Part shown: positions 1 to 64,000 of the stretch, one piece after another
How the letters are laid out: each line of letters starts with the position of its first letter
How positions within the stretch are numbered: the first letter of the stretch is position 1
From: Chelativorans sp. YIM 93263
Lineage (GTDB): Bacteria > Pseudomonadota > Alphaproteobacteria > Rhizobiales > Rhizobiaceae
DNA: 64,000 nucleotides
Direction of reading: 5' to 3'
Assembly: GCF_028767125.1 (NCBI RefSeq)
Contig: NZ_JAKCWP010000001.1
Location: 248,001-312,000 of the forward strand
Made by a program: the position numbers and the translations under genes
Notes under the pieces: generated by a model
Databases searched by the model: none
Seen by the model: the letters and a program-made list of their open reading frames with translations, nothing else
What the model was told of the DNA's origin: nothing

Positions 1-346
1 CCTGAAAACGAGCTCCAAGCGAGGGGTGTAGGTGACGAGCGGCATCTCCCGCCAGAAGCACCTCCACCCCGGTGCGCGCATCGATGACCTTCACCCAGTC
101 CCCCGCGTGAATCGGCGTGATCGCGAGCCCGGCTCGCGGACGGATCTCGATCAATCCCTCCCAGGCCAACCGTTGAATCGCCTCCCGCACAGGCGTGCGG
201 CCGAGGCCCAGCATCTCGATAAGGGCGCTCTCCGTCGTCACCTCGCCCGGTGGGAGTTCGAGCGTGACGATCATCCGCTCCAGAAGATGGTAGGCCTGAG
301 CCGAAGCGGGCTGGCCGGATCGAGCTGCCTGTGCCGGGAATGTCAT
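1..346 (-). CDS. GntR-family (FCD-type) transcriptional regulator, 3' end cut off
   Basis: The first 115 codons of a GntR regulator are visible; the rest lies beyond the left edge. The start ATG is at 346-344. Residues about 15-80 form the winged helix-turn-helix, with the typical recognition-helix stretch TPVREAIQRLAWEGLIEI, and the next residues (VIDARTGVEVLLAGDAARH) look like the first helix of an FCD ligand-binding domain. It is divergent from the hydroxyproline genes, and two AT-rich palindromes lie in the gap, so it probably controls those genes and itself. HypR of Sinorhizobium is a GntR protein with the same role; orthology here is inferred from context. The ligand is unknown. Confidence 0.85.
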   Translation of the reverse strand, partial: MTFPAQAARSGQPASAQAYHLLERMIVTLELPPGEVTTESALIEMLGLGRTPVREAIQRLAWEGLIEIRPRAGLAITPIHAGDWVKVIDARTGVEVLLAGDAARHLHPSLGARFQ

Positions 347-359
347 CCGTCCCTTCCTG

Positions 360-380
360 TGATATATTTCAAATATATCA
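360..380. promoter_or_regulatory. Palindromic operator, site 1 (GntR type)
   Basis: A perfect 21-bp inverted repeat with arms TGATATATTT and AAATATATCA around a central C. It lies 13 bp upstream of the GntR start codon. The AT-only arms stand out in GC-rich DNA, and the same TGATATAT half-site recurs at 420-438. Binding by the adjacent GntR protein is inferred. Confidence 0.75.
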
Positions 381-419
381 GACGAGCGCCACGCTTGACC
401 AGCATCTAAAGTGCTCGTA

Positions 420-438
420 ATATATCACTGATATATCA
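420..438. promoter_or_regulatory. Palindromic operator, site 2 (GntR type)
   Basis: Nested inverted repeats: ATATATCA, C, TGATATAT (420-436), and the shorter perfect palindrome TGATATATCA (429-438). The site ends 12 bp before the start codon at 451, so a bound repressor would block transcription or translation of the catabolic genes. Its half-sites match those of site 1. Confidence 0.72.
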
Positions 439-450
439 GCGGAGACGACC

Positions 451-1347
451 ATGTGGCAAGGCATCCTGCCGGCGGTAACGACGAAGTTCACGCCGGATGA
501 CTCGCTCGATCACCTCGAGATGGAGCGCTGCTTCGGGCTTCTGATGGAGGCGGGGTGCGACGGCCTGATCGTCGCCGGGTCGCTGGGCGAAGGACCGATG
601 CTCACCCACGACGAAAAGCTTTCGCTCTTGAAAACCGCGCGGGGCGTGGCCCAAGGCAAACCAGTGCTCCTGACGATCAACGAGGCGGCAACCCGAGATG
701 GCGCCGAGCTTGCGCGCCGCGCCGCGGCCGCCGGCGCGGACGGGCTGATGATCGTGCCGAGCCCGATCTATCACACCGACGAGGAAGAGACGGTCGCCAC
801 CCTCAAGGCGATCGCCGCGGCCGGCGGACTTCCGGTGATGATCTACTCGAACCGTGTTGCCTACCGCGTGGATGTGACCGTTGCGGCAATGGATAAGCTC
901 GCCGCTGACGATCTCTTCGTCGCCGTGAAGGAATCCAGCGACGATATCCGCCGCACGACCGAAATCGTCAACGCGTTCGGCGACCGCTTCGACGTCTTTA
1001 CCGGGGTCGACAACCTTGCCTACGAGGCCCTGGCCGCGGGTGCGGTCGGCTGGGTTGCCGGCTTGGTGACGGCCTTCCCGCGCGAGACGGTCGCCATTTA
1101 CCGGCTGATGAAGGCCGGCCGGCAGCAAGAGGCGCTCGCCCTTTATCGCTGGTTCCGCCCCCTTCTTGATCTGGACGTCTCCACCTATCTGGTGCAGAAC
1201 ATCAAGCTGGCGGAGGCGATCGAGATCGGCTCCAACGAACGGGTGCGCATGCCGCGTCAGCCACTCTCGGGCGAACGGCGAGAACGGGTCGAACGGATCA
1301 TCAAAGAGGCAATTGCGGACCGGCCCGCGCTCCCAAACGGGCTGTGA
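451..1347 (+). CDS. DapA-family lyase, probable 1-pyrroline-4-hydroxy-2-carboxylate deaminase
   Basis: This 298-residue protein belongs to the dihydrodipicolinate synthase/N-acetylneuraminate lyase family of class I aldolase-type TIM barrels. The Schiff-base lysine is Lys160 (VAVKESSDD), the conserved tyrosine is Tyr132 (IYSN), and the substrate carboxylate loop is GSLGEGPMLTHDE at about 43-55. The next two genes encode a D-amino-acid-oxidase-like enzyme and a 4-hydroxyproline epimerase. In that setting the expected reaction is deamination and dehydration of 1-pyrroline-4-hydroxy-2-carboxylate to 2-oxoglutarate semialdehyde (LhpC/HypD role). The family also includes other 2-keto-acid lyases and dehydratases, so the assignment rests on context. 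The semialdehyde dehydrogenase needed next is not in the window. Confidence 0.8.
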   Translation: MWQGILPAVTTKFTPDDSLDHLEMERCFGLLMEAGCDGLIVAGSLGEGPMLTHDEKLSLLKTARGVAQGKPVLLTINEAATRDGAELARRAAAAGADGLMIVPSPIYHTDEEETVATLKAIAAAGGLPVMIYSNRVAYRVDVTVAAMDKLAADDLFVAVKESSDDIRRTTEIVNAFGDRFDVFTGVDNLAYEALAAGAVGWVAGLVTAFPRETVAIYRLMKAGRQQEALALYRWFRPLLDLDVSTYLVQNIKLAEAIEIGSNERVRMPRQPLSGERRERVERIIKEAIADRPALPNGL

Positions 1348-1366
1348 AGGATTCCAGGTGTAGCAA

Positions 1367-2614
1367 ATGGCCGGAGGGCATGCGCAGGTCGCCATTCTGG
1401 GCGGCGGCATCATCGGCGTGGCAACCGCCGCTTACCTGGCGGAAGCGGGCCACGATGTGCTGGTACTCGACCGCTCCGGCATCTGCGAGGAGACGAGCGC
1501 CGGTAATGCCGGTGCCTTCGCCTTCTCGGACATTCTTCCGATGGCACACAAGGACATGCTCTCGCAGGTGCCGCGCTGGCTGGCCGACCCGCTTGGGCCA
1601 CTGTCCATTCCGCCGACCTATCTCCCAAAACTTTTGCCCTGGCTATGGCGCTTTCTGAAAGCCGGGCGGCCTGCCCGGTTCGAGGCAGCCGTTTCGGCCC
1701 AGGCCTCCATGATGATGCTTGCCGAGCGCGAATGGAGCGCGCTGATGGCGCGATCGGCAACACAGGAATTCGAGCGCGAGGACGGCTGTCTTGAACTGTA
1801 CGAGAGCGAAGCCGAGTTCCGCGCGAGGGAGGACGACTGGCGGCTGAGGCGTCGTTTTCATTTCCGCTTCCGCCACCTGAGGAAAGAGGAGATCGCCGAT
1901 TATCAGCCGGGCCTTTCGGACCTCTTCGAACGTGCCACCTTCGTGCCGGGATGGAAGACGGTGACCGATCCGCAGCGTCTCGGACAAGCGATCTGGGCGC
2001 ATGCCGAGCAGCATGGTGCACATTTCATGCCCGCGACTGTCGCTGCGCTCGGCGAGGAAGGCGGCCGCATCGTCATCAACCTGGCCGGCGGAGAGCGGCT
2101 GACTTGCGAAAAGCTGGTGATCGCGGCGGGCGCCTGGTCCCGCTCCTTCGCTGCGGTTTTCGGAGATGCGGTACCGCTCGAGACAGAGCGCGGTTACAAC
2201 ACGACGTTGCCGAGCGACGCATTCGATGTGAAGCGTCAGCTTATTTTCCCGCGCCACGGCTTTGTCATCACACCGCTCGAAACGGGACTACGCGTGGGCG
2301 GCGCGGTCGAACTCGGCGGGCTGAAGCGCTCTCCCAACTACGCCCGCTCCCGTGCCATGCTGGACAAGGCGAGTCGTTTTCTGCCGGGCCTGAAGACGGC
2401 AGGCGGGCGGCAATGGATGGGCTACCGCCCGTCTCTGCCCGATTCGCTGCCCGTCATCGGGCGCTCGCGCGACCAACCGCGTGTCTTCTACGCCTTCGGC
2501 CACGGCCATCTGGGCCTCACTCAAGCAGCAGCCACTGGACGGCTCATCCGTGATCTCGTTCTGGATCGGACGCCGCCGATCGACCTGCGTCCGTTCCGAG
2601 CCCGTCGGTTTTAG
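1367..2614 (+). CDS. FAD-dependent oxidoreductase (DAO family), probable D-hydroxyproline dehydrogenase
   Basis: This is a 415-residue flavoprotein. The N-terminal dinucleotide-binding motif is AILGGGIIGVATAAYLAEAG (about residues 7-26), followed by the acidic end of strand 2 (VLVLDR). The C-terminal FAD-binding region has the family stretch YAFGHGHLGLTQAAATG. It begins 19 bp after the deaminase gene and ends 10 bp before the epimerase gene, so the three are one transcript. Between those neighbours it should oxidise cis-4-hydroxy-D-proline to 1-pyrroline-4-hydroxy-2-carboxylate (LhpB/HypO role), probably passing electrons to the respiratory chain. A general D-amino-acid dehydrogenase is the alternative. 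Confidence 0.82.
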   Translation: MAGGHAQVAILGGGIIGVATAAYLAEAGHDVLVLDRSGICEETSAGNAGAFAFSDILPMAHKDMLSQVPRWLADPLGPLSIPPTYLPKLLPWLWRFLKAGRPARFEAAVSAQASMMMLAEREWSALMARSATQEFEREDGCLELYESEAEFRAREDDWRLRRRFHFRFRHLRKEEIADYQPGLSDLFERATFVPGWKTVTDPQRLGQAIWAHAEQHGAHFMPATVAALGEEGGRIVINLAGGERLTCEKLVIAAGAWSRSFAAVFGDAVPLETERGYNTTLPSDAFDVKRQLIFPRHGFVITPLETGLRVGGAVELGGLKRSPNYARSRAMLDKASRFLPGLKTAGGRQWMGYRPSLPDSLPVIGRSRDQPRVFYAFGHGHLGLTQAAATGRLIRDLVLDRTPPIDLRPFRARRF

Positions 2615-2624
2615 GGAGAATGCC

Positions 2625-3626
2625 ATGGCGAGACACTCCTTCTTCTGCATAGACGGGCATACATGCGGCAATCCGGTGCGCTTGGTGGCCGGCGGCGGTC
2701 CGTTTCTCGAAGGCCGCTCAATGTTGGAGCGCCGCGCGCACTTTCAGGCGGACTACGATTGGATCCGCACCGGGCTGATGTTCGAGCCGCGCGGCCACGA
2801 CATGATGTCCGGCTCGATCCTGTATCCGCCCACGCGCGAGGATTGCGACGTGGCAGTGCTCTACATCGAGACGAGCGGCTGCCTGCCCATGTGCGGACAT
2901 GGCACGATCGGCACAGTCACCTTTGCCATCGAACACGGGCTTGTGCGGCCGAAAACGCCCGGCCTGTTGCGCCTGGACACGCCGGCGGGAATGGTCACGG
3001 CCGAATACCGGCAGCAGGGAGAGCACGTGGAGGAGGTGCGCATCACGAATGTGCCGGCTTTCCTGCACGCGACGAACCTGGAGGTGGAGTGCCCCGATCT
3101 CGGGCCGCTGAAGGTCGACGTCGCCTATGGCGGCAACTTTTACGCCATCATCGAGCCGCAGGAGCACTACCGCGACCTTGCCGACCACACGGCCTCGGAC
3201 CTGGTGCGCTGGAGCCCGGTCCTGCGCGAGCGGCTGAACGCCGCGCATGACTTCGCGCATCCGGACGCGCCCGAGATCCGCGGCCTTACGCACATTCTCT
3301 GGACAGGCGCTCCGACCATGGACGGCGCCGACGCGCGCAACGCTGTCTTCTATGGCGAAAAGGCCATCGATCGTTCGCCCTGCGGAACCGGCACTTCGGC
3401 GCGCATGGCACAACTTCACGCCCAGGGCCGTCTGACGATCGGAGATACTTTCGTCCACGAATCCATCATCGGCTCGCTCTTCAACGGACGTGTGGAGAAA
3501 GAGGCCTCCGTGGGCGGAAAACCGGCCATCGTTCCCTCAATCGCCGGTTGGGCGCGCATGACGGGCCTGAATACGATCTTTATAGACGATCGTGACCCGT
3601 TCGCCCGCGGATTCACTGTGTCCTGA
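2625..3626 (+). CDS. 4-hydroxyproline 2-epimerase (proline racemase family)
   Basis: This 333-residue protein has both catalytic cysteines of the proline racemase fold: Cys90 in LPMCGHGTIG and Cys253 in DRSPCGTGTSARMA. The Cys/Cys pair separates epimerases and racemases from trans-3-hydroxyproline dehydratases, which have Thr at the second site. With a D-hydroxyproline dehydrogenase-like gene just upstream, the likely reaction is trans-4-hydroxy-L-proline to cis-4-hydroxy-D-proline. The ATG at 2625, preceded by TAGGGAGAATGCC, is preferred: the longer frame starting at 2481 would overlap the upstream gene and lacks family similarity there. Proline racemase activity cannot be excluded from sequence. 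Confidence 0.88.
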   Translation: MARHSFFCIDGHTCGNPVRLVAGGGPFLEGRSMLERRAHFQADYDWIRTGLMFEPRGHDMMSGSILYPPTREDCDVAVLYIETSGCLPMCGHGTIGTVTFAIEHGLVRPKTPGLLRLDTPAGMVTAEYRQQGEHVEEVRITNVPAFLHATNLEVECPDLGPLKVDVAYGGNFYAIIEPQEHYRDLADHTASDLVRWSPVLRERLNAAHDFAHPDAPEIRGLTHILWTGAPTMDGADARNAVFYGEKAIDRSPCGTGTSARMAQLHAQGRLTIGDTFVHESIIGSLFNGRVEKEASVGGKPAIVPSIAGWARMTGLNTIFIDDRDPFARGFTVS

Positions 3627-3892
3627 ACCGGACCCTGCGAATCCCCGCAAACATGGCGCAAATTGTGGAGATATATGTTGTGAAAATCGCGGAGAAATGA
3701 GAAAAACCTAGCGTTGAAAGCAAGGACATTGCACAATGCCGATGATAGCTTGCATCAACGCTATTGCTCCGATATGCGAGCAAAAGGTTAAGCTGCGGAC
3801 CAAGAACAAGCAAAAGCTGCAGTCCGCAGTTAGGGGAAAACAACAACAAGGAATGCGCTCGGACAGCGACGTTCCAGGGGAGAGTAGTAAGC

Positions 3893-4821
<929 letters not shown>

Positions 4822-4822
<1 letters not shown>

Positions 4823-6279
4823 TGGCTGAATCAGATACGAACATGCCGACCTCCCTTCAGAAGCCTGTCGGTGCGCAGATCAAGCGCGAAGAACGCGCCG
4901 AGGCGCCAAGAAACACAGGCCCGGGCGGCACCGGTAACAAGCTGGCCGACTCTTTGCGCGATGCGGCGATGGCCGCGTTCCTTGCGGCTGTCCTGGGCTT
5001 CTTTCTGATCGGAATCCGAACAGATATCGCGCCCGGCGGACTTGCGCTAACCACGCGCTGGGTGGCGTGGATCGTGTCGATCCTGGTCGTTTTCGGCGGG
5101 CGCCTCGCGCTCAGCCTGCTGGTGTTCAGGGCCGATCACCCGGTCACCGAAACTCTCGGGGGGAAGATTTCAAGCCTCAGCGAAGCCACCCCGCAACTGG
5201 GCAAATGGCTGGCGCGGGCGCTCCTCGTCTTTGCTCTTGTTCTTCCGTTCTTTTTCACCACTTTCGTCCCTGGGCGCGATCGTCAGTTCATTGACCTCGC
5301 CATTCTCATCTTGACCTACATCATGCTGGGTTGGGGGCTGAACATAGTGGTGGGCCTCGCCGGCCTGCTCGACCTTGGCTATGTGGCCTTCTACGCGGTC
5401 GGAGCTTACTCCTTCGCGCTGCTGGCGCAATTTTTCGATCTCGGCTTCTGGATGGCGCTTCCGCTGGCCGGCATGCTCGCCGCCTTTTGGGGGCTTATCC
5501 TGGGGTTCCCGGTGCTGCGGCTCCGCGGAGACTATCTGGCGATCGTCACGCTCGCCTTCGGTGAGATCATCCGCATTGTGCTTTTGAACTGGTATGAGTT
5601 CACAGGTGGGCCCGACGGCATTTCCGGGATTCCGAAACCCACTTTTTTCGGCCTGGAGCTCAGTCGCGGGGATGATGGCTTTGCCGCCTTCTTCGGCCTC
5701 GAATACTCGCCCATCCACCGCTTCATCTATCTCTACTACATCATCCTCGTGCTGGCCCTGATCACGAATTTCGTGACGATGCGCCTGCGCCGCCTGCCGA
5801 TCGGGCGCGCCTGGGAAGCATTGCGCGAGGACGAGATCGCATGCCGTTCGCTGGGCATCAATACGCGCAACACCAAACTGACGGCCTTCGCCATCGGTGC
5901 CATGTTCGGCGGCTTTGCCGGCTCGTTCTTCGCAACGCGGCAGGGCTTCATTTCGCCGGAAAGCTTCACCTTCCTGGAATCGGCGATCATCCTGGCGATC
6001 GTGGTGCTGGGCGGGCTTGGCTCGCAAATCGGAGTCGTGATCGCCTCCGTCGTGATGATCGGGGGTATCGAGATGCTGCGCAATCTCGGCTTCCTCAGCA
6101 ATGTGTTCGGTTCGGGCTTCGACCCGGTGCAATACCGCATGCTGATCTTCGGATTGGCCATGGTCTTCATCATGGTCTGGAAGCCGCGCGGTTTGATTTC
6201 CACCAGAGAGCCGTCGGTCGTGCTCAAGGAGAAAAAGCAGATCGGAGCAGACATGGTTGCACAGGGTGAGGGTCACTGA
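4822..6279 (+). CDS. livM: Branched-chain amino acid ABC transporter permease, LivM type
   Basis: This 485-residue membrane protein has a hydrophilic N-terminal stretch of about 45 residues, then about ten hydrophobic segments. LivM signatures are NIVVGLAGLLDLGYVAFYAV, RLRGDYLAIVTLAFGEIIRI and WYEFTGGPDGISGIP. The last is the conserved periplasmic loop of the family. The C-terminal half has the EAA-like loop AWEALREDEIACRSLGIN that contacts the ATPases. It is longer than E. coli LivM because of the N-terminal extension. Its start overlaps the livH stop and its stop overlaps the livG start (TGATG). Confidence 0.93.
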
Positions 6280-7412
6280 TGACAGACGTGGCTGAAATGG
6301 AAACACCCGGGCGTTCGGCGGCGGAGCGGCGCTGGGAAAACGACCCCGTCCTCTCGGTTGAGCATCTGACCATGCGCTTCGGCGGTCTGGTGGCCGTGGG
6401 CGACCTCTCATTCGATGTCGGCCGCGGCGATATCACCGCACTGATCGGCCCCAACGGCGCGGGCAAGACGACCGTGTTCAATTGCGTGACCGGCTTCTAC
6501 AAGCCCACCGAGGGCCGCATTGTCATGCGCCACGGCGTCGGCCGGCAGGACAATACAGTTCAGGAGGTAACCGCGAGCGGGCGGCGCTTCAAGCACGAGG
6601 AGGATCAGGGTGTCTTCCTGCTGGAGCGCATGGCCGACCACGAGATCACGCACAAAGCAAGGGTTGCGCGTACCTTCCAGAATATCCGGCTCTTCGGTGG
6701 AATGACGGTGCTGGAAAATCTCCTGGTCGCTCAGCACAATCCGCTGGTGGTCGCATCCGGTTTCTCGTTCGGAGGCATTCTCGGCCTGCCGAGTTATAGC
6801 AGGGCCGAGAAGGCAGCCATCGACAAGGCTGCGTACTGGCTGGAGCGAACCAATCTGATCGATCGGGCCGATGATCCGGCCGCCGACCTGCCGTATGGCG
6901 CGCAACGGCGGCTCGAGGTCGCGCGCGCCATGTGCACGGAACCGCGGCTTCTGTGTCTGGACGAGCCGGCAGCCGGATTGAATCCGCGCGAATCCACCGA
7001 CCTTAACGCGCTGCTCAAGTTCATTTGCGAGGAGCACGACACCTCCGTGCTCCTGATTGAGCACGACATGGGCGTGGTGATGGAGATATCCGATCATATC
7101 GTCGTTCTCGACTACGGCGTGAAGATTTCCGATGGAGATCCCGAGAACGTCAAATCCGATCCCAAGGTTATCGCCGCCTATCTAGGCGTCGAGGAGGAGG
7201 ACGAGATCGACATTCCGGAAGTGCGGGAGGATGTCGCCGAGCAGGTCGGCGAATCCACGCCGGCATCGTCTCCGAGCAAGGAGGCCAAACCCGCATCAGG
7301 CAGCAAGAGCAAGACGGCCGGTAAGACGAAGACAAATGCAAAAACTTCTGGCGCCCCCACACGAACACGCAAGACGACGAAGAGCGGCACCGGAAAGGGA
7401 GGCGCGTCATGA
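6279..7412 (+). CDS. livG: Branched-chain amino acid ABC transporter ATPase, LivG type, with a basic C-terminal tail
   Basis: This 377-residue ATPase has Walker A at GPNGAGKTT, the Liv-type stretch ARVARTFQNIRLFGGMTVLE, the degenerate signature LPYGAQRRLEVARAM, Walker B LLCLDEPAAGLNPRE, and the switch histidine in LLIEHDMGVV. The ATPase ends near residue 305. A further 70 residues are low-complexity and rich in Lys, Ser and Thr (for example SKSKTAGKTKTNAKTSG). This tail is absent from classical LivG proteins of about 255-300 residues, and its function is unknown. The gene overlaps livF by four bases (ATGA). Confidence 0.92.
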   Translation: MTDVAEMETPGRSAAERRWENDPVLSVEHLTMRFGGLVAVGDLSFDVGRGDITALIGPNGAGKTTVFNCVTGFYKPTEGRIVMRHGVGRQDNTVQEVTASGRRFKHEEDQGVFLLERMADHEITHKARVARTFQNIRLFGGMTVLENLLVAQHNPLVVASGFSFGGILGLPSYSRAEKAAIDKAAYWLERTNLIDRADDPAADLPYGAQRRLEVARAMCTEPRLLCLDEPAAGLNPRESTDLNALLKFICEEHDTSVLLIEHDMGVVMEISDHIVVLDYGVKISDGDPENVKSDPKVIAAYLGVEEEDEIDIPEVREDVAEQVGESTPASSPSKEAKPASGSKSKTAGKTKTNAKTSGAPTRTRKTTKSGTGKGGAS

Positions 7413-8140
7413 ACAGTGGCGAAACCTTGCTCTCGGTGCAGGGCGTTGAAACCTATTACGGCAAAATCGTCGCGCTTCGGGGCGTGGATGTCGAAGTCAA
7501 GCGGGGTGAGATCGTCTCGATGATCGGCGCCAACGGCGCCGGCAAGTCGACGCTGATGATGACCATTTGCGGCGACCCGCACGCACGCACTGGCAGCATC
7601 GTCTATGACGGCATGGACATCACGGCCATGCCGACGCACGAGATCATCCGGCTGGGGATCGCCCAATCGCCCGAGGGCCGGCGAATTTTTCCCCGCATGT
7701 CGGTGGTGGAAAATTTGCAAATGGGCGCCTCGCTTGTCGACCCGCAATATTTCGAGCAGGACCTGGAACGCGTGTTCACGCTGTTTCCGCGGCTGAAGGA
7801 GAGGTTGCATCAGCGCGGCGGCACGCTTTCAGGCGGGGAGCAGCAGATGCTGGCTATCGGCCGCGCGCTGATGAGCAGACCGAAGCTCCTGCTTCTCGAC
7901 GAGCCGTCGCTCGGGCTTGCGCCACTGGTGGTCAAGCAGATCTTCGACGCGATCCGCGCGCTCAACGAGAGCGAGGGCCTGACCGTCTTTCTCGTCGAGC
8001 AGAACGCTTTCCATGCCCTCAAACTAGCGCATCGCGCCTACGTGATGGTCAACGGCAACATCACCATGAGCGGCACCGGGGCGGAACTGCTGAAACGCGA
8101 GGACGTGCGCGCGGCCTATCTGGAAGGTGGGAGGCACTGA
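7409..8140 (+). CDS. livF: Branched-chain amino acid ABC transporter ATPase, LivF type
   Basis: This 243-residue ATPase is the partner of LivG. It has Walker A GANGAGKST, the LivF stretch GIAQSPEGRRIFPRMSVVEN, signature LSGGEQQMLAIGRALM, Walker B LLLLDEPSLGLAP, and the switch histidine replaced by Gln in VFLVEQNAFHA. That EQN form is normal for LivF. Its ATG overlaps the livG stop, and the next small gene starts two bases after its own stop, so the operon is tightly packed. Confidence 0.94.
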   Translation: MNSGETLLSVQGVETYYGKIVALRGVDVEVKRGEIVSMIGANGAGKSTLMMTICGDPHARTGSIVYDGMDITAMPTHEIIRLGIAQSPEGRRIFPRMSVVENLQMGASLVDPQYFEQDLERVFTLFPRLKERLHQRGGTLSGGEQQMLAIGRALMSRPKLLLLDEPSLGLAPLVVKQIFDAIRALNESEGLTVFLVEQNAFHALKLAHRAYVMVNGNITMSGTGAELLKREDVRAAYLEGGRH

Positions 8141-8141
8141 G

Positions 8142-8498
8142 ATGGAACATCAGAACACCCCGCTTTGGGAAGTGACCTTCTGGGAGTTTTTCTTCGTTAC
8201 GATACTCCTGGCCGGCGGCGCCGCATATCTGACCGGACGCGCCATAGCGCGGGCCTGGCAGCCCGATCTGCAACTCGCCGTCTATATCGTGCTTCTGGCG
8301 GCGGCAACGCGTTTCATCCATTTCTCCCTGTTCCAGGGCACGCTTCTGTCGCTGCATTATTATCTGGTGGATCTCCTCATGCTCATGATGATTGCCTTTC
8401 TCGGGAAGAGGATCACCCGCGCCGGACAGATGGCGAGGCAATACAGCTTTCAGTATGAGCGCACAGGTCCGCTCGGCTGGAAGGCACATGGCCAATAA
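8142..8498 (+). CDS. Small membrane protein of the Liv operon (DUF6867-like)
   Basis: This 118-residue protein has three likely membrane segments: about 15-35 (EFFFVTILLAGGAAYLTG), 46-62 (LAVYIVLLAAATRFIHF) and 68-90 (LLSLHYYLVDLLMLMMIAFL). A short basic cytoplasmic tail follows. The ATG at 8142 lies one base after the livF stop codon, so it is the fifth cistron of the operon. Comparable small proteins sit after livF in many Hyphomicrobiales, and I recognise it as DUF6867-like from memory. Its role is not established; an accessory part in assembling or regulating the permease is a guess from position. Confidence 0.75.
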   Translation: MEHQNTPLWEVTFWEFFFVTILLAGGAAYLTGRAIARAWQPDLQLAVYIVLLAAATRFIHFSLFQGTLLSLHYYLVDLLMLMMIAFLGKRITRAGQMARQYSFQYERTGPLGWKAHGQ

Positions 8499-8561
8499 AA
8501 TTCGACAGGTGTAGCGGAAGGCCTTTATTTCCGCGCGAAATTGGGGTTTCATGCACGTTAA

Positions 8562-8579
8562 GCGGGACTGATGTCCCGC
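8562..8579. other. Hairpin in the leader of the Liv binding-protein gene
   Basis: A 7-bp stem GCGGGAC/GTCCCGC with a TGAT loop, 80 bp before the binding-protein start and 64 bp after the small membrane gene. No T tract follows, so it is not a classical terminator. It could be an attenuator or a processing or stability element that lets the binding protein be made in excess of the permeases. That role is inferred. Confidence 0.4.
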
Positions 8580-8658
8580 GAAAGAGGAAGACCGGAAAGC
8601 CGAACACCCCTTTCCGGAATAACCGAGGGAACGCAGGGTGTTCTAATAGGGAGTAGTC

Positions 8659-9759
8659 ATGAAAAAGACACTACTGGCGAGCGCAGCGCTCAGCCTCGTA
8701 ATGACAGGGTCGGCCTGGTCCGAGATCGTTATCGCCACCGCCGGGCCGATGACAGGCCAGTACGCGACCTTCGGCGCGCAGATGAGGGCCGGCGCGGAGC
8801 AGGCCGTGGCCGACATCAATGAAGCCGGCGGCGTGAACGGCGAGGAACTCCGGCTGGAAGTCGGTGATGATGCCTGCGATCCGAAACAGGCCGTCGCCGT
8901 GGCCAACCAGTTCGCCGGCGAGGGCGTGGTTTTCGTGGCCGGGCACTTCTGCTCCGGCTCCTCGATACCGGCCTCGAACGTCTATGCCGACGAGGGCATC
9001 ATCCAGATCTCGCCCGCATCCACCAACCCCTCCTTTACGGACGACCGCCCCGGACCGGGCGTCTACCGCGTCTGCGGCCGTGACGACCAGCAGGGCGATG
9101 TCGCCGGCGAGTTTCTGATGGAGAACTATCCGGACGCGAAGGTTGCCTTCGTCCACGATAAGACCGCCTACGGCAAGGGACTCGCGGACGCGACCATGTC
9201 GGCCTACGAAGAGGCGGGCGGCACGCCGGCGCTCTACGAGGCCTACACCGCCGGTGAGAAGGACTATACCGCGCTCGTCTCCAAGATGAAGCAGGAAGGC
9301 ATCGATATCCTCTATGTCGGCGGATATCACACCGAAGCCGGCTTGATGGCCCGCCAGATGCGCGAGCAGGGCATGGACACGATCCTCGTCTCCGGTGATG
9401 CCTTGGTGACTGACGAATACTGGGCCATTACGGGCGACGCCGGTGAAGGCACGCTGATGACCTTCTCGCCTGATCCGCGAAAGAACGAAATCGCGAAGCC
9501 CGTTGTCGAGGCGCTCGAATCCGCCGGCAAGACGGCCGAAGGCTACGCACTCTACACCTATGCCGCGATCCAGGCTTGGGCGCAGGCAGTAGAGTCCGCC
9601 GGTTCGGTCGATTACGACGACGTCGTAGCGGCACTTGACGAGGGCGACTTCGAGACGGTTCTGGGTGAGCTTTCCTTTGACGACAAGGGCGACGTTACCC
9701 TGCCGGGCTATGTCTTCTACGAGTGGCAGGACGGCGAGTACGATTATCTCGAACAGTAA
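8659..9759 (+). CDS. Branched-chain amino acid ABC transporter periplasmic binding protein (LivK/LivJ type)
   Basis: This 366-residue protein has a Sec signal peptide, MKKTLLASAALSLVMTGSAWS, with mature protein from about residue 22. The mature part is a type I periplasmic binding fold beginning EIVIATAGPMTGQYATFGAQ, with the pair Cys74 (DACDPKQA) and Cys98 (GHFCSGSS) that is typical of Leu/Ile/Val-binding proteins. A good ribosome site (GGGAGTAGTC) precedes the ATG. It lies 160 bp after the permease and ATPase genes, which suggests separate expression control. The ligand is presumably a branched-chain or related amino acid. Hydroxyproline is possible given the neighbouring cluster but unproven. 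Confidence 0.9.
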   Translation: MKKTLLASAALSLVMTGSAWSEIVIATAGPMTGQYATFGAQMRAGAEQAVADINEAGGVNGEELRLEVGDDACDPKQAVAVANQFAGEGVVFVAGHFCSGSSIPASNVYADEGIIQISPASTNPSFTDDRPGPGVYRVCGRDDQQGDVAGEFLMENYPDAKVAFVHDKTAYGKGLADATMSAYEEAGGTPALYEAYTAGEKDYTALVSKMKQEGIDILYVGGYHTEAGLMARQMREQGMDTILVSGDALVTDEYWAITGDAGEGTLMTFSPDPRKNEIAKPVVEALESAGKTAEGYALYTYAAIQAWAQAVESAGSVDYDDVVAALDEGDFETVLGELSFDDKGDVTLPGYVFYEWQDGEYDYLEQ

Positions 9760-9784
9760 GTCGTCATAGAATCAAACCGGTTCG

Positions 9785-9818
9785 AAACGGCCCGGCGGCA
9801 CTCCGCCGGGCCGTTTTG
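9785..9818 (+). terminator. Rho-independent terminator after the Liv genes
   Basis: A 13-bp perfect GC-rich stem, AACGGCCCGGCGG with CCGCCGGGCCGTT and a CACT loop, is followed by TTTT. It lies 26 bp after the stop codon of the binding-protein gene, with no gene on the other strand that would use it. Confidence 0.9.
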
Positions 9819-9952
9819 CATGGGACGTGGCTTTGAGGGTTTGCGCTGCAGCCGCACCCGCGCTAAATCATCGCACCAGGGCGTTATGCCGCCTGCGGGG
9901 CCGCGTGTGGCCCGACGCGGGCAGAATATTTTGAAAGCCTCGTAAGCGGAGC

Positions 9953-12900
9953 ATGCCAGTGCAAATCAAGACCCTCCTCGTCGCAAACCGTTCCGAGATC
10001 GCTATTCGCGTTTTTCGCGCCGCAAACGAACTGGGCATCAAAACGGTGGCGATCTGGGCGGAAGAGGACAAATATTCACTGCACCGGTTCAAGGCGGACG
10101 AGTCCTACCAGGTGGGGCGAGGCCCGCATCTGGAGCGGGATCTCGGCCCGATCGAAAGCTATCTCTCGATCGATGAGGTAATCCGCGTCGCCAAGCTCTC
10201 GGGCGCCGACGCGATCCACCCCGGCTATGGACTTCTCTCCGAAAGTCCGGAATTTGCCGAAGCGTGCGCAGAAAACGGCATTACGTTCGTCGGCCCGAAG
10301 CCGGAAACCATGCGCAGGCTGGGCAACAAGGTGGCTGCGCGAAACCTGGCCGTCGAGGTGGGCGTACCGGTGGTGCCCGCCACCGAGCCGCTGCCGGACG
10401 ACATGGACGAAGTGGCAAAAATGGCCGACGAGATCGGCTTTCCGCTCATGCTCAAGGCCTCCTGGGGCGGCGGCGGGCGCGGCATGCGCGTCATCCGCTC
10501 CGCCGACGACCTGCCGCGCGAGGTGACCGAAGCCAAGCGCGAGGCCAAGGCCGCCTTCGGAAAGGATGAGGTCTATCTGGAAAAGCTGGTTGAGCGCGCG
10601 CGCCATGTCGAGGTGCAGGTGCTGGGTGACACGCACGGCAACGCGGTTCATCTCTTCGAGCGGGACTGCTCTATCCAGAGGCGCAACCAGAAGGTCGTTG
10701 AACGGGCCCCGGCCCCCTATCTCGATGCCGGGAAACGCGAGGAGCTTTGCGGCTATGCGCTGAAAATCGCCGAAGCGACGAACTATGTCGGCGCCGGCAC
10801 GGTCGAGTTCCTCATGGACGCCGATACGGGCGCCTTCTACTTCATCGAGGTCAATCCGCGTATCCAGGTCGAGCACACGGTCACCGAGGAGGTGACCGGC
10901 GTCGATATCGTCAAGGCCCAGATCCACATTCTGGAAGGCGAGCGCATCGGCGATCCGGCTTCCGGCGTGCCGACGCAGGACAAGATCGGGCTCAACGGTC
11001 ATGCGCTTCAATGCCGTATCACCACGGAAGACCCGGAGCAGAATTTTATTCCTGACTATGGCCGCATCACCGCCTATCGCGGGGCAACCGGCTTCGGCAT
11101 AAGGCTCGACGGCGGAACGGCCTATTCCGGCGCGGTGATCACGCGCTTTTACGATCCGCTTCTGGAAAAGGTGACCGCCTGGGCGCCGACGCCCGAGGAA
11201 GCCATTCTGCGCATGGACCGGGCGCTGCGCGAATTCCGCATTCGCGGCGTGGCGACAAACCTCACCTTCCTCGAAGCCATCATCACCCACGAACAGTTTC
11301 GCAGCGCGACCTACACGACGCGCTTCATCGATGACACGCCGGAGCTTTTCACACACGTCAAGCGCCGCGACCGCGCAACCAAACTTTTGAACTATCTGGC
11401 CGATGTCACGGTCAACGGTCATCCGGAAGCGCGCGACCGGCCTCGGCCCAAGGCGGAAGCGGCCTCGCCTATCCTCCCCTATTTGAACGAGCCCGTGCCC
11501 GACGGCGCCAAGCAGCGCCTGGATGCGCTGGGGCCGGAAGGCTTCGCAAGATGGATGCGTGGGGAAAACCGTGTCCTGGTGACGGACACGACCATGCGCG
11601 ACGGGCATCAGTCCCTGCTTGCCACGCGCATGCGCACCCACGACATTGAGCGAATTGCCGGTGTTTACGCCCGCGCCCTTCCCGAGCTCCTGTCGTTGGA
11701 GTGTTGGGGCGGAGCGACCTTCGACGTCGCCATGCGCTTCCTTACCGAAGACCCGTGGGAGCGGCTTCACAAGATCCGCGAGGGCGCGCCGAACATTTTG
11801 CTGCAAATGCTTCTGCGTGGGGCGAACGGTGTCGGCTACACGAACTATCCCGACAATGTCGTGCAGTATTTCGTGCGCCAGGCGGCGGTCGGCGGAATCG
11901 ACCTTTTCCGCGTGTTCGACTGCCTGAATTGGGTGGAGAACATGCGCGTGGCGATGGATGCCGTGCGCGAGGAGAACAAGCTCTGCGAAGCGGCGATTTG
12001 CTATACAGGCGACATTCTCAGCCCCGAGCGCGCCAAGTATGATCTGAAGTACTACGTCAACCTGACCAAGGAGCTGGAGGCAGCGGGGGCCCACATCATC
12101 TCCATCAAGGACATGGCGGGACTTCTCAAGCCGGGCGCGGCCCGCCTGCTCTTCAAGGCGCTGCGCGAGGAAACCGATCTGCCGATCCATTTCCATACGC
12201 ACGATACATCCGGTATCTCGGCGGCGACCGTCCTGGCAGCCGCCGAAAGCGGCGTGGACGCGGTCGATGCAGCGATGGACGCGCTTTCGGGCAACACCTC
12301 GCAGCCTTGTCTCGGTTCGATTGTCGAGGCATTGAAAGGCACCGAGCGCGACACCGGCCTCAATGCCGAATGGGTCCGGCGCATCTCATTTTACTGGGAG
12401 GCGGTGCGCAACCAGTACGCCGCTTTCGAGAGCGATCTGAAAGGGCCCGCCTCGGAGGTCTATCTGCACGAGATGCCCGGCGGCCAGTTCACCAACCTGA
12501 AGGAGCAGGCACGCTCGCTTGGCCTGGAGACACGCTGGCACGACGTGGCCCGTACCTATCACGACGCCAACAACATGTTTGGCGACATCATCAAGGTTAC
12601 CCCATCCTCGAAGGTCGTGGGGGACATGGCCCTGATGATGGTCAGCCAGGATATGAGCGTGGCGGATGTCGAAGATCCCAACAAGGACATCGCCTTTCCC
12701 GATTCGGTCGTTTCCATGCTGCGTGGCGATCTGGGGCAATCGCCTGGGGGGTGGCCCAAGGCATTGCAGAAGAAGGCATTAAAGGGCGAAAAGCCGATCA
12801 CTGTGCGTCCGGGCTCGCTTCTGCCACCGGCCGACCTGGAGGCTGACCGCAAGGAACTGGAAGAGAAGCTCGGGCGCGAGGTCAGCGATTTCGAACTCGC

Positions 12901-13423
12901 CTCATGGCTCATGTATCCGAAGGTGTTCCTGGAGTTCGCAGCGGCCATGGAAAATTATGGTCCCGTCAGCGTCCTGCCAACGCCGGTCTATTTCTACGGC
13001 ATGGAGCAGGAAGACGAGGTCTTCGTAGAGATCGAGCGCGGCAAGACGCTGGTCATCCGCTGCCTGGCTATTGGTGATACCGACGAAAAAGGCATGGTGA
13101 CCATCTTCTTCGAGCTCAACGGCCAGCCGCGCCGCGCCAGGGTGCCAGACCGGCTGCGCGGCGCTTCCGCGGCGGCCGCGCGGCGCAAGGCCAACCCGGC
13201 TGATGACGCGCATATCGGCGCCCCGATGCCGGGTGTCGTATCTTCCGTGGCTGTCTTTTCCGGCCAAACCGTAAAGGCGGGCGACGTACTCCTGTCCATT
13301 GAGGCCATGAAGATGGAAACCGCGCTCCACGCCGAGCAGGACGGCACCGTCGCCGAGGTGCTGGTCAAGGCCGGAGACCAGATCGATGCCAAAGATCTGC
13401 TGGTCGTGCTGGAGAGCGGCTGA
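9953..13423 (+). CDS. pyc: Pyruvate carboxylase
   Basis: This 1,156-residue protein catalyses the biotin-dependent, ATP-driven carboxylation of pyruvate to oxaloacetate, refilling the TCA cycle. Domains in order: biotin carboxylase, about 1-460 (ATP-grasp glycine loop KASWGGGGRGMRVI; catalytic RIQVEHTVTEE); carboxyltransferase, about 535-810 (VTDTTMRDGHQSLLATRMRT with its metal-site residues); the conserved carboxylase domain, about 830-1040; and a C-terminal biotinyl domain with the acceptor Lys1120 in IEAMKMETALH. The length is normal for the single-chain form. It appears to be a single-gene unit with its own promoter region after the Liv terminator. Confidence 0.97.
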   Translation: MPVQIKTLLVANRSEIAIRVFRAANELGIKTVAIWAEEDKYSLHRFKADESYQVGRGPHLERDLGPIESYLSIDEVIRVAKLSGADAIHPGYGLLSESPEFAEACAENGITFVGPKPETMRRLGNKVAARNLAVEVGVPVVPATEPLPDDMDEVAKMADEIGFPLMLKASWGGGGRGMRVIRSADDLPREVTEAKREAKAAFGKDEVYLEKLVERARHVEVQVLGDTHGNAVHLFERDCSIQRRNQKVVERAPAPYLDAGKREELCGYALKIAEATNYVGAGTVEFLMDADTGAFYFIEVNPRIQVEHTVTEEVTGVDIVKAQIHILEGERIGDPASGVPTQDKIGLNGHALQCRITTEDPEQNFIPDYGRITAYRGATGFGIRLDGGTAYSGAVITRFYDPLLEKVTAWAPTPEEAILRMDRALREFRIRGVATNLTFLEAIITHEQFRSATYTTRFIDDTPELFTHVKRRDRATKLLNYLADVTVNGHPEARDRPRPKAEAASPILPYLNEPVPDGAKQRLDALGPEGFARWMRGENRVLVTDTTMRDGHQSLLATRMRTHDIERIAGVYARALPELLSLECWGGATFDVAMRFLTEDPWERLHKIREGAPNILLQMLLRGANGVGYTNYPDNVVQYFVRQAAVGGIDLFRVFDCLNWVENMRVAMDAVREENKLCEAAICYTGDILSPERAKYDLKYYVNLTKELEAAGAHIISIKDMAGLLKPGAARLLFKALREETDLPIHFHTHDTSGISAATVLAAAESGVDAVDAAMDALSGNTSQPCLGSIVEALKGTERDTGLNAEWVRRISFYWEAVRNQYAAFESDLKGPASEVYLHEMPGGQFTNLKEQARSLGLETRWHDVARTYHDANNMFGDIIKVTPSSKVVGDMALMMVSQDMSVADVEDPNKDIAFPDSVVSMLRGDLGQSPGGWPKALQKKALKGEKPITVRPGSLLPPADLEADRKELEEKLGREVSDFELASWLMYPKVFLEFAAAMENYGPVSVLPTPVYFYGMEQEDEVFVEIERGKTLVIRCLAIGDTDEKGMVTIFFELNGQPRRARVPDRLRGASAAAARRKANPADDAHIGAPMPGVVSSVAVFSGQTVKAGDVLLSIEAMKMETALHAEQDGTVAEVLVKAGDQIDAKDLLVVLESG

Positions 13424-13533
13424 GGCCGCATCTCAGGTTGGATTTTGGCTGTGGGTGGAGACGAAACGGTCCGCTTCACTAGTCCGGCATCAGAAAGCGG
13501 TCATTCGCGTGACGCCGGTTCTGATGGCTGGAC

Positions 13534-14020
13534 TCAACCCGCCGGACGTACGCCGTAAGTATCGTAGGCGCTCTGCATGCGCTCGTTTTCTGCTCGGTCT
13601 GGAAACAGGGCGTAGCTGGGAGCCCAGATCCGCGAGAGTTCGATCTGGATCGAGATGATATTTCGGATCGGGAAATCCGTTCCCGCCGAGTGAAGCAACT
13701 CAACTCCAACGACAGGAAAATCTTTGGCGTTTGGAGCGATGATCGTCGCCTTGCCTGTGATCTTGAAGCCTTTCTGGCGGAAGACGTCAACAAAGCTCAC
13801 GCAGACCGCTGACCGAGCACGAATGTTTCGGACGCTGTTGGATGATGCCAATGTCAGCGATAATGATCCTGTCGTCGCTGTAACTCGTGAAAATCTCCTT
13901 TGGAGTGACATTGGGAATGCCCTCCGAGTCCACCGTGGCCAGCCAGCATAGGACAGAATTTGCAATGTCGGTCCTCACCGCCTGATTGATCTTCATGCCT
14001 CCTGAGTCTGCCTTTCTCAT
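13534..14020 (-). pseudogene. Pyridoxamine 5'-phosphate oxidase-like FMN-binding protein, frameshifted
   Basis: Two reading frames on the minus strand join into one protein of about 160 residues if one base is removed near 13847-13852. The first frame gives CWLATVDSEGIPNVTPKEIF and ends its match at IIIADI. The second continues ASSNSVRNIRARSAVCVSFV, then DVFRQKGFKITGKATIIAPN. This is the pyridoxamine 5'-phosphate oxidase-like split barrel, usually an FMN-binding pyridoxamine-oxidase family protein. The ATG at 14020 overlaps the stop of the LysE gene (ATGA). The extra G in the TTGGC run could be a real inactivating mutation or a sequencing error. The intact C-terminal half argues for a recent event or an error. 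Confidence 0.75.
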
Positions 14021-14643
14021 AGCTTCTCCGAAATCAGACGCAGGCCAAAGGCCGCCAGCACCGTGCCGATGACTCGTTCTATCCAAGGGCCGAAGCGATC
14101 ATAGGCTGCGCGGGCCGGTCGCGTTGAGAGCAGGCCGATCACAAAACCATACCAGACGATCTCCAGCAGAAAGCCACCCACGAGAATCGTAAACTTAGCC
14201 CACAGCGCTGTTTCTGGCGGTACGGCAACAGCGTAGAGACCGATAAAGAAGGCGATCCCTTTGGGGTTCGAGAGGTTGACGATGATCCCCATGCGCAGAC
14301 CGCGCAAGGCACCACCGGGAGCTGAACCAGCTCGTTGTGCCGAAGTGGTAGGCTTGGCGGTCAGCCAGGTCATAAACCCAAGGTAGACGAGATAACAGCC
14401 TCCGAAAATCTGTATGAGGCTCGCAAGCCATCCAACCTGCGTGAGAACCAATGCCAGCCCGGTCATCGTCAGGACCGCATAGAAGGTCGCCGCAATCGCC
14501 AGGCCGAATGTTGCGCCTACAGCAGAAGACCGTTCGCCGGAAATGGCAAGACTTGAGATAAGCGCAAAGTTCGGGCCAGGGCTCACGACAACAGCGGCAT
14601 AGAGACCCAGCGTGGCCCCAATAATCAGCAGTTCCTGACTCAT
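14017..14643 (-). CDS. LysE-family amino acid exporter
   Basis: This 208-residue membrane protein has about six hydrophobic segments and the family hallmark SPGPNFALISS near the N-terminus (about 20-30). NLSNPKGIAFFIGLYAVAV occurs mid-protein. LysE/RhtB proteins export amino acids such as lysine, threonine or homoserine lactones, and the substrate here cannot be told. I prefer the ATG at 14643 (MSQELLIIG), which fits the family length; a frame open to 14670 would add nine residues. The start of the following flavin-binding gene overlaps its stop. Confidence 0.85.
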   Translation of the reverse strand: MSQELLIIGATLGLYAAVVVSPGPNFALISSLAISGERSSAVGATFGLAIAATFYAVLTMTGLALVLTQVGWLASLIQIFGGCYLVYLGFMTWLTAKPTTSAQRAGSAPGGALRGLRMGIIVNLSNPKGIAFFIGLYAVAVPPETALWAKFTILVGGFLLEIVWYGFVIGLLSTRPARAAYDRFGPWIERVIGTVLAAFGLRLISEKL

Positions 14644-14789
14644 GGCTGGAATCCTAACAGCGATGCGCAAGGCCGATGCCGTCGCATTGACAGGTGTTAT
14701 TAAATCGATTTAGTAACGTTTGAGAACTGGCCTCATTGAAATACAAGGCGCTGTTGTTGTTGCCCACCGACCAGATGCGGGACTTCGAT

Positions 14790-15971
14790 ATGCCACAGGA
14801 AAACGCCCTTTTCGGACGCTGGGCTGTTGCGACCTGCTTCTTCGTCAACGGTTTCATCGTCGGCAGTTGGGCACCGCAGATACCGCTGCTTGCCGTGCGC
14901 TTTTCGCTTAGCGAAACGATGCTCGGCTTGCTCATCCTCATCTTCGGTCTTGGGGCGGTGGTGGCGATGCCGGTCTGCGGCTGGCTGATCAGCCGCCATG
15001 GATCCCGCGCCGTGTTGCGGATAACGGGCATTCTTTGTGCCTGCTCGCTCCTCTTGGTTGCCGCAGCGCCCGCCATGGCGACCTTGATTCCCGCACTTGT
15101 CCTCTTCGGCGGTTTCCTAGGCGGCATGGATGTCGCCATGAACTCCAATGCAGTGGTCGTGGAGCGCCGGCTGCAGCGCGCCATCATGTCCTCCTCGCAT
15201 GGCTTTTGGAGTCTCGGTGGCTTCTTCGGCGCAGGCGTGGGCGGCATTCTGGCCGAGCAATGGGGGCATCTGGGACATGCCGTCGCCGTCACGTTCGTCG
15301 CACTCACGTTGGTGCTTGCCGCCATGCCGAAGCTTGTCGTCGAGCGCAAGCCGACGGCGACGAGCAGCAGCGGTATTAGCGGCTTCCCGCGCAGCCCACT
15401 CATCTATCTGACCGGTATCGTCGCCCTGTTCTCAATGATGCCGGAAGGCGCCGTTCTCGATTGGGCAGCCCTTTATCTGCGCCAGGAGATGGGCGCCGGC
15501 CTGGCGACCGCCAGCCTTGCCTTCACTGCCTTTTCCGGGGCCATGGCGCTGATGCGTTTTCTTGGTGACAGCCTGCGCAATCGGCTGGGTGCTGTGATGA
15601 CCATGCGGCTGTCGGGCGTGGTGGCGGCAACCGGCATGCTGGGGGCGGGCCTTGCGCCCTCCCCGGCGATCGCCACGCTTGCCTTTGCTTTGGCGGGGTT
15701 GGGGATCGCCAACATGGTGCCGATCGCCTTCTCGGCAGCGGGCAATCAGCCCGGTATCTCGTCGGCCGCCGGCATGAGCGTGGCCACCACCATCGGCTAT
15801 TCCGGTATGCTTGCGGCACCCTCCATCGTCGGCTTCGTGGCGGAGCGGACGGGCTTCGCGCCGATCTTCATCGGCTTTGCCGTGCTTCTGGCGATGGTGC
15901 TTTTGATGTCGAACCTCATGCGGCCTGCGGACGAGATTACGCCGCAGACCGCCCCAGCGTCTCATAGCTGA
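14790..15971 (+). CDS. MFS transporter
   Basis: This 393-residue protein has about twelve hydrophobic segments and a central loop near residue 195. The first segment region reads ALFGRWAVATCFFVNGFIVG, and loop 2-3 has GWLISRHGSRAVLR, the degenerate form of the MFS DxxGRR motif. It resembles the FucP/YbjJ-like sugar and small-molecule efflux branch. The start is uncertain: ATG at 14775 or 14790 are both possible, and the open frame back to 14736 begins with TTG. It is divergent from the LysE gene across about 150 bp. The substrate is unknown. Confidence 0.82.
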   Translation: MPQENALFGRWAVATCFFVNGFIVGSWAPQIPLLAVRFSLSETMLGLLILIFGLGAVVAMPVCGWLISRHGSRAVLRITGILCACSLLLVAAAPAMATLIPALVLFGGFLGGMDVAMNSNAVVVERRLQRAIMSSSHGFWSLGGFFGAGVGGILAEQWGHLGHAVAVTFVALTLVLAAMPKLVVERKPTATSSSGISGFPRSPLIYLTGIVALFSMMPEGAVLDWAALYLRQEMGAGLATASLAFTAFSGAMALMRFLGDSLRNRLGAVMTMRLSGVVAATGMLGAGLAPSPAIATLAFALAGLGIANMVPIAFSAAGNQPGISSAAGMSVATTIGYSGMLAAPSIVGFVAERTGFAPIFIGFAVLLAMVLLMSNLMRPADEITPQTAPASHS

Positions 15972-15989
15972 CCGCACTGCGGCGCAGCC

Positions 15990-17036
15990 CTACTCCTCCT
16001 GACCCCGCTGAAAGAGGCTGATCTGCGCCTCGGCAAGTTCGCGCGGTGCTTCGAGGCCGAGATGCCGCCACGCCTTGGCGGCCAGCACACGCCCGCGTGG
16101 CGTACGCTGGATAAAACCCTGTTGGATGAGGTAGGGCTCGATAATGTCCTCGATGGCGTCACGCGGTTCTGAAAGCGCGGCAGCGATCGTTTCGATTCCG
16201 ACCGGGCCGCCGCCGAAGTTCTCCACGATCATGGTAAGATAGCGCCGGTCGAGCTGGTCCAGCCCGAGTGTATCCACATCGAGCCGCAAAAGCGCCTGGT
16301 CTGCCACCTCGCGCGTGACCTCTTGCGCACCGGCCACGGCCGCGAAATCCCGTACCCGGCGCAGAAGCCGGCTGGCGATGCGCGGGGTCCCCCGCGCACG
16401 CCTGGCGATCTCCTCGGCCCCGTCATCCGTCAATGCCAAACCGAGAATGCGCGCCCCGCGCGTGACGATCGCTTGCAGCTCGTCCACCGTATAGAACTCG
16501 AGCCGCACCGGAATACCGAAACGGTCGCGCAGCGGCGTCGTAAGCAGCCCGAGCCGTGTCGTCGCGGCCACGAGCGTAAAGCGGGAGAGGTCGATCTTGA
16601 CGGAGCGTGCGGACGGCCCCTCGCCAATAATGAGGTCGAGCTGATAGTCCTCCATGGCGGGGTAGAGGATTTCCTCCACGGCGGGGCTGAGGCGATGGAT
16701 CTCGTCGATGAATAGCACATCCCGCTCTTCCAGATTGGTCAGAAGCGCGGCGAGGTCGCCCGCCTTGGCAATCACCGGACCGGAAGTGGAGCGGAAACTG
16801 ACACCGAGCTCGCGCGCCATGATCTGGGCAAGCGTCGTCTTGCCGAGACCGGGCGGGCCGACGAAGAGCACATGATCCAGCGCTTCGCCACGCCCGCGCG
16901 CGGCCTCCACGAAAACCTTGAGATTGGCACGCGCGGCCTTCTGGCCGATAAACGCGTCGAGTGTCTGCGGACGCATGGTGGCGTCCGTGTCTTCCCCGCG
17001 CTCACCGGCCGAAACCAGACGGTCGGCTTCACTCAT
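15990..17036 (-). CDS. ruvB: Holliday junction branch-migration ATPase RuvB
   Basis: This 348-residue AAA+ motor forms hexamers and drives branch migration with RuvA. It has Walker [10 protein letters not shown], Walker B LFIDEIHR, sensor 1 LVAATTRLG, arginine-finger region LRDRFGI, and a C-terminal winged helix ([12 protein letters not shown]). The N-terminus [16 protein letters not shown] is typical. I chose the ATG at 17036, preceded by GGAG eight bases upstream. It is the last gene of ruvCAB, 98 bp after ruvA. That gap is longer than between the other two genes and may hold a secondary promoter. Confidence 0.97.
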
Positions 17037-17137
17037 CAAGGCAACTCCACTGCGCTCACGCGCTTCTTGCGCTGTCGAATGTCACGCCCCCTGTACTGTT
17101 TGCCAGTCGCAGCGAACGGTCAGCGTGTTCTCACCTT

Positions 17138-17755
17138 CTAACGCGCGAGCTCCTTCAGCCCAAGTCTAATAAGCGTACCCGCATCCGCGTTTTCACCAGC
17201 GGTTTTGAGCGCCGCTGCGACCGCGTTTGACGCCATATCCCGCGAATATCCGAGATTTGCCAGTGCGGAGACCGCGTCGGAGATTGGGGCCGGAGCGGCG
17301 CCTTCGCCCAGCTCCTCTTTGAGCCCGATGGATTCGGCGCCCCCCGCATAGGCCGGCGCCTTGCTCTTCAGTTCCGTCACGATGCGTTCGGCAACCTTCT
17401 TACCCACCCCGGGCGCGCGGGCGACCATCGCGGCATCCTTGAGCGCGATGGCATTGGCCAGTTCCGAGGGCGAAAGCGTCGATAGTACCGCCAGCGCCAC
17501 CTTTGCACCGACACCCTGCACGTTGTTCTGCAACAGGCGGAACCACTCGCGCTCGAGCACGCTTTGAAAGCCGTAAAGCCGGATCATGTCCTCTCGGACA
17601 TAGGTTTCGATGTAAAGAGTTATCGCCACGCCCTGACCCTCGAGCGCGGAAAGTGTACGCGCCGAGCAGTGAGCGACATAACCCACACCGCCGACATCGA
17701 TTACACAATGATCGTCCCCGATCTCGTCGATGATTCCCTTCAGCTTTCCAATCAT
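17138..17755 (-). CDS. ruvA: Holliday junction DNA-binding protein RuvA
   Basis: This 205-residue protein binds four-way junctions as a tetramer and recruits RuvB. Domain I (1-64) is the OB fold starting [20 protein letters not shown]. Domain II (about 70-135) carries two helix-hairpin-helix motifs, [14 protein letters not shown] and [13 protein letters not shown]. Domain III (about 155-205) is the RuvB-binding UBA-like bundle, with [16 protein letters not shown]. Its ATG overlaps the ruvC stop by four bases (ATGA), so it is co-translated. Confidence 0.97.
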
Positions 17756-18267
17756 GACTGCATTTCCACGGCAAGACGCGACGCGGCAGAGTGCCGATTG
17801 TGCGAGTGGCAGATCGCAATCGCAATGGCATCGGCGGCATCGTCCGTGTCGAAGCTGGCCTTGGGCATCAAAACCTTCACCATCATGTGAATCTGCTTCT
17901 TGTCGCCGTGGCCAACGCCGATCACCGCCTTCTTCACCGCATTCGGGGCATATTCGGCAACCGGAAGGCCAGCCTGCGCCGGCACCAGCATCGCAATGCC
18001 GCGTGCCTGGCCAAGTTTCAAGGTCGCGGTGGCATCCTTGTTGACGAAGGTGGCCTCCACGGCGGCCTCTTCCGGCGCGAATTGCTTCAAGATGGCCGAA
18101 AGCCCCTCGTAAATCTGGCAGAGCCGTGAGGCCAGATCCGCCTTATCGGTCGAGCGCACGGTGCCAGCCCCCACGAAGCGCAGCGAATTGCCCCGCGTCT
18201 CGATAATGGCCCAGCCGGTGCGCCTCAGCCCCGGATCGATGCCCATAATGCGAATCGCCTCGTCCAT
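17752..18267 (-). CDS. ruvC: Holliday junction resolvase RuvC
   Basis: This 171-residue endonuclease has an RNase H fold. The catalytic acids lie in [14 protein letters not shown] (Asp11), [19 protein letters not shown] (Glu of VEA), and the C-terminal helix [15 protein letters not shown] (Asp). It cuts Holliday junctions symmetrically and is the first gene of the ruvCAB operon. It is divergent from the TauE-type gene across only 38 bp, so the promoters must overlap. Confidence 0.97.
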
Positions 18268-18305
18268 GGCCTCACCATAGCCCGGCCGAGGCCTATTGCC
18301 ATCGC

Positions 18306-19145
18306 ATGATGCATGCGCAACCAGCAGGTCACGGATTTTTCTGGCGGATAGACGACAAACGGCGGGAAAGCGTGGACGCCTTACTTTCCGATCAGCAGTT
18401 TCTGTTTCTCGCCGCGACGGTGCTGGTCGCCGGCATCGCGCGTGGACTGTCCGGTTTCGGAACCGGCATGATCACCGCTCCGATAGCGGCGGCCCTCTAC
18501 GATCCGATCACGGCTGTCGTGCTGATCACCATTATCGACTCGCTCCCGATATTGCCCGTTACGATTCCCGTACTGAAACATGCCCGCTGGCGCGAAGTGC
18601 TTCCGATTTTCGCCGGTCTCACGCTGTTCCTGCCGGTCGGCGTCTATATCCTGAAGAACACCGATCCGACGCCAATGCGATGGATCATCTGCATTGCGAT
18701 TCTCCTCTGCGTGTCCGCCCTGTGGCGCGGCTGGCGCTATCGCGGCCCCCGCTCCATTCCTGTGTCCTTTTCGGTGGGCAGTGTTGCCGGCGTGCTTAGC
18801 GGGGTCGCCTCCATTCCCGGACCGCCGGTGATCATTTACTGGCTGGCTTCGGCACTTCCGGCCATGATCATGCGCGCCAATCTCCTGACGCTCTTTCTGC
18901 TGGGGGAAATCATGTCACTCGGCAATCTCTGGGCGGCGGGGCTTTTCGAGATGCCGCGCATTATTCTCGGTCTCGCCTCGGCGCCGGTGTATCTCGCCGG
19001 GCTGCTGACCGGCTGGTTCCTCTATGGGTTTGCCAGCGAGCGGACCTACCGCCGAATTACATTTACCCTCATCATTGCGGCAGCAATCACCGCACTTCCC
19101 GCGACGGAGCAGATCTTGAGGCTAATGATCGAGACAGTAGGTTAA
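18306..19145 (+). CDS. TauE/SafE-family anion exporter
   Basis: This is a membrane protein of up to 279 residues with about eight hydrophobic segments and the family glycine motif [13 protein letters not shown] near the start of the hydrophobic region. A second half-repeat, [20 protein letters not shown], matches TauE/SafE. These proteins move sulfite, sulfoacetate or related organic anions; the substrate is unknown here. The N-terminal 22 residues look non-family, and GTG at 18372 (after GGGAAAGC) is a plausible real start, giving 257 residues. Its stop codon overlaps that of the convergent rcdA gene within the palindrome GTTAAC. Confidence 0.82.
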
Positions 19146-19666
19146 CCCTGTCCGAAGGCGGTCTGCAGCAGATTGATCTGGTCGGAAACGGGATTAATGT
19201 TCCGGCCGCCGGCGCTGCTGCCAGTATCCAGGCCGTAGATTTCGTCATCCATGCGGCGCACCAAAGCCTGCAGCCGCAATGAATGCTGGACGATGCTGCG
19301 AAATTTTTCAGGCAGGTCTTTCCATCCCGGCGTATCCTCGGGAACCGATACGGTGTCCAAACGCACCTTCGCCTTTTCCGCCGCCACCTGCTCGCGCGTC
19401 ATCTCTCCTGTGTTCGCCGAACGCTGCAGGAGAAGCCAGGACGCAAGCTGCATGAGACGCGTGGTCAGACGCATGGATTCCGCAGCGTAAAGGCCGGCAG
19501 CAACCTGTGGAAGATGCTTGGCTGCAATCCGACCGTCTCCGTCCAGGTATTCCGCGGCTTCTTCCACCAGCCCCATGCCCTCGTCGTAAAGCGGTTTGAA
19601 GGACTGAGAGAAAACGCGTCGCTCCGCCAGTTTTACCGTGTTCTTTTCGCCTTCTTGCGTCACCAT
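19142..19666 (-). CDS. rcdA: RcdA/DUF1465 family protein (regulator of CtrA degradation)
   Basis: This is a 174-residue helical protein. Family hallmarks are SFKPLYDEGMGLVEEAAEYL, YAAESMRLTTRLMQLASWLL and TREQVAAEKAKVRLD. In Caulobacter, RcdA is an adaptor that with CpdR and PopA directs CtrA to ClpXP at the G1-S transition; the same role is expected here. The ATG at 19666 (MVTQEGEKNTVKLAERRVFS) is preferred, since the open frame upstream has no family similarity. The last 35 residues are Gly- and Ser-rich and probably disordered, as in other members. Confidence 0.88.
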   Translation of the reverse strand: MVTQEGEKNTVKLAERRVFSQSFKPLYDEGMGLVEEAAEYLDGDGRIAAKHLPQVAAGLYAAESMRLTTRLMQLASWLLLQRSANTGEMTREQVAAEKAKVRLDTVSVPEDTPGWKDLPEKFRSIVQHSLRLQALVRRMDDEIYGLDTGSSAGGRNINPVSDQINLLQTAFGQG

Positions 19667-19813
19667 ACGTGAAACTTGCCCCACCACACTCTGGATACGC
19701 CGGAAGAATCGACGCCACCGCTCGTTATTATACCGTTTCGGCTGCCCGGAAAATGCGCTTCGTTCGCGCCGAAGGCAACCCCTGCGAATCAACGGTTAAC
19801 AACCGATCCAGGC

Positions 19814-19930
19814 AAAAAAAAGAGCCGCGGTTGCGGCTCTCAGGAGTTAAACAGGGAGGCGTCAAACAGAATGGCACCAGCCATCCGGTAAGAATCCAGA
19901 CAAAACTGGATGAACACAGTAAACGCACGT
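19814..19930 (-). ncRNA. Candidate trans-acting sRNA with its own terminator
   Basis: A strong intrinsic terminator is read leftwards: stem GAGCCGC/GCGGCTC (19822-19839) with an AACC loop, then eight U (19814-19821). No minus-strand gene ends here; the next minus-strand gene to the right ends at 20811, beyond a plus-strand gene. Upstream of the terminator are a 5-bp hairpin (19871-19884), a 6-bp hairpin (19894-19911), and an unpaired stretch with CCUCCC and CUCCU that could pair with ribosome-binding sites. The 5' end is a guess, and I cannot assign a family. The alternative is a leader peptide or a remnant. Confidence 0.45.
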
Positions 19931-20078
19931 AAAGCTTAACAGCTGGTTAACAGAATCGTCTGGCTTCGATTAATTTTGGCGCAGACGCGATCAACAGCCG
20001 CTTTTTGCACATCGATGGAACATTGCGCATGCGACGACGCTTTGCGGGGAATCGCGGATTCATGTGCGAGAGGAAAAA

Positions 20079-20480
20079 ATGCAAGTACGCGAGATGATCA
20101 GTTCCCATCCGGACGTTCAGGGCAGCACCGCTGACAAGCTGCTGCAGTGCATCGAGGAATGCTATAATTGCGCCCAGACCTGCACAGCCTGTGCCGATGC
20201 ATGCCTGGCGGAGCAGTCAGCCGACAAGCTCAGGCAGTGTATCCGGCTCAATCTCGATTGCGCCGACACATGCGCGGCAACCGGGGCGATGGCCTCCCGC
20301 CGCACGGGAACCAACGTGGACGTTCTGCGGGCGATGGTTCAGGTCTGCGAGCAGGCTTGCCGCGCTTGCGGCGACGAATGCCAGAAGCACGGGAGCCAGC
20401 ATGAGCATTGCAGGATTTGCGCCGAGGCCTGCATGCGTTGTGCGGATGCCTGCCGCGACGCGCTTCCGGAGATCCGCTGA
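20079..20480 (+). CDS. Four-helix-bundle copper-storage-like protein (Csp/DUF326), cytosolic
   Basis: This 133-residue protein has 18 cysteines and no signal peptide. The cysteines occur mostly as CxxxC or CxxC spacings along four helices, for example ECYNCAQTCTACADACLAEQ and CRICAEACMRCADACRDA. They therefore point into the core of a bundle, as in Csp1 and Csp3, which bind many Cu(I) ions. The absence of a signal peptide fits the cytosolic Csp3 type. I chose the ATG at 20079, preceded by GAGAGGAAAAA, over the ATG at 20064. It is a single-gene unit, and no copper-responsive regulator is seen next to it. Metal binding is inferred. Confidence 0.85.
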   Translation: MQVREMISSHPDVQGSTADKLLQCIEECYNCAQTCTACADACLAEQSADKLRQCIRLNLDCADTCAATGAMASRRTGTNVDVLRAMVQVCEQACRACGDECQKHGSQHEHCRICAEACMRCADACRDALPEIR

Positions 20481-20810
20481 CGCGCTCCAAGACGGCACGA
20501 GGTCTGTGGCGGTCAAGTTGCCTTAAATGGCTTCATGGCGGGTTCGTTCTGGCGGCATGGCCTGCCACAATCTCGTTGCCACCTTTGCCTTCCGAAAGCG
20601 CCGCTAGAGCGCATCCGAGGCTACGGTGAAGTACGTCAAAGAAGTTGTGGAGCGTTTGCCCCTGGCTAACCGGGACAGGCGGTTTGCGCCCCCACCGCCC
20701 GATTGCAGACATCCTGCCGAACTTGGGCTCTCCCCAATGACAGCATCCCGGTCAGCAACGCGCGGTAGCAGGCGGCACGTGCAAGATGCATATGCTCGTG
20801 AGCACGCACC
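20481..20810. other. Intergenic region with no recognised gene
   Basis: This stretch lies between the copper-storage-like gene and the end of the transglycosylase gene. The open frames in it lack codon bias, family similarity and convincing ribosome sites. I see no clear terminator or repeat. Confidence 0.5.
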
Positions 20811-21629
20811 TTATCCGCCGTCGATCGCTTCTCCCATAATGGCAATGGCCTGCTGGTAGACGCCTGCCGCGTTCCAGCCCTGAATGGCGACGAAATTTGG
20901 CTGGCCGGGCTGATATCCCGCACCCGGCTGCCAGCCATGGGCCCGCAGGAAATTCGCGGTCGAGGCCAGCGCATCCGCCGGGGAACCGATCATATCGACG
21001 CGCCCGTCGCCATTACCGTCAACACCATAGCGCACGACGTTGCCGGGCAGAAATTGCGTCTGGCCGATTTCACCATGCGCCGCGCCGATAGCGGAGGGAC
21101 TAAGCATGCCGCGATCTACCAGACTAAGCGCGGCATAGAGGTGTTTCGTGAAAAACTCGGAGCGGCGGCAATCATAGGCAAGAGTGGCCACGGCCGAGAG
21201 AATGTTCTGGTTGCCGAGATATCCGCCAAACCCCGTTTCCATGCCCCATATAGCCAGAAGGGGCCCGGGCGGGACTCCGTATTGGCGCTCGATCCCATCG
21301 AGCATGGCCCCGTGAATGTCCTTCATGTGCTTACCGCGCTTAATGATGGTATCGGCACCGCGTTTTTTCATAAAGCCCTCGAGGGAGAGCTTGAAGCTCT
21401 TCTGTCCGCGGTCGGCGGCGATGGTGCTTTGCGCATAGCTGGTTCGCGAAAGCGCGTCGAGCCCCGGAGAACCCACGCCCTGGGCCTGTGCCTCCTGCAT
21501 GAATTGCGATTTCCAACTTTCGAACCCACCAGGGTCGTTTCCGCATTGCGCTGCCGCCGCGATTCCGCTCTGACTCGCGAAGGCAAAAAGAGCGACGGCC
21601 AGAAAACGTGCTTTATTTCCGAAACGCAT
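20811..21629 (-). CDS. Lytic murein transglycosylase (MltB/SLT family)
   Basis: This 272-residue periplasmic protein has a signal peptide (about 1-27, ending GIAAAAQ). The SLT domain contains the catalytic Glu131 in AIWGMETGFGGYLGNQN. MltB-type features are the conserved AALSLVDRGMLSPSAIGAAH and IGQTQFLPGNVVRYGVDGNG stretches and an NFLRAHGWQPGAGY segment. It would cleave glycan strands to 1,6-anhydromuropeptides for wall growth or recycling. There is no lipobox, so it should be soluble in the periplasm, and no C-terminal peptidoglycan-binding domain. It is monocistronic as far as can be seen. Confidence 0.9.
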   Translation of the reverse strand: MRFGNKARFLAVALFAFASQSGIAAAAQCGNDPGGFESWKSQFMQEAQAQGVGSPGLDALSRTSYAQSTIAADRGQKSFKLSLEGFMKKRGADTIIKRGKHMKDIHGAMLDGIERQYGVPPGPLLAIWGMETGFGGYLGNQNILSAVATLAYDCRRSEFFTKHLYAALSLVDRGMLSPSAIGAAHGEIGQTQFLPGNVVRYGVDGNGDGRVDMIGSPADALASTANFLRAHGWQPGAGYQPGQPNFVAIQGWNAAGVYQQAIAIMGEAIDGG

Positions 21630-21988
21630 GACTCATATCCTCGTGCCGCAGTGATCCCATCAATGGCAGCGAAAAGTTACTATCTCGCTGCCGCGTGCAT
21701 TTAATATCAACGTATTAATGACCGGATTGCCCGGAGATACCGTGTGTCGTGGCAAGGCGCGGATCACGCGCCATAATACCCTTGCCTCATAAGCGCGGCG
21801 CAACGCGGAGCGCGAGAGGCCCTAGCCGCCGGACTTGTTGCGCTGCCTGTACGATGCCCCAATCGCCCTCTCCGTCAGATCGGTCAATGGTTATCTTCCC
21901 TTGGTACTTGCGTTGAAGTCCGTAAAGGCGGAGCAAGCGACAACGTTCTTGCTCCGGTGCAATTCACTCGGTCATACGGTGCGCTTAC
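21630..21988. other. Intergenic region with no recognised gene
   Basis: The promoter region of the transglycosylase gene is expected at the left end. A 9-bp hairpin (CGGAGCAAG/CTTGCTCCG, 21929-21956) lies near the right end, 33 bp beyond the stop codon of the DUF3309 gene, but has no T tract. I see no coding signal or other repeat. Confidence 0.4.
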
Positions 21989-22147
21989 CTAAATGCGCCC
22001 CATCAATGCCAGGATAAGGATGACAAGCAGGATGACGCCCACGATACCGGAGGGACCATACCCCCAACCGCGTGAATAGGGCCATGCGGGGATTGCGCCA
22101 AGAAGAACCAGAATCAGGATAATAATGAGAATTGTACCCAGTGACAT
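21989..22147 (-). CDS. DUF3309 small membrane protein
   Basis: This 52-residue peptide has two hydrophobic segments, about 3-18 (LGTILIIILILVLLGA) and 33-50 (IVGVILLVILILALMG). The conserved middle is PAWPYSRGWGYGPSG. The pattern is diagnostic of DUF3309, found widely in proteobacteria and often near envelope-stress or general-stress genes. Its function is unknown. The ATG at 22147 is chosen because the family starts MSLGTIL; the open frame continues upstream without similarity. Confidence 0.85.
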   Translation of the reverse strand: MSLGTILIIILILVLLGAIPAWPYSRGWGYGPSGIVGVILLVILILALMGRI

Positions 22148-22227
22148 TGCATTGTCCTTTTCCGTGATGCTCCGGCTAAACAATGCAAGGGCACGGCAGG
22201 TTCCGTAGCCGCGCCCGGAGCCACTGA

Positions 22228-25200
22228 CTATTCGGCGGGAGTGGGAAGGGCGTCCGCTCCCTCATCTCCGGAATCGCTGCCGCGGCGCCGACGGAACAGG
22301 CGGGAGAAAATGCTGCGCTTGTCGCCGGTTGGGCGCTTGTCCCGCGTGAAGACCATAAGCGCCGCTGGGGTGACGACCAAGGTAAGGACGGTGGCGAAGC
22401 TGAGGCCGTAGACGATGGCGCTCGACAGCGACATCCACCACTGCGTCGACGGGGCGCCGATGGTCACCTCATGATGGAAGAGTTCGAGGCCGAGGCCGAA
22501 GGCAATCGGCAGCACGCCCAGAACCGCCGAAATCGCCGTCAGCAACACTGGCCGGGCGCGTTCGCGGCAGGTCTGGATAATGGCGTCATACTTGTTCATG
22601 CCCTCTTCGCGAAGACGGTCATAGGTGTCGATGAGCACGATGTTGTTGTTCACCACCACGCCGGCAAGCGCGATCACCCCGATACCGGACATGACGATGC
22701 CGAAGGTCTGGCCCGTGATAAGCAGGCCCAGGAAGACACCGATCGTCGACATCACCACCGTCATCAGCACGAGGAAGACGCTTGTGAACTTATTGAACTG
22801 CGCGAGCAGCACGACGAAGATGAGGAAGATCGCCGCGCCAAAGGCGTTCATGAGGAAGGCCGCCGCTTCGTCGCTCTCCTCGCTGGAACCGGCGAGCTTC
22901 CACCGTGTGGCGCCTAGATCCAGTTCCTGCATGGCTTCACTCACCTCAGCCTGGACCGCGGCTTCCTGATAGTCACTGGCGATATTGGCGGTAACGGTAA
23001 TCGTGCGCCGGCCATCGATCCGCTTGAGGACCCCCGTGCTGCGTTCCGGCGTGCGAATGACGAAATTCGAGATCGGCACCGGTCCCTGGTTCGTCTCCAC
23101 GCGGAGCTGATCCAGCGTCGACAAGGTTCGCCGATCCTCGGGCAGGCGCAGACGGATGTCGACAGGATCGTCGACGCCGGCCGGCCTGTATTCCGATAGT
23201 TTGAGCCCGTTGGTGACGAGTTGGACCACGGTGCCCACGGAGGTCGGGTTCACCCCGTACTGGGCGGCCTTGGCGCGATCCACCTGGATCGCCCAATCGA
23301 CGCCGGGCGGGGGCAGCCCATTCGAAATATCGATGACGCCCTCGATCTGGCCGATCCGCTCGGCGACCGTCAGAGCCTGATTTTCCAGTTGCGCCGGATC
23401 GATGGCCGAGAGCTGCAGTTGGATCGCCTGTCCCGTGGGCGGGCCGGCATCAGGCACGCGGACTTCCACCTCTACGCCCGCCATACCGGCCATCTCGGCG
23501 CGGAGATCGTTCAGGATATCGTTGGCCGACTTGCGCTCGCGCCAATCAATGAATTCGTACTGGATAACCCCGACGACGTCTTCGTCGATATCCTCGCCGC
23601 CGCCGCGCGTCTGGCCGACGCGGGTATAGACGGACTCGATGCCCGGCCAGGTGAGGAGCTTCTCCTCGGCCGGGCGGACCAGCCGGTCCATCTCGTCGAG
23701 CGAAAGATTTCCGCGCGCGTGGACATACATGAGCCCGTATTCGGGTTCGACATCGGGGAAGAACTCGACCCCCGCTCCGTATTTGGAATATGCCATCTGA
23801 ACCGCGACAAGCAGCGCCACCGTCAGAAGAAGGACGGTTTTGGGATAGTGGATCGCACGCCGGACGAAACGGATATACCAGCCGTCGGGTCCGGGCTCCT
23901 CCTGCACATGTGCCTTGGCGAAGATCGCTCCGAGCGTGGGCACGAAAATGAGCGCGTAGAGCATCGATGCTGAGAGGGTAACGATGAGCGTTATCGGCAG
24001 GTATTTCATGAACTCGCCGACGATGCCTGGCCAGAAGAGCAGCGGCGAGAAGGCGGCAATGCGTGTCGTGGTGGCGGCGATGACAGGGCCGGCCATGCGT
24101 TTTGCGGCAAGCTCGAAGGCCTGGGCGCGGGGCATGCCTTCGGTCATCCGGCGCTCGGCGAACTCCGTTACGATGATGGCGTCGTCCACAAGCATGCCGA
24201 CAGCCAGGATGAGGCTGAACAGCACGATCATATTGACCGTGTAACCAGCAAGCGAAAGGAAATAGATCCCCATCAGGAAGGAAGCGGGAATAGCCAGGCC
24301 GATCAGGAGCGACGAGCGGCCCGACAGCATGTAAAGCACGACGATGAAGACCAGGATGACCGCGATCAGGACGTGGTTCTGCAAGTCGCTCAGCATATCG
24401 CGGATCATCACCGACTTGTCCTGGCTGTAGGTGACGGTCACGCCTTCGGGCAGGTTGGCGACGAACGCGGCCGCGGTGGCCTTGACTGCTTCGACCGTGT
24501 CAACCAGGTTGGCGCCGACGCGCTTCTTCACCTCGATGGCAATCGCGCTCTTGCCGTCAAGGCGGGTAATGGTCTCGGCATCGGTGAAGGTGGAACGCAC
24601 CCTGGCGATATCCTGCGCGCGCACCACGGCGTCCGGCGTGGCGACAATCGGCAGGTTGGCGATATCCTCGGGAGTCTCGATCAGCGCGGGCACCTTGACG
24701 GAATAACGCCCCTCTGATCCCTCCAGCGCACCGGCCGCCACCAGGCTGTTCGAAGCATTCACGGCTGCCGCGAGTTGGTCGAGCTCGAGCCCGTAGGAGG
24801 AAAGCTTGACCGGATCGATAATAACCTCGGCAAGTTCGTCCCGTGCACCCTGTAGCCCCCCTTCCAGAACGCCGGGGATCTCCTCGATACGGTCGCGTAG
24901 ATCCCGCCCCGCTTTCGCAAGGATCCGCTCTGGCAGGTTACCGGAGAGCGTCACGACGAGGATGGGAAACTCCGAGACATTGACCTCGTGCACCGAGGGA
25001 TCGTCCGCGCTCGAGGGCAACTGGCGCTCGGCATCGGCGACCTTGGCGCGCGCGTCCTCGATCGCGTTGGAGAAATCATAGCCGGCCTGGAACTCAAGCA
25101 GCACGAAGCCGCCGCCCTCATATGCCGACGAGCGCATTTCCTTGACGCCTTCCAGCCCCTTCAGCTCCGTTTCTACCGGGCGTAGGAGCAAGCGCTCCGA

Positions 25201-25374
25201 GTCTTCCGGTGAAATACCCTGGAGGCTTAGACTGACGTAGATAAAAGGAATGGGAACGTCGGGTTCAGCTTCCTTGGGAATGTTGATATAGGCCAGCGCC
25301 CCCGCGATCACAAAGAACACAAGGATGGACAGCGTGAGCCGTGCGTTCCGGATGGCAAGTTGGACCAGATCCAT
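22228..25374 (-). CDS. RND efflux transporter, inner-membrane pump subunit
   Basis: This 1,048-residue protein is a proton-driven efflux pump of the AcrB/MdtB type. It has the N-terminal helix (LAIRNARLTLSILVFFVIAG), two large periplasmic loops (about 35-335 and 550-850), and twelve membrane segments. The proton-relay pair Asp397-Asp398 lies in LAVGMLVDDAIIVTEFAERR. The aspartate pair marks an organic-solute pump, not a heavy-metal one. It starts six bases after the adaptor gene ends. No TolC-type outer-membrane gene is present, so the pump must borrow one from elsewhere. The substrates are unknown. Confidence 0.93.
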   Translation of the reverse strand: MDLVQLAIRNARLTLSILVFFVIAGALAYINIPKEAEPDVPIPFIYVSLSLQGISPEDSERLLLRPVETELKGLEGVKEMRSSAYEGGGFVLLEFQAGYDFSNAIEDARAKVADAERQLPSSADDPSVHEVNVSEFPILVVTLSGNLPERILAKAGRDLRDRIEEIPGVLEGGLQGARDELAEVIIDPVKLSSYGLELDQLAAAVNASNSLVAAGALEGSEGRYSVKVPALIETPEDIANLPIVATPDAVVRAQDIARVRSTFTDAETITRLDGKSAIAIEVKKRVGANLVDTVEAVKATAAAFVANLPEGVTVTYSQDKSVMIRDMLSDLQNHVLIAVILVFIVVLYMLSGRSSLLIGLAIPASFLMGIYFLSLAGYTVNMIVLFSLILAVGMLVDDAIIVTEFAERRMTEGMPRAQAFELAAKRMAGPVIAATTTRIAAFSPLLFWPGIVGEFMKYLPITLIVTLSASMLYALIFVPTLGAIFAKAHVQEEPGPDGWYIRFVRRAIHYPKTVLLLTVALLVAVQMAYSKYGAGVEFFPDVEPEYGLMYVHARGNLSLDEMDRLVRPAEEKLLTWPGIESVYTRVGQTRGGGEDIDEDVVGVIQYEFIDWRERKSANDILNDLRAEMAGMAGVEVEVRVPDAGPPTGQAIQLQLSAIDPAQLENQALTVAERIGQIEGVIDISNGLPPPGVDWAIQVDRAKAAQYGVNPTSVGTVVQLVTNGLKLSEYRPAGVDDPVDIRLRLPEDRRTLSTLDQLRVETNQGPVPISNFVIRTPERSTGVLKRIDGRRTITVTANIASDYQEAAVQAEVSEAMQELDLGATRWKLAGSSEESDEAAAFLMNAFGAAIFLIFVVLLAQFNKFTSVFLVLMTVVMSTIGVFLGLLITGQTFGIVMSGIGVIALAGVVVNNNIVLIDTYDRLREEGMNKYDAIIQTCRERARPVLLTAISAVLGVLPIAFGLGLELFHHEVTIGAPSTQWWMSLSSAIVYGLSFATVLTLVVTPAALMVFTRDKRPTGDKRSIFSRLFRRRRGSDSGDEGADALPTPAE

Positions 25375-25380
25375 GGCTTA

Positions 25381-26541
25381 CTACCTTTGCGGTTCCGCCG
25401 TGGGGAATTCCGCTCCGGCAGCAAGCTCACGCAACGTGCTTTGATCGATCGTATCGACGTTGACCCGTTCTCCCTCAGTGACGAAGTCTTGCCCGGCGAC
25501 AATCACACGGGTGTCGGCAGGAATCCCGGCCAGAAAAAGCGCTTCGGGCGTATCGTCGACAATATCGACGGGGTAAAAGTTCACCACGTCGGCATCATCG
25601 ACCGCCCGGATGCCCAATTCCCCCTCGCTGTTCAGCGTTACAACCGAGCGCGGCAACGCTGCGGTCTCCACCATACGGGCACGAATGTCGATCTCGGCCG
25701 TCATGCCGGCCGGGATACTGTTGTCGGGGTTGGCAATGGCGACCTCGATACGGTAGGTGCGCGTCTGCGCCGAGGCCTGCCGGCTGATGTATCGAATCCG
25801 GCCCTTCAGAACGTCATTGTTGACGAGGCGCACTTCGGCCTCGTCACCGATTTCGACCGTGTCGAGATAGCGCTCGCTCACCTCGCCAACGGCGATAATG
25901 GGATCGAGCTTCAAAAGCGTCGCCACCTGGCCGTTCACCGATATGGCGCTTCCCCGCTCCACGTCGAGGGTGTTAATGATGCCAGGAAAGGGCGCGCGGA
26001 CAGTGATGCGGTCAAGCTCCGCCTGCGCCTGTTCAAGCGCGGAGCGCGCGCTGGCCAGGGCCGAACGCGCGGCTTCCCGCTGGATAGTCGAGATATTGCC
26101 GCTCTCGGCCAGCCGTTCGGCAGCCGCAGCCTCGGCTTCGCGGTGGGCAAGCTGCTGACGCGCCGATTCGACAGCCGCCTCCTTGCCTTCGGCCTCAACC
26201 CGCAGAATAACATCGCCTTCTTCCACCTGATCGCCCTCAGCAAAAGGCAGCTCCTCGACGATGCCATCTGTCCGGGCGGCCAGTATGGCATCCTTATCGG
26301 CTTCCATGGCGCCGGAAATGCGAATGTTGCGCGCGTGCTCCTGGCGCGGCGGCACCGCAACATGAACGGTTTTCAGAGCGGGCTGTTCGCTTTCCGGCTC
26401 AGGTGTTGTCGCCGCGGATGCCATTGCGGGCTCTTCCTGACGCGCGCTGCCCACGGATGAAAACTCGCCTGTGGCGATCCACGCAGCTGTCGCCAAGAGA
26501 ACAAACACGGCCGCAACTTTATGGAACTTAAGCTTTCCCAT
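25381..26541 (-). CDS. RND efflux periplasmic adaptor (membrane fusion protein)
   Basis: This 386-residue protein has an N-terminal membrane anchor (VAAVFVLLATAAWIATGEF), then a lipoyl-like half (ILAARTDGIVEELPFAEGDQ), an alpha-hairpin (about 120-185, ending ARSALEQAQAELDRITVRAP), the second lipoyl half, and beta-barrel and membrane-proximal domains. It links the inner-membrane pump to an outer-membrane channel. I chose the ATG at 26541, preceded by GGGAATGTC; the longer frame to 26628 adds only non-hydrophobic residues. It is the first gene of a two-gene operon, facing the tetR gene across 274 bp that hold two inverted repeats. Confidence 0.9.
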   Translation of the reverse strand: MGKLKFHKVAAVFVLLATAAWIATGEFSSVGSARQEEPAMASAATTPEPESEQPALKTVHVAVPPRQEHARNIRISGAMEADKDAILAARTDGIVEELPFAEGDQVEEGDVILRVEAEGKEAAVESARQQLAHREAEAAAAERLAESGNISTIQREAARSALASARSALEQAQAELDRITVRAPFPGIINTLDVERGSAISVNGQVATLLKLDPIIAVGEVSERYLDTVEIGDEAEVRLVNNDVLKGRIRYISRQASAQTRTYRIEVAIANPDNSIPAGMTAEIDIRARMVETAALPRSVVTLNSEGELGIRAVDDADVVNFYPVDIVDDTPEALFLAGIPADTRVIVAGQDFVTEGERVNVDTIDQSTLRELAAGAEFPTAEPQR

Positions 26542-26741
26542 GACATTCCCAATGTGCTGAAGGCGGCCGTCAGGCGGCACAATCCCCGCCGAAATGGGAC
26601 CGGCGGGCGTTGAATTCAATCTCGCCAAAGGGAGCTTGTGCTCCGATTGTTTCTATCGCCGTTTTGCGCTGCAAAAAGCCACGCTGCGCTCACTCCTGAC
26701 AACGGGCTGTCACCATTGATGAAGCGCAGAAAGCCCAGAGT

Positions 26742-26758
26742 GTATTCGTAAAGAATAC
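26742..26758. promoter_or_regulatory. Short inverted repeat upstream of the efflux operon
   Basis: Arms GTATTC and GAATAC are separated by five bases. The repeat lies in the gap between the divergent pump and tetR genes, 23 bp from the longer palindrome at 26781. It may be a second regulator site; no protein can be assigned. Confidence 0.4.
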
Positions 26759-26780
26759 GCGCGATCAGGCGGCCGACACA

Positions 26781-26805
26781 TTGACAAAATTCGTCATTTT
26801 GTCAA
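26781..26805. promoter_or_regulatory. Palindromic TetR operator
   Basis: Perfect 10-bp arms, TTGACAAAAT and ATTTTGTCAA, flank a 5-bp spacer. Each arm begins with a -35-like TTGACA facing outward, so the site probably overlaps promoters on both strands. It ends ten bases before the tetR start codon. Repression by the adjacent TetR protein, of itself and of the pump genes, is the usual arrangement and is inferred here. Confidence 0.75.
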
Positions 26806-26815
26806 CAACGGAATT

Positions 26816-27433
26816 GTGACAATCGTGAGCATATTGAGAACCACGGAAAAAGCACGAGGCGACCCCAAACGGGAGCGTATTCTCGAAGGGGCGAAGCAGG
26901 TCTTTTTGACCTACGGTTACTCACGCACGACGATGGACGACATAGCACGTGCCACTGAGATTTCCCGGCCTGCACTTTACCTTCAGTTCCGCAATAAAGC
27001 GGATATATTCCGGGCTGTGGGGCAAGTCTTCCTGGACGAGTCACTTGCCGGCGCGCTCGAAGCCCTGCGCGAGGACGCGCCGCTCGGCAATCGGCTCATC
27101 AAGGCATTGGATCGCGGGTTATTCCAACTCTTTCATATCATCGAGGATTCACCACACGGCGACGAGCTCGTTGACGTGGAAAACCAGATCGCAGCCGATA
27201 TCGTTTCAGCATGGCGGGAAAACCTAGTAGAGGCCTTTACCCAGGCAATCGCCGAGGAGGCCGGAAGGCGCGGCATTCAACTGGAAGACCGCAACCTTTC
27301 GGCACCGCTTCTGGCAGATATGCTGTTCGGCATTCTGGACGGGCTCAAGCTCCGCGGCTTGTGCGGCACTCACGCGCGTGATTACTCCTGCAAATTCGTC
27401 ACGCTGATCGAACTTGCTCTCGCCCGCGGCTGA
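26816..27433 (+). CDS. TetR-family repressor of the RND pump
   Basis: This 205-residue protein has the N-terminal TetR helix-turn-helix: ILEGAKQVFLTYGYSRTTMD followed by ISRPALYLQFRNKADIFRAV, about residues 22-70. A C-terminal ligand-binding helical domain follows. No ATG is available upstream of the HTH; the start is a GTG, at 26816 or 26825. Divergent orientation and the palindrome at 26781-26805 indicate control of the pump operon. AcrR-like proteins release DNA on binding pump substrates; the inducer here is unknown. Confidence 0.85.
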   Translation: MTIVSILRTTEKARGDPKRERILEGAKQVFLTYGYSRTTMDDIARATEISRPALYLQFRNKADIFRAVGQVFLDESLAGALEALREDAPLGNRLIKALDRGLFQLFHIIEDSPHGDELVDVENQIAADIVSAWRENLVEAFTQAIAEEAGRRGIQLEDRNLSAPLLADMLFGILDGLKLRGLCGTHARDYSCKFVTLIELALARG

Positions 27434-27450
27434 GGTCGACGAACCTCGGT

Positions 27451-27759
27451 CTACCGACGCATGAAAAGGCTGGCCGCAAGTCCCAGTACGATGACGCTCG
27501 CCGCTGCAATGCTTGCCGTCGTGGCCGGGTGGGCCTGGGCGGATTTCTGCAACCTGTGAGCCTGCTGCCGCATGTCCGGCATGTTGTGCATGTAGTCCCG
27601 CATCACATCGGCGAAATCTTCGCCCACATGGCGCGTGTCCCGATAGGCTGCTCGGCCACGGCTTGCCATCTGCTTTTTCAAGCCAGCAACTTCGTGACTG
27701 AGGCGCACAAGCTGATCTTGCACATCTTCACGTATGTCTTGGTGGCGTCCATGATGCAT
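27451..27759 (-). CDS. DUF883/ElaB-like tail-anchored protein
   Basis: This 102-residue protein has a His-rich N-terminus (MHHGRHQDIREDVQDQ), a long amphipathic helical middle, and a C-terminal membrane segment (about 80-98, ASIAAASVIVLGLAASLF) ending MRR. That layout, including the short phrase AHPATTASIAAA before the anchor, resembles the DUF883/YqjD/ElaB group of inner-membrane, ribosome-associated, stationary-phase proteins. The match is by architecture, not strong sequence identity. A good ribosome site (AGGAGATCGCC) supports the start. It converges on tetR and shows no clear operon partner. Confidence 0.6.
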   Translation of the reverse strand: MHHGRHQDIREDVQDQLVRLSHEVAGLKKQMASRGRAAYRDTRHVGEDFADVMRDYMHNMPDMRQQAHRLQKSAQAHPATTASIAAASVIVLGLAASLFMRR

Positions 27760-27857
27760 GGCGATCTCCTGAAGAGCCCCTGAGTTCTCGCCACCCTAAC
27801 CAGCGCGTGTGGCACTCGGTTCCATGATCGCGTGACAGAAGCGCTCTCGTGCCAGAT

Positions 27858-29129
27858 TCAGCGCAATAACTCACGGGAAGCATCACCGGAAAGTTCCATC
27901 GCAGCGCAAAGCAGCAGGTTGGTGCCGGCCTCGATGTCGTCCCATTCCGTCCTCTCCTGCGGCGCGTGGCTGATGCCGCCGACGGAGGGCACGAAGATAA
28001 GGCCGGCGCGGGTGATACCGGCCATGACCTGTACATCGTGGCCGGCCCCACTGGGCATCAGCGGCGCATCGAGGCCGAGGCGCTCTGCTGCCCGCTGGAA
28101 CACGGCGATCACTTCGGGGTGGCAAGGAGTGGGAGGAAGCCAGCTTGTCTCATTGATCGAGACTGTGAGGCCATGCTTTTCTGCAGCCGCCGCTATGCGC
28201 GCCTTTGCGCCCGCCGCGAGGCGCCGCATTACGTCCTCTTCCATGTCGCGCGCGACGAGGGAGAACTCGGCTGCCCCAGGCACCGTGTGCGGAAAATCGG
28301 GCTCCACCAAAACTTTACCGATGGTCACACGGCTCGTTTCGCTACCATCTTCGGCTATGAGTTCGGGGATTCCGTGGGCGAAATCCGCGAGTCCCGCGAA
28401 GGCGTCGCGGCGCATCTCCATCGGCGTGGTGCCGGAGTGGTTGGCCTCCCCCTCGAGCCGGATCGTCCAGTTGAAGACGCCCGAAATGCCGGTGACAATG
28501 CCGGCGGACTTCTTCTCCCTCTCAAGCACCGGCCCCTGTTCCACATGAATTTCCAGGAAAGCCGCGATCGAACCTTCCGGCCGCTTCGCCTCAAGGGCCT
28601 TATAGGGTTCCAGCCCCTGCGCGCGCATGGCCTCGAAGAGGCGCGTGCCTCCGTCGTCGCGCGCCGTCTCCAGCCATTCGCGCGTGACCTGTCCGGCCAG
28701 CGCCTGGGCGCCGAACATGCCGCCGAAGCGGCCTTCCTCTTCTGCCGTCGCCATCACCTCGACCGGGCGGACCGGGACCCACCCAGCCTCCCTCATGGCG
28801 CGCACGCATTCGAGCGCGGCCAGCACACCCAATGCGCCGTCGAACATGCCGCCATCCGGCACGCTGTCGAGGTGGGAGCCCAGCATGACCGCCGCCCCTT
28901 CGCCGATCTCCCAGCGGCCGGAGAGATTGCCGGCACCGTCCATCGCAACCGCCAGCCCCGCATCCTCCATCAGACCGGCAACGAAGCGGCGGCCCTCCAT
29001 GTCCGCGTCGGAGAAGCTGACGCGGTCGACGCCGCCGGTCACCGGGTTGCGGCCGATCGCGCCCAGTGCTTCCATGTCGCGGCGTAGGCGTTGAAGATCG
29101 ATCCGAGGGGCGGAATTGTTCTGGGTCAT
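27858..29129 (-). CDS. M20-family amidohydrolase (N-carbamoyl-L-amino acid hydrolase/allantoate amidohydrolase type)
   Basis: This 423-residue enzyme has a dinuclear metal site: His86 in GSHLDSVPDGG, Asp97 in MFDGALGVLAALE, and the catalytic/ligand pair Glu131-Glu132 in TAEEEGRFGGMFGAQAL. The dimerisation domain insertion (IHVEQGPVLE) is the carbamoylase subfamily signature. Products of this group include beta-ureidopropionase, L-carbamoylase and allantoate deiminase, and the substrate cannot be chosen from sequence. It is divergent from the peptide-type ABC operon, with a palindrome between them. That suggests it processes the imported compound, perhaps an N-carbamoyl or ureido compound. Confidence 0.82.
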   Translation of the reverse strand: MTQNNSAPRIDLQRLRRDMEALGAIGRNPVTGGVDRVSFSDADMEGRRFVAGLMEDAGLAVAMDGAGNLSGRWEIGEGAAVMLGSHLDSVPDGGMFDGALGVLAALECVRAMREAGWVPVRPVEVMATAEEEGRFGGMFGAQALAGQVTREWLETARDDGGTRLFEAMRAQGLEPYKALEAKRPEGSIAAFLEIHVEQGPVLEREKKSAGIVTGISGVFNWTIRLEGEANHSGTTPMEMRRDAFAGLADFAHGIPELIAEDGSETSRVTIGKVLVEPDFPHTVPGAAEFSLVARDMEEDVMRRLAAGAKARIAAAAEKHGLTVSINETSWLPPTPCHPEVIAVFQRAAERLGLDAPLMPSGAGHDVQVMAGITRAGLIFVPSVGGISHAPQERTEWDDIEAGTNLLLCAAMELSGDASRELLR

Positions 29130-29180
29130 GGCCGGCCTGCCGGAAATTTGACTACAAAAAAGCGGAATAGAGGGTTGCGT

Positions 29181-29196
29181 ATTTATCATGATAAAT
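29181..29196. promoter_or_regulatory. Palindromic operator between the hydrolase and ABC operon
   Basis: A perfect 16-bp palindrome with half-site ATTTATCA. It lies 52 bp from the hydrolase start and 51 bp from the binding-protein start, so one bound regulator could serve both directions. The likely binder is the GntR/FCD protein encoded at the end of the ABC operon (34760-35536). Assignment is by context. Confidence 0.65.
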
Positions 29197-29246
29197 TACG
29201 ATCACAATAGATGACAGGGCAGATGGCCAAAAAAGTGGAGGACGTC

Positions 29247-30827
29247 ATGAGAGGGTTCATGCGCGCGCTCAAAGGTGCGCTCGCCGGAATCGCGGTTGTC
29301 GGAGTGGCAACGATGGGCGCGCAGCCCGCTGCCGCCCAAACGCCGCCAAACGTGTTGATCGTCGGCCAGATCGCCGAACCGAAGTCGCTCGATCCGCATG
29401 CGGTGACCGCGGTCAACGATTTCCGCATCCTGATGAACGTCTATGAGGGCCTCGTGCGCTATAGCGACGGCACGCTGGAGGTGGAGCCGGCGCTGGCCGA
29501 AAGCTGGGAAGTCTCCGATGACGGGACCGAGTACACCTTCACCCTGCGTGAAGGTGTGACCTTTCACGACGGTTCGCCCTTCAATGCGGACGCCGTGAAG
29601 TTCAACTTCGATCGCATGCTGAACGAAGACAATCCCTATCACGATACCGGTCCTTTCCCGCTCGCCTTCTATTTCGACGCGGTCGAGGAAGTGACGGTGG
29701 AGGACGAGCACATGGTCGCCTTTACCCTCAACGAGCCCTATGCGCCGTTTCTGTCCAATCTGGCCTATCCGACCGGCCTGATCGTCTCGCCGGCCGCGGT
29801 CGAAGAGCACGGTGAGGATTTCGGCCGCAATCCCTCCGGCACCGGACCGTTCCGGTTTGCCGACTGGGTGAGCAACCAGCGCGTCGTCGTGGAGCGCAAC
29901 ACGGATTATTGGGACGGCCCGCCGCCGCTTGAGGCCGTGGTCTTCCGCCCCATCACCGACGCCAACACGCGCATTGCCGAAATGCTTTCGGGCGGCATCG
30001 ATCTAATGGTGGAAGTGCCGCCGGATAACGTGGCGCAATTCGCAGAGGATCCGGCCTTCACGATCTACGAGCAGGCGGGGCCTCATGTTTGGTTCCTGAT
30101 CCTTAATATGAAGGAAGGGCCGTTCCAGGAAAAGGCGGCGCGCCAAGCCGTCAACTACGCAATTAACAAGGAGGCGATCGTGGAGAACGTGCTGCAGGGC
30201 ACGGCCGAGATCGCCGCCGGGCCAACGCCGCCCGCCTTCGCCTGGGCCTATAACGAGCAGTTGGAGCCTTATCCCTATGATCCCGACCGGGCGCGCGAGC
30301 TTCTTGAGGAAGCCGGCTATGATGGCGAGGAGATCGTCTTCTACGTCACGGAGGGCGGCTCGGGCATGCTCGATCCCGTGGCCATGGGCACCGCCATCCA
30401 GGCCGATCTCGCTGCCATCGGCATGGACGTGACGATTGAGACCTATGAGTGGAACACCTTCCTCGACCGGGTGAACCCGGGGCTGGAAGGCAAGGCTGAT
30501 ATGGCGGAGATGGCGTGGATGACCAATGATCCCGACACCCTGCCCTATCTCACGCTGCGCACGGAGGCCATGCCGGACGAAGGCGGCTTCAATTCCGGCT
30601 ACTATTCCAATGTCGAGGTCGACACGATCCTCGAGCAGGCGCGGCAATCCACCGAGCCGGAGGAGCGTGCCGCGCTCTATCGCCAGATGCAGGAGATCGT
30701 CCACGAGGATGCGCCCTGGGCCTTCGTTGCCAACTGGAAGCAGAATGCGGTGGCCAAGGCCGAGGTGCAGAATTTTCAGCTCCAGCCGTCCTTCTTCCTG
30801 CTCCTGAAAGACGTGGCCAAGCAGTAA
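29247..30827 (+). CDS. Peptide/oligopeptide-type ABC transporter binding protein (family 5)
   Basis: This 526-residue periplasmic protein has a signal peptide (MRGFMRALKGALAGIAVVGV, ending QPAAAQ). The mature part shows the SBP_bac_5 pattern: IAEPKSLDPHAVTAVNDFRI near the N-terminus, then LAESWEVSDDGTEYTFTLRE with FHDGSPFNADAVKFNFDRM. The ATG at 29247, after GGAGGACGTC, is preferred over the one at 29211. Family members bind di- and oligopeptides, nickel, opines or glutathione. With a carbamoylase-like gene across the promoter, a modified amino acid or small peptide is likely. Confidence 0.9.
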   Translation: MRGFMRALKGALAGIAVVGVATMGAQPAAAQTPPNVLIVGQIAEPKSLDPHAVTAVNDFRILMNVYEGLVRYSDGTLEVEPALAESWEVSDDGTEYTFTLREGVTFHDGSPFNADAVKFNFDRMLNEDNPYHDTGPFPLAFYFDAVEEVTVEDEHMVAFTLNEPYAPFLSNLAYPTGLIVSPAAVEEHGEDFGRNPSGTGPFRFADWVSNQRVVVERNTDYWDGPPPLEAVVFRPITDANTRIAEMLSGGIDLMVEVPPDNVAQFAEDPAFTIYEQAGPHVWFLILNMKEGPFQEKAARQAVNYAINKEAIVENVLQGTAEIAAGPTPPAFAWAYNEQLEPYPYDPDRARELLEEAGYDGEEIVFYVTEGGSGMLDPVAMGTAIQADLAAIGMDVTIETYEWNTFLDRVNPGLEGKADMAEMAWMTNDPDTLPYLTLRTEAMPDEGGFNSGYYSNVEVDTILEQARQSTEPEERAALYRQMQEIVHEDAPWAFVANWKQNAVAKAEVQNFQLQPSFFLLLKDVAKQ

Positions 30828-30880
30828 CCACGAAGGCCGCGGGCGCTCTTGCCAGCCCGCGGCCAAGCAGTGGAGGCGTT

Positions 30881-31828
30881 ATGCTCGCCTACTTCCTCAA
30901 GCGAATCGTGCTGGCAGTGCCCGTTCTATGGGGGCTGACGGTCATCGTCTTTCTTATCATGGCGATGATCCCCGGCGATCCGGCCACCGCTATTCTCGGT
31001 TCGTATGCCACGCCGGAGAACGTGGAACGGTTGAACCGGCAGCTCGGCCTCGACCGGACCCTGCCGGAGCAATATTTCATCTGGCTCGGCAACCTGCTCC
31101 AGGGGGATTTCGGCCGTTCCTACTCGCTCAACCGGCCGGTTCTCAACGAGGTTCTGGAGCGCTTCAACGCCACGTTGATTCTCGCCGGAGCCTCGCTTCT
31201 TCTGTGTACGGTTTTCGGACTGCTCGCCGGCATCGTCTCGGCCGTGCGCCAGTTCGGCTGGACGGACCGCATCGTTACCTTCTTCGTGCTGATCGGCATC
31301 TCCATGCCCTCCTTCTGGCTGGGCCTGCTCCTGATCCTCGTCTTCGCCGTCAACCTGCAGTGGCTGCCGCCATCAGGCATGTATGCCGTCTATGGTGGTG
31401 GCGACCTGGCCGACCTTCTCACCCACCTCCTCCTGCCCGCGGTCACGCTCGCGGTGGTGGCCACGGGCGTGATTGCCCGCCTTACACGGGCCTCGATGCT
31501 GGAGGTGCTCAGGCAGGATTACATACGGACCGCACGCGCCAAGGGGCTTTCCGAACGTCGGGTGATCTACCGCCACGCCTTCAAGGCCGCGCTGGTTGGC
31601 GTTATTCCCGTCATCGGCATCCAGGCCGGCTTCGTGCTGGGTGGGGCGGTCTATATCGAGACCGTGTTCCAGTGGCCGGGCATCGGCCGGATGCTGGTGC
31701 AGGCAATCTCCACGCGTGACCTGCTTCTGGTGCAGGGCGGCGTGCTGGTGGTGGCGGCGAGCTACGTTCTCTTCAACCTGCTGGCCGACATGGCCCAGCA
31801 CGCGCTTGATCCGAGGCTGAAGTCATGA
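30881..31828 (+). CDS. Peptide-type ABC transporter permease, DppB type
   Basis: This 315-residue membrane protein has six hydrophobic segments. The N-terminus MLAYFLKRIVLAVPVLWGLT is typical of DppB/OppB. A cytoplasmic EAA-type loop, YIRTARAKGLSERRVIYRHA, contacts the ATPase. GGAVYIETVFQWPGIGRML is the conserved C-terminal family segment. It starts 53 bp after the binding-protein gene with a clear ribosome site (TGGAGGCGTT), and its stop overlaps the next start (ATGA). Confidence 0.92.
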   Translation: MLAYFLKRIVLAVPVLWGLTVIVFLIMAMIPGDPATAILGSYATPENVERLNRQLGLDRTLPEQYFIWLGNLLQGDFGRSYSLNRPVLNEVLERFNATLILAGASLLLCTVFGLLAGIVSAVRQFGWTDRIVTFFVLIGISMPSFWLGLLLILVFAVNLQWLPPSGMYAVYGGGDLADLLTHLLLPAVTLAVVATGVIARLTRASMLEVLRQDYIRTARAKGLSERRVIYRHAFKAALVGVIPVIGIQAGFVLGGAVYIETVFQWPGIGRMLVQAISTRDLLLVQGGVLVVAASYVLFNLLADMAQHALDPRLKS

Positions 31829-33774
31829 CCACGGCAACGCAGACAGCCGCACCGGATGGGCGGGCGAAAAAGGGCGGCCGGCCTGGCTTTTTCACCTTGC
31901 TCGTCGCCAACCGACTGGCGGCGTTCGGGCTCGCAGTGCTGGTAATGCTCGCATTGACAGCGCTACTTACGCCGTTCTTGCCGCTGGCGCCGCCCGACAT
32001 AACCAACCCGGCAAACCGATTGTTGCGCCCGTTGACCGATGGCCATCTTCTGGGGACGGACGAGCTTGGCCGCGATCTCTTCTCGCGGCTCATGTGGGGC
32101 ACTCGCGTTTCTATCGCTGTGGGGCTCTCGGCCACGTTGGTGGCGGCCTTTGTCGGCTCGGCCATCGGGCTCGTCGCCGGTTATGCAGGCGGGCGCACCG
32201 ACAACGTGATGATGCGCGGCATCGATATGCTCATGGCCTTCCCTTACATCCTGCTGGCGCTCGCCATCGTCGCCGTGCTCGGCCCCGGCCTGATGAACGC
32301 GCTCTACGCCATCGCCGTGGTCAACATCCCGTTCTTCGCCCGCAATATCCGCGGCGTGACGCTGTCACTCGCCCATCGCGAGTTCGTCGATGCAGCAAGG
32401 CTTTCGGGCAAGGGGCACCTACGCATTCTTCTGACCGAGGTGCTGCCCAACGTGCTGCCGGTCATCGTGATCACCATGTCGACCACGGTCGGCTGGATGA
32501 TCCTGGAGACGGCGGGGCTCTCCTTCCTCGGCCTCGGCGCCCAGCCGCCGCAGGCCGATCTCGGCTCCATGCTCGGCGAGGGACGCAAGCTCCTCTTCAC
32601 GGCGCCGCATGTCTCGATCATCCCCGGCCTGATGATCTTCGCTCTGGTGATGAGCATCAATCTGGTGGGCGACGGCATTCGCGACGTGCTGGACCCGCGG
32701 CTCAAATCGGGCGCGCTCAGCCGCCCGGCCGCCGCCACAGCGGTGAAGCGAGACAATGTACCGCCAATGCCAGTGGCCCCTTCGGAGGCGGCACTCGACG
32801 TGCAGGACCTGAGAACGGAGTTCCGCGTCGGCAGCGATGTCTACAAGGCTGTCAGCGGCGTCTCGTTCCAGCTCAGGGAGCGTGAGTGCCTGGGGCTGGT
32901 GGGCGAATCGGGTTCCGGCAAGTCCGTCACAGCCATGTCGCTGCTCGGTCTTGTGCCGACGCCGCCGGGGCGTATCGCCGGTGGGCGCGTACTTTATCAA
33001 AACCGCGATCTTCTGGAGTCTTCCGAGGCCGACTTGCGCAAAATGCGCGGCGGTGCTTTCGCCTATATTTTCCAGGATCCGCTTTCTACGTTGCATCCAC
33101 TCTTCACCGTGGGCGACCAGGTGACCGAAGCCATACGCGCGCACCAGCCGCTTTCCTATAGAGACGCGTGGAAGCGGGCGGTTGAGCTTCTGGAAATGGT
33201 GCGCATCCCCAACGCGGCAGAGCGGGCGAATGCCTATCCGCATGAGCTTTCCGGCGGCATGCGCCAGCGCATCGCAATCGCCATGGCGCTCGCCAATGAC
33301 GCCGAAATCCTCATCGCCGACGAGCCGACCACCGCGCTCGACGTGACCGTGCAGGCGCAGATCCTCAAGCTTATGGATGCACTGCAGGACGACAAGGGCG
33401 CTGCCCTCCTCTTCATCACCCATGATTTCGGCGTGGTGTCGGAGATCTGCGACCGCGTGGCGGTGATGTATGGCGGCCGGATCGTGGAGACCGGGCCGAC
33501 GGACGAGGTGCTCAATTCGCCGGCTCATCCTTACACGCGCAAGCTGATTGACTGCGTGCCGGTGCTGGGCGAGCCTGAACGGCGGCTCGACGCCATCTCC
33601 GGCCTCCCCCCGGCGGTTAACCGGCTGCCGCAGGGCTGTGCCTTCGCCGATCGCTGTGCTTACGTGGAACCGGCCTGCCGGGAGGGGGATGTCGCACTTG
33701 AAGAGCAGGCACAAGGCCGCGCGGTGCGCTGCATCAAGCCGCTTAAGGCCGAAACGCCGGAGGCCGCGCAATGA
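31825..33774 (+). CDS. Fused ABC permease and ATPase (DppC-DppD fusion)
   Basis: This single 649-residue chain joins two subunits that are usually separate. Residues 1 to about 295 are a DppC-type permease, with [20 protein letters not shown] and an EAA-type loop at [21 protein letters not shown] linker rich in Ala and Pro (about 298-325) follows. Residues from about 330 to 649 are a DppD-type ATPase with Walker [10 protein letters not shown], signature [15 protein letters not shown], Walker [14 protein letters not shown], His switch THDFGV, and a Cys-rich C-terminal extension ([15 protein letters not shown]). The frame is continuous. Similar fusions are known in some bacteria. It overlaps both neighbours by four bases. 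Confidence 0.92.
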
Positions 33775-34763
33775 GCGAAACCACCCTGGAAACACAAGGC
33801 CTCACGCGCATTTTCGGCGGCGGTCGCACGCTGTTTGGCAAGCAGAAGCCCGAGGTGCACGCGGTACAAGGCGTCGATCTCAAGCTCCATGAGGGGGAGA
33901 CGCTGGGCATCGTCGGCGAATCGGGCTGCGGCAAGTCCACACTGGCGCGCATGCTGGTCGGTCTCGACGCCCCGACCGAAGGTACGATCCACCTGAAAGG
34001 CGAGGATGTGACAGCACTCGCCAAAGGCTCGCCTCGTGGACTCGCCCGCAGCATTCAATACGTCTTTCAGGACCCGGTCTCCTCGCTCAATCCGCGCAAG
34101 ACCATCCGCCGCATTCTCGAATCGCCGATGAGGCACCTGCTCGGCTTAGATGCCGGAAACCGAAAGCAGCGGCTTGACGAACTGATGGACGCGGTGAGCC
34201 TGAGGCGCGAGTTCCTCGACCGCTATCCGCATGAATTCTCCGGCGGCCAGGCTCAGCGCATTGGTATTGCCCGCGCGCTTGCAGCGGAAGCAGACATACT
34301 TGTGCTTGACGAGCCGGTTTCGGCATTGGATGTGTCCGTGCAGGCGCAGGTTTTGAACCTGCTTGACGATCTCAAGGCCCGGTTCGGACTCACCTACGTC
34401 TTTATCAGCCACGACCTGTCGGTGGTGGAAAGCGTGTCCGACCGCGTGGCGGTGATGTATTTCGGACGGATCGTGGAGGAAGCGGCCTCGAAGGAGCTTT
34501 TTGCCCGGCCATGCCACCCCTATACGCGTCTTCTGTTCGATTCCGCGCCCGTTCCAGGCAAGAAGGGGCTCAGGGGAGAGAAAGGCCTCGCCGAGCTTCC
34601 CGATCCGCTCAATCCGCCGCCCGGCTGTTCCTTTGCGCCGCGCTGCACGCGTGCCGAAGCGGACTGCCAAGCAAAGCGCCCGCCCCTGGAGACGAAGGAT
34701 GAAGGCCGGCGCGCCGCGTGCTTCCATCCGCTTGAAAATGCGGTGCTGGAGAGGACGGCGTGA
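33771..34763 (+). CDS. Peptide-type ABC transporter ATPase, DppF type
   Basis: This 330-residue ATPase is the partner of the ATPase half of the fused protein. It has Walker A GESGCGKST, the DppF stretch IQYVFQDPVSSLNPRKT, signature FSGGQAQRIGIARAL, Walker B ILVLDEPVSALDVSVQ, switch SHDLSVV, and a C-terminal oligopeptide-type cysteine extension (GCSFAPRCTRAEADC). Its stop overlaps the start of the GntR gene. Confidence 0.93.
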   Translation: MSETTLETQGLTRIFGGGRTLFGKQKPEVHAVQGVDLKLHEGETLGIVGESGCGKSTLARMLVGLDAPTEGTIHLKGEDVTALAKGSPRGLARSIQYVFQDPVSSLNPRKTIRRILESPMRHLLGLDAGNRKQRLDELMDAVSLRREFLDRYPHEFSGGQAQRIGIARALAAEADILVLDEPVSALDVSVQAQVLNLLDDLKARFGLTYVFISHDLSVVESVSDRVAVMYFGRIVEEAASKELFARPCHPYTRLLFDSAPVPGKKGLRGEKGLAELPDPLNPPPGCSFAPRCTRAEADCQAKRPPLETKDEGRRAACFHPLENAVLERTA

Positions 34764-35536
34764 CGGGCATGGTCAAGAAGAACAGCGCGAAAGCGCCGCG
34801 CGGTCCAAAGCGTCCCGCCGTGATCTGCAATGAGATCAAGGATTGGATCGTTACTCAGCGTCTGAAACCCGGCGATCGGCTGCCACAGGAAAAGATGCTG
34901 ATCGAGCGCTTTCGCGCCTCTAAGGGGACGATGCGCGAAGCGCTGCGGGCGCTAGAAGCGCAAGGGTTGGTGACCACGCGCACCGGACCGGGCGGCGGCA
35001 TATTCGTCGCTGCACTGGGAGAGAACCGGGCAATGGAATTGCTCGCCAACTACTTCTTCTTCCGCCAGCCCTCGATTTCAGACATCTATACCGTGCGTTG
35101 CCAGCTTGAGCCGGAGCTCGCGGCAAGCCTCGTCGGTCATATGCAGGAGGAGGACTATCAACGGCTGGAAGAAACCATGCGCGTTTATGACCATCCACCC
35201 GAAACGGTGGGCGAGGAGTATCAGCAGCGTATGGCCGAACTCGATTTCCACACCGCTCTGGCCGAGCTTTGCCCCAATCCGGTGCTGGGTTTCATGTGCA
35301 GCTTTCTGCAAAACCTCTTGCGCAATCTCACCGTGTGCCGCCGCATCTACGATCAGCCGAATCCGGAGCTGCGTGAGACGGGACTCTCCTATCAGACACG
35401 ATTGCTCGAGGCGTTGAGGGAACAAGATGCCGAAACGGTACGCTCCATCATGTACAAGCACATGCTGAGCGCCTGGCGCTACATGGAATCCTGTGAAGCG
35501 GAGATGAAGCCGGAGTTCCTGCGACTCGGAAAATAA
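34760..35536 (+). CDS. GntR-family (FCD-type) regulator of the ABC operon
   Basis: This 258-residue protein has an N-terminal winged helix (about 22-90: LKPGDRLPQEKMLIERFRAS, KGTMREALRALEAQGLVTTR). An all-helical FCD domain (about 100-245) follows, with the usual metal-site residues (LDFHTALAEL; later YKHMLSAWRYM). The GTG at 34760 overlaps the previous stop codon; the ATG at 34769 is an equally good start three codons later. As the last gene of the ABC operon it probably represses it through the palindrome at 29181-29196 and responds to the imported substrate or a product. Confidence 0.86.
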   Translation: MTGMVKKNSAKAPRGPKRPAVICNEIKDWIVTQRLKPGDRLPQEKMLIERFRASKGTMREALRALEAQGLVTTRTGPGGGIFVAALGENRAMELLANYFFFRQPSISDIYTVRCQLEPELAASLVGHMQEEDYQRLEETMRVYDHPPETVGEEYQQRMAELDFHTALAELCPNPVLGFMCSFLQNLLRNLTVCRRIYDQPNPELRETGLSYQTRLLEALREQDAETVRSIMYKHMLSAWRYMESCEAEMKPEFLRLGK

Positions 35537-35685
35537 GACCGACTGCCAATCCGCTGGCATCCTTGTCGCCAGCGCTCAAACGCGGTGAACCGTGAATTTG
35601 GTTCACTTCTTGTAAAATGCAGGAAATCGAGTGCAGTATGGGGGATAGTTTCACCGGGAGGGCGGTGAGATGAGGAGGAGGAAAA

Positions 35686-36729
35686 ATGATGAAGCTCAGG
35701 AACGCCTTGTATCTTGCAGCGGCCACGACCGCGGTGAGTGCTGTGACTCTGGCCACGATCCAGCCAGCCGACGCGCAGCGTCAATCCATGCGCTGGAATA
35801 CTTCAGACGTCGGCTCCTATGGCTACGCGGTCGCATCGAGCATGGTCGATCTGCTCGACCAGGCGCTTGGTGACGAGTACACCGTTACGGTTCACCCGTA
35901 CCCGTCCACCACCGCAGCAAAAATCGCGACCATGGATGGTGATGGCGAGATCTCCTACACGGCCGATGTCGGAATGCGGCAGCTCTACGATCGTTCGGGC
36001 CCTTTCGAGGGTTACGAGCCGACAACCGGAGAGTTGGTACACACATTCTACGCATATCCGATGGAGACTTTTCTGGTCGTGTCCTCGGATAGAGCCGACG
36101 AGTTCGATTCGTGGTCGGACTTTGCGGGCGAGCCGGTTTTCTATACGCCAGCCGGCTTCATGAACTGGCTCAACATGGGGCGCATCTTCAACGCGCTCGA
36201 ACTTGACCAGAACCATGTCGAGATCGACAGCGCCACTACGGCCGACGCGCTCGAGGCTGGCTCCATCGTCGGTGCCGCTGCCTATACGACCGCCGGCGCA
36301 TCGCTACCCACCTATTGGCGCGAGGCGGAGCTCAGGGCGGACGTCACAGCGGTCAATCCGACGGATGAGGAAATCGAGCGGATGAGGGCTGCCGGGCTTT
36401 CAGTGGTGGAGATCAATCCGTCGACTGCCTTCAGCCAGGATCTCGGCGTCGATACCGTTTATGCCGTGCCGATCTTCTTCGGCTACAATGTGCGCGCCGA
36501 TATGGATGAGGAAATCGTCTACGATATGCTGACGGTATTCCACGACAACATAGACGCGCTGGTTGAAGGAGATCCGGGGTTCCGGCCGCTGGCAGAGGAT
36601 TTTGTGGGTACGCAGGCAGCAGGTGTCGCGGGCAATCCAGACATACCCGTTCATCCTGGCCTGGCCCGTTTCCTCCAGGAACATGACGCCTGGGACGATA
36701 GCTGGACGATCGCCGACGACCAGAGCTGA
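35686..36729 (+). CDS. TAXI-family TRAP transporter solute-binding protein
   Basis: This 347-residue periplasmic protein has a signal peptide (about 1-30, LAAATTAVSAVTLATIQPADA). The mature protein begins MRWNTSDVGSYGYAVASSMV and continues with HPYPSTTAAKIATMDGDGEI, the TAXI pattern at the N-lobe. TAXI proteins are the TRAP binding proteins that pair with fused permeases, and the next gene encodes one. Their ligands are mostly organic acids; the ligand here is unknown. A strong ribosome site (GAGGAGGAGGAAAA) precedes the ATG. The 149-bp leader separates it from the gntR gene. Confidence 0.9.
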   Translation: MMKLRNALYLAAATTAVSAVTLATIQPADAQRQSMRWNTSDVGSYGYAVASSMVDLLDQALGDEYTVTVHPYPSTTAAKIATMDGDGEISYTADVGMRQLYDRSGPFEGYEPTTGELVHTFYAYPMETFLVVSSDRADEFDSWSDFAGEPVFYTPAGFMNWLNMGRIFNALELDQNHVEIDSATTADALEAGSIVGAAAYTTAGASLPTYWREAELRADVTAVNPTDEEIERMRAAGLSVVEINPSTAFSQDLGVDTVYAVPIFFGYNVRADMDEEIVYDMLTVFHDNIDALVEGDPGFRPLAEDFVGTQAAGVAGNPDIPVHPGLARFLQEHDAWDDSWTIADDQS

Positions 36730-36869
36730 TTTTGCTTCCATTTGGGCATTTGCAGCAGCGCGGATGGCAAGCGCCATCAGCGCTGCTGTGAACGCGTGCT
36801 ATCGCAAAGTTTCAGATATGATCCGTAACCGATCGACCGGATCCTTGCCTGAACGAATGGATCAGGCCG

Positions 36870-39023
36870 ATGAATAATACGTTTAAGGCCCAGCTGACCC
36901 TGCGCAACGCGACCTTCATTTTGTCGGTCGGCCTGTTCGCGATGTTGCTGAACTATTTTTTCACGGGGGCTGGCGGGGGGCGACACCTAGCCGTTCTGCT
37001 TGTGCCGATGGCGCTGGTCATCCAAACGCTGGTCATGCACCAGAATGGCGGCCTTTATCCGCGCCTGCCGCGCTGGCTGAATTACGGGCTGGTGCTGATT
37101 TACGCCGCCGCCTGTTTCTATTCTGTCTATTATTTCTACCTCAATTACGAGCAGATCGCGATTTGGCGACAGGGCCGCTACACCACACATGACTTTATCG
37201 TCGGGCTGATGGTGCTCCTGGTTGTCATGGAGTTGTCGCGGCTGGCACACCCCCTCCTGTTCTGGGTCAATGTCGTCCTGATGGGCTACACCCTGTGGGG
37301 CCATCTAAGCCCGATCGATTTTTTCTGGCATCCTGGCACTTCGCTTTATCGGGTTGTGACGTCGAGTACGGTGGAACTTGCCACTGGCGTCTATGGCCGA
37401 TACGCGCAGCTTGCGTTAACGCTGATCGCTGCTTTCTTGCTGCTTGCCGCCGCAGCACGCGGATTCGGGGCGCAGGGTGCGCTGGTTCACGTGATGCAGC
37501 GGATAGCGGGCCGCTCGCGCCACACCATACCGCAGACCTCGGTACTGGCTTCGGTCTCCGTCGGCATGGTCAGCGGATCGGGTGCGGCCAACACCGCTGT
37601 GACGGGCAGCTTCACGATTCCGCTGATGATGCGCTACGGTGTTCCGGGCACATTCGCCGGTGCCGTGGAGACGGCCGCTTCCATGGGCGGTCTCATCATG
37701 CCTCCCTTGATGGCGGTCGCCGGATTTCTGATGGCGGAGTTCCTCGGCGTTCCCTACTGGGACGTGGTCCTTCGCGGCTTCGCGATCGCGTTCGTCTATT
37801 TCGCCTCGCTCATTCTGGCGGTCTACCTTCTGAGCGTGCGGCTTCTGCCGCGTGATCCGATCACCGCGCCGAACGTGCCGCTCTACGACTGGTGCAAGAC
37901 GGCGATCTTCTTCGCCGGCATCATTCTGCTCATGGTTCTCATGGGATGGTACGGTTACGGCGCACTGCGGGCTGCGCTCTTTACAGCCGGTTTCCTGTTC
38001 GCCGCGCTGATGGCTGCATGGATGCTGTTCATGTTCGTTCTAAAGGATCCCGAGGTCACCAAGGACGCACGCGGGGAGCCGGATTATATCGTGGGTCTAT
38101 TGCTGATCGTGGGATGTCTCCTGTTTGCCTATGCCTATCGCGACACGAATTGGGGGGCGACGATCTGGATTGCGGCGGCGCTCGGCTTCGGCATCGTGAC
38201 GTTTATTGTGCCGTCCCTTCTCAGGCGCATTCGCGTCACCATCGAAACCCATGCGGAGATGACTGCCTATCTGACACTGCTGATGGCTACACTCGGCATC
38301 ATGATCGGTCTTTTCACTGTCACCGGCTTCATCAATCGAATGGGCTCGATGCTCCTGCAGATCGGCCAGTTGGACATGACGCTGAGCCTCGGGGTCACGG
38401 CGATCGTCATACCCGGTATCGTCATCACTGTCGTCATGGGCTGGATCTTCGGCTGGCTGGCCGGCACCGGCCTGCCGCCGACGGCGACCTACATCATCGT
38501 GGCCATCATAGTCGTACCGCCGCTACGCCAGCTCGGCATCGATCCCTGGGTGGCACATTTCTTTGCCTTTCTCCTGGCGATCTGGGGCGAATTATCGCCA
38601 CCCACTTCACTCACGGCCGCCGTCGCCTCGCGTATCGCCAACGTGTCCTTCATGCGAACTATGTGGGAGGCGTTGAAGATCTGTCTGCCGATCACCTTCA
38701 TGAGCTTCGCCATCTTCGTGCGCGAGAACATGGTGGTCGAGCCCGGTTGGCTGCAGGTTCGCGATACACTGATTGTGGCAGTGGGAACGTGCGGCGTAAC
38801 TTTCGCGACGTTCGGGCGCTTCATGACGGGGCGCGGCCTCGACAGCGCAATGCGTATTTGCCTCGCGCTGCTGTCCTTTGTCGTTATCTTTCATCCGGAT
38901 GACATGCTGGCGGTCTATGTTGGCGCATTGGTTCTGCCCAGTGTCGTGTTCGGCATCTGGCGCCATCGCCAGGTGTCTGGCAGGCCCGCGGAAAGTAAGG
39001 CAGAAGCCGAAGCGTTCAGCTGA
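36870..39023 (+). CDS. TRAP transporter fused permease (small plus large subunit)
   Basis: This 717-residue membrane protein joins a small-subunit-like N-terminal third (about four membrane segments to residue 170) to a large-subunit-like DctM-type part with about twelve segments. Family stretches are SVSVGMVSGSGAANTAVTGS, TFAGAVETAASMGGLIMPPL and IWGELSPPTSLTAAVASRIA. It uses a sodium or proton gradient to import the ligand captured by the TAXI protein 140 bp upstream. Fused permeases are the normal partner of TAXI proteins, so this is a complete two-gene transporter. The substrate is unknown. Confidence 0.93.
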   Translation: MNNTFKAQLTLRNATFILSVGLFAMLLNYFFTGAGGGRHLAVLLVPMALVIQTLVMHQNGGLYPRLPRWLNYGLVLIYAAACFYSVYYFYLNYEQIAIWRQGRYTTHDFIVGLMVLLVVMELSRLAHPLLFWVNVVLMGYTLWGHLSPIDFFWHPGTSLYRVVTSSTVELATGVYGRYAQLALTLIAAFLLLAAAARGFGAQGALVHVMQRIAGRSRHTIPQTSVLASVSVGMVSGSGAANTAVTGSFTIPLMMRYGVPGTFAGAVETAASMGGLIMPPLMAVAGFLMAEFLGVPYWDVVLRGFAIAFVYFASLILAVYLLSVRLLPRDPITAPNVPLYDWCKTAIFFAGIILLMVLMGWYGYGALRAALFTAGFLFAALMAAWMLFMFVLKDPEVTKDARGEPDYIVGLLLIVGCLLFAYAYRDTNWGATIWIAAALGFGIVTFIVPSLLRRIRVTIETHAEMTAYLTLLMATLGIMIGLFTVTGFINRMGSMLLQIGQLDMTLSLGVTAIVIPGIVITVVMGWIFGWLAGTGLPPTATYIIVAIIVVPPLRQLGIDPWVAHFFAFLLAIWGELSPPTSLTAAVASRIANVSFMRTMWEALKICLPITFMSFAIFVRENMVVEPGWLQVRDTLIVAVGTCGVTFATFGRFMTGRGLDSAMRICLALLSFVVIFHPDDMLAVYVGALVLPSVVFGIWRHRQVSGRPAESKAEAEAFS

Positions 39024-39130
39024 TCTCGCGCGTACCGAATGCCGACTTAGGGTTCCACCGGGATTGACATAGGGATTGGGATTATACACCTGAACGCTAG
39101 GCCTATAACGTCCCTGCAGGAGCTGCCGAA

Positions 39131-40381
39131 ATGGCTGGTTACTTTTCCTCTCCTTTCCCGCGCCGGCATTCCGTCGGGGTGGGTGTCGGCGGCGTCTCGG
39201 TCGGCGGCGAGGCCCCTGTCGTCGTCCAGTCGATGACCAACACGGACACGGCGGACGTGGATTCCACCGTCGCCCAGGTTGCCGCGCTCCACCGCGCGGG
39301 CTCGGAGATCGTGCGCATTACCGTGGACCGCGACGAGGCCGCTGCCGCTGTGCCGAAGATCCGCGAGCGTCTGGATCGGCTCGGGCACGACGTGCCGCTC
39401 GTGGGCGACTTTCATTATATCGGCCATAAGCTGCTTGCCGATCACCCGGCCTGCGCCGAAGCGCTGGCGAAATACCGCATCAATCCCGGCAATGTCGGCT
39501 TTAAGGAAAAGAAGGACCGACAGTTCGCGGCCATTATCGAAATGGCCATAAAGTACGACAAGCCAGTGCGCATTGGCGTAAACTGGGGCTCGCTCGACCA
39601 GGAGCTTCTCACACGCCTCATGGACGAAAACCAGGCCAAGGGCTCGCCCCTGACCGCCCAGGAGGTCACACGCGAGGCCATCGTCCAATCGGCACTCCTG
39701 TCGGCAGAACTCGCCGAGGAGATCGGTTTGGCTCGCGACCACATCATCCTGTCGGCCAAAGTGAGCCAGGTGCAGGATCTGATCGCCGTCTACACGGAGC
39801 TTGCGCGCCGCTCCGACCATGCGCTGCACTTGGGTCTGACCGAAGCCGGCATGGGTACGAAGGGGGTTGTGGCCTCTTCCGCCGCCATGGGAATCCTGCT
39901 CCAGCAAGGCATCGGCGACACCATCCGCATTTCGCTGACGCCGGAGCCCGGCGGCGACCGCACCCGCGAGGTGCAGGTCGCCCAAGAACTCCTGCAGACG
40001 ATGGGCTTCCGGCAGTTCGTGCCGGTCGTGGCGGCCTGCCCGGGTTGCGGACGCACCACCTCGACGGTGTTCCAGGAACTGGCGCAGAAGATTGAGGGGG
40101 ATCTGCGCAAGAATATGCCCGTTTGGCGCGAAAAATATCCGGGCGTCGAGGCGCTGCAGGTGGCCGTGATGGGCTGCATCGTCAACGGGCCGGGAGAATC
40201 CAAACACGCGAATATCGGCATTTCGCTTCCCGGAACAGGCGAAACGCCGGCCGCGCCGGTCTTCATCGACGGCAAAAAGGCTGCCACCTTGCGCGGGCCG
40301 AATATTGCCGGCGACTTCGAAAAGATGGTGGCCGATTACATCGAATACCGCTTCGGTCAAGGCAAAGCCGCCGCTGAGTAG
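39131..40381 (+). CDS. ispG: 4-hydroxy-3-methylbut-2-enyl diphosphate synthase (flavodoxin type), IspG
   Basis: This 416-residue enzyme performs the penultimate step of the MEP pathway, converting MEcPP to HMBPP with a [4Fe-4S] cluster. The N-terminal TIM barrel begins [20 protein letters not shown]. The C-terminal cluster domain has [15 protein letters not shown] and [17 protein letters not shown], supplying three cysteines and one glutamate. The 107-bp leader may hold its promoter. It converges on the phosphodiesterase gene, ending one base before its stop codon. Length and motifs are normal. Confidence 0.97.
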
Positions 40382-40382
40382 C

Positions 40383-41354
40383 CTATCGCTTGGCCAGCGC
40401 CGGGCCGATCACCTCGATGCGGTTGGTCCACACATATCCGTTGAAATTTTCCGGCACTTGCTCCAACTGATCGAGCGTATCAATGCCGGACGTGCCGCTA
40501 TCGCCGCCGAAATACGGCCCGATCAGTATGATCTCGCTCCCGACGGATTTCATACGGGCGTGAAAGCGGTCGGGCCAGCCCCACATCAGTCTTCTGAGAT
40601 TGAGCGGGACCATCACATAGGTGTCGCGGCAGGCTTGCGGCACGTGTCCCGTCCAGCCAAGCGCCATGTAACGCATCAGGCAGGTCTTTACAGCGGACGC
40701 GCCGAACCCTTTGAGACCGTCGATGAGCGACACAGCGCGGTTCGTCGGCGCATCGCCGCCATAGACGGCCCATATGCTGCTCCGCCACTCCGGGTGTTCG
40801 GCGAGTTTCGCCGCCAGCATATCGCCCTCGCGGGCCTCTCGGCTCTTGTAGTTGATGAGGAAGCGGTGATCCGGAAAGGTCTCCAACACCTCTGATAGCG
40901 CCGGCATCAGACCCACGCCCGTGCCGCGCAAGGGATATGTCCGGCCATCGTCAGCCGTGTAGCCGTAGCCGACGTCGAGCGCCTTGAGCGATTCCATATC
41001 GTGTTCGCGCGTCACGCCGCTGCCGTCCGTGCGGCAGTCGAGAGTCCAGTCGTGAATTACGGCAAACTTTCCATCCTTCGTGGGATGCACGTCGATCTCT
41101 ACGACATCCGCGCCTGCTTCGAATGCCGCCCGCATCGAGGGAATTGTATTCTCTATGAAAGAGTGGGTGGAAGGGAAAATGCGCTTGGCGGTACAGGTCT
41201 GGTTGCCGATCCCGGCACGGTTGAAGGTCTGATGCACCCCGCGATGCGCAATGACCTGTATCGCTGGATTTTCCGGAAGCGGCGCAAGCCACGAAGCATT
41301 CCAGAAATAGACCGCAACCACGATCAGAAGAAGGCCAATCAGAATTTTTCCCAT
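40383..41354 (-). CDS. Glycerophosphodiester phosphodiesterase family protein, membrane-anchored
   Basis: This 323-residue protein starts with one membrane segment (MGKILIGLLLIVVAVYFWNA). The GDPD TIM barrel then has IAHRGVHQTFNRAGIGNQ, a loop leading to the metal-site stretch FIENTIPSMRAAFEAGAD, VVEIDVHPTKDGKFAVIHD, and the later catalytic residues. The insertion between HRG and ENT is longer than in GlpQ, which may narrow substrate choice. The expected reaction is hydrolysis of glycerophosphodiesters or related lipids at the cytoplasmic or periplasmic face. The anchor has no clear cleavage site. Confidence 0.85.
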   Translation of the reverse strand: MGKILIGLLLIVVAVYFWNASWLAPLPENPAIQVIAHRGVHQTFNRAGIGNQTCTAKRIFPSTHSFIENTIPSMRAAFEAGADVVEIDVHPTKDGKFAVIHDWTLDCRTDGSGVTREHDMESLKALDVGYGYTADDGRTYPLRGTGVGLMPALSEVLETFPDHRFLINYKSREAREGDMLAAKLAEHPEWRSSIWAVYGGDAPTNRAVSLIDGLKGFGASAVKTCLMRYMALGWTGHVPQACRDTYVMVPLNLRRLMWGWPDRFHARMKSVGSEIILIGPYFGGDSGTSGIDTLDQLEQVPENFNGYVWTNRIEVIGPALAKR

Positions 41355-41463
41355 TGCGAATCTCCCACTGCCGGCGTGGAGATTTCAAGATGATCTTTGG
41401 TGAAATTGCGGCCCGCCGTGCATCAATAAGAGTAGACCAGCATTTCCTCGTGCGGCGTGTCCG

Positions 41464-43947
41464 TCACGCTGTTGCCACCATGGCCTCCTCGTCCAGCCAG
41501 CGTTCGATCTTCGCCGCCAGTTTTTCCGGTGAGATCGGCTTCGACATGTAATCGTCCATCCCGGATTCCAGGCACTTTTCCCGATCTCCAGTGAGTGCGT
41601 GGGCGGTGATGCCGATAATTGGTGTGTAGCTGCTCATCGGGCGTTCTGCCTCACGGATAGCCTCGGTTGCCTCGATCCCGTTCATCTCCGGCATGGAAAT
41701 ATCCATCAGCACGAGGCGGGGCTGCAGGGCGCGATGCATTTTCACCGCGGTCCGCCCGTTTCCGGCAATGCGATAGTTGAAGCCGAGCTCGTCAAGCACC
41801 TGGCTGAAGACCAGTTGGTTCACCTCATTGTCCTCGGCCACGAGCACGTCGATCCGGCTTTTTGTTTCCGAGCGGCGCGGCGTGGCCTCGGTGCGGCTGA
41901 CCAGACGCGGTGCCGGAGTTGGTTGTGGAGGAGTTTCCGGGCCGGTGGCGGAGCGGGAGGCCTGCATGGCGGCGACGATCGTTTCCAGAAGAGCTGAGGA
42001 CCGGGTCGGCTTGTGCAAAACGGCGGCAATCCTGCAATCAACCGCCAAGCGGCTGGTCTCGGCCTGGTCCACGGAGGTCAGCAGGACTATGGGAATATGA
42101 GCGCTGCCCGGATTCGCCCGTATTCGCCGGGCAACCTCGGCGCCGTTCAGCCCGGGCATTTGATAATCGAGGATGATGCAGTCCACGTGTGAACCAAGTT
42201 TCTCCGTGTGATGCAGAAAGGCCAGCCCGAGTTCGCCGCTGTCCACGGCCGCACTGTCGAAGCCCCAGCTTCTCAGCTGCTCCTGCAGGATGTCGCGGTT
42301 GATGGCGTTATCGTCGATCGCCAACACCCGTGCCCCGGAAACATCGACGGGGACCGGCTTCGGCCGGGCGTGCTCGCGGTCGACTTCCAGCGGCAGGGTG
42401 AACCAGAAGGTGGAACCTTCGCCAACCGTACTTTCCACACCGATGCGCCCGCTCATCAGCTCGACCAGACGTGCGGCGATGGCCAGGCCCAGGCCCGTGC
42501 CCTCATGGCGACGCGTGGAGGAGGAATCCACCTGAGCGAATTTCTCAAACACCGTTTCGAGTTTTTCGTCGGGAATTCCCGGGCCGGTGTCTTCCACACG
42601 GACCATGATTTCCGCCTGATTTCCAACTACCTCGCCCGAGACATCGATCAGGATGTGGCCGCGTTCGGTGAATTTGGCGGCGTTGCCAACCAGATTGGTG
42701 GCGATCTGACGGAAGCGCCCCATGTCGCCGACAAAGGACAGAGGCAGCTCCGGATCGACGCGCACGATCAGTTCCAGGTCCTTTTCCGCCACGCGGGGCG
42801 AGACGAGCGTGGCCACGTCCTCGATCGCCTCGCCGAGGCGGAAGGGTGCGGATTCGAGGCTTAACTGGCCGGCATCGATACGGGAAAAATCCAGGATGTC
42901 GTTGATGATCGTGAGAAGCGACGTGCCCGATTTCACGATAATGTCGACAAACGTGGTCTGGCGCTGATCCAGTTCGGTGTTGGCCAGTAGCTCCGCCATC
43001 CCCATGACGCCGTTCATCGGCGTTCTGATTTCATGGCTCATATTGGCCAGGAATTCGGACTTGGCCTTGTCGGCGGACTGGGCGCGCTGTTTTTCGGCTG
43101 CCAGGGAAACGTTGGTGTCATGGAGTTCCTGGTGCGCGTCATGGATACGCCGCACCATGGGGAGGAAAATGCGCGCCCCGACCACCAGCGTCGCCAGAAC
43201 GATCCCGAACCCGACGATCACCAGGATGATTTGCAACGCACCGTAGGTGGTCACCATCTGGCGGTTAAGCGTATCGGAAATCGTATTGAGGCGCGGTCTG
43301 ACTTTCGTGTTCGCCAGTTGCTGGAGATCGGTAAAGACGCGCCGGGCAGCGGGCACGGAATGATTGCTGAACATGTCGGCCCGCTTGGCAAGCGACATGA
43401 TGCTGTTCAATTCGACGCGAAGCGGCGTATGGCCGTTCTCGCCCGTCCAGAACTCAAGGACCGACTGCGGCGCGTTCGTCTCCGAGATGCCGTCGAAAAG
43501 CAGGTCGCTTCCCTCATCGGCAACCGATTCGGGATCGGAGTTACGCCGGCTTTCCAGCATCGTGAGATCGCCCTTCGCGGCCTTTTCCATTGCGTTGTAA
43601 GCCGCTTCCAGGCGCGTCAGGGCCTCCGTCAACTGCTCATGAGCATCGCTCGGGATCTGCGGACTGCCACCGGCAGCCGCTTCGCCATGGCGCGGATTGT
43701 GGCCTGGTGCCGAATGCCCGCTCCCCAGGCCATGCGCGCTCATGTGCTCCAGCCGCAACGCACTGTAGATGACATCGCTGGTGGCGTCTGCCATGTGGGA
43801 AATCAACGCGCTGAAGCGGGCCTGCTTTTTTGCGTTTTCGGCCTGCCACAGCAAAACCCCCGTGCCCGCGACGACGACAAGCACAACGCCGGCCAGAACC
43901 GCAACCATCCTGCGATGCATATATCGACGTGTCATCACGGTCGACAT
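41464..43947 (-). CDS. Hybrid sensor histidine kinase with two receiver domains
   Basis: This is an 827-residue inner-membrane kinase. Membrane segments are at about 13-34 and 237-257; between them lies a periplasmic sensor of about 200 residues with a Gly/His/Pro-rich stretch at 72-98. Then come HisKA (His305 in [15 protein letters not shown]), HATPase (N-box [12 protein letters not shown]1 [10 protein letters not shown]2 [12 protein letters not shown]), REC1 (Asp594 in [12 protein letters not shown]) and REC2 (Asp749 in [12 protein letters not shown]). There is no Hpt domain, so a separate phosphotransfer protein must act. The start at 43947 has GGGGGG upstream. The signal is unknown, and no partner regulator is adjacent. 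Confidence 0.92.
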
Positions 43948-44020
43948 CAAGGCCCCCCAACGAATCTTACCCCTTTGGTTAAAATCGATGATCGGCATTA
44001 ATCTTGAATTAATGTAAACG

Positions 44021-44060
44021 GGCGAGAGCCGGTGCCTCGGTCCGCACCGGCCTTCGCCCA
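44021..44060 (-). terminator. Possible terminator hairpin after the ABM gene
   Basis: Arms GCCGGTGC and GCACCGGC (44028-44051), with outer pairing GGGCG/CGCCC, form a long GC-rich stem. On the minus strand it is followed only by GTTTACATT, so it would be a weak intrinsic terminator. It lies between the ABM gene and the kinase gene and may limit read-through. Confidence 0.35.
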
Positions 44061-44068
44061 ATCCCTAG

Positions 44069-44431
44069 CTACAAGTGTCCGGCGCTCGCCACGATTTCGT
44101 AGTAGCCGGGACTGCCATCCTCGAGAAAATCTTCGATGATCTTCACATGGTTGAGGAACTCGTCGGTTCGAAGCCAGCGCTGGTGATCCTCGACGGTGTC
44201 GAACACGGTCACCATCACCGCCTTGTCATCGTCTAGCGAACGATGCAGTCGGCTGCCTCGCCATCCCGCCGGCGGGCTCTGCTCCGTTAAGCGGCTAAGC
44301 TCGGCCGCTTGCACTGCGAGGAATGCATCGAGCTTCCCCGGCTTCGCGACAAAGGTATTGATGAGAACGGCGGGTGTGGGCGCAAGTGCGTTTTCGATCT
44401 CCGCGCCGGCTTTGGAAATATGGACCGTCAT
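44069..44431 (-). CDS. Antibiotic biosynthesis monooxygenase (ABM) domain protein
   Basis: This 120-residue protein has one ferredoxin-like ABM domain: AVLINTFVAKPGKLDAFLAV at about 21-40 and VMVTVFDTVEDHQRWLRTDE at about 72-91. ABM proteins are small cofactor-free or heme/flavin-associated oxygenases, often dimers. Its ATG overlaps the stop of the flavin reductase gene (ATGA), so the two are probably translated together. A shared redox task under SoxR control is likely. The substrate is unknown; quinone-type monooxygenation is one possibility for this family. Confidence 0.82.
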   Translation of the reverse strand: MTVHISKAGAEIENALAPTPAVLINTFVAKPGKLDAFLAVQAAELSRLTEQSPPAGWRGSRLHRSLDDDKAVMVTVFDTVEDHQRWLRTDEFLNHVKIIEDFLEDGSPGYYEIVASAGHL

Positions 44432-44997
44432 GCCGCAATCTCCTCGTACGGAGTGGCAAGCCGCGCATTCTTGAGCGCGCGCGCCCACCAGTCGAGGTGG
44501 GCGAGTTGGCGCGCGATGGCTTCCGCAGGTGCGGAGTCGTCCTGCATCGTGCCATCCGGCGCAAAGCGCTGCCAGGGATTGGCAAAGCTGACCGTGTCGC
44601 GCAACGTCACGGCATGGAGTTCGGCGAAAACTGGGCGCAGATGCTCGACCGCACGCAGCCCGCCCGAAATGCCGCCATAGGAGACAAAGGCAACGGGCTT
44701 GGATTGCCACTCGCGATGCGCCGAGTCGATAAGAGCCTTCAACGCGGCCGGATAGCTGCGATTGTACTCCGGCGTGATGACGATAAATGCATCCGCTCTT
44801 TCCAGCTTCTGCATGAGTTCCGGAGCGATCGGGTCGCCCGGTGCCATTGGCAGTGTCTTGCCGCCTGGATCGATGATATCGACCTCGAACCTGCTATCGC
44901 CTTCCAGCTGGCGCAAAACCCAGCGTGCCACAGTTTCGCAGAAGCGTCCCGCGCGTGTGCTGCCGTATATGACCGCAACAGAGATTTTTTCCGACAT
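44428..44997 (-). CDS. NAD(P)H-dependent FMN reductase, flavodoxin-like
   Basis: This is a 189-residue flavodoxin-fold protein. The phosphate-binding loop is GSTRAGRF (residues 12-19), the second flavin loop is PEYNRSYPAALKALIDSA, and the third is SYGGISGGLRAVEHL. This set is typical of NADPH-dependent FMN reductases and azo- or quinone reductases. A clear ribosome site (AAGGAGAAAATC) precedes the ATG. It is the first gene of a two-gene unit divergent from soxR, and the sox box lies within its promoter. In this setting, detoxifying redox-cycling compounds such as quinones is the likely job. Confidence 0.86.
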   Translation of the reverse strand: MSEKISVAVIYGSTRAGRFCETVARWVLRQLEGDSRFEVDIIDPGGKTLPMAPGDPIAPELMQKLERADAFIVITPEYNRSYPAALKALIDSAHREWQSKPVAFVSYGGISGGLRAVEHLRPVFAELHAVTLRDTVSFANPWQRFAPDGTMQDDSAPAEAIARQLAHLDWWARALKNARLATPYEEIAA

Positions 44998-45028
44998 GAT
45001 TTTCTCCTTGCATCGGATTGACGCACAG

Positions 45029-45059
45029 GGTGTAATTCCTCAAGCTTAATTGAGGTCAA
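45029..45059 (-). promoter_or_regulatory. SoxR-controlled promoter with sox box
   Basis: On the minus strand, -35 TTGACC (45059-45054) and -10 TACACC (45034-45029) are separated by 19 bp, the long spacing typical of MerR-family promoters. Centred between them is an 18-bp sox box with arms CCTCAA and TTGAGG (45038-45055), close to the E. coli soxS box, CCTCAAGTTAACTTGAGG. Oxidised SoxR is known to untwist such promoters to start transcription. The target is the FMN reductase and ABM genes. The start of soxR is 23 bp away on the other strand. Confidence 0.85.
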
Positions 45060-45078
45060 GGAACAAATTGGAGTTTTT

Positions 45079-45540
45079 ATGCCGGAGAAAATCCGTCCGC
45101 GAATTTCGCGGGAATTGAGTGTGGGAGAAGTGGCGCGGCGCATCGGTGTTGCCGTTTCCGCACTGCACTTTTATGAATCGAAGGGGCTCATCTTGAGTCA
45201 TCGTACTGCAGGCAATCAACGGCGCTATGGCCGTGACGTTCTGCGGAGGGTGGCGGTGATCAAAGTTGCGCAGCGGTTGGGAATACCGCTTGCGACGATC
45301 CGGGAAGCGCTCAACACGCTTCCTGAAGAGAGAACCCCAAATGCAAGTGACTGGCGCAAACTCTCCGAGCATTGGCGCTCCGATCTAAATGCGCGTATCC
45401 GAAAGCTCACGCAGCTCCGCGATCATCTGGACGAGTGCATCGGCTGCGGCTGCCTTTCGGTGGAGAGCTGTCCGCTGCGCAACCCTTTCGACGAATTGGC
45501 CGAGACCGGCCCAGGGCCACGCCTGCTCGATCCGGACTAA
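45079..45540 (+). CDS. soxR: Redox-sensing MerR-family activator SoxR
   Basis: This 153-residue protein has an N-terminal MerR HTH ([20 protein letters not shown]), a dimerisation helix, and the [2Fe-2S] motif [14 protein letters not shown] with Cys120, Cys123, Cys125 and Cys131. The pattern is diagnostic for SoxR. It should switch on its target promoter when the cluster is oxidised by redox-cycling compounds. It is divergent from the flavin reductase pair with a shared 81-bp region. There is no soxS, as is normal outside enterics, where SoxR acts directly on small sets of genes. Confidence 0.95.
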
Positions 45541-45549
45541 CTCATGTTC

Positions 45550-46467
45550 CTACCGGTCCCGGTGGGCGACAAAACGTGCCGTATGGCGCAGAATGGCTGC
45601 CTTTTCGCCAAACGGCTCCAGCAGTTCCTCCGCCTGGGCGACCAGACCGCATAGCTGGCTGCGAGCCCAATCCTCACCATGGAGCCCGGCGAGTGTTGCC
45701 TTTCCCGCGGCGGCGTCCTTGCCGGTCGCCTTGCCCATCGTTTCCGGGCTGGCGGTGAGGTCGAGAAGATCGTCGGCAAGTTGGAAGGCGAGCCCGATCG
45801 CCTCACCGAATGCCGACAGCCGCTCCCGTTCGGCCGCCCCCGCCTCGCCGACAATCGCGCCGGCTTCGCAGGCGTAACGAATGAGTGCGCCGGTCTTCAT
45901 GGCCTGTAGCAGCACGATCTCCTGTTCGCCCGGCGTTTCGCGCTCTGCCGCGAGATCGAGTGCCTGGCCGCCGGCCATGCCGCCCAGGCCGGCGGCGCGC
46001 GCAAGCCCCTTCACGAGCGCAAGCCGCGTTGCGGCAGGCAGATCCGTCTCCGCATCGGCGATGATATCGAAGGCGTAGGTCAGCAGACTGTCGCCGGCCA
46101 GTATCGCGGTGGCCTCGTCGAACTGGCGGTGAACGGTCGGCTGTCCGCGGCGCAGGTCGTCGTCGTCCATTGCAGGCAGGTCGTCATGAATGAGCGAATA
46201 GCAGTGCACACATTCAAGCGCGCAGGCGGCCCGCAGCACGGCTTCACCGCCGGCATCAAACAGGGCGGCAGTCTCCATCAGCAGAAAGGGCCGGAGACGT
46301 TTTCCACCGTTGAGCACGCCGTGCCGCATCGCCGCGACCAGGTCTTCCGGTCTGGCGATTTCACCTTCGCGGGGTCGCGTATCCAGCAGCAGGCGCAACT
46401 GGCTCTCGACTTCTTCGGCACGCAGGGCGAGCAATTCTTCGAAGGGAAAGGCGGTCGGTTCTTCCAT
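45550..46467 (-). CDS. ispA: Short-chain polyprenyl diphosphate synthase, probable farnesyl diphosphate synthase
   Basis: This 305-residue all-helical enzyme has the first aspartate-rich motif DDLPAMD (Asp95-Asp101, the CxxC/D insertion form typical of bacterial FPP synthases) and the second, DDLLD (Asp232-Asp236). It joins DMAPP and IPP to make FPP. The residues before the first motif (CVHCYSLIH) match bacterial type II FPP synthases. The start at 46467 ([16 protein letters not shown]) is preferred; the frame stays open far upstream without similarity. It is divergent from mtgA. Geranylgeranyl synthesis is a less likely alternative. Confidence 0.9.
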
Positions 46468-46542
46468 GCGGCGAGCGATGGCCCTAATCGGCGCCGCGGT
46501 CAAGGGCCTCGGCTTTGCTTGCCAGCGTCGCAACCGGAAGCT

Positions 46543-47331
46543 ATGCGAAAGGGACTGAAAGTTGGGAGAGTGGGATTGCCTGCACCGACAGTGGATGCAG
46601 AAAGGAAGGAGGGCGGGCGCCGCCGAAACAAGGGGCGTAGGCGGCGTCTGCGCGCAAGGTTGCTGCGCGGGCTCGCGGCAGTGCTCGTCATCGTTCTCCT
46701 CCTGCCGCTGGGGCTGACACTTCTTTACCGCCTCCCGATGGTCCAACCTGTTTCCACACTCATGCTTGCCGACCTGGCCGCTCTGCACGGTTATGACAGG
46801 CAATGGGTTCGGCTCGACGAGGCGGGCAATACCGCCATCTACGCGGTGATGATGTCGGAAGACGGCCAGTTCTGTAGCCATGGCGGGGTGGATTGGGGCG
46901 CCGTCAAGACGGTGGTGCAGGATGCACTTTCAGGTGCACAACCGCGCGGTGCGTCCACCATCCCCATGCAAACCGTAAAAAACCTCTTCCTGTGGCCGGG
47001 ACGCTCTTTCGCGCGGAAAGCTATCGAGACGCCATTGGCGATCTATTTCGATGCCGTTGTTCCGAAGCGGCGCATCATGGAAATCTATCTCAACATCGCG
47101 GAATGGGGGCCGGGTATCTATGGCATTGAAGCAGCGGCACGGCATCATTTCGGCAAGGCTGCGCAGAATCTCACGGCGCGGGAAGCCGCCTTGCTCGCCG
47201 TTACCTTGCCGAATCCGGCCGGGCGCAATCCAGCCCGTCCTTCAAACAACCTCAGTCGACTAGCCCGGATTATTCAGGAACGCGCAAGCAAGGCCGGTGC
47301 CTATATTTCCTGCCTGCAGCCGAAGGAGTGA
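46543..47331 (+). CDS. mtgA: Monofunctional biosynthetic peptidoglycan transglycosylase MtgA
   Basis: This is a 262-residue GT51 enzyme. A basic cytoplasmic N-terminus ([20 protein letters not shown]) precedes one membrane segment (about 44-62). The GT51 domain has Glu106 in [16 protein letters not shown] and the second-site stretch [20 protein letters not shown], then [20 protein letters not shown]. It polymerises lipid II into glycan strands without a transpeptidase domain. The start is uncertain within the N-terminal region; ATG at 46543 is the first in frame near the expected length. Its stop overlaps a GTG of the next gene. Confidence 0.92.
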
Positions 47332-47336
47332 CAAAG

Positions 47337-47750
47337 ATGGTCAGGCGCGGCACCTCCATTGGCTTCTTCGGCCGGTTCGGGCGGTCCGAGAATTTGCGGC
47401 GGCTCGATGCGGCGTTGCGAGAGGCCGGGCTCCACCCCCTGCAAATTCCCGAAGGGGTGAAGCTCGCCGCCGTCAGCGTAATCGGAGGCGAGCGGACGGA
47501 AGAACCGTCGCCGACGGCCTATCCTCCCGCAGGCGAGTTGATGGCGCTGTGCGTGTTGGGGGCGGATCAGTTTGCGCGGGAAAATACGCAGGGTCGGCTT
47601 TCCGCGGCAACGCAGCGCCTGGAAGCGGCGCTGGAGCAAGGCGAGAGTGAGGACGCCAAGCTCATTCTGCTCATGTTGCACGCCGGGCTTATCCATCCCG
47701 AGCTCGTTTCCCGGTACGATATTCGTGCCGAGACGGACGACCCCGATTGA
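47337..47750 (+). CDS. Unknown protein downstream of mtgA
   Basis: A protein of 137 residues (140 if the overlapping GTG at 47328 is used). I do not recognise a family. It begins MVRRGTSIGFFGRFGRSENL and has no signal peptide or membrane segment. A predicted alternating helix and strand pattern is seen, with VKLAAVSVIGGERTEEP and AGELMALCVLGADQF mid-protein and a helical C-terminal half (about 85-125). It starts within ten bases of the mtgA stop, so it shares the transcript. Codon use matches the neighbours, so it is probably real. A link with wall synthesis is only positional. Confidence 0.6.
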   Translation: MVRRGTSIGFFGRFGRSENLRRLDAALREAGLHPLQIPEGVKLAAVSVIGGERTEEPSPTAYPPAGELMALCVLGADQFARENTQGRLSAATQRLEAALEQGESEDAKLILLMLHAGLIHPELVSRYDIRAETDDPD

Positions 47751-47903
47751 GCGCGGGCTTGCGGAATTCAAAAAATGGGCCTACCTACTGGCCAAGGCGC
47801 TCCTTCCCGTGTATAGGAGCGCGGAATTTTCTGAACATGGCCGGATTTGCGGAAGCTCCTTGTGAGGGCCGCGAGGGGTCGTCGAGATTTACCGGAGAGT
47901 GCA

Positions 47904-48086
47904 ATGGCTGTACCGAAAAGAAAAACGACACCGTCGAAGCGCGGCATGCGGCGTTCGGCCGACGCGCTCAAGCAGTCGACCTATGTGGAAGACAAGGACT
48001 CCGGCGAGCTGCGCCGTCCGCATCACATCGATCTGAAGACGGGCATGTATCGCGGCCGCCAGGTTCTGGAGCCGAAAGAATCGTAG
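47904..48086 (+). CDS. rpmF: 50S ribosomal protein L32
   Basis: A 60-residue basic protein starting [20 protein letters not shown]. It has no Cys pairs, so it is the zinc-free form usual in alphaproteobacteria. The conserved [15 protein letters not shown] follows. It has its own leader of about 150 bp and its own terminator. In many Hyphomicrobiales rpmF lies near mtgA. Confidence 0.96.
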
Positions 48087-48113
48087 TTTCCGCTCTCAGG
48101 CAACCTTTGAAGG

Positions 48114-48143
48114 GACCGGCCATTGTGCCGGTCTTTTCTTTTT
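48114..48143 (+). terminator. Rho-independent terminator after rpmF
   Basis: A 7-bp stem GACCGGC/GCCGGTC with a 6-base loop, directly followed by a T-rich tract (TTTTCTTTTT). It lies 27 bp after the L32 stop codon. Confidence 0.92.
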
Positions 48144-48156
48144 AGCCTTGTGTCCG

Positions 48157-48618
48157 CTATTTCCCGTTGCCGGATCTTTCGGCCGCGGCCCGCATCCGCT
48201 CCAGCATGGATTCCAGGTCGGCGGTGATGCGCCGGTGCAGCTCGACGGCCGTCTCGGGAAACTCTTCCAGAATGCGGCGAAACATGGTGCGGCTGAGTCG
48301 GATGACCGTCATCTCGGTTTGCGCCGAGGCGCTCGTGGGACGTTCGGATTCAGCGATCAGGGCCAGCTCACCGAGGATTGTTCCGGGCCCGTGTGTGGAT
48401 AGCGTGGTGCGTTTGTCACCGTCCTGGCGGTAAAGGGCGACGGTGCCGGAGGCAATGACAAAGGCGCAGTCCGCCACGGCACCCTCGGCATAGAGTTTAC
48501 GCCCGGCGGCGAGCGTGATTGTCTCGGCCCCGAAAGCCATGAGGCGCAACTGTTCGCGTGTAAAGCCACGGAAAAGCTTTACCGCGGCCAGCACGCGGAT
48601 ATCGTCATCCAGCGCCAT
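48157..48618 (-). CDS. Stand-alone cyclic nucleotide-binding domain protein
   Basis: This 153-residue protein consists of one cNMP-binding beta-barrel with no DNA-binding domain. FRGFTREQLRLMAFGAETIT opens the barrel; the phosphate-binding cassette area is GTILGELALIAESERPTSAS, and the strand after it is QTEMTVIRLSRTMFRRILEE. The cassette has Gly-Glu but then Ala-Leu, so cyclic AMP binding is possible though not certain. It lies 51 bp after cenR. The same pairing occurs with Brucella otpR and its neighbouring cAMP-kinase-like regulatory subunit. A helper role for CenR signalling is inferred. Confidence 0.8.
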   Translation of the reverse strand: MALDDDIRVLAAVKLFRGFTREQLRLMAFGAETITLAAGRKLYAEGAVADCAFVIASGTVALYRQDGDKRTTLSTHGPGTILGELALIAESERPTSASAQTEMTVIRLSRTMFRRILEEFPETAVELHRRITADLESMLERMRAAAERSGNGK

Positions 48619-48669
48619 GCGATCGTCCCCGTCCCGATCCCTGCAACCTGCGGTGAAAATGCCGCAGAA

Positions 48670-49353
48670 TCAGGGCACGAGCTTGTATCCGCCGCTTTCT
48701 GTCACAAGAATTTCGGCTTTGGAAGGATCGCGTTCGATCTTTTGCCGCAGACGATAGACGTGCGTTTCGAGCGTGTGTGTGGTCACGCCGGAATTGTAGC
48801 CCCACACCTCCTCGAGCAGAACATCGCGCGTGATCACCTTCTGCTCGGCCCGATAGAGATAGCGGATGATGGCGGCTTCTTTCTCAGTAAGGCGGATCTT
48901 GCTGCCACGCTCGTCCACCAAAAGTTTCTGGCTCGGCTTGAACGTATACGGACCGACGGAAAAGCGGGCGTCTTCGCTCTGTTCGTGCTGGCGCAGCTGG
49001 GCGCGGATACGCGCCAGAAGCACGGCAAAGCGGAAGGGCTTCGTCACATAGTCGTTAGCCCCAGCTTCCAGCCCCAGAATCGTATCCGAATCGGTGTCCT
49101 GGGCCGTCAGCATGATAATGGGAGCGCGATAGCCGCCCTTGCGCAGGATCTTAACCGCTTCCCTGCCATCCATGTCAGGCAGGCCGACATCCATGATCGT
49201 AAGATCGACCATGCCGTTGCGGGCGGCCTGAATACCTTTGGAGGCCGCGGCTTCATCGAGCAGCTCGAATTCCTCGTACAGGGCAAGCTGCTCGACCAGC
49301 GTTGACCGAAGATCGTCGTCGTCGTCGACGATCAGGATGGTGCGTGGCGTCAT
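48670..49353 (-). CDS. cenR: OmpR-type response regulator, CenR/OtpR type
   Basis: This 227-residue protein has a receiver domain (Asp10 and Asp11 acid pocket, phosphoacceptor Asp55 in LTIMDVGLPDMDG, and Lys in YVTKPF) and an OmpR-type winged helix (about 130-225, RLTEKEAAIIRYLYRAEQKV and HVYRLRQKIERDP). The opening ILIVDDDDDLRSTLVEQL and the EEFE stretch after it are characteristic of CenR in Caulobacter and OtpR in Brucella. CenR is an envelope-stress regulator essential in Caulobacter. Its usual kinase, CenK, is not next to it. The 146-bp gap to the divergent wall gene may be a control region. Confidence 0.85.
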   Translation of the reverse strand: MTPRTILIVDDDDDLRSTLVEQLALYEEFELLDEAAASKGIQAARNGMVDLTIMDVGLPDMDGREAVKILRKGGYRAPIIMLTAQDTDSDTILGLEAGANDYVTKPFRFAVLLARIRAQLRQHEQSEDARFSVGPYTFKPSQKLLVDERGSKIRLTEKEAAIIRYLYRAEQKVITRDVLLEEVWGYNSGVTTHTLETHVYRLRQKIERDPSKAEILVTESGGYKLVP

Positions 49354-49499
49354 GTTTCAGTCCGTTGATTTTTAACCCGACAGATTTAAACCAGCCCCCA
49401 TATTGCTTTGTGTAGAGGTAATAAGACCAGTATGAAAGCCAGCAACAAATAATTGTTCATTATGGCGATTTTGTTCCTAAAACATGGTCAGGCTACCAC

Positions 49500-50045
49500 A
49501 TGCTGACGCGGAAGACCAAAGGCGCCGTTTTTACGGTGCGTCCCCGTCCCGGAAAACCGCAGGAGGGGCTGATTAGTTATAACGGCGTCGTTTATCCCTG
49601 CGCACTTGGGCGCGGCGGCATCGAATCGCGCAAACGCGAGGGGGACGGGGCCACGCCGCTTGCCTCCATGCGTCCGTTGAGGATTTACTACCGTTCCGAT
49701 CGCCGCAAGTCAGGGGTTGGTCCGGTCCGTCTTCCCGCGTTTCCCATCCGACCGGATCTTGGCTGGTGCGACGCGCCGGACAACGCCAATTACAACCGGC
49801 CGGTGCGGCTGCCCTTCGCCGCCAGCCATGAAGCGATGCTGCGCGAGGACAGGCTTTACGATGTCTGCGTGGTTCTGGATTGGAACATCACATCGCGCGG
49901 CCGGAACCTGGGCAGCGCTATATTCCTGCACATCGCAAAGCCAAGCTTTTCACCCACGGAAGGTTGTATTGCCGTTTCGCCTACCGTCATGGGTCGCCTG
50001 CTGCCGGCACTTTCAACGCAGGCGCGCATCATCGTATCGCGATAG
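49500..50045 (+). CDS. YkuD/L,D-transpeptidase-like protein
   Basis: This is a 181-residue YkuD-fold protein. The active site is the family variant with His144 (IFLHIAKPSFSPTEGC) and Cys156. The usual SHGC is replaced by TEGC, which is common in the YkuD/YafK-like subgroup. There is no signal peptide, so it may stay in the cytoplasm or use another route. L,D-transpeptidases make 3-3 crosslinks or attach lipoproteins; activity of this subgroup is less certain. It is divergent from the cenR gene, which controls envelope genes. Confidence 0.83.
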   Translation: MLTRKTKGAVFTVRPRPGKPQEGLISYNGVVYPCALGRGGIESRKREGDGATPLASMRPLRIYYRSDRRKSGVGPVRLPAFPIRPDLGWCDAPDNANYNRPVRLPFAASHEAMLREDRLYDVCVVLDWNITSRGRNLGSAIFLHIAKPSFSPTEGCIAVSPTVMGRLLPALSTQARIIVSR

Positions 50046-50053
50046 CAGTCAAA

Positions 50054-50617
50054 TCATCGGGCCATGGAATGGTATTCATCATTGGGGCGCATATCGACCG
50101 CCGTGGCCACGCGGTTCGTCATGTTGAAGAAGGCGGCAACGGACGCAATGTCCCAGATATCCCGCTCGGTAAAGCCTGCCTCGCGGAGCGCTTCCCGGTC
50201 GGGTTCCTCGACCTTTTCCGGCGTTTCAGTCAGCTTCACGGCAAAATCCAGCATGGACTTATGGCGCGTCGTCAGCGAAGCCGCCCGATAGTTCATCACC
50301 ATCATTTCGCCGAGCGCCGGATCGCCCGAGAGCTGGCGCACCGCCGCGCCGTGGGCCGTCAGGCAGTAATAGCAGTGGTTTGCGCTGGAGACCGCGACTG
50401 CGATCATTTCGCGCTCAAGCTTGCTGAGCCCGGATTCGCCCAGCATCATGTCGTTGTACATGTCGGTGAAGGCGCGCAGCTTCGCTTCATCGAATGTGTA
50501 GGCTCGCAGGACGTTCGGCACGAGGCCCAGCTTCTCCTCGCATTTAGCGAAATATGCGCGTGTCTCCTCACCAAGTTCGGGTTTGGGGAGATCAAGTGCG
50601 GTTACGCGGGTCGTCAT
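50054..50617 (-). CDS. AhpD-like peroxidase-related protein
   Basis: This 187-residue all-helical protein of the carboxymuconolactone decarboxylase fold has the AhpD-type redox motif SANHCYYCLTAHG (CxxC plus His). It resembles the 'peroxidase-related enzyme' subfamily, which removes peroxides with a thiol partner. I chose the ATG at 50617 (MTTRVTALDLPKPELGEETR); the open frame further upstream has no similarity. The start region faces the glutamate dehydrogenase gene across 110 bp. The physiological reductant is unknown. Confidence 0.85.
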   Translation of the reverse strand: MTTRVTALDLPKPELGEETRAYFAKCEEKLGLVPNVLRAYTFDEAKLRAFTDMYNDMMLGESGLSKLEREMIAVAVSSANHCYYCLTAHGAAVRQLSGDPALGEMMVMNYRAASLTTRHKSMLDFAVKLTETPEKVEEPDREALREAGFTERDIWDIASVAAFFNMTNRVATAVDMRPNDEYHSMAR

Positions 50618-50727
50618 TATGTTTACACCTCCATCGGTAACATAGCAGGTGGACGGCAAGTCCACGGGCTCGTCAAAATGACGTATCTGTGCCAAACATA
50701 CAGCAAGTTTTTCGGGAGGGTCCCCGC

Positions 50728-53700
50728 ATGGGCGTGAAAGCAAAGTCGGCGAAGATTTCACACGCAGAACAGCCCGCCACGTCGGATGAAGCGCGTTTGC
50801 GGGAACTCCTCGTTTCGCGCGCGCCGGCGGAAGATCTGGCGAATTATGACGCGGCGGCCATAGATCGCTCCGTCGAGCTTGCTCTGGCTGCCCTGACGGA
50901 GCATGCCCCCGGGAAAAGCACCATCCATGTGGAAGCCGATCCCGGCATTGAGTGCGCCGGGCGCGCCGTCACGACGGTCACGATCGTCAACGACAATATG
51001 CCCTTCATTTTCGATTCGGTGATGGCCGAGATCACCGGGTCCACGCCCGAACCGACGCTGGTGCTGCATCCGATTGTCGCGGTTCGCGATCACAGTGCCG
51101 GCCGCGGCGGGGTGGTGGGCGATGGAAGCGCAAAGATGTCGGGCGATGTCGGGCGTGTGAGCCTTGTGCACGTGCATGTGCCGCGCATTTCGCCCGAGCG
51201 ATGCGAAAAGCTGCGGGAGGGGCTGGCTCGTATCCTCTTGCAGGTCCGGGCGGCCGTTACTGGTTGGAAACCGATGCTGGCGCGCCTCGACCAAGAGATA
51301 ACGCGCCTGCGCTATGCGCCCATCCCGCTGGAGGAAGATGCGGTCGCCGAGGCCGTCGCGTTTTTGGAATGGCTGCGCGACGACAACTTCACCTTCCTCG
51401 GGATGCGCGAGTTCCGCTACACCGGCAGCGAAGAAGACGGGACGCTCGAGCGCGCCGACAAAAAGGGCTTGGGCATCCTAGCTGACCCGAACGTCCTTGT
51501 GCTGCGCCGGGGCGGCGAGCCGGTATCTACCACCCCTGAAATTCGCGCGTTCCTGCACGGGCCCGACCCGCTCATCGTCACCAAGGCGAACGCACGCTCG
51601 CTGGTCCATCGCCGTGTCCATCTGGATTATATAGGGGTGAAGACATTTAGCGAGGAAGGCGAGCTGACGGGCGAGTTGCGCATCGTCGGTCTCTTTACCT
51701 CGACCGCCTACACGCGCTCGGTCATGAAAATCCCGTATCTGCGGTCCAAGACGCGGGCCTTGATCGCGCGCTCCGGATTTGCGCCGACCGACCACTCGGG
51801 TAAGGCGCTGATCAATGTGCTGGAATCCTATCCCCGCGACGAGCTTTTCCAGATCAGCGTCACGCAACTGCGCAAACATGCCGAGGCAATCCTGGCCCTC
51901 GGCGACCGCCCGCGCGTTCGCGTGCTCTACCGCATCGACAGGTTCGACCGTTTCGTCTCGGTCATCGTCTTCGTTCCGCGCGACCGGTACGATTCCCAGG
52001 CTCGCGCCGAGATCGGAGAATACCTGAAAACCGCGTTCGATGGGCGGGTCTCAGCCTATTATCCGGCCTTTCCGGAAGGTTCGCTGGCGCGGGTTCATTT
52101 CATCATCGGCCGTTCAGGTGGCAAGACACCACGGATCGAGCCGGAGAAGCTGGAATCTGCCGTTCGGAACATCGTGCGCACCTGGGATGATGCGCTGCAG
52201 GACGCGGTGGAGGTTTCGGGCGCCAGGGACGATATCGCCGCCCTGGCCGCCGCCTTCCCGGAGAGCTACCGCAACAGCTTCGAACCTAAGACGGCGCTGG
52301 CGGATGCAGCGTGCATCGAGACGCTGTCAGCGGAAAATCCCATTGCTATCGATTTCCACCGCCGCGGGGATCAAGAGCCCGATCAGGCGGCGCTGAAGAT
52401 TTATCACTTCGGCGCGCCGGTGGCGCTTAGCCGGCGCGTGCCGCTTCTGGAGAATATGGGATTCCGCGTCATCAGCGAGCGCACTTTCGAGATCGGCGAG
52501 CCCGGCGAGGATCAGGTCTTTCTGCACGACATGGAACTGGAGAGCGCGTTCGATGACAGTAAGATCGATCTTTCGGATGACGGCGCTCTGTTCGAGGAGG
52601 TCTTCCACGCGGTCTGGCGCCAGGATCACGACAATGACCGGTTGAATGCATTGGCGCAAACGGCGCGGCTCAGAGCCTCCGAGATCTCCGTTCTGCGCGC
52701 TTACAGCCGATTCCTGCATCAGTCGGGCATTCCGCAAAGCCAGGGCTTCATCGCCAATACCCTCAATCGCTATCCCCACATCGCCGCCAAGCTCTTCGCT
52801 TTGTTCGTGGCGCGCTTCGACCCCGCCCAAGCGGGAGACGCTTCGGCGGGGGAACAGGCTCGTAAAATTGAAACGGAGATCGAAGAGGCACTCGAGAGTG
52901 TACCGAGCCTCGATGACGACACGATCATCAACCGCTTCCTAAACCTCATCAAATCCACACTGCGCACCAATTATTTCGCAGACAGCGCGCAATTTGCGCA
53001 AACATCGCTGGCGTTAAAGCTGGACTCGCGCGCAGTCGAAGGTCTGCCGCAGCCGCGGCCTTGGCGCGAGATCTTCGTCTACGGTCCGGACGTGGAGGGT
53101 GTGCATCTGCGCTACGGGCCAGTGGCGCGCGGCGGGCTGCGCTGGTCGGACCGGGCGCAGGATTACCGCACGGAGGTGCTGGGTCTCGTCAAGGCGCAGC
53201 AGGTGAAGAATGGCGTCATCGTGCCGGTCGGCGCAAAGGGTGGGTTCTATCCGCGGCGGCTGCCGGCCGGCAGTGACAGGCAGGCTGTCTTCGAGGCGGG
53301 CAGGCGGGCCTATATCAATTTCATATCCTCCCTCTTGTCGATCACCGACAATCTTGACGCGGACAGGGTCGTGCCGCCTGAGAACACGGTTCGCCACGAC
53401 AACAACGATCCCTATTTCGTCGTTGCCGCCGACAAGGGCACGGCCACCTTCTCCGACACGGCCAACGAGATCAGCCAGGCGCATGATTTCTGGCTGGACG
53501 ACGCCTTCGCTTCCGGCGGTTCTGCCGGATACGATCATAAGAAGATGGGAATTACAGCGCGCGGCGGATGGGAGGCGGTGAAGCGGCATTTCCGTGAGAT
53601 GAACCGCGACATACAGAGCGAGCCGTTCACTGCCGTCGGCGTGGGCGATATGTCGGGCGACGTGTTCGGAAACGGCATGTTGCTTTCCCCGTGTACAAAG

Positions 53701-55512
53701 CTGATTGCCGCATTCGATCACCGGGACATTTTCATCGACCCCGATCCGGACGAGATGATTTCCTATGCCGAGCGGAAGCGGCTGTTCGGCATGGGCCGCT
53801 GCACCTGGCAGGATTACGACAAATCCAAGCTTTCCAAGGGCGGCATCATCGTCTCCCGTGCACAGAAGCAGGTCACGTTGAGCCGGGAGGCGGCCGACGC
53901 CATCGGCATGGAGGAGACCACCGGGTCCCCGGCGGAGGTCATACGCGCGATCCTGAAGGCACCCGCCGACCTGTTGTGGTTCGGCGGCATCGGCACCTAT
54001 GTACGCGCAGCCGGCGAGTCCAACCAGGATGTAGGCGACCGCGCCAACGATGCCGTCCGCATCACCGCCCCCGAAGTCGGAGCCAAGGTGATTGGTGAGG
54101 GGGCTAACCTCGGTCTGACCCAGCGCGCGCGGATCGAGTACGATCTGCATGGCGGGCGCTGCAACTCCGACGCGATCGATAATTCCGCCGGGGTCAATTC
54201 CTCCGACATGGAGGTTAACATCAAGATCGCGCTCGCAGCGGCCATGCGCTCCGGCCGTCTTACGCGCCCCGACCGCAACGAGCTGCTTGCTGCGATGACC
54301 GAGGATGTGGCCGGGCTCGTGCTCCAGAACAACTACCGCCAGACTCTGGCCATCTCCATGGTCGAGCGGCGAGGTGTTTCCGAGCTGCCGCATCAGGCGC
54401 GCATGATGACGATGTTCGAGAACCAGGGGCACCTGGACCGGGCCGTGGAGTTCCTCCCCGGTCCGGAAGCGATCGCCGAACGGCAAGGTCGTGGCGAGTG
54501 CCTGACAAGAGCGGAAATCGGGGTTCTGCTCGCCTATGCCAAGATCGTGCTGTTCGATGAGCTGGTCGAAAGCGGCCTGCCTGACGAACCTCATTTCGAG
54601 AGCGACCTCTTCGACTATTTCCCGACGCAGATGCGCGAGCAGTATGCGGGGGAAATCCGCGACCATCGGCTGCGGCGCGAGATCATCGCCACCGAGCTTG
54701 CCAATGACGTTATCGATCGGGGTGGGCCTACCTTCATTACCCAGCTACAGGACATGACCGGCCGCCCGGCGTCGGAGATCGTCGCTGCCTACGCGGTCGT
54801 GCGCGACGGCTTTGACCTGCGATCCCTCTATGCAGCCATCGATGCGCTGGACAACCGGATCGACGGCCAGGTACAGCTTGGGCTCTACCAGCGTGTTTGG
54901 AAGCTGATCGTCACGGCAACCGCCTGGCAGCTGAAGACCGGGGCCGGACAAGGCAACACGGGCGAGCGGATCCGCCGTTTGGCCGAGGCGCGCCGGACGC
55001 TCGAGCCGCAGCTTGATACCGTCATGACCGACTTCCTCAAGAACGGCATGAACGAGACCGTCAGGACTCTCGAAGGAGAGGATGTGCCGGCGGATCTGGC
55101 AAGGCAGCTTGCCTTCCTCGACGTCGCGGTGCTCGTTCCCGATATCGCGCATGCCGCAGACACCGCCAAGGCGGAACTGTCCAGGGCGGCGTCGACCTTC
55201 TTCGCGATCAGCGAGGCGTTTCGGTTGAGCCGCATAGAGGCGGCAGCGGACTCGCTCACGCCGGCCGATTACTACGACGGCCTGGCGCGAGCCCGGGCCA
55301 TGGATACCATCGACGCCGCCAGGCGCGACATCACGATCACCGCCCTCTCAACCTATCCCGATGCGGATAACCCGGCCCAGCGGTGGGTCGAGGCAGGCGA
55401 TTCGCGCGTGGCGCGGGTACGCGAGCGGCTGCAGTCGCTGATAGATACGGGCGACCTTTCCATCTCGCGCCTGACGGTTGCCGCGGGACTGATTGCGGAT
55501 CTGAACACTTGA
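50728..55512 (+). CDS. gdhB: NAD-specific glutamate dehydrogenase, large (about 180-kDa) class
   Basis: This 1,594-residue enzyme oxidises glutamate to 2-oxoglutarate with NAD+. It has long N-terminal regulatory regions (ACT-like repeats to about residue 700). The catalytic domain (about 720-1200) carries VARGGLRWSDRAQDYRTEVL and VKAQQVKNGVIVPVGAKGGF, and the NAD fold has GVGDMSGDVFGNGMLLSP. The C-terminal region is helical. The length fits the alphaproteobacterial L-GDH class. I chose the ATG at 50728 (after GGGAGGGTCCCCGC) over the one at 50689. The MFS gene follows at once. Confidence 0.96.
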   Translation: MGVKAKSAKISHAEQPATSDEARLRELLVSRAPAEDLANYDAAAIDRSVELALAALTEHAPGKSTIHVEADPGIECAGRAVTTVTIVNDNMPFIFDSVMAEITGSTPEPTLVLHPIVAVRDHSAGRGGVVGDGSAKMSGDVGRVSLVHVHVPRISPERCEKLREGLARILLQVRAAVTGWKPMLARLDQEITRLRYAPIPLEEDAVAEAVAFLEWLRDDNFTFLGMREFRYTGSEEDGTLERADKKGLGILADPNVLVLRRGGEPVSTTPEIRAFLHGPDPLIVTKANARSLVHRRVHLDYIGVKTFSEEGELTGELRIVGLFTSTAYTRSVMKIPYLRSKTRALIARSGFAPTDHSGKALINVLESYPRDELFQISVTQLRKHAEAILALGDRPRVRVLYRIDRFDRFVSVIVFVPRDRYDSQARAEIGEYLKTAFDGRVSAYYPAFPEGSLARVHFIIGRSGGKTPRIEPEKLESAVRNIVRTWDDALQDAVEVSGARDDIAALAAAFPESYRNSFEPKTALADAACIETLSAENPIAIDFHRRGDQEPDQAALKIYHFGAPVALSRRVPLLENMGFRVISERTFEIGEPGEDQVFLHDMELESAFDDSKIDLSDDGALFEEVFHAVWRQDHDNDRLNALAQTARLRASEISVLRAYSRFLHQSGIPQSQGFIANTLNRYPHIAAKLFALFVARFDPAQAGDASAGEQARKIETEIEEALESVPSLDDDTIINRFLNLIKSTLRTNYFADSAQFAQTSLALKLDSRAVEGLPQPRPWREIFVYGPDVEGVHLRYGPVARGGLRWSDRAQDYRTEVLGLVKAQQVKNGVIVPVGAKGGFYPRRLPAGSDRQAVFEAGRRAYINFISSLLSITDNLDADRVVPPENTVRHDNNDPYFVVAADKGTATFSDTANEISQAHDFWLDDAFASGGSAGYDHKKMGITARGGWEAVKRHFREMNRDIQSEPFTAVGVGDMSGDVFGNGMLLSPCTKLIAAFDHRDIFIDPDPDEMISYAERKRLFGMGRCTWQDYDKSKLSKGGIIVSRAQKQVTLSREAADAIGMEETTGSPAEVIRAILKAPADLLWFGGIGTYVRAAGESNQDVGDRANDAVRITAPEVGAKVIGEGANLGLTQRARIEYDLHGGRCNSDAIDNSAGVNSSDMEVNIKIALAAAMRSGRLTRPDRNELLAAMTEDVAGLVLQNNYRQTLAISMVERRGVSELPHQARMMTMFENQGHLDRAVEFLPGPEAIAERQGRGECLTRAEIGVLLAYAKIVLFDELVESGLPDEPHFESDLFDYFPTQMREQYAGEIRDHRLRREIIATELANDVIDRGGPTFITQLQDMTGRPASEIVAAYAVVRDGFDLRSLYAAIDALDNRIDGQVQLGLYQRVWKLIVTATAWQLKTGAGQGNTGERIRRLAEARRTLEPQLDTVMTDFLKNGMNETVRTLEGEDVPADLARQLAFLDVAVLVPDIAHAADTAKAELSRAASTFFAISEAFRLSRIEAAADSLTPADYYDGLARARAMDTIDAARRDITITALSTYPDADNPAQRWVEAGDSRVARVRERLQSLIDTGDLSISRLTVAAGLIADLNT

Positions 55513-55529
55513 ATCAGGCTGAGGGAGTC

Positions 55530-56903
55530 GTGCCGACGGGCAGTGGCCTGACGGTGAACCGCCGCGGTATCTGGGGCTGGATGTTCTTCGATTGGGCGCA
55601 GCAGCCTTTTCACACGCTCGTTCTTACTTTCGTCTTCGGCCCCTATTTCGCTGCCGCTGTCGCCTCGGACTCGGCACGAGGTCAGGAATTATGGGGGCTA
55701 GCGACCGGCATCGGCGGTCTTCTGATTGCGCTTTCGTCACCTGTGCTCGGCGCCATCGCCGATGCATCCGGACCGCGCAAGCCGTGGATCTTCGCCCTTT
55801 CGACCATTGGTGTCCTGGCCTGCTCGGCATTGTGGTTTGCTACACCCGACACAGAGAATCTCACATTCGTATTGATTGCGGTAGCGCTCGGCGTTTTCGG
55901 GATGGAGTTCGCCGCCGTCTTCAACAACGCCATGATGCCGAATCTCGTGCCACGATCCGAACTGGGCCGGCTTTCCGGCTCCGCGTGGGGCCTTGGTTAT
56001 GTGGGCGGGCTTGTCTCGCTCGTGCTTGTGTTGGGTCTCATGGCGGCCACGCCGGAAACGGGGGGTACGCTGCTCGGTCTCGAGCCGATCCTCGGGCTCG
56101 ATCCGGCCGCGCGAGAAGGCGACCGAGCATCGGGGCCGTTCACGGCGCTCTGGTATGTTGTCTTCGTCCTGCCGATGTTTCTTTTCACACCCGACCAGCC
56201 GCGCCGCAGAACGGTTGGCGCAGTTCGGGAAGGTTTGCGGCGGCTTGGCGCAACGCTTCGCCGCCTGCCTTCCGAGCGCAGCTATTTTAGCTTTCTCATC
56301 TCTTCGATGCTCTATCGCGATGCGCTCAACGCGCTCTATATTTTCGGCGGTATTTATGCCGCCGGCGTTCTCGGGTGGTCGACCACTCAAATCGGAATCT
56401 TCGGAATTATCGCCGCCGCGACCGGTGCGGTCGGCGCTTGGGCCGGAGGGCGCGTCGACCAGGCTTTCGGGCCGAAAACCGTTGTGACGGCCTCCATCCT
56501 CATTCTCGTGTTGTCCTGCCTTATGGTTATCTCGACCACGCCCGAGGAGATCTTCTTCATGCCGCTCGACGCGGCAAGCCCTCTGCCGAACGTGATTTTC
56601 TTTGTTGCCGGCGGGCTCATCGGGGCGGCCGGCGGGGCGATTCAAGCCTCCTCGCGCACACTTCTTGTCGACCAGGTGCCCCATGGGCATATCGCCGAGG
56701 GCTTCGGCCTTTATGCCCTTTCAGGCAAGGCCACCACCTTTATCGGCCCGCTCGCGGTGGCCGCGGCAACGGGTTATTTTTCCAACGCTGCATTCTCCTT
56801 TTCGCCCGAAACGGCACAACGTCTGGGCGTCACGCCCATTCTCGCGCTGTTCGTTCTGGGGTTGATTCTGCTCCCGATGATCCGCAGTCGCGTGGAACCT
56901 TGA
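55530..56903 (+). CDS. MFS transporter, UMF1/Atg22-like
   Basis: This 457-residue membrane protein has twelve hydrophobic segments. The first part WGWMFFDWAQQPFHTLVLTF, with FxxDWAxxP, is the hallmark of the vacuole effluxer Atg22-like (UMF1) family. APVLGAIADASGPRKPWI is the loop 2-3 motif. The start is uncertain: TTG at 55509 would overlap the glutamate dehydrogenase stop (TTGA), while GTG at 55530 has AGGGAG just upstream. In either case it is translated right after the dehydrogenase. Amino acid export is a plausible function for this family. Confidence 0.85.
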   Translation: MPTGSGLTVNRRGIWGWMFFDWAQQPFHTLVLTFVFGPYFAAAVASDSARGQELWGLATGIGGLLIALSSPVLGAIADASGPRKPWIFALSTIGVLACSALWFATPDTENLTFVLIAVALGVFGMEFAAVFNNAMMPNLVPRSELGRLSGSAWGLGYVGGLVSLVLVLGLMAATPETGGTLLGLEPILGLDPAAREGDRASGPFTALWYVVFVLPMFLFTPDQPRRRTVGAVREGLRRLGATLRRLPSERSYFSFLISSMLYRDALNALYIFGGIYAAGVLGWSTTQIGIFGIIAAATGAVGAWAGGRVDQAFGPKTVVTASILILVLSCLMVISTTPEEIFFMPLDAASPLPNVIFFVAGGLIGAAGGAIQASSRTLLVDQVPHGHIAEGFGLYALSGKATTFIGPLAVAAATGYFSNAAFSFSPETAQRLGVTPILALFVLGLILLPMIRSRVEP

Positions 56904-56913
56904 GGGTGTAGCC

Positions 56914-58530
56914 TCAGTGCCGGAAATGCCTGATCCCAGTGAACACCATGGCGATACCGTTCTCGTCGGCGGCGGCAATCACCTCTTCGTCACGCATGGA
57001 GCCGCCGGGCTGGATAACGGCGGTCGCGCCTGCCTCCACGGCGCTTAAAAGCCCGTCGGCAAAGGGGAAGAAGGCGTCGGACGCCACGACCGAACCCTTG
57101 GTGAGCGGCTCCCCCAGCCCCGCGGCTTCGGCCGCGTCCTCAGCCTTCCGTGCGGCGATACGTGCCGAATCCACCCGGCTCATCTGGCCGGCCCCTATGC
57201 CGATCGTCGCACCGTCGCGCGCATAGACGATTGCGTTCGACTTTACATGCTTGGCCACGCGGAAGGCGAATTTCAGGTCCGCCATCTCTTTATCGCTCGG
57301 AGCGCGTTTCGTGACGACCTTGAGATCAAGATCGTCAACACTGCCGTTGTCGCGGGTCTGGACAAGCAGTCCGCCGGAAACGGTCTTTGCAGTGAGGCCT
57401 GGCTGACGCGGGTCCGCGACACCGTTCGTAAGAAGCAGGCGCAGGTTCTTTTTGGCGGCGATCAGCGCCTGAGCCTCGTCCGTCGCGTCAGGGGCGATGA
57501 TAACCTCGGTGAAAATCTTTGCGATCTCCTCCGCCGCTTCCGCGTCAAGCGGACGGTTTAGGGCCACGATGCCACCGAAGGCCGAGACCGGATCGCAGGC
57601 GAGAGCCTGCTTGTAAGCCTCGGCAAGCGACGCCCCCTCCGCCACGCCGCAGGGGTTGGCGTGCTTGATGATGGCGACTGCCGCAGTTTTCTGCGGATCG
57701 AATTCGCAGACGAGTTCGAAGGCCGCATCCGTATCATTGATGTTATTGTAGGAAAGTTGCTTGCCCTGGGTCTGGCTGGCGGTCGCCACGCCCGGTCTCC
57801 GATCACCAGTCACGTAGAAGCCGGCCTTCTGGTGCGGGTTTTCACCATAGCGCATCACCTGTTTCAGCCGGCCGCCGAAGCTTTGCCATTCGGGCTGCTC
57901 GATCTGCAGCGTTTCGGCGAACCATTGCGAGATCGCGGCATCATAGGCCGCCGTGCGCGCATAGGCTTTTGCCGCCAGTTCCTGGCGCAGGCGATAGGGC
58001 ACGGCGCCGTCGTGCTCGTTCAAGGCTTGAAGCACGCGTTCGTAGTCCGCCGGGTCGGTCACCACGGTCACGTAGGCGTGGTTCTTGGCGGCGGCGCGCA
58101 GCATGGCTGGACCGCCGATATCGATGTTTTCGACCGTCGTTGCGTAATCCCCGCCGCCAAAGCGGACCTCCTCGAAGGGATAGAGATTAATGATGATGAG
58201 ATCGATGGGTTGGATGGCATGGGCCTCCATGGCCGCACGGTGTTCCTCGTCATCGCGAATGCCCAGGAGACCGCCATGGACGTTCGGGTGAAGCGTTTTC
58301 ACGCGCCCATCCATGATTTCCGGAAAGCCCGTCAGGTCTGATACGTCACGCACCATGAGCCCATCTCCGGTCAGTGCCCGCGCCGTACCGCCCGTGGAGA
58401 CGAGGTCGATCTCATGCTCCGCCAGCGCACGGGCGAGATCGACAATGCCCGACTTGTCGGAAACAGACAGGAGCGCTTTTTTGATCGGGATGAGATCGGG
58501 GGGTGGGACTTTTTTTGACGATACGGACAT
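56914..58530 (-). CDS. purH: Bifunctional AICAR formyltransferase/IMP cyclohydrolase PurH
   Basis: This 538-residue enzyme performs the last two steps of purine synthesis. The N-terminal cyclohydrolase domain (1 to about 200) begins [20 protein letters not shown], with GGTARAL and [20 protein letters not shown]. The C-terminal formyltransferase domain contains [15 protein letters not shown] (the catalytic Lys-His) and [14 protein letters not shown] chose the ATG at 58530 ([12 protein letters not shown]) over the longer frame. It converges on the MFS gene, ending 10 bp after it. Length and motifs are normal. Confidence 0.97.
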
Positions 58531-58739
58531 GAGCAGGCATCTTCCTCGGCAGGTTGGCCACGGGTTAGCACAAGCTCTGCGCAAATCAAGCTGCGATGCC
58601 ATTGACTTTACAGTTGCGCTTTACGCTGGGTGTCCACCCTACCCTGCCGGGCAGAGGGCACGAAAGAGCGCTGACTGCCATGAATGGCAGTTCACAACTG
58701 TCGCGTCGAACCATCGAATATTAACGCGGCGGCGCCGCT

Positions 58740-59921
58740 TTACTGCATACCGGGCTTCAGCACGACCTTGGTGGTTTCGTTCTGTTCAAAGGCGAACTTG
58801 TGATATCCCTTCGGCGCCTGCTCAAGCGGAAGCCGGTGGCTGATCAGGAAGGTGGTGTCCACCTTGCCTTCGCGGATCAGATCCAAGAGCTTTGGCATAT
58901 AGCGCTGCATGTGCGTCTGCCCGGTGCGCAGCGTCAGCCCCTTTTGCATGAACGCACCCGCGGGGAACTTGTCCACAAACCCGCCATAGACACCCGGCAC
59001 GGACACACGCCCGCCCTTCCGGCACGCATAAAGTGCCTGGCGCAGCACATGCGGCCGGTCCGTCTCGAGCATCACCTTCTGCTTGGCATAATCGTAGAGA
59101 TTGTCGACCGCGAAACCATGGCTTTCCATGCCGACCGCATCGATGACAGCGTCCGGGCCGATCCCGCCCGTCATTTCCACCAGCGCCTCGTAGACATGGG
59201 TATTTCTAAAGTTGACGGCCTTGGCGCCGAATTTCCGGGCCAACTCCAGCCGGTGGGGATAGTGATCGATCGCAATCACCTGCCCGGCGCCCATGATTAA
59301 TGCGCTTTGCACCGCAAACAGCCCAACCGGGCCGCAGCCCCACACGGCGACGGTATCGCCTTCTTTGATCTCGCAATTTTCCGCCGCCATCCAGCCTGTC
59401 GGCAGGATATCGGAGAGGAAGAGCACCTCATCATCCTCCATGCCATCGGGGACGACGATGGGACCGACATCCGAATAAGGCACCCGGACATATTCCGCCT
59501 GCCCACCGGCATAACCTCCGGTCAGGTGCGTATAGCCGAAGAAACCGCCGGCACGGTGCCCGTAAAGCATTTCCGAGATGTCGGCCTTGTCGGCCGGATT
59601 GGAGTTGTCGCAAGCGGCATAGAGCTGTTTTTCGCAGAAAAAGCAGTGCCCGCATGCAATCACGAAGGGCACCACCACGCGGTCACCCTTCTTCAGCTTC
59701 TTGTTGTCCTTTCCGACGTCAACCACTTCGCCCATGAATTCATGGCCAAGAATATCGCCTGGCGTAAGCGCCGGAATGAGGCCGTTGTAAAGATGAAGAT
59801 CGGACCCGCAGATAGCGGTCGAGGTGACCTTGATGATGGCATCGCGCGGATTGACGATTTCCGGGTCGCGCACCGTATCGACGCGGACGTCCCTCTTTCC
59901 ATGCCAGGTAAGCGCTCGCAT
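58740..59921 (-). CDS. Zinc-dependent alcohol dehydrogenase (formaldehyde dehydrogenase-like MDR)
   Basis: This is a 393-residue medium-chain dehydrogenase. Catalytic zinc ligands are Cys38, His60 and Glu61 (ICGSDLHLYNG, GHEFMGEV). The structural zinc site is intact: Cys90, Cys93, Cys96 and Cys104. The Rossmann motif VWGCGPVGLFAVQSALI follows at about 200. The overall pattern matches the 'glutathione-dependent formaldehyde dehydrogenase-like' subgroup common in soil bacteria, but most of these do not depend on glutathione. It starts 13 bp after the SRPBCC gene ends, so they are one transcript. The substrate is unknown. Confidence 0.9.
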   Translation of the reverse strand: MRALTWHGKRDVRVDTVRDPEIVNPRDAIIKVTSTAICGSDLHLYNGLIPALTPGDILGHEFMGEVVDVGKDNKKLKKGDRVVVPFVIACGHCFFCEKQLYAACDNSNPADKADISEMLYGHRAGGFFGYTHLTGGYAGGQAEYVRVPYSDVGPIVVPDGMEDDEVLFLSDILPTGWMAAENCEIKEGDTVAVWGCGPVGLFAVQSALIMGAGQVIAIDHYPHRLELARKFGAKAVNFRNTHVYEALVEMTGGIGPDAVIDAVGMESHGFAVDNLYDYAKQKVMLETDRPHVLRQALYACRKGGRVSVPGVYGGFVDKFPAGAFMQKGLTLRTGQTHMQRYMPKLLDLIREGKVDTTFLISHRLPLEQAPKGYHKFAFEQNETTKVVLKPGMQ

Positions 59922-59934
59922 TATGGACTCTCCC

Positions 59935-60582
59935 TTATGCGCGGGGCGCGGTAAGCTCCGTGGCGGCGGTGGCGATCTCGCCCGTTTCCATCAATTGCTT
60001 GAAGCGGCGTAGCTCGCGGCGAACCTGGATCTGCGGTTCGCGCTGCATGACCTTCGCCGCCGCACGTCCGACCGCGCCTGCCGGCGGTTCGTAGGCGATG
60101 GTCGCCTCGACCTGCGTGCCGCGCCCGCCCGGAGCATCGCGGAAGAGGACACGGCCGCTGTTGCTCACTTCCGAATCCGCATCCGTTTCCCATGCAATCA
60201 ACTCGTTCTCGCGCTCCTCGGTAATCTTCGTCTCGAACGTGACGCTGCTGCCGGCCGGCGCTTCGATGACCCAGCGCGAACGCATCCGGTCGATCGGCGT
60301 GACCGAGCGAACATTCTCCATGAATTCGGGAAACCGGGCAAAATCGCGCCAGCGCGCATAGACTTCCTCTCGCGGGCGATTGATCGTGACCGTGCGGCCG
60401 ACCAACGCGGCTACCGCTCCGGTGCGGCGCCACAGGCGCCGTGGTGAATCCTCGGGCTGCACGATTGTGCGTTTGCGCATGCCCTTGCGCGCGACCGCCA
60501 AGATCGCCACACCCGCCGCGGTACCGAGGACGACGGCGGCAATGGCGCGTCCGTTTCTATATTCGTGATGTCGGTGATGCAT
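59935..60582 (-). CDS. SRPBCC-family protein with an N-terminal membrane segment
   Basis: This 215-residue protein has a His-rich start (MHHRHHEYRNGR), then one membrane segment (about 13-31, AIAAVVLGTAAGVAILAVA), a basic linker, and an SRPBCC/polyketide-cyclase domain (about 60-195: VTINRPREEVYARWRDFARF, FPEFMENVRSVTPIDR, RSRWVIEAPAGSSVTFETKI). SRPBCC domains bind hydrophobic ligands or aid lipid transfer. I chose the ATG at 60582, which has GGAG just upstream; ATG at 60594 is possible. It heads a two-gene unit with the alcohol dehydrogenase. Confidence 0.83.
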   Translation of the reverse strand: MHHRHHEYRNGRAIAAVVLGTAAGVAILAVARKGMRKRTIVQPEDSPRRLWRRTGAVAALVGRTVTINRPREEVYARWRDFARFPEFMENVRSVTPIDRMRSRWVIEAPAGSSVTFETKITEERENELIAWETDADSEVSNSGRVLFRDAPGGRGTQVEATIAYEPPAGAVGRAAAKVMQREPQIQVRRELRRFKQLMETGEIATAATELTAPRA

Positions 60583-60674
60583 GAAACACTCCATCGCGGT
60601 GGGACCCGCGTCTTGGGTGCACGAACCATTTGCCGGCGAGGATTGTTCCGCGCTGCCGAAAGCGTTTGAACCAT

Positions 60675-60793
60675 AAAAAACGCCCGCCGGGGGAGGAGGT
60701 CCGGCGGGTGCTTCTGAATACGACCAGCACTAGGGAGGAGAACTGCTGGCCGGCTCGGCGAGCCTGGGAGGAGGAAGGCCGCGCCGAGAACTT
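60675..60793 (-). ncRNA. Alpha-r14 (suhB-type) sRNA
   Basis: An RNA of about 119 nt read leftwards. It has three hairpins: CTCGGCG/CGCCGAG (60754-60788), CCAGCA/TGCTGG (60724-60749), and a terminator with stem CCCGCCGG/CCGGCGGG (60683-60708) followed by U (60675-60680). Each loop carries a CCUCCUCCC or CUCCUCCC anti-Shine-Dalgarno box (plus-strand GGGAGGAG copies at 60691, 60733 and 60766). This triple-loop form is the hallmark of the alpha-r14 family of alphaproteobacterial sRNAs. A promoter is visible: TTTAAC (60828-60823), 17-bp spacing, TATGTA (60805-60800). It would block translation of mRNAs with GGAGG-type sites. The family match is by structure and motif. Confidence 0.87.
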
Positions 60794-60944
60794 GGCCGCT
60801 ACATAAGGCGGTGGCCGGTCCGGTTAAAGTGCAATCACCGCATATCTGGTTTGAAAATCTGCGGCATTCGCGCGCGGCCTTTGACAAACCGGCTACCGGG
60901 AATAGAACGGGCTGTAACACATTGGCCCGCACCGGGAGAAAATC

Positions 60945-62273
60945 ATGACCACGAATGTAGCGCCCGTCGGACTGGCACGCGACCTGGACGAACGCGCCAG
61001 GTCGGGAAAGCCGGTGCGGATCGGTCTTGTAGGCGCGGGCGAAATGGGGACCGACATCGTCGCTCGGGTTGCGCATATGTCCGGAATCGAAGTCGGTGCC
61101 ATTGCCGAGCACAAGGTCGAGGCGGCCATGAAAGCTGTCAAAATCGCCTATGGCGAGGACGGCCGCGCCCGCTGCGTCGACAGCGGATTGGCAATGACGG
61201 CAGCCATGGAAAGCGGCAGGATCGCTGTTGCCGAGAGCGCGGCAATGCTCGTCGAGAGCGAACTGATCGACGTGGTGGTCGACGCCACGGGCGTGCCCTC
61301 TGTCGGCGCCGAGATCGGCTTGTCGGCAATGCAGCACGGCAAGCATCTCGTCATGATGAACGTCGAGGCCGACGTGACTATCGGCGCGTATCTGAAGAGC
61401 GAGGCGGACCGCCTGGGCGTTACCTATTCGCTGGGAGCTGGCGACGAGCCTTCAGCCTGCATGGAACTGATCGAGTTCGTCTCCGCCATGGGCCATCCGA
61501 TCGTGGCCGCGGGCAAAGGCAAGAACAATCCGCTCAACATCGACGCTGTGCCCGACGATTACGCCGAAGAGGCAAAGCGTCGGAACATGAACAAGCGTAT
61601 GCTGGTCGAGTTCGTCGACGGCTCCAAGACCATGGTCGAGATGGCCGCCATCGCCAACGCGACCGGCCTTGTGCCCGACAGGCCGGGCATGCACGGCCCT
61701 TCTTCAACGCTCGACCAGCTTTCCTCCACGCTGATACCTCGGGAGGATGGCGGTGTGCTCTCACGCGCCGGCGTGGTGGACTATTCCGTCGGTAAGGGCG
61801 TGGCCCCCGGCGTCTTCGTCATCGCCGAGATGGGTCATCCGCGCATCCGCGAGCGGATGGAGGACCTCAAGATGGGCACCGGGCCCTATTTCACATTTCA
61901 CAGGCCCTATCACCTCACCTCGCTGGAAGTGCCGCTGACTTGCGCGCGCGTCGTACTTTACGGCAAGGCGGACATGGTCCCGCTCAAAACACCGGTCGCC
62001 GAGGTCTGCGCCGTGGCAAAGAAGGATCTCTCGCCGGGTGACCGCCTCGATGCCATCGGTGAGTACACCTACCGTGCCTGGATTATGGCGGTAGGCGACG
62101 CACGCGCGGAAAAGGCCATACCTTGCGGGCTTCTCGAGCGCGGAACGGTATTGCAGCCGATCCGCAGGGGCGACCTGATCACCTACAATAACGCCGCGCC
62201 ACCAAAGGGCTCAAAAATCGCGGCGTTGCGGGCGCTGCAGGATGAACGCCTCTACAAGGAAAGTCGCAACTAA
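60945..62273 (+). CDS. COG4091 oxidoreductase with SAF domain, related to DXR-like enzyme (DRL)
   Basis: This 442-residue NAD(P)-dependent protein has an N-terminal Rossmann fold (GLVGAGEMGTDIVARVAHMS, about 27-46), a middle domain (VVDATGVPSVGAEIGLSAMQ, about 110-130; GDEPSACMELIEFV, about 166-179), and a C-terminal SAF-like domain (about 350-440, ending ITYNNAAPPKGS). This is the COG4091 'predicted homoserine dehydrogenase' family. The Brucella DRL enzyme of this family makes MEP in place of DXR. Paralogs with other roles also exist, so function is open. It is a single gene with a GGGAGAAAATC ribosome site, 152 bp from the start of the sRNA and in the opposite direction. Confidence 0.8.
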   Translation: MTTNVAPVGLARDLDERARSGKPVRIGLVGAGEMGTDIVARVAHMSGIEVGAIAEHKVEAAMKAVKIAYGEDGRARCVDSGLAMTAAMESGRIAVAESAAMLVESELIDVVVDATGVPSVGAEIGLSAMQHGKHLVMMNVEADVTIGAYLKSEADRLGVTYSLGAGDEPSACMELIEFVSAMGHPIVAAGKGKNNPLNIDAVPDDYAEEAKRRNMNKRMLVEFVDGSKTMVEMAAIANATGLVPDRPGMHGPSSTLDQLSSTLIPREDGGVLSRAGVVDYSVGKGVAPGVFVIAEMGHPRIRERMEDLKMGTGPYFTFHRPYHLTSLEVPLTCARVVLYGKADMVPLKTPVAEVCAVAKKDLSPGDRLDAIGEYTYRAWIMAVGDARAEKAIPCGLLERGTVLQPIRRGDLITYNNAAPPKGSKIAALRALQDERLYKESRN

Positions 62274-62415
62274 CCGGCTTTCCCTACACAACCGTCCATG
62301 TAACCAAATAGCCACTGTGAACCGCGAAGTCCGTGGCCAACCCCTCTTCCACTTGCGAATACCAAGAAAATAATCCAGTCAAAAAACGATATGAATGCGT
62401 CGGGGGGCGGCATCA

Positions 62416-63327
62416 ATGCAAAGCCATTATGGTTCTTCCGATCGTCGCGTCGAGGAGATGCGGCGGTCGGCACATGCCCAGGCTTTGGACCTTATTCCGG
62501 AAAATGCAGGGCCGCGCGCGTCGACGTGCAGGGGCGGTGCGGTGTATTCCGTGCGCGAGCCTGGCTCTCAAGAATTCCTTTCCGAGAGTCACTTCGCGGC
62601 CGTCATGCTCGCGCCCTGTCGGGGTATCGAGGCGGCAATCGCCAGCGATTCCATGAGAAGGTTTGATGCGCCGGTCGGGATGATCATTGTCAATCCCGCG
62701 AATGTGGATAGCCGCACAAAATGGCATGCAATGCGGGAAAATGCGGTGGTGGCGATCGGACCGGAAAGCCTGCAGGAACTGGCCGAACAGGAGTTCGACA
62801 GAACGGGACTCGAACTCCAGGCACCGCCTTTCGGAACGATCGATCCCACCGCGCTCCGTATTGCCGAGATGCTGAAGGCTGAACTGAGCGGCCACGAGCC
62901 AACCAGCGAATTCTACATAGATTCACTGGTAACCTTGTTTGGCATCCACCTGCTGCGCAATTATACCAACATCCAGGGCTCCACGTCCAAAGTCGCCGGA
63001 GGGCTTTCCCTGCGCGCCGCGCGACGCATCGATGAATTTCTTCATGAGAATTTTGCGCGTAAGCTCGCCGTCGCCGACCTTGCCGCAATATGCGAACTTT
63101 CACCCGGACATTTCATTCAGGCCTTTGCCAAGACCTTCGGCATTTCTCCGCATCAGTATCTTTTGAATCTGCGCCTCGCCCGCGCGGAGAAGATGCTGGT
63201 CGAGACCGAACTGACGATCGCGGCCATCGCTTATTTGACGGGGTTTTCGAGCCAGAGTCATCTCACCTCGGCCATGCGCAAGCACAAGGGGTTGACACCT
63301 GCGCTGCTGCGCTCCCGGCGTATATAG
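62416..63327 (+). CDS. AraC-family transcriptional regulator
   Basis: This 303-residue protein has two HTH motifs at the C-terminus (about 205-300): VADLAAICELSPGHFIQAFA followed by FGISPHQYLLNLRLARAEKM, then LTIAAIAYLTGFSSQSHLTS. The N-terminal domain (about 1-190) has no strong cupin motif and may bind an unknown ligand. I chose the ATG at 62416 (GGGGGGCGGCATCA upstream); ATG at 62395 is also open. It follows the COG4091 gene by 142 bp on the same strand, with no proven link. The target is unknown. Confidence 0.85.
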   Translation: MQSHYGSSDRRVEEMRRSAHAQALDLIPENAGPRASTCRGGAVYSVREPGSQEFLSESHFAAVMLAPCRGIEAAIASDSMRRFDAPVGMIIVNPANVDSRTKWHAMRENAVVAIGPESLQELAEQEFDRTGLELQAPPFGTIDPTALRIAEMLKAELSGHEPTSEFYIDSLVTLFGIHLLRNYTNIQGSTSKVAGGLSLRAARRIDEFLHENFARKLAVADLAAICELSPGHFIQAFAKTFGISPHQYLLNLRLARAEKMLVETELTIAAIAYLTGFSSQSHLTSAMRKHKGLTPALLRSRRI

Positions 63328-63331
63328 TATC

Positions 63332-64000
63332 CTAGGCGATGGATCGCAGCGCTGCGGCGACGCGCTCTATATCCTGCTCGTTGTTGCGGATGCTGGGAGT
63401 AAGTCGCACGTGCGGCACGGCATAGGGCGCCACGGAAGCGATAATTTCGTGCTGCCGCAGTCGGGAGACCACAGCGTTGGGATGCACGCCATCGACGTCG
63501 AACGAGACAATTCCCGCGGAAAACCGGCTATCGCGCGGCGTGCGCAGCGTCACGCCCGGATGTTCCGCAAGAGCGTCCTTTAAGGACGTCGCAAGAAAAT
63601 GGGTTCGCTCAGCAACACGCGCGCGACCGATCTGCCGGTGCAGCGCGAACGCTTCCGACAGGGCCCAGCGATGCTCGAACGGCTTGAATCCCCCGGGCGT
63701 CATCCGCGGCCCCGTATTGCCACCGGGCGGTTCGTCGGCTCCCTCCAGCCAGGCGCTGAAGACGGCATCGTCCGTGAAGCTGGGAATGGTGGGGCGTACG
63801 GCATCCAGCCCGCGCTCACTGATGGCTACGATGCCAGTGCCACGCGGCCCGAACAGCCATTTATGACACCCTGCCATGAAGAAGTCGCAGCCAAGCTGCA
63901 GAAAATTAGTATCTTCGACGCCAAAACCATGCACGGCATCGATGCCCAGCAGAACCTGATCCTCCGCGTCCCGCTCGGCATTCACCTCACGCAAGGCAGC
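63332..64000 (-). CDS. Class V PLP-dependent aminotransferase (cysteine desulfurase/epimerase-like), start cut off
   Basis: At least 222 C-terminal residues of a class V aminotransferase fold are visible; the gene continues beyond the right edge. The PLP-lysine region is FFMAGCHKWLFGPRGTGIVA, after IDAVHGFGVEDTN, where the Asp contacts the pyridine nitrogen. The small domain (about the last 110 residues: VVSRLRQHEIIASVAPYAVP) follows. The isopenicillin N epimerase-like/desulfurase branch fits, but substrate choice needs the missing half. It converges on the AraC gene with four bases between the stop codons. Confidence 0.82.
   Translation of the reverse strand, partial: AALREVNAERDAEDQVLLGIDAVHGFGVEDTNFLQLGCDFFMAGCHKWLFGPRGTGIVAISERGLDAVRPTIPSFTDDAVFSAWLEGADEPPGGNTGPRMTPGGFKPFEHRWALSEAFALHRQIGRARVAERTHFLATSLKDALAEHPGVTLRTPRDSRFSAGIVSFDVDGVHPNAVVSRLRQHEIIASVAPYAVPHVRLTPSIRNNEQDIERVAAALRSIA

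Follow-up and report, generated by a model that had tools for sequence, protein, structure and literature searches.

The window (the whole 64,000-nucleotide stretch of DNA that was analysed) carries on its minus strand, at positions 60793-60675, a small RNA (sRNA) gene whose assignment to the alpha-r14 family was confirmed at the level of sequence. The predicted transcript is 119 nt long, its limits being set by the Rfam ar14 (alpha-r14/NfeR1-family) match, by the distance from the -10 element to the start and by a U run taken as its end. Though well preserved, this member of a known family is an ordinary one, and it very probably acts as a free-standing, trans-acting sRNA that silences transport and catabolism mRNAs by means of anti-Shine-Dalgarno (aSD) loops. 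An earlier note on this DNA had proposed an alpha-r14-type RNA at this place. Covariance model, loops and structure all agree with that claim, and the interpretation given there is supported in substance.

Family assignment and predicted structure

Members of the alpha-r14 family are described as having three hairpins, CCUCCUCCC in every loop and stems of variable sequence; the member from S. meliloti is NfeR1 (PMC10746234, PMC7143759). SmelA075 and SmelA099 are related RNAs with the same loops (PMC3927594). The earlier note had recommended a covariance-model search with an "alpha-r14/suhB" model. In this search, Rfam ar14 (RF02344) covered 60792-60675 with 80.6 bits against a cut-off of 58.8 (E 6.3e-13), and the match was full-length, spanning model positions 1-123 of 123. 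At E up to 1, nothing on 60400-61000 matched the suhB model (RF00519), and suhB membership of the window sRNA was dropped for that reason; the ar14 part of the double label is thus retained, while its suhB part falls away as a mixture of two families. Four other models matched the locus at E up to 1, all below their cut-offs, namely ar7 (26.7 bits), CcsR1 (25.0 bits), STnc310 (23.9 bits) and anti-hemB (20.3 bits). Membership of the window copy in the DUF1127-linked cuckoo family (CcsR, RF02791) was also rejected, since the score of 25.0 bits fell short of the cut-off of 65.3 and the upstream gene is a divergent DRL_cat gene.

The predicted fold contains the three minus-strand hairpins with aSD loops that had been read from the letters. 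Hairpin 1 (60754-60788) exposes the loop UCCUCCUCCC at 60775-60766, hairpin 2 (60721-60752) the loop UCUCCUCCCU at 60741-60732, and hairpin 3 (stem-loop 60715-60676) the loop ACCUCCUCCC at 60700-60691; all three are placed by the fold and by covariation. Loop 2 carries CUCCUCCC only, as against the CCUCCUCCC-type aSD loop. The U run that follows the third stem ends at 60675, and together with hairpin 3 it would form the terminator (60675-60715). The proposal that the RNA ends in a terminator therefore holds for the third hairpin and its U run, but the element was not called by a generic consensus scan, which returned 0 promoters and 0 terminators in all and whose loop limit of 8 rules out the 10-nt loop of hairpin 3.

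The fold has an MFE of -57.2 kcal/mol (z -3.44), which 0 of 200 dinucleotide shuffles equalled, and every TCCTCC site in the window RNA has a predicted unpaired probability of 1.0. Moreover, CTCCTCCC occurs three times in the 64-kb window, where 2.49 occurrences would be expected anywhere, and all three are in the sRNA stretch. Because they sit within 83 nt on one strand, this clustering is not due to chance.

Copies in the genome, the genus and the order

The genome to which the window belongs contains eight ar14 matches at E up to 1, four of them over the cut-off and six with E below 1e-7. The matches with the lowest scores (27.3 and 25.9 bits) are doubtful, since 3 of 14 control genomes likewise match ar14 at E up to 1, always below the cut-off, and since neither sequence folds into three aSD hairpins. 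At E up to 0.001, ar14 was found in 45 of 61 genomes. Within the window's family, where the genome of the window is counted too, 36 of 37 genomes have it, and elsewhere in the order 9 of 24 do. A plasmid search with 60595-60944 returned a single partial match, covering 31% of the query at 74.6%, from Shinella.

The best-scoring copy of the genome, C12 (99.2 bits), lies directly 3' of a 46-aa DUF1127 gene (PF06568, E 2.7e-17), with the gene at 1354-1494 and the ar14 copy at 1501-1623 of locus L001. This is a cuckoo/CIN1-type arrangement; a DUF1127 gene followed by sRNA is known from R. sphaeroides CcsR, where it is labelled CIN1 (PMC10253847). The Pfam check of the DUF1127 linkage covered L001, the other loci being read by eye. 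The two C21 copies, C23 and C12b are, by eye, mutually alike and unlike the window copy. C12b (51.2 bits) lacks a fold with three aSD hairpins, and the first box of the C21 and C23 copies is partly paired, with an unpaired probability of 0.57 to 0.72.

Close-set ar14 copies were seen in two relatives. Genome G009 has two about 3 kb apart on C16 (L139, around 3584-3667 and 6841-6922), and genome G013 has three across about 0.6 kb on C1 (L141, 5916-6513), which suggests local duplication.

Copies that share with the window copy the start AAGT[TC]CTCG (GAGTT in one of them) and a similar promoter are called window-type here. Among the fetched loci, to which this classing applies, 14 such copies were counted in 13 of the 16 genus genomes: the window copy, six relatives found by synteny (five with COG4091 adjoining) and seven picked by eye. 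The copies of all six synteny relatives score over the ar14 cut-off.

Eleven window-type copies, including that of the window, were aligned for covariation. The three-helix structure is paired in 97.4% of the cells, and compensatory changes affect 10 of 35 pairs, with 20 cells altered on both sides, although the structure was drawn from the consensus of the same alignment and is somewhat favoured by it. Controls in which the structure was slid along the alignment gave only 0 to 3 pairs with double changes. On four of five measures, 0 of 500 shuffles scored as high; the fifth, further pair types, showed no excess (25 against 24.5 in the shuffles, 254 of 500). As judged from this alignment, the stems are maintained by structure while their sequence varies.

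Core promoter and upstream region

Upstream of the sRNA, on the minus strand, the elements TTTAAC (-35, 60828-60823) and TATGTA (-10, 60805-60800) were found 17 bp apart, in agreement with the earlier note. The first aligns with TTTAAA or TTCAAA in the 13 further window-type copies, and the second reads TATGTA or TATCTA at the same spacing of 17 in all 14. The start motif lies six bases past the -10 element in 13 of these 14 copies, the fourteenth being one letter off; such promoter counts are partly built in, as some copies were picked by start motif and promoter features. This distance places the predicted +1 at 60793 and gives a length of 119 nt, so that both the start and the length of about 119 nt proposed from the letters match the comparative data on window-type copies. 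Measured against the E. coli consensus, the window promoter is weak, with 3 of 6 letters per hexamer. Its description as a clear promoter is hence borne out by conservation among relatives, but not by the E. coli consensus or the generic scan.

Further upstream, 12 of the 14 window-type copies carry a TGCA-N9-TGC dyad that starts 25-26 nt before the -35 motif. Among the 14 copies compared, it is missing in the window copy and in G006; in the window, its place at 60839-60857 (minus strand) is unmatched. Of the 14 copies, 9 have an upstream box that agrees with TGC-N11-GCA and 10 have one that agrees with T-N11-A; the former word arises in 1.3% of mononucleotide-shuffled 60-nt stretches. For PnfeR1, TGC-N11-GCA is given as the NtrC pattern and T-N11-A as that of a LysR-type regulator (PMC10746234); since the box fits both types, no single regulator can be named. 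In some species the box stands between the sRNA and the divergent DXR-II-like gene, and it could serve a regulator common to both.

In the window, a putative LsrB motif TGCA-N6-GCAT (TGCAATCACCGCAT, 60830-60843, plus strand) abuts the -35 element on the opposite strand. The published motif is located near -72 to -57 in S. meliloti (PMC10746234). The match at 60830-60843 is the sole one in the window, away from the published place, and 2.68 would be expected per 64 kb by chance; for an 80-nt stretch the chance is about 0.003, in a test that was chosen post hoc. None of the other 13 window-type copies has the motif. Its presence is a matter of regulation and plays no part in how Rfam defines the family. 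We offer only tentatively the idea that the window-type copies are a genus-level alpha-r14 branch with its own TGCA-N9-TGC box, and that the window copy, having lost this box and bearing an LsrB-type motif against its -35 element, might be a case in which the control of an sRNA that is otherwise intact has been rewired naturally.

The absence of the box from the window copy and from G006 would also fit a silent or nearly silent paralogue, in which the RNA gene is intact, the activator box has decayed, and the copies C12, C21 and C23 are active instead. The presence of more ar14 copies in the genome points the same way, as does the report that, of six alpha-r14 copies in the S. meliloti genome, Northern blot reliably detects one (PMC7143759). 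This explanation is nevertheless unlikely, because the body of the RNA, the spacing of -35 and -10, the start motif and the terminator are all kept in the window copy, its copy family shows compensatory stem changes, and the putative LsrB motif at the -35 element may mean that another activator site has replaced the box.

Proposed mechanism and candidate targets

As a free-standing, trans-acting alpha-r14 sRNA, the window RNA would have a sigma-70-type promoter of its own (TTTAAC-N17-TATGTA), from which transcription would begin at 60793 and proceed to the U run of the third hairpin. Its three redundant loops would each offer an unpaired pyrimidine stretch with a UCCUCC core, pair with GGGAGGAG-like Shine-Dalgarno regions and thereby block ribosome entry, the mRNAs hit being mainly those of solute transport and catabolism. 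By covering ribosome sites in this way, the sRNA probably silences nutrient-uptake and metabolic genes. The model combines family membership, a structure with covariation, a conserved core promoter and predicted-open loops, all from the present analysis, with transcription, pairing, silencing and target class as they would be expected by analogy with the studied family. In S. meliloti, NfeR1 silences transporter mRNAs and ntrB through aSD loops that are redundant (PMC10746234, PMC7143759).

In the genome, 34 occurrences of the pattern GGGAGGAG-N4-9-ATG compare with 6 of the reversed-pattern control; any Shine-Dalgarno-like word would be in excess in this way. The count indicates that matching ribosome sites exist and is not proof that they are targets. 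The target list consists of the 30 of 34 matches for which loci were given, and it is partly a product of chance, since a frame of at least 75 aa begins at 20 of these 30 loci. Candidate targets include two TRAP DctM permeases, malate synthase G, SorT sulfite dehydrogenase, 3-hydroxyisobutyrate dehydrogenase, S-methyl-5-thioribose kinase and a family-5 solute-binding protein; three of the 20 candidate frames had no NCBIfam match.

Among 46 crude window genes, a TRAP-TAXI-like solute-binding protein gene at 35686-36726 (plus strand), which has the ribosome site GGAGGAGG, gives the strongest predicted duplex, formed at its start (-18.5 kcal/mol). The product of this gene matches the Pfam model NMT1_3 over its cut-off and the TAXI model under its cut-off. 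Duplexes with the neighbours of the sRNA are middling (DRL -9.9, ADH -10.4 kcal/mol). For ntrB, a target of S. meliloti NfeR1 that was assigned here by its place before a TIGR01818 ntrC match and not by a model of its own, the duplex at the start reaches -6.9 kcal/mol, near the median of -6.2 for the 46 genes. A role of ntrB as a conserved target of the window sRNA is thus unsupported in this genome.

The loops of the window RNA resemble the anti-Shine-Dalgarno end of 16S rRNA. With aSD-like loops in triplicate and many strong Shine-Dalgarno sequences that could pair with them, the RNA might be imagined to work as a general decoy, occupying free ribosome sites or else an RNA-binding protein instead of silencing specific mRNAs. 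We consider this improbable, given that repression of an ntrB reporter in S. meliloti was lost on mutating the three loops (PMC10746234).

Genomic neighbourhood

The divergent COG4091 gene (60945-62273, plus strand) was identified by PF21135 (DRL_cat, E 1.2e-68) and by synteny, and it also has a homoserine-dehydrogenase-type NAD domain. It is related to DXR-II by sequence and encodes a putative oxidoreductase, either DXR-II proper or DXR-II-like; among such DRL proteins, one clade only is described as DXR-II (PMC3847144). DXR-II is an alternative enzyme of isoprenoid synthesis, and it is a relative of its gene that adjoins the sRNA. The sRNA and the COG4091 gene are divergent and about 148-212 nt apart in 6 of the 16 genus genomes, and in G015 an AraC-family gene is at the side of the sRNA, with the COG4091 gene elsewhere.

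When the best 80 of 577 confirmed COG4091 matches were considered, the highest named ones were from Nitratireductor (78-81%) and from Mesorhizobium amorphae and Chelativorans (80%). A CTCCTCCC pair within 110 nt was present at 1 of these 80 named loci (L082), which has no ar14 match over the cut-off, and a wide conservation of the COG4091-sRNA pair was accordingly discarded. Because contig ends cut several loci, the word search was strict and the window's genus is not necessarily among them, this result shows merely that the pairing is not widespread.

On the other side, the sRNA had been placed next to an SRPBCC/alcohol dehydrogenase unit. The position between this unit and the COG4091 gene is correct for the window, but the unit is not tied to the sRNA, being distant in relatives. 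SRPBCC was found in 8 of 16 genus genomes. In the window it is separated from the sRNA by 80 nt; in five relatives it lies downstream at about 3 to 5.6 kb, and the distance is 1.1 kb in G015 and about 64 kb in G006. By eye, the gap in relatives holds glycosyl-hydrolase-like and dehydrogenase-like genes, which the window genome has apparently lost. The RNA might be read as a 5' leader or an attenuator for the SRPBCC-ADH unit, which does begin a short distance downstream on the same strand in the window. This notion is very hard to sustain and was dropped on the evidence from relatives: the sRNA is kept there with other genes downstream, SRPBCC lying at the distances given above, and the fetched loci of the window-type copies of G001, G007, G009 and G013 have no SRPBCC match. 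A terminator-like hairpin with a U run also separates the sRNA from SRPBCC.

Elsewhere, the window contains a match to a second known sRNA family, BjrC1505 (RF02356), at 19815-19956 on the minus strand (65.7 bits, cut-off 50).

Relation to known systems and significance

S. meliloti NfeR1 (Smr14C2, SmelC397; RF02344) resembles the window sRNA in its three aSD-loop hairpins with variable stems, its sigma-70-type promoter with N17 spacing and its multiple copies per genome. The promoter letters differ, however, the window reading CTTTAAC-N17-TATGTA and the published S. meliloti NfeR1 sequence CTTAGAC-N17-CTATAT. Most genus copies also have TGCA-N9-TGC where TGCA-N6-GCAT is published for S. meliloti, the latter being found in the window on the other strand at the -35 element.

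The CCUCCUCCC loops are common to the window sRNA and the cuckoo RNAs CcsR1-4 (RF02791), which go with the DUF1127 protein CcaF1. In contrast to these RNAs, the window copy comes with a promoter-like element and a terminator of its own and has DRL_cat instead of DUF1127 upstream, whereas C12 in the same genome does follow a DUF1127 gene. AbcR (alpha-r15) and the suhB/MmgR-like RNAs (RF00519) share CU-rich aSD motifs with the window sRNA, yet neither family was among the covariance-model matches at the sRNA locus. AbcR, which is described as silencing transporter mRNAs, has two aSD motifs against three in the window sRNA (PMC7143759).

Taken together, the comparative start, the covariation, the copy class, the altered upstream region and the finding that suhB is not involved were added to the first reading of this DNA. 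Knowledge of the alpha-r14 family itself is unchanged by these results. They add a well-supported member, with start and promoter comparatively fixed, to a family known chiefly from work in S. meliloti, distinguish the window copy from the one that is linked to DUF1127 in this genome, and put a natural promoter variant on offer.
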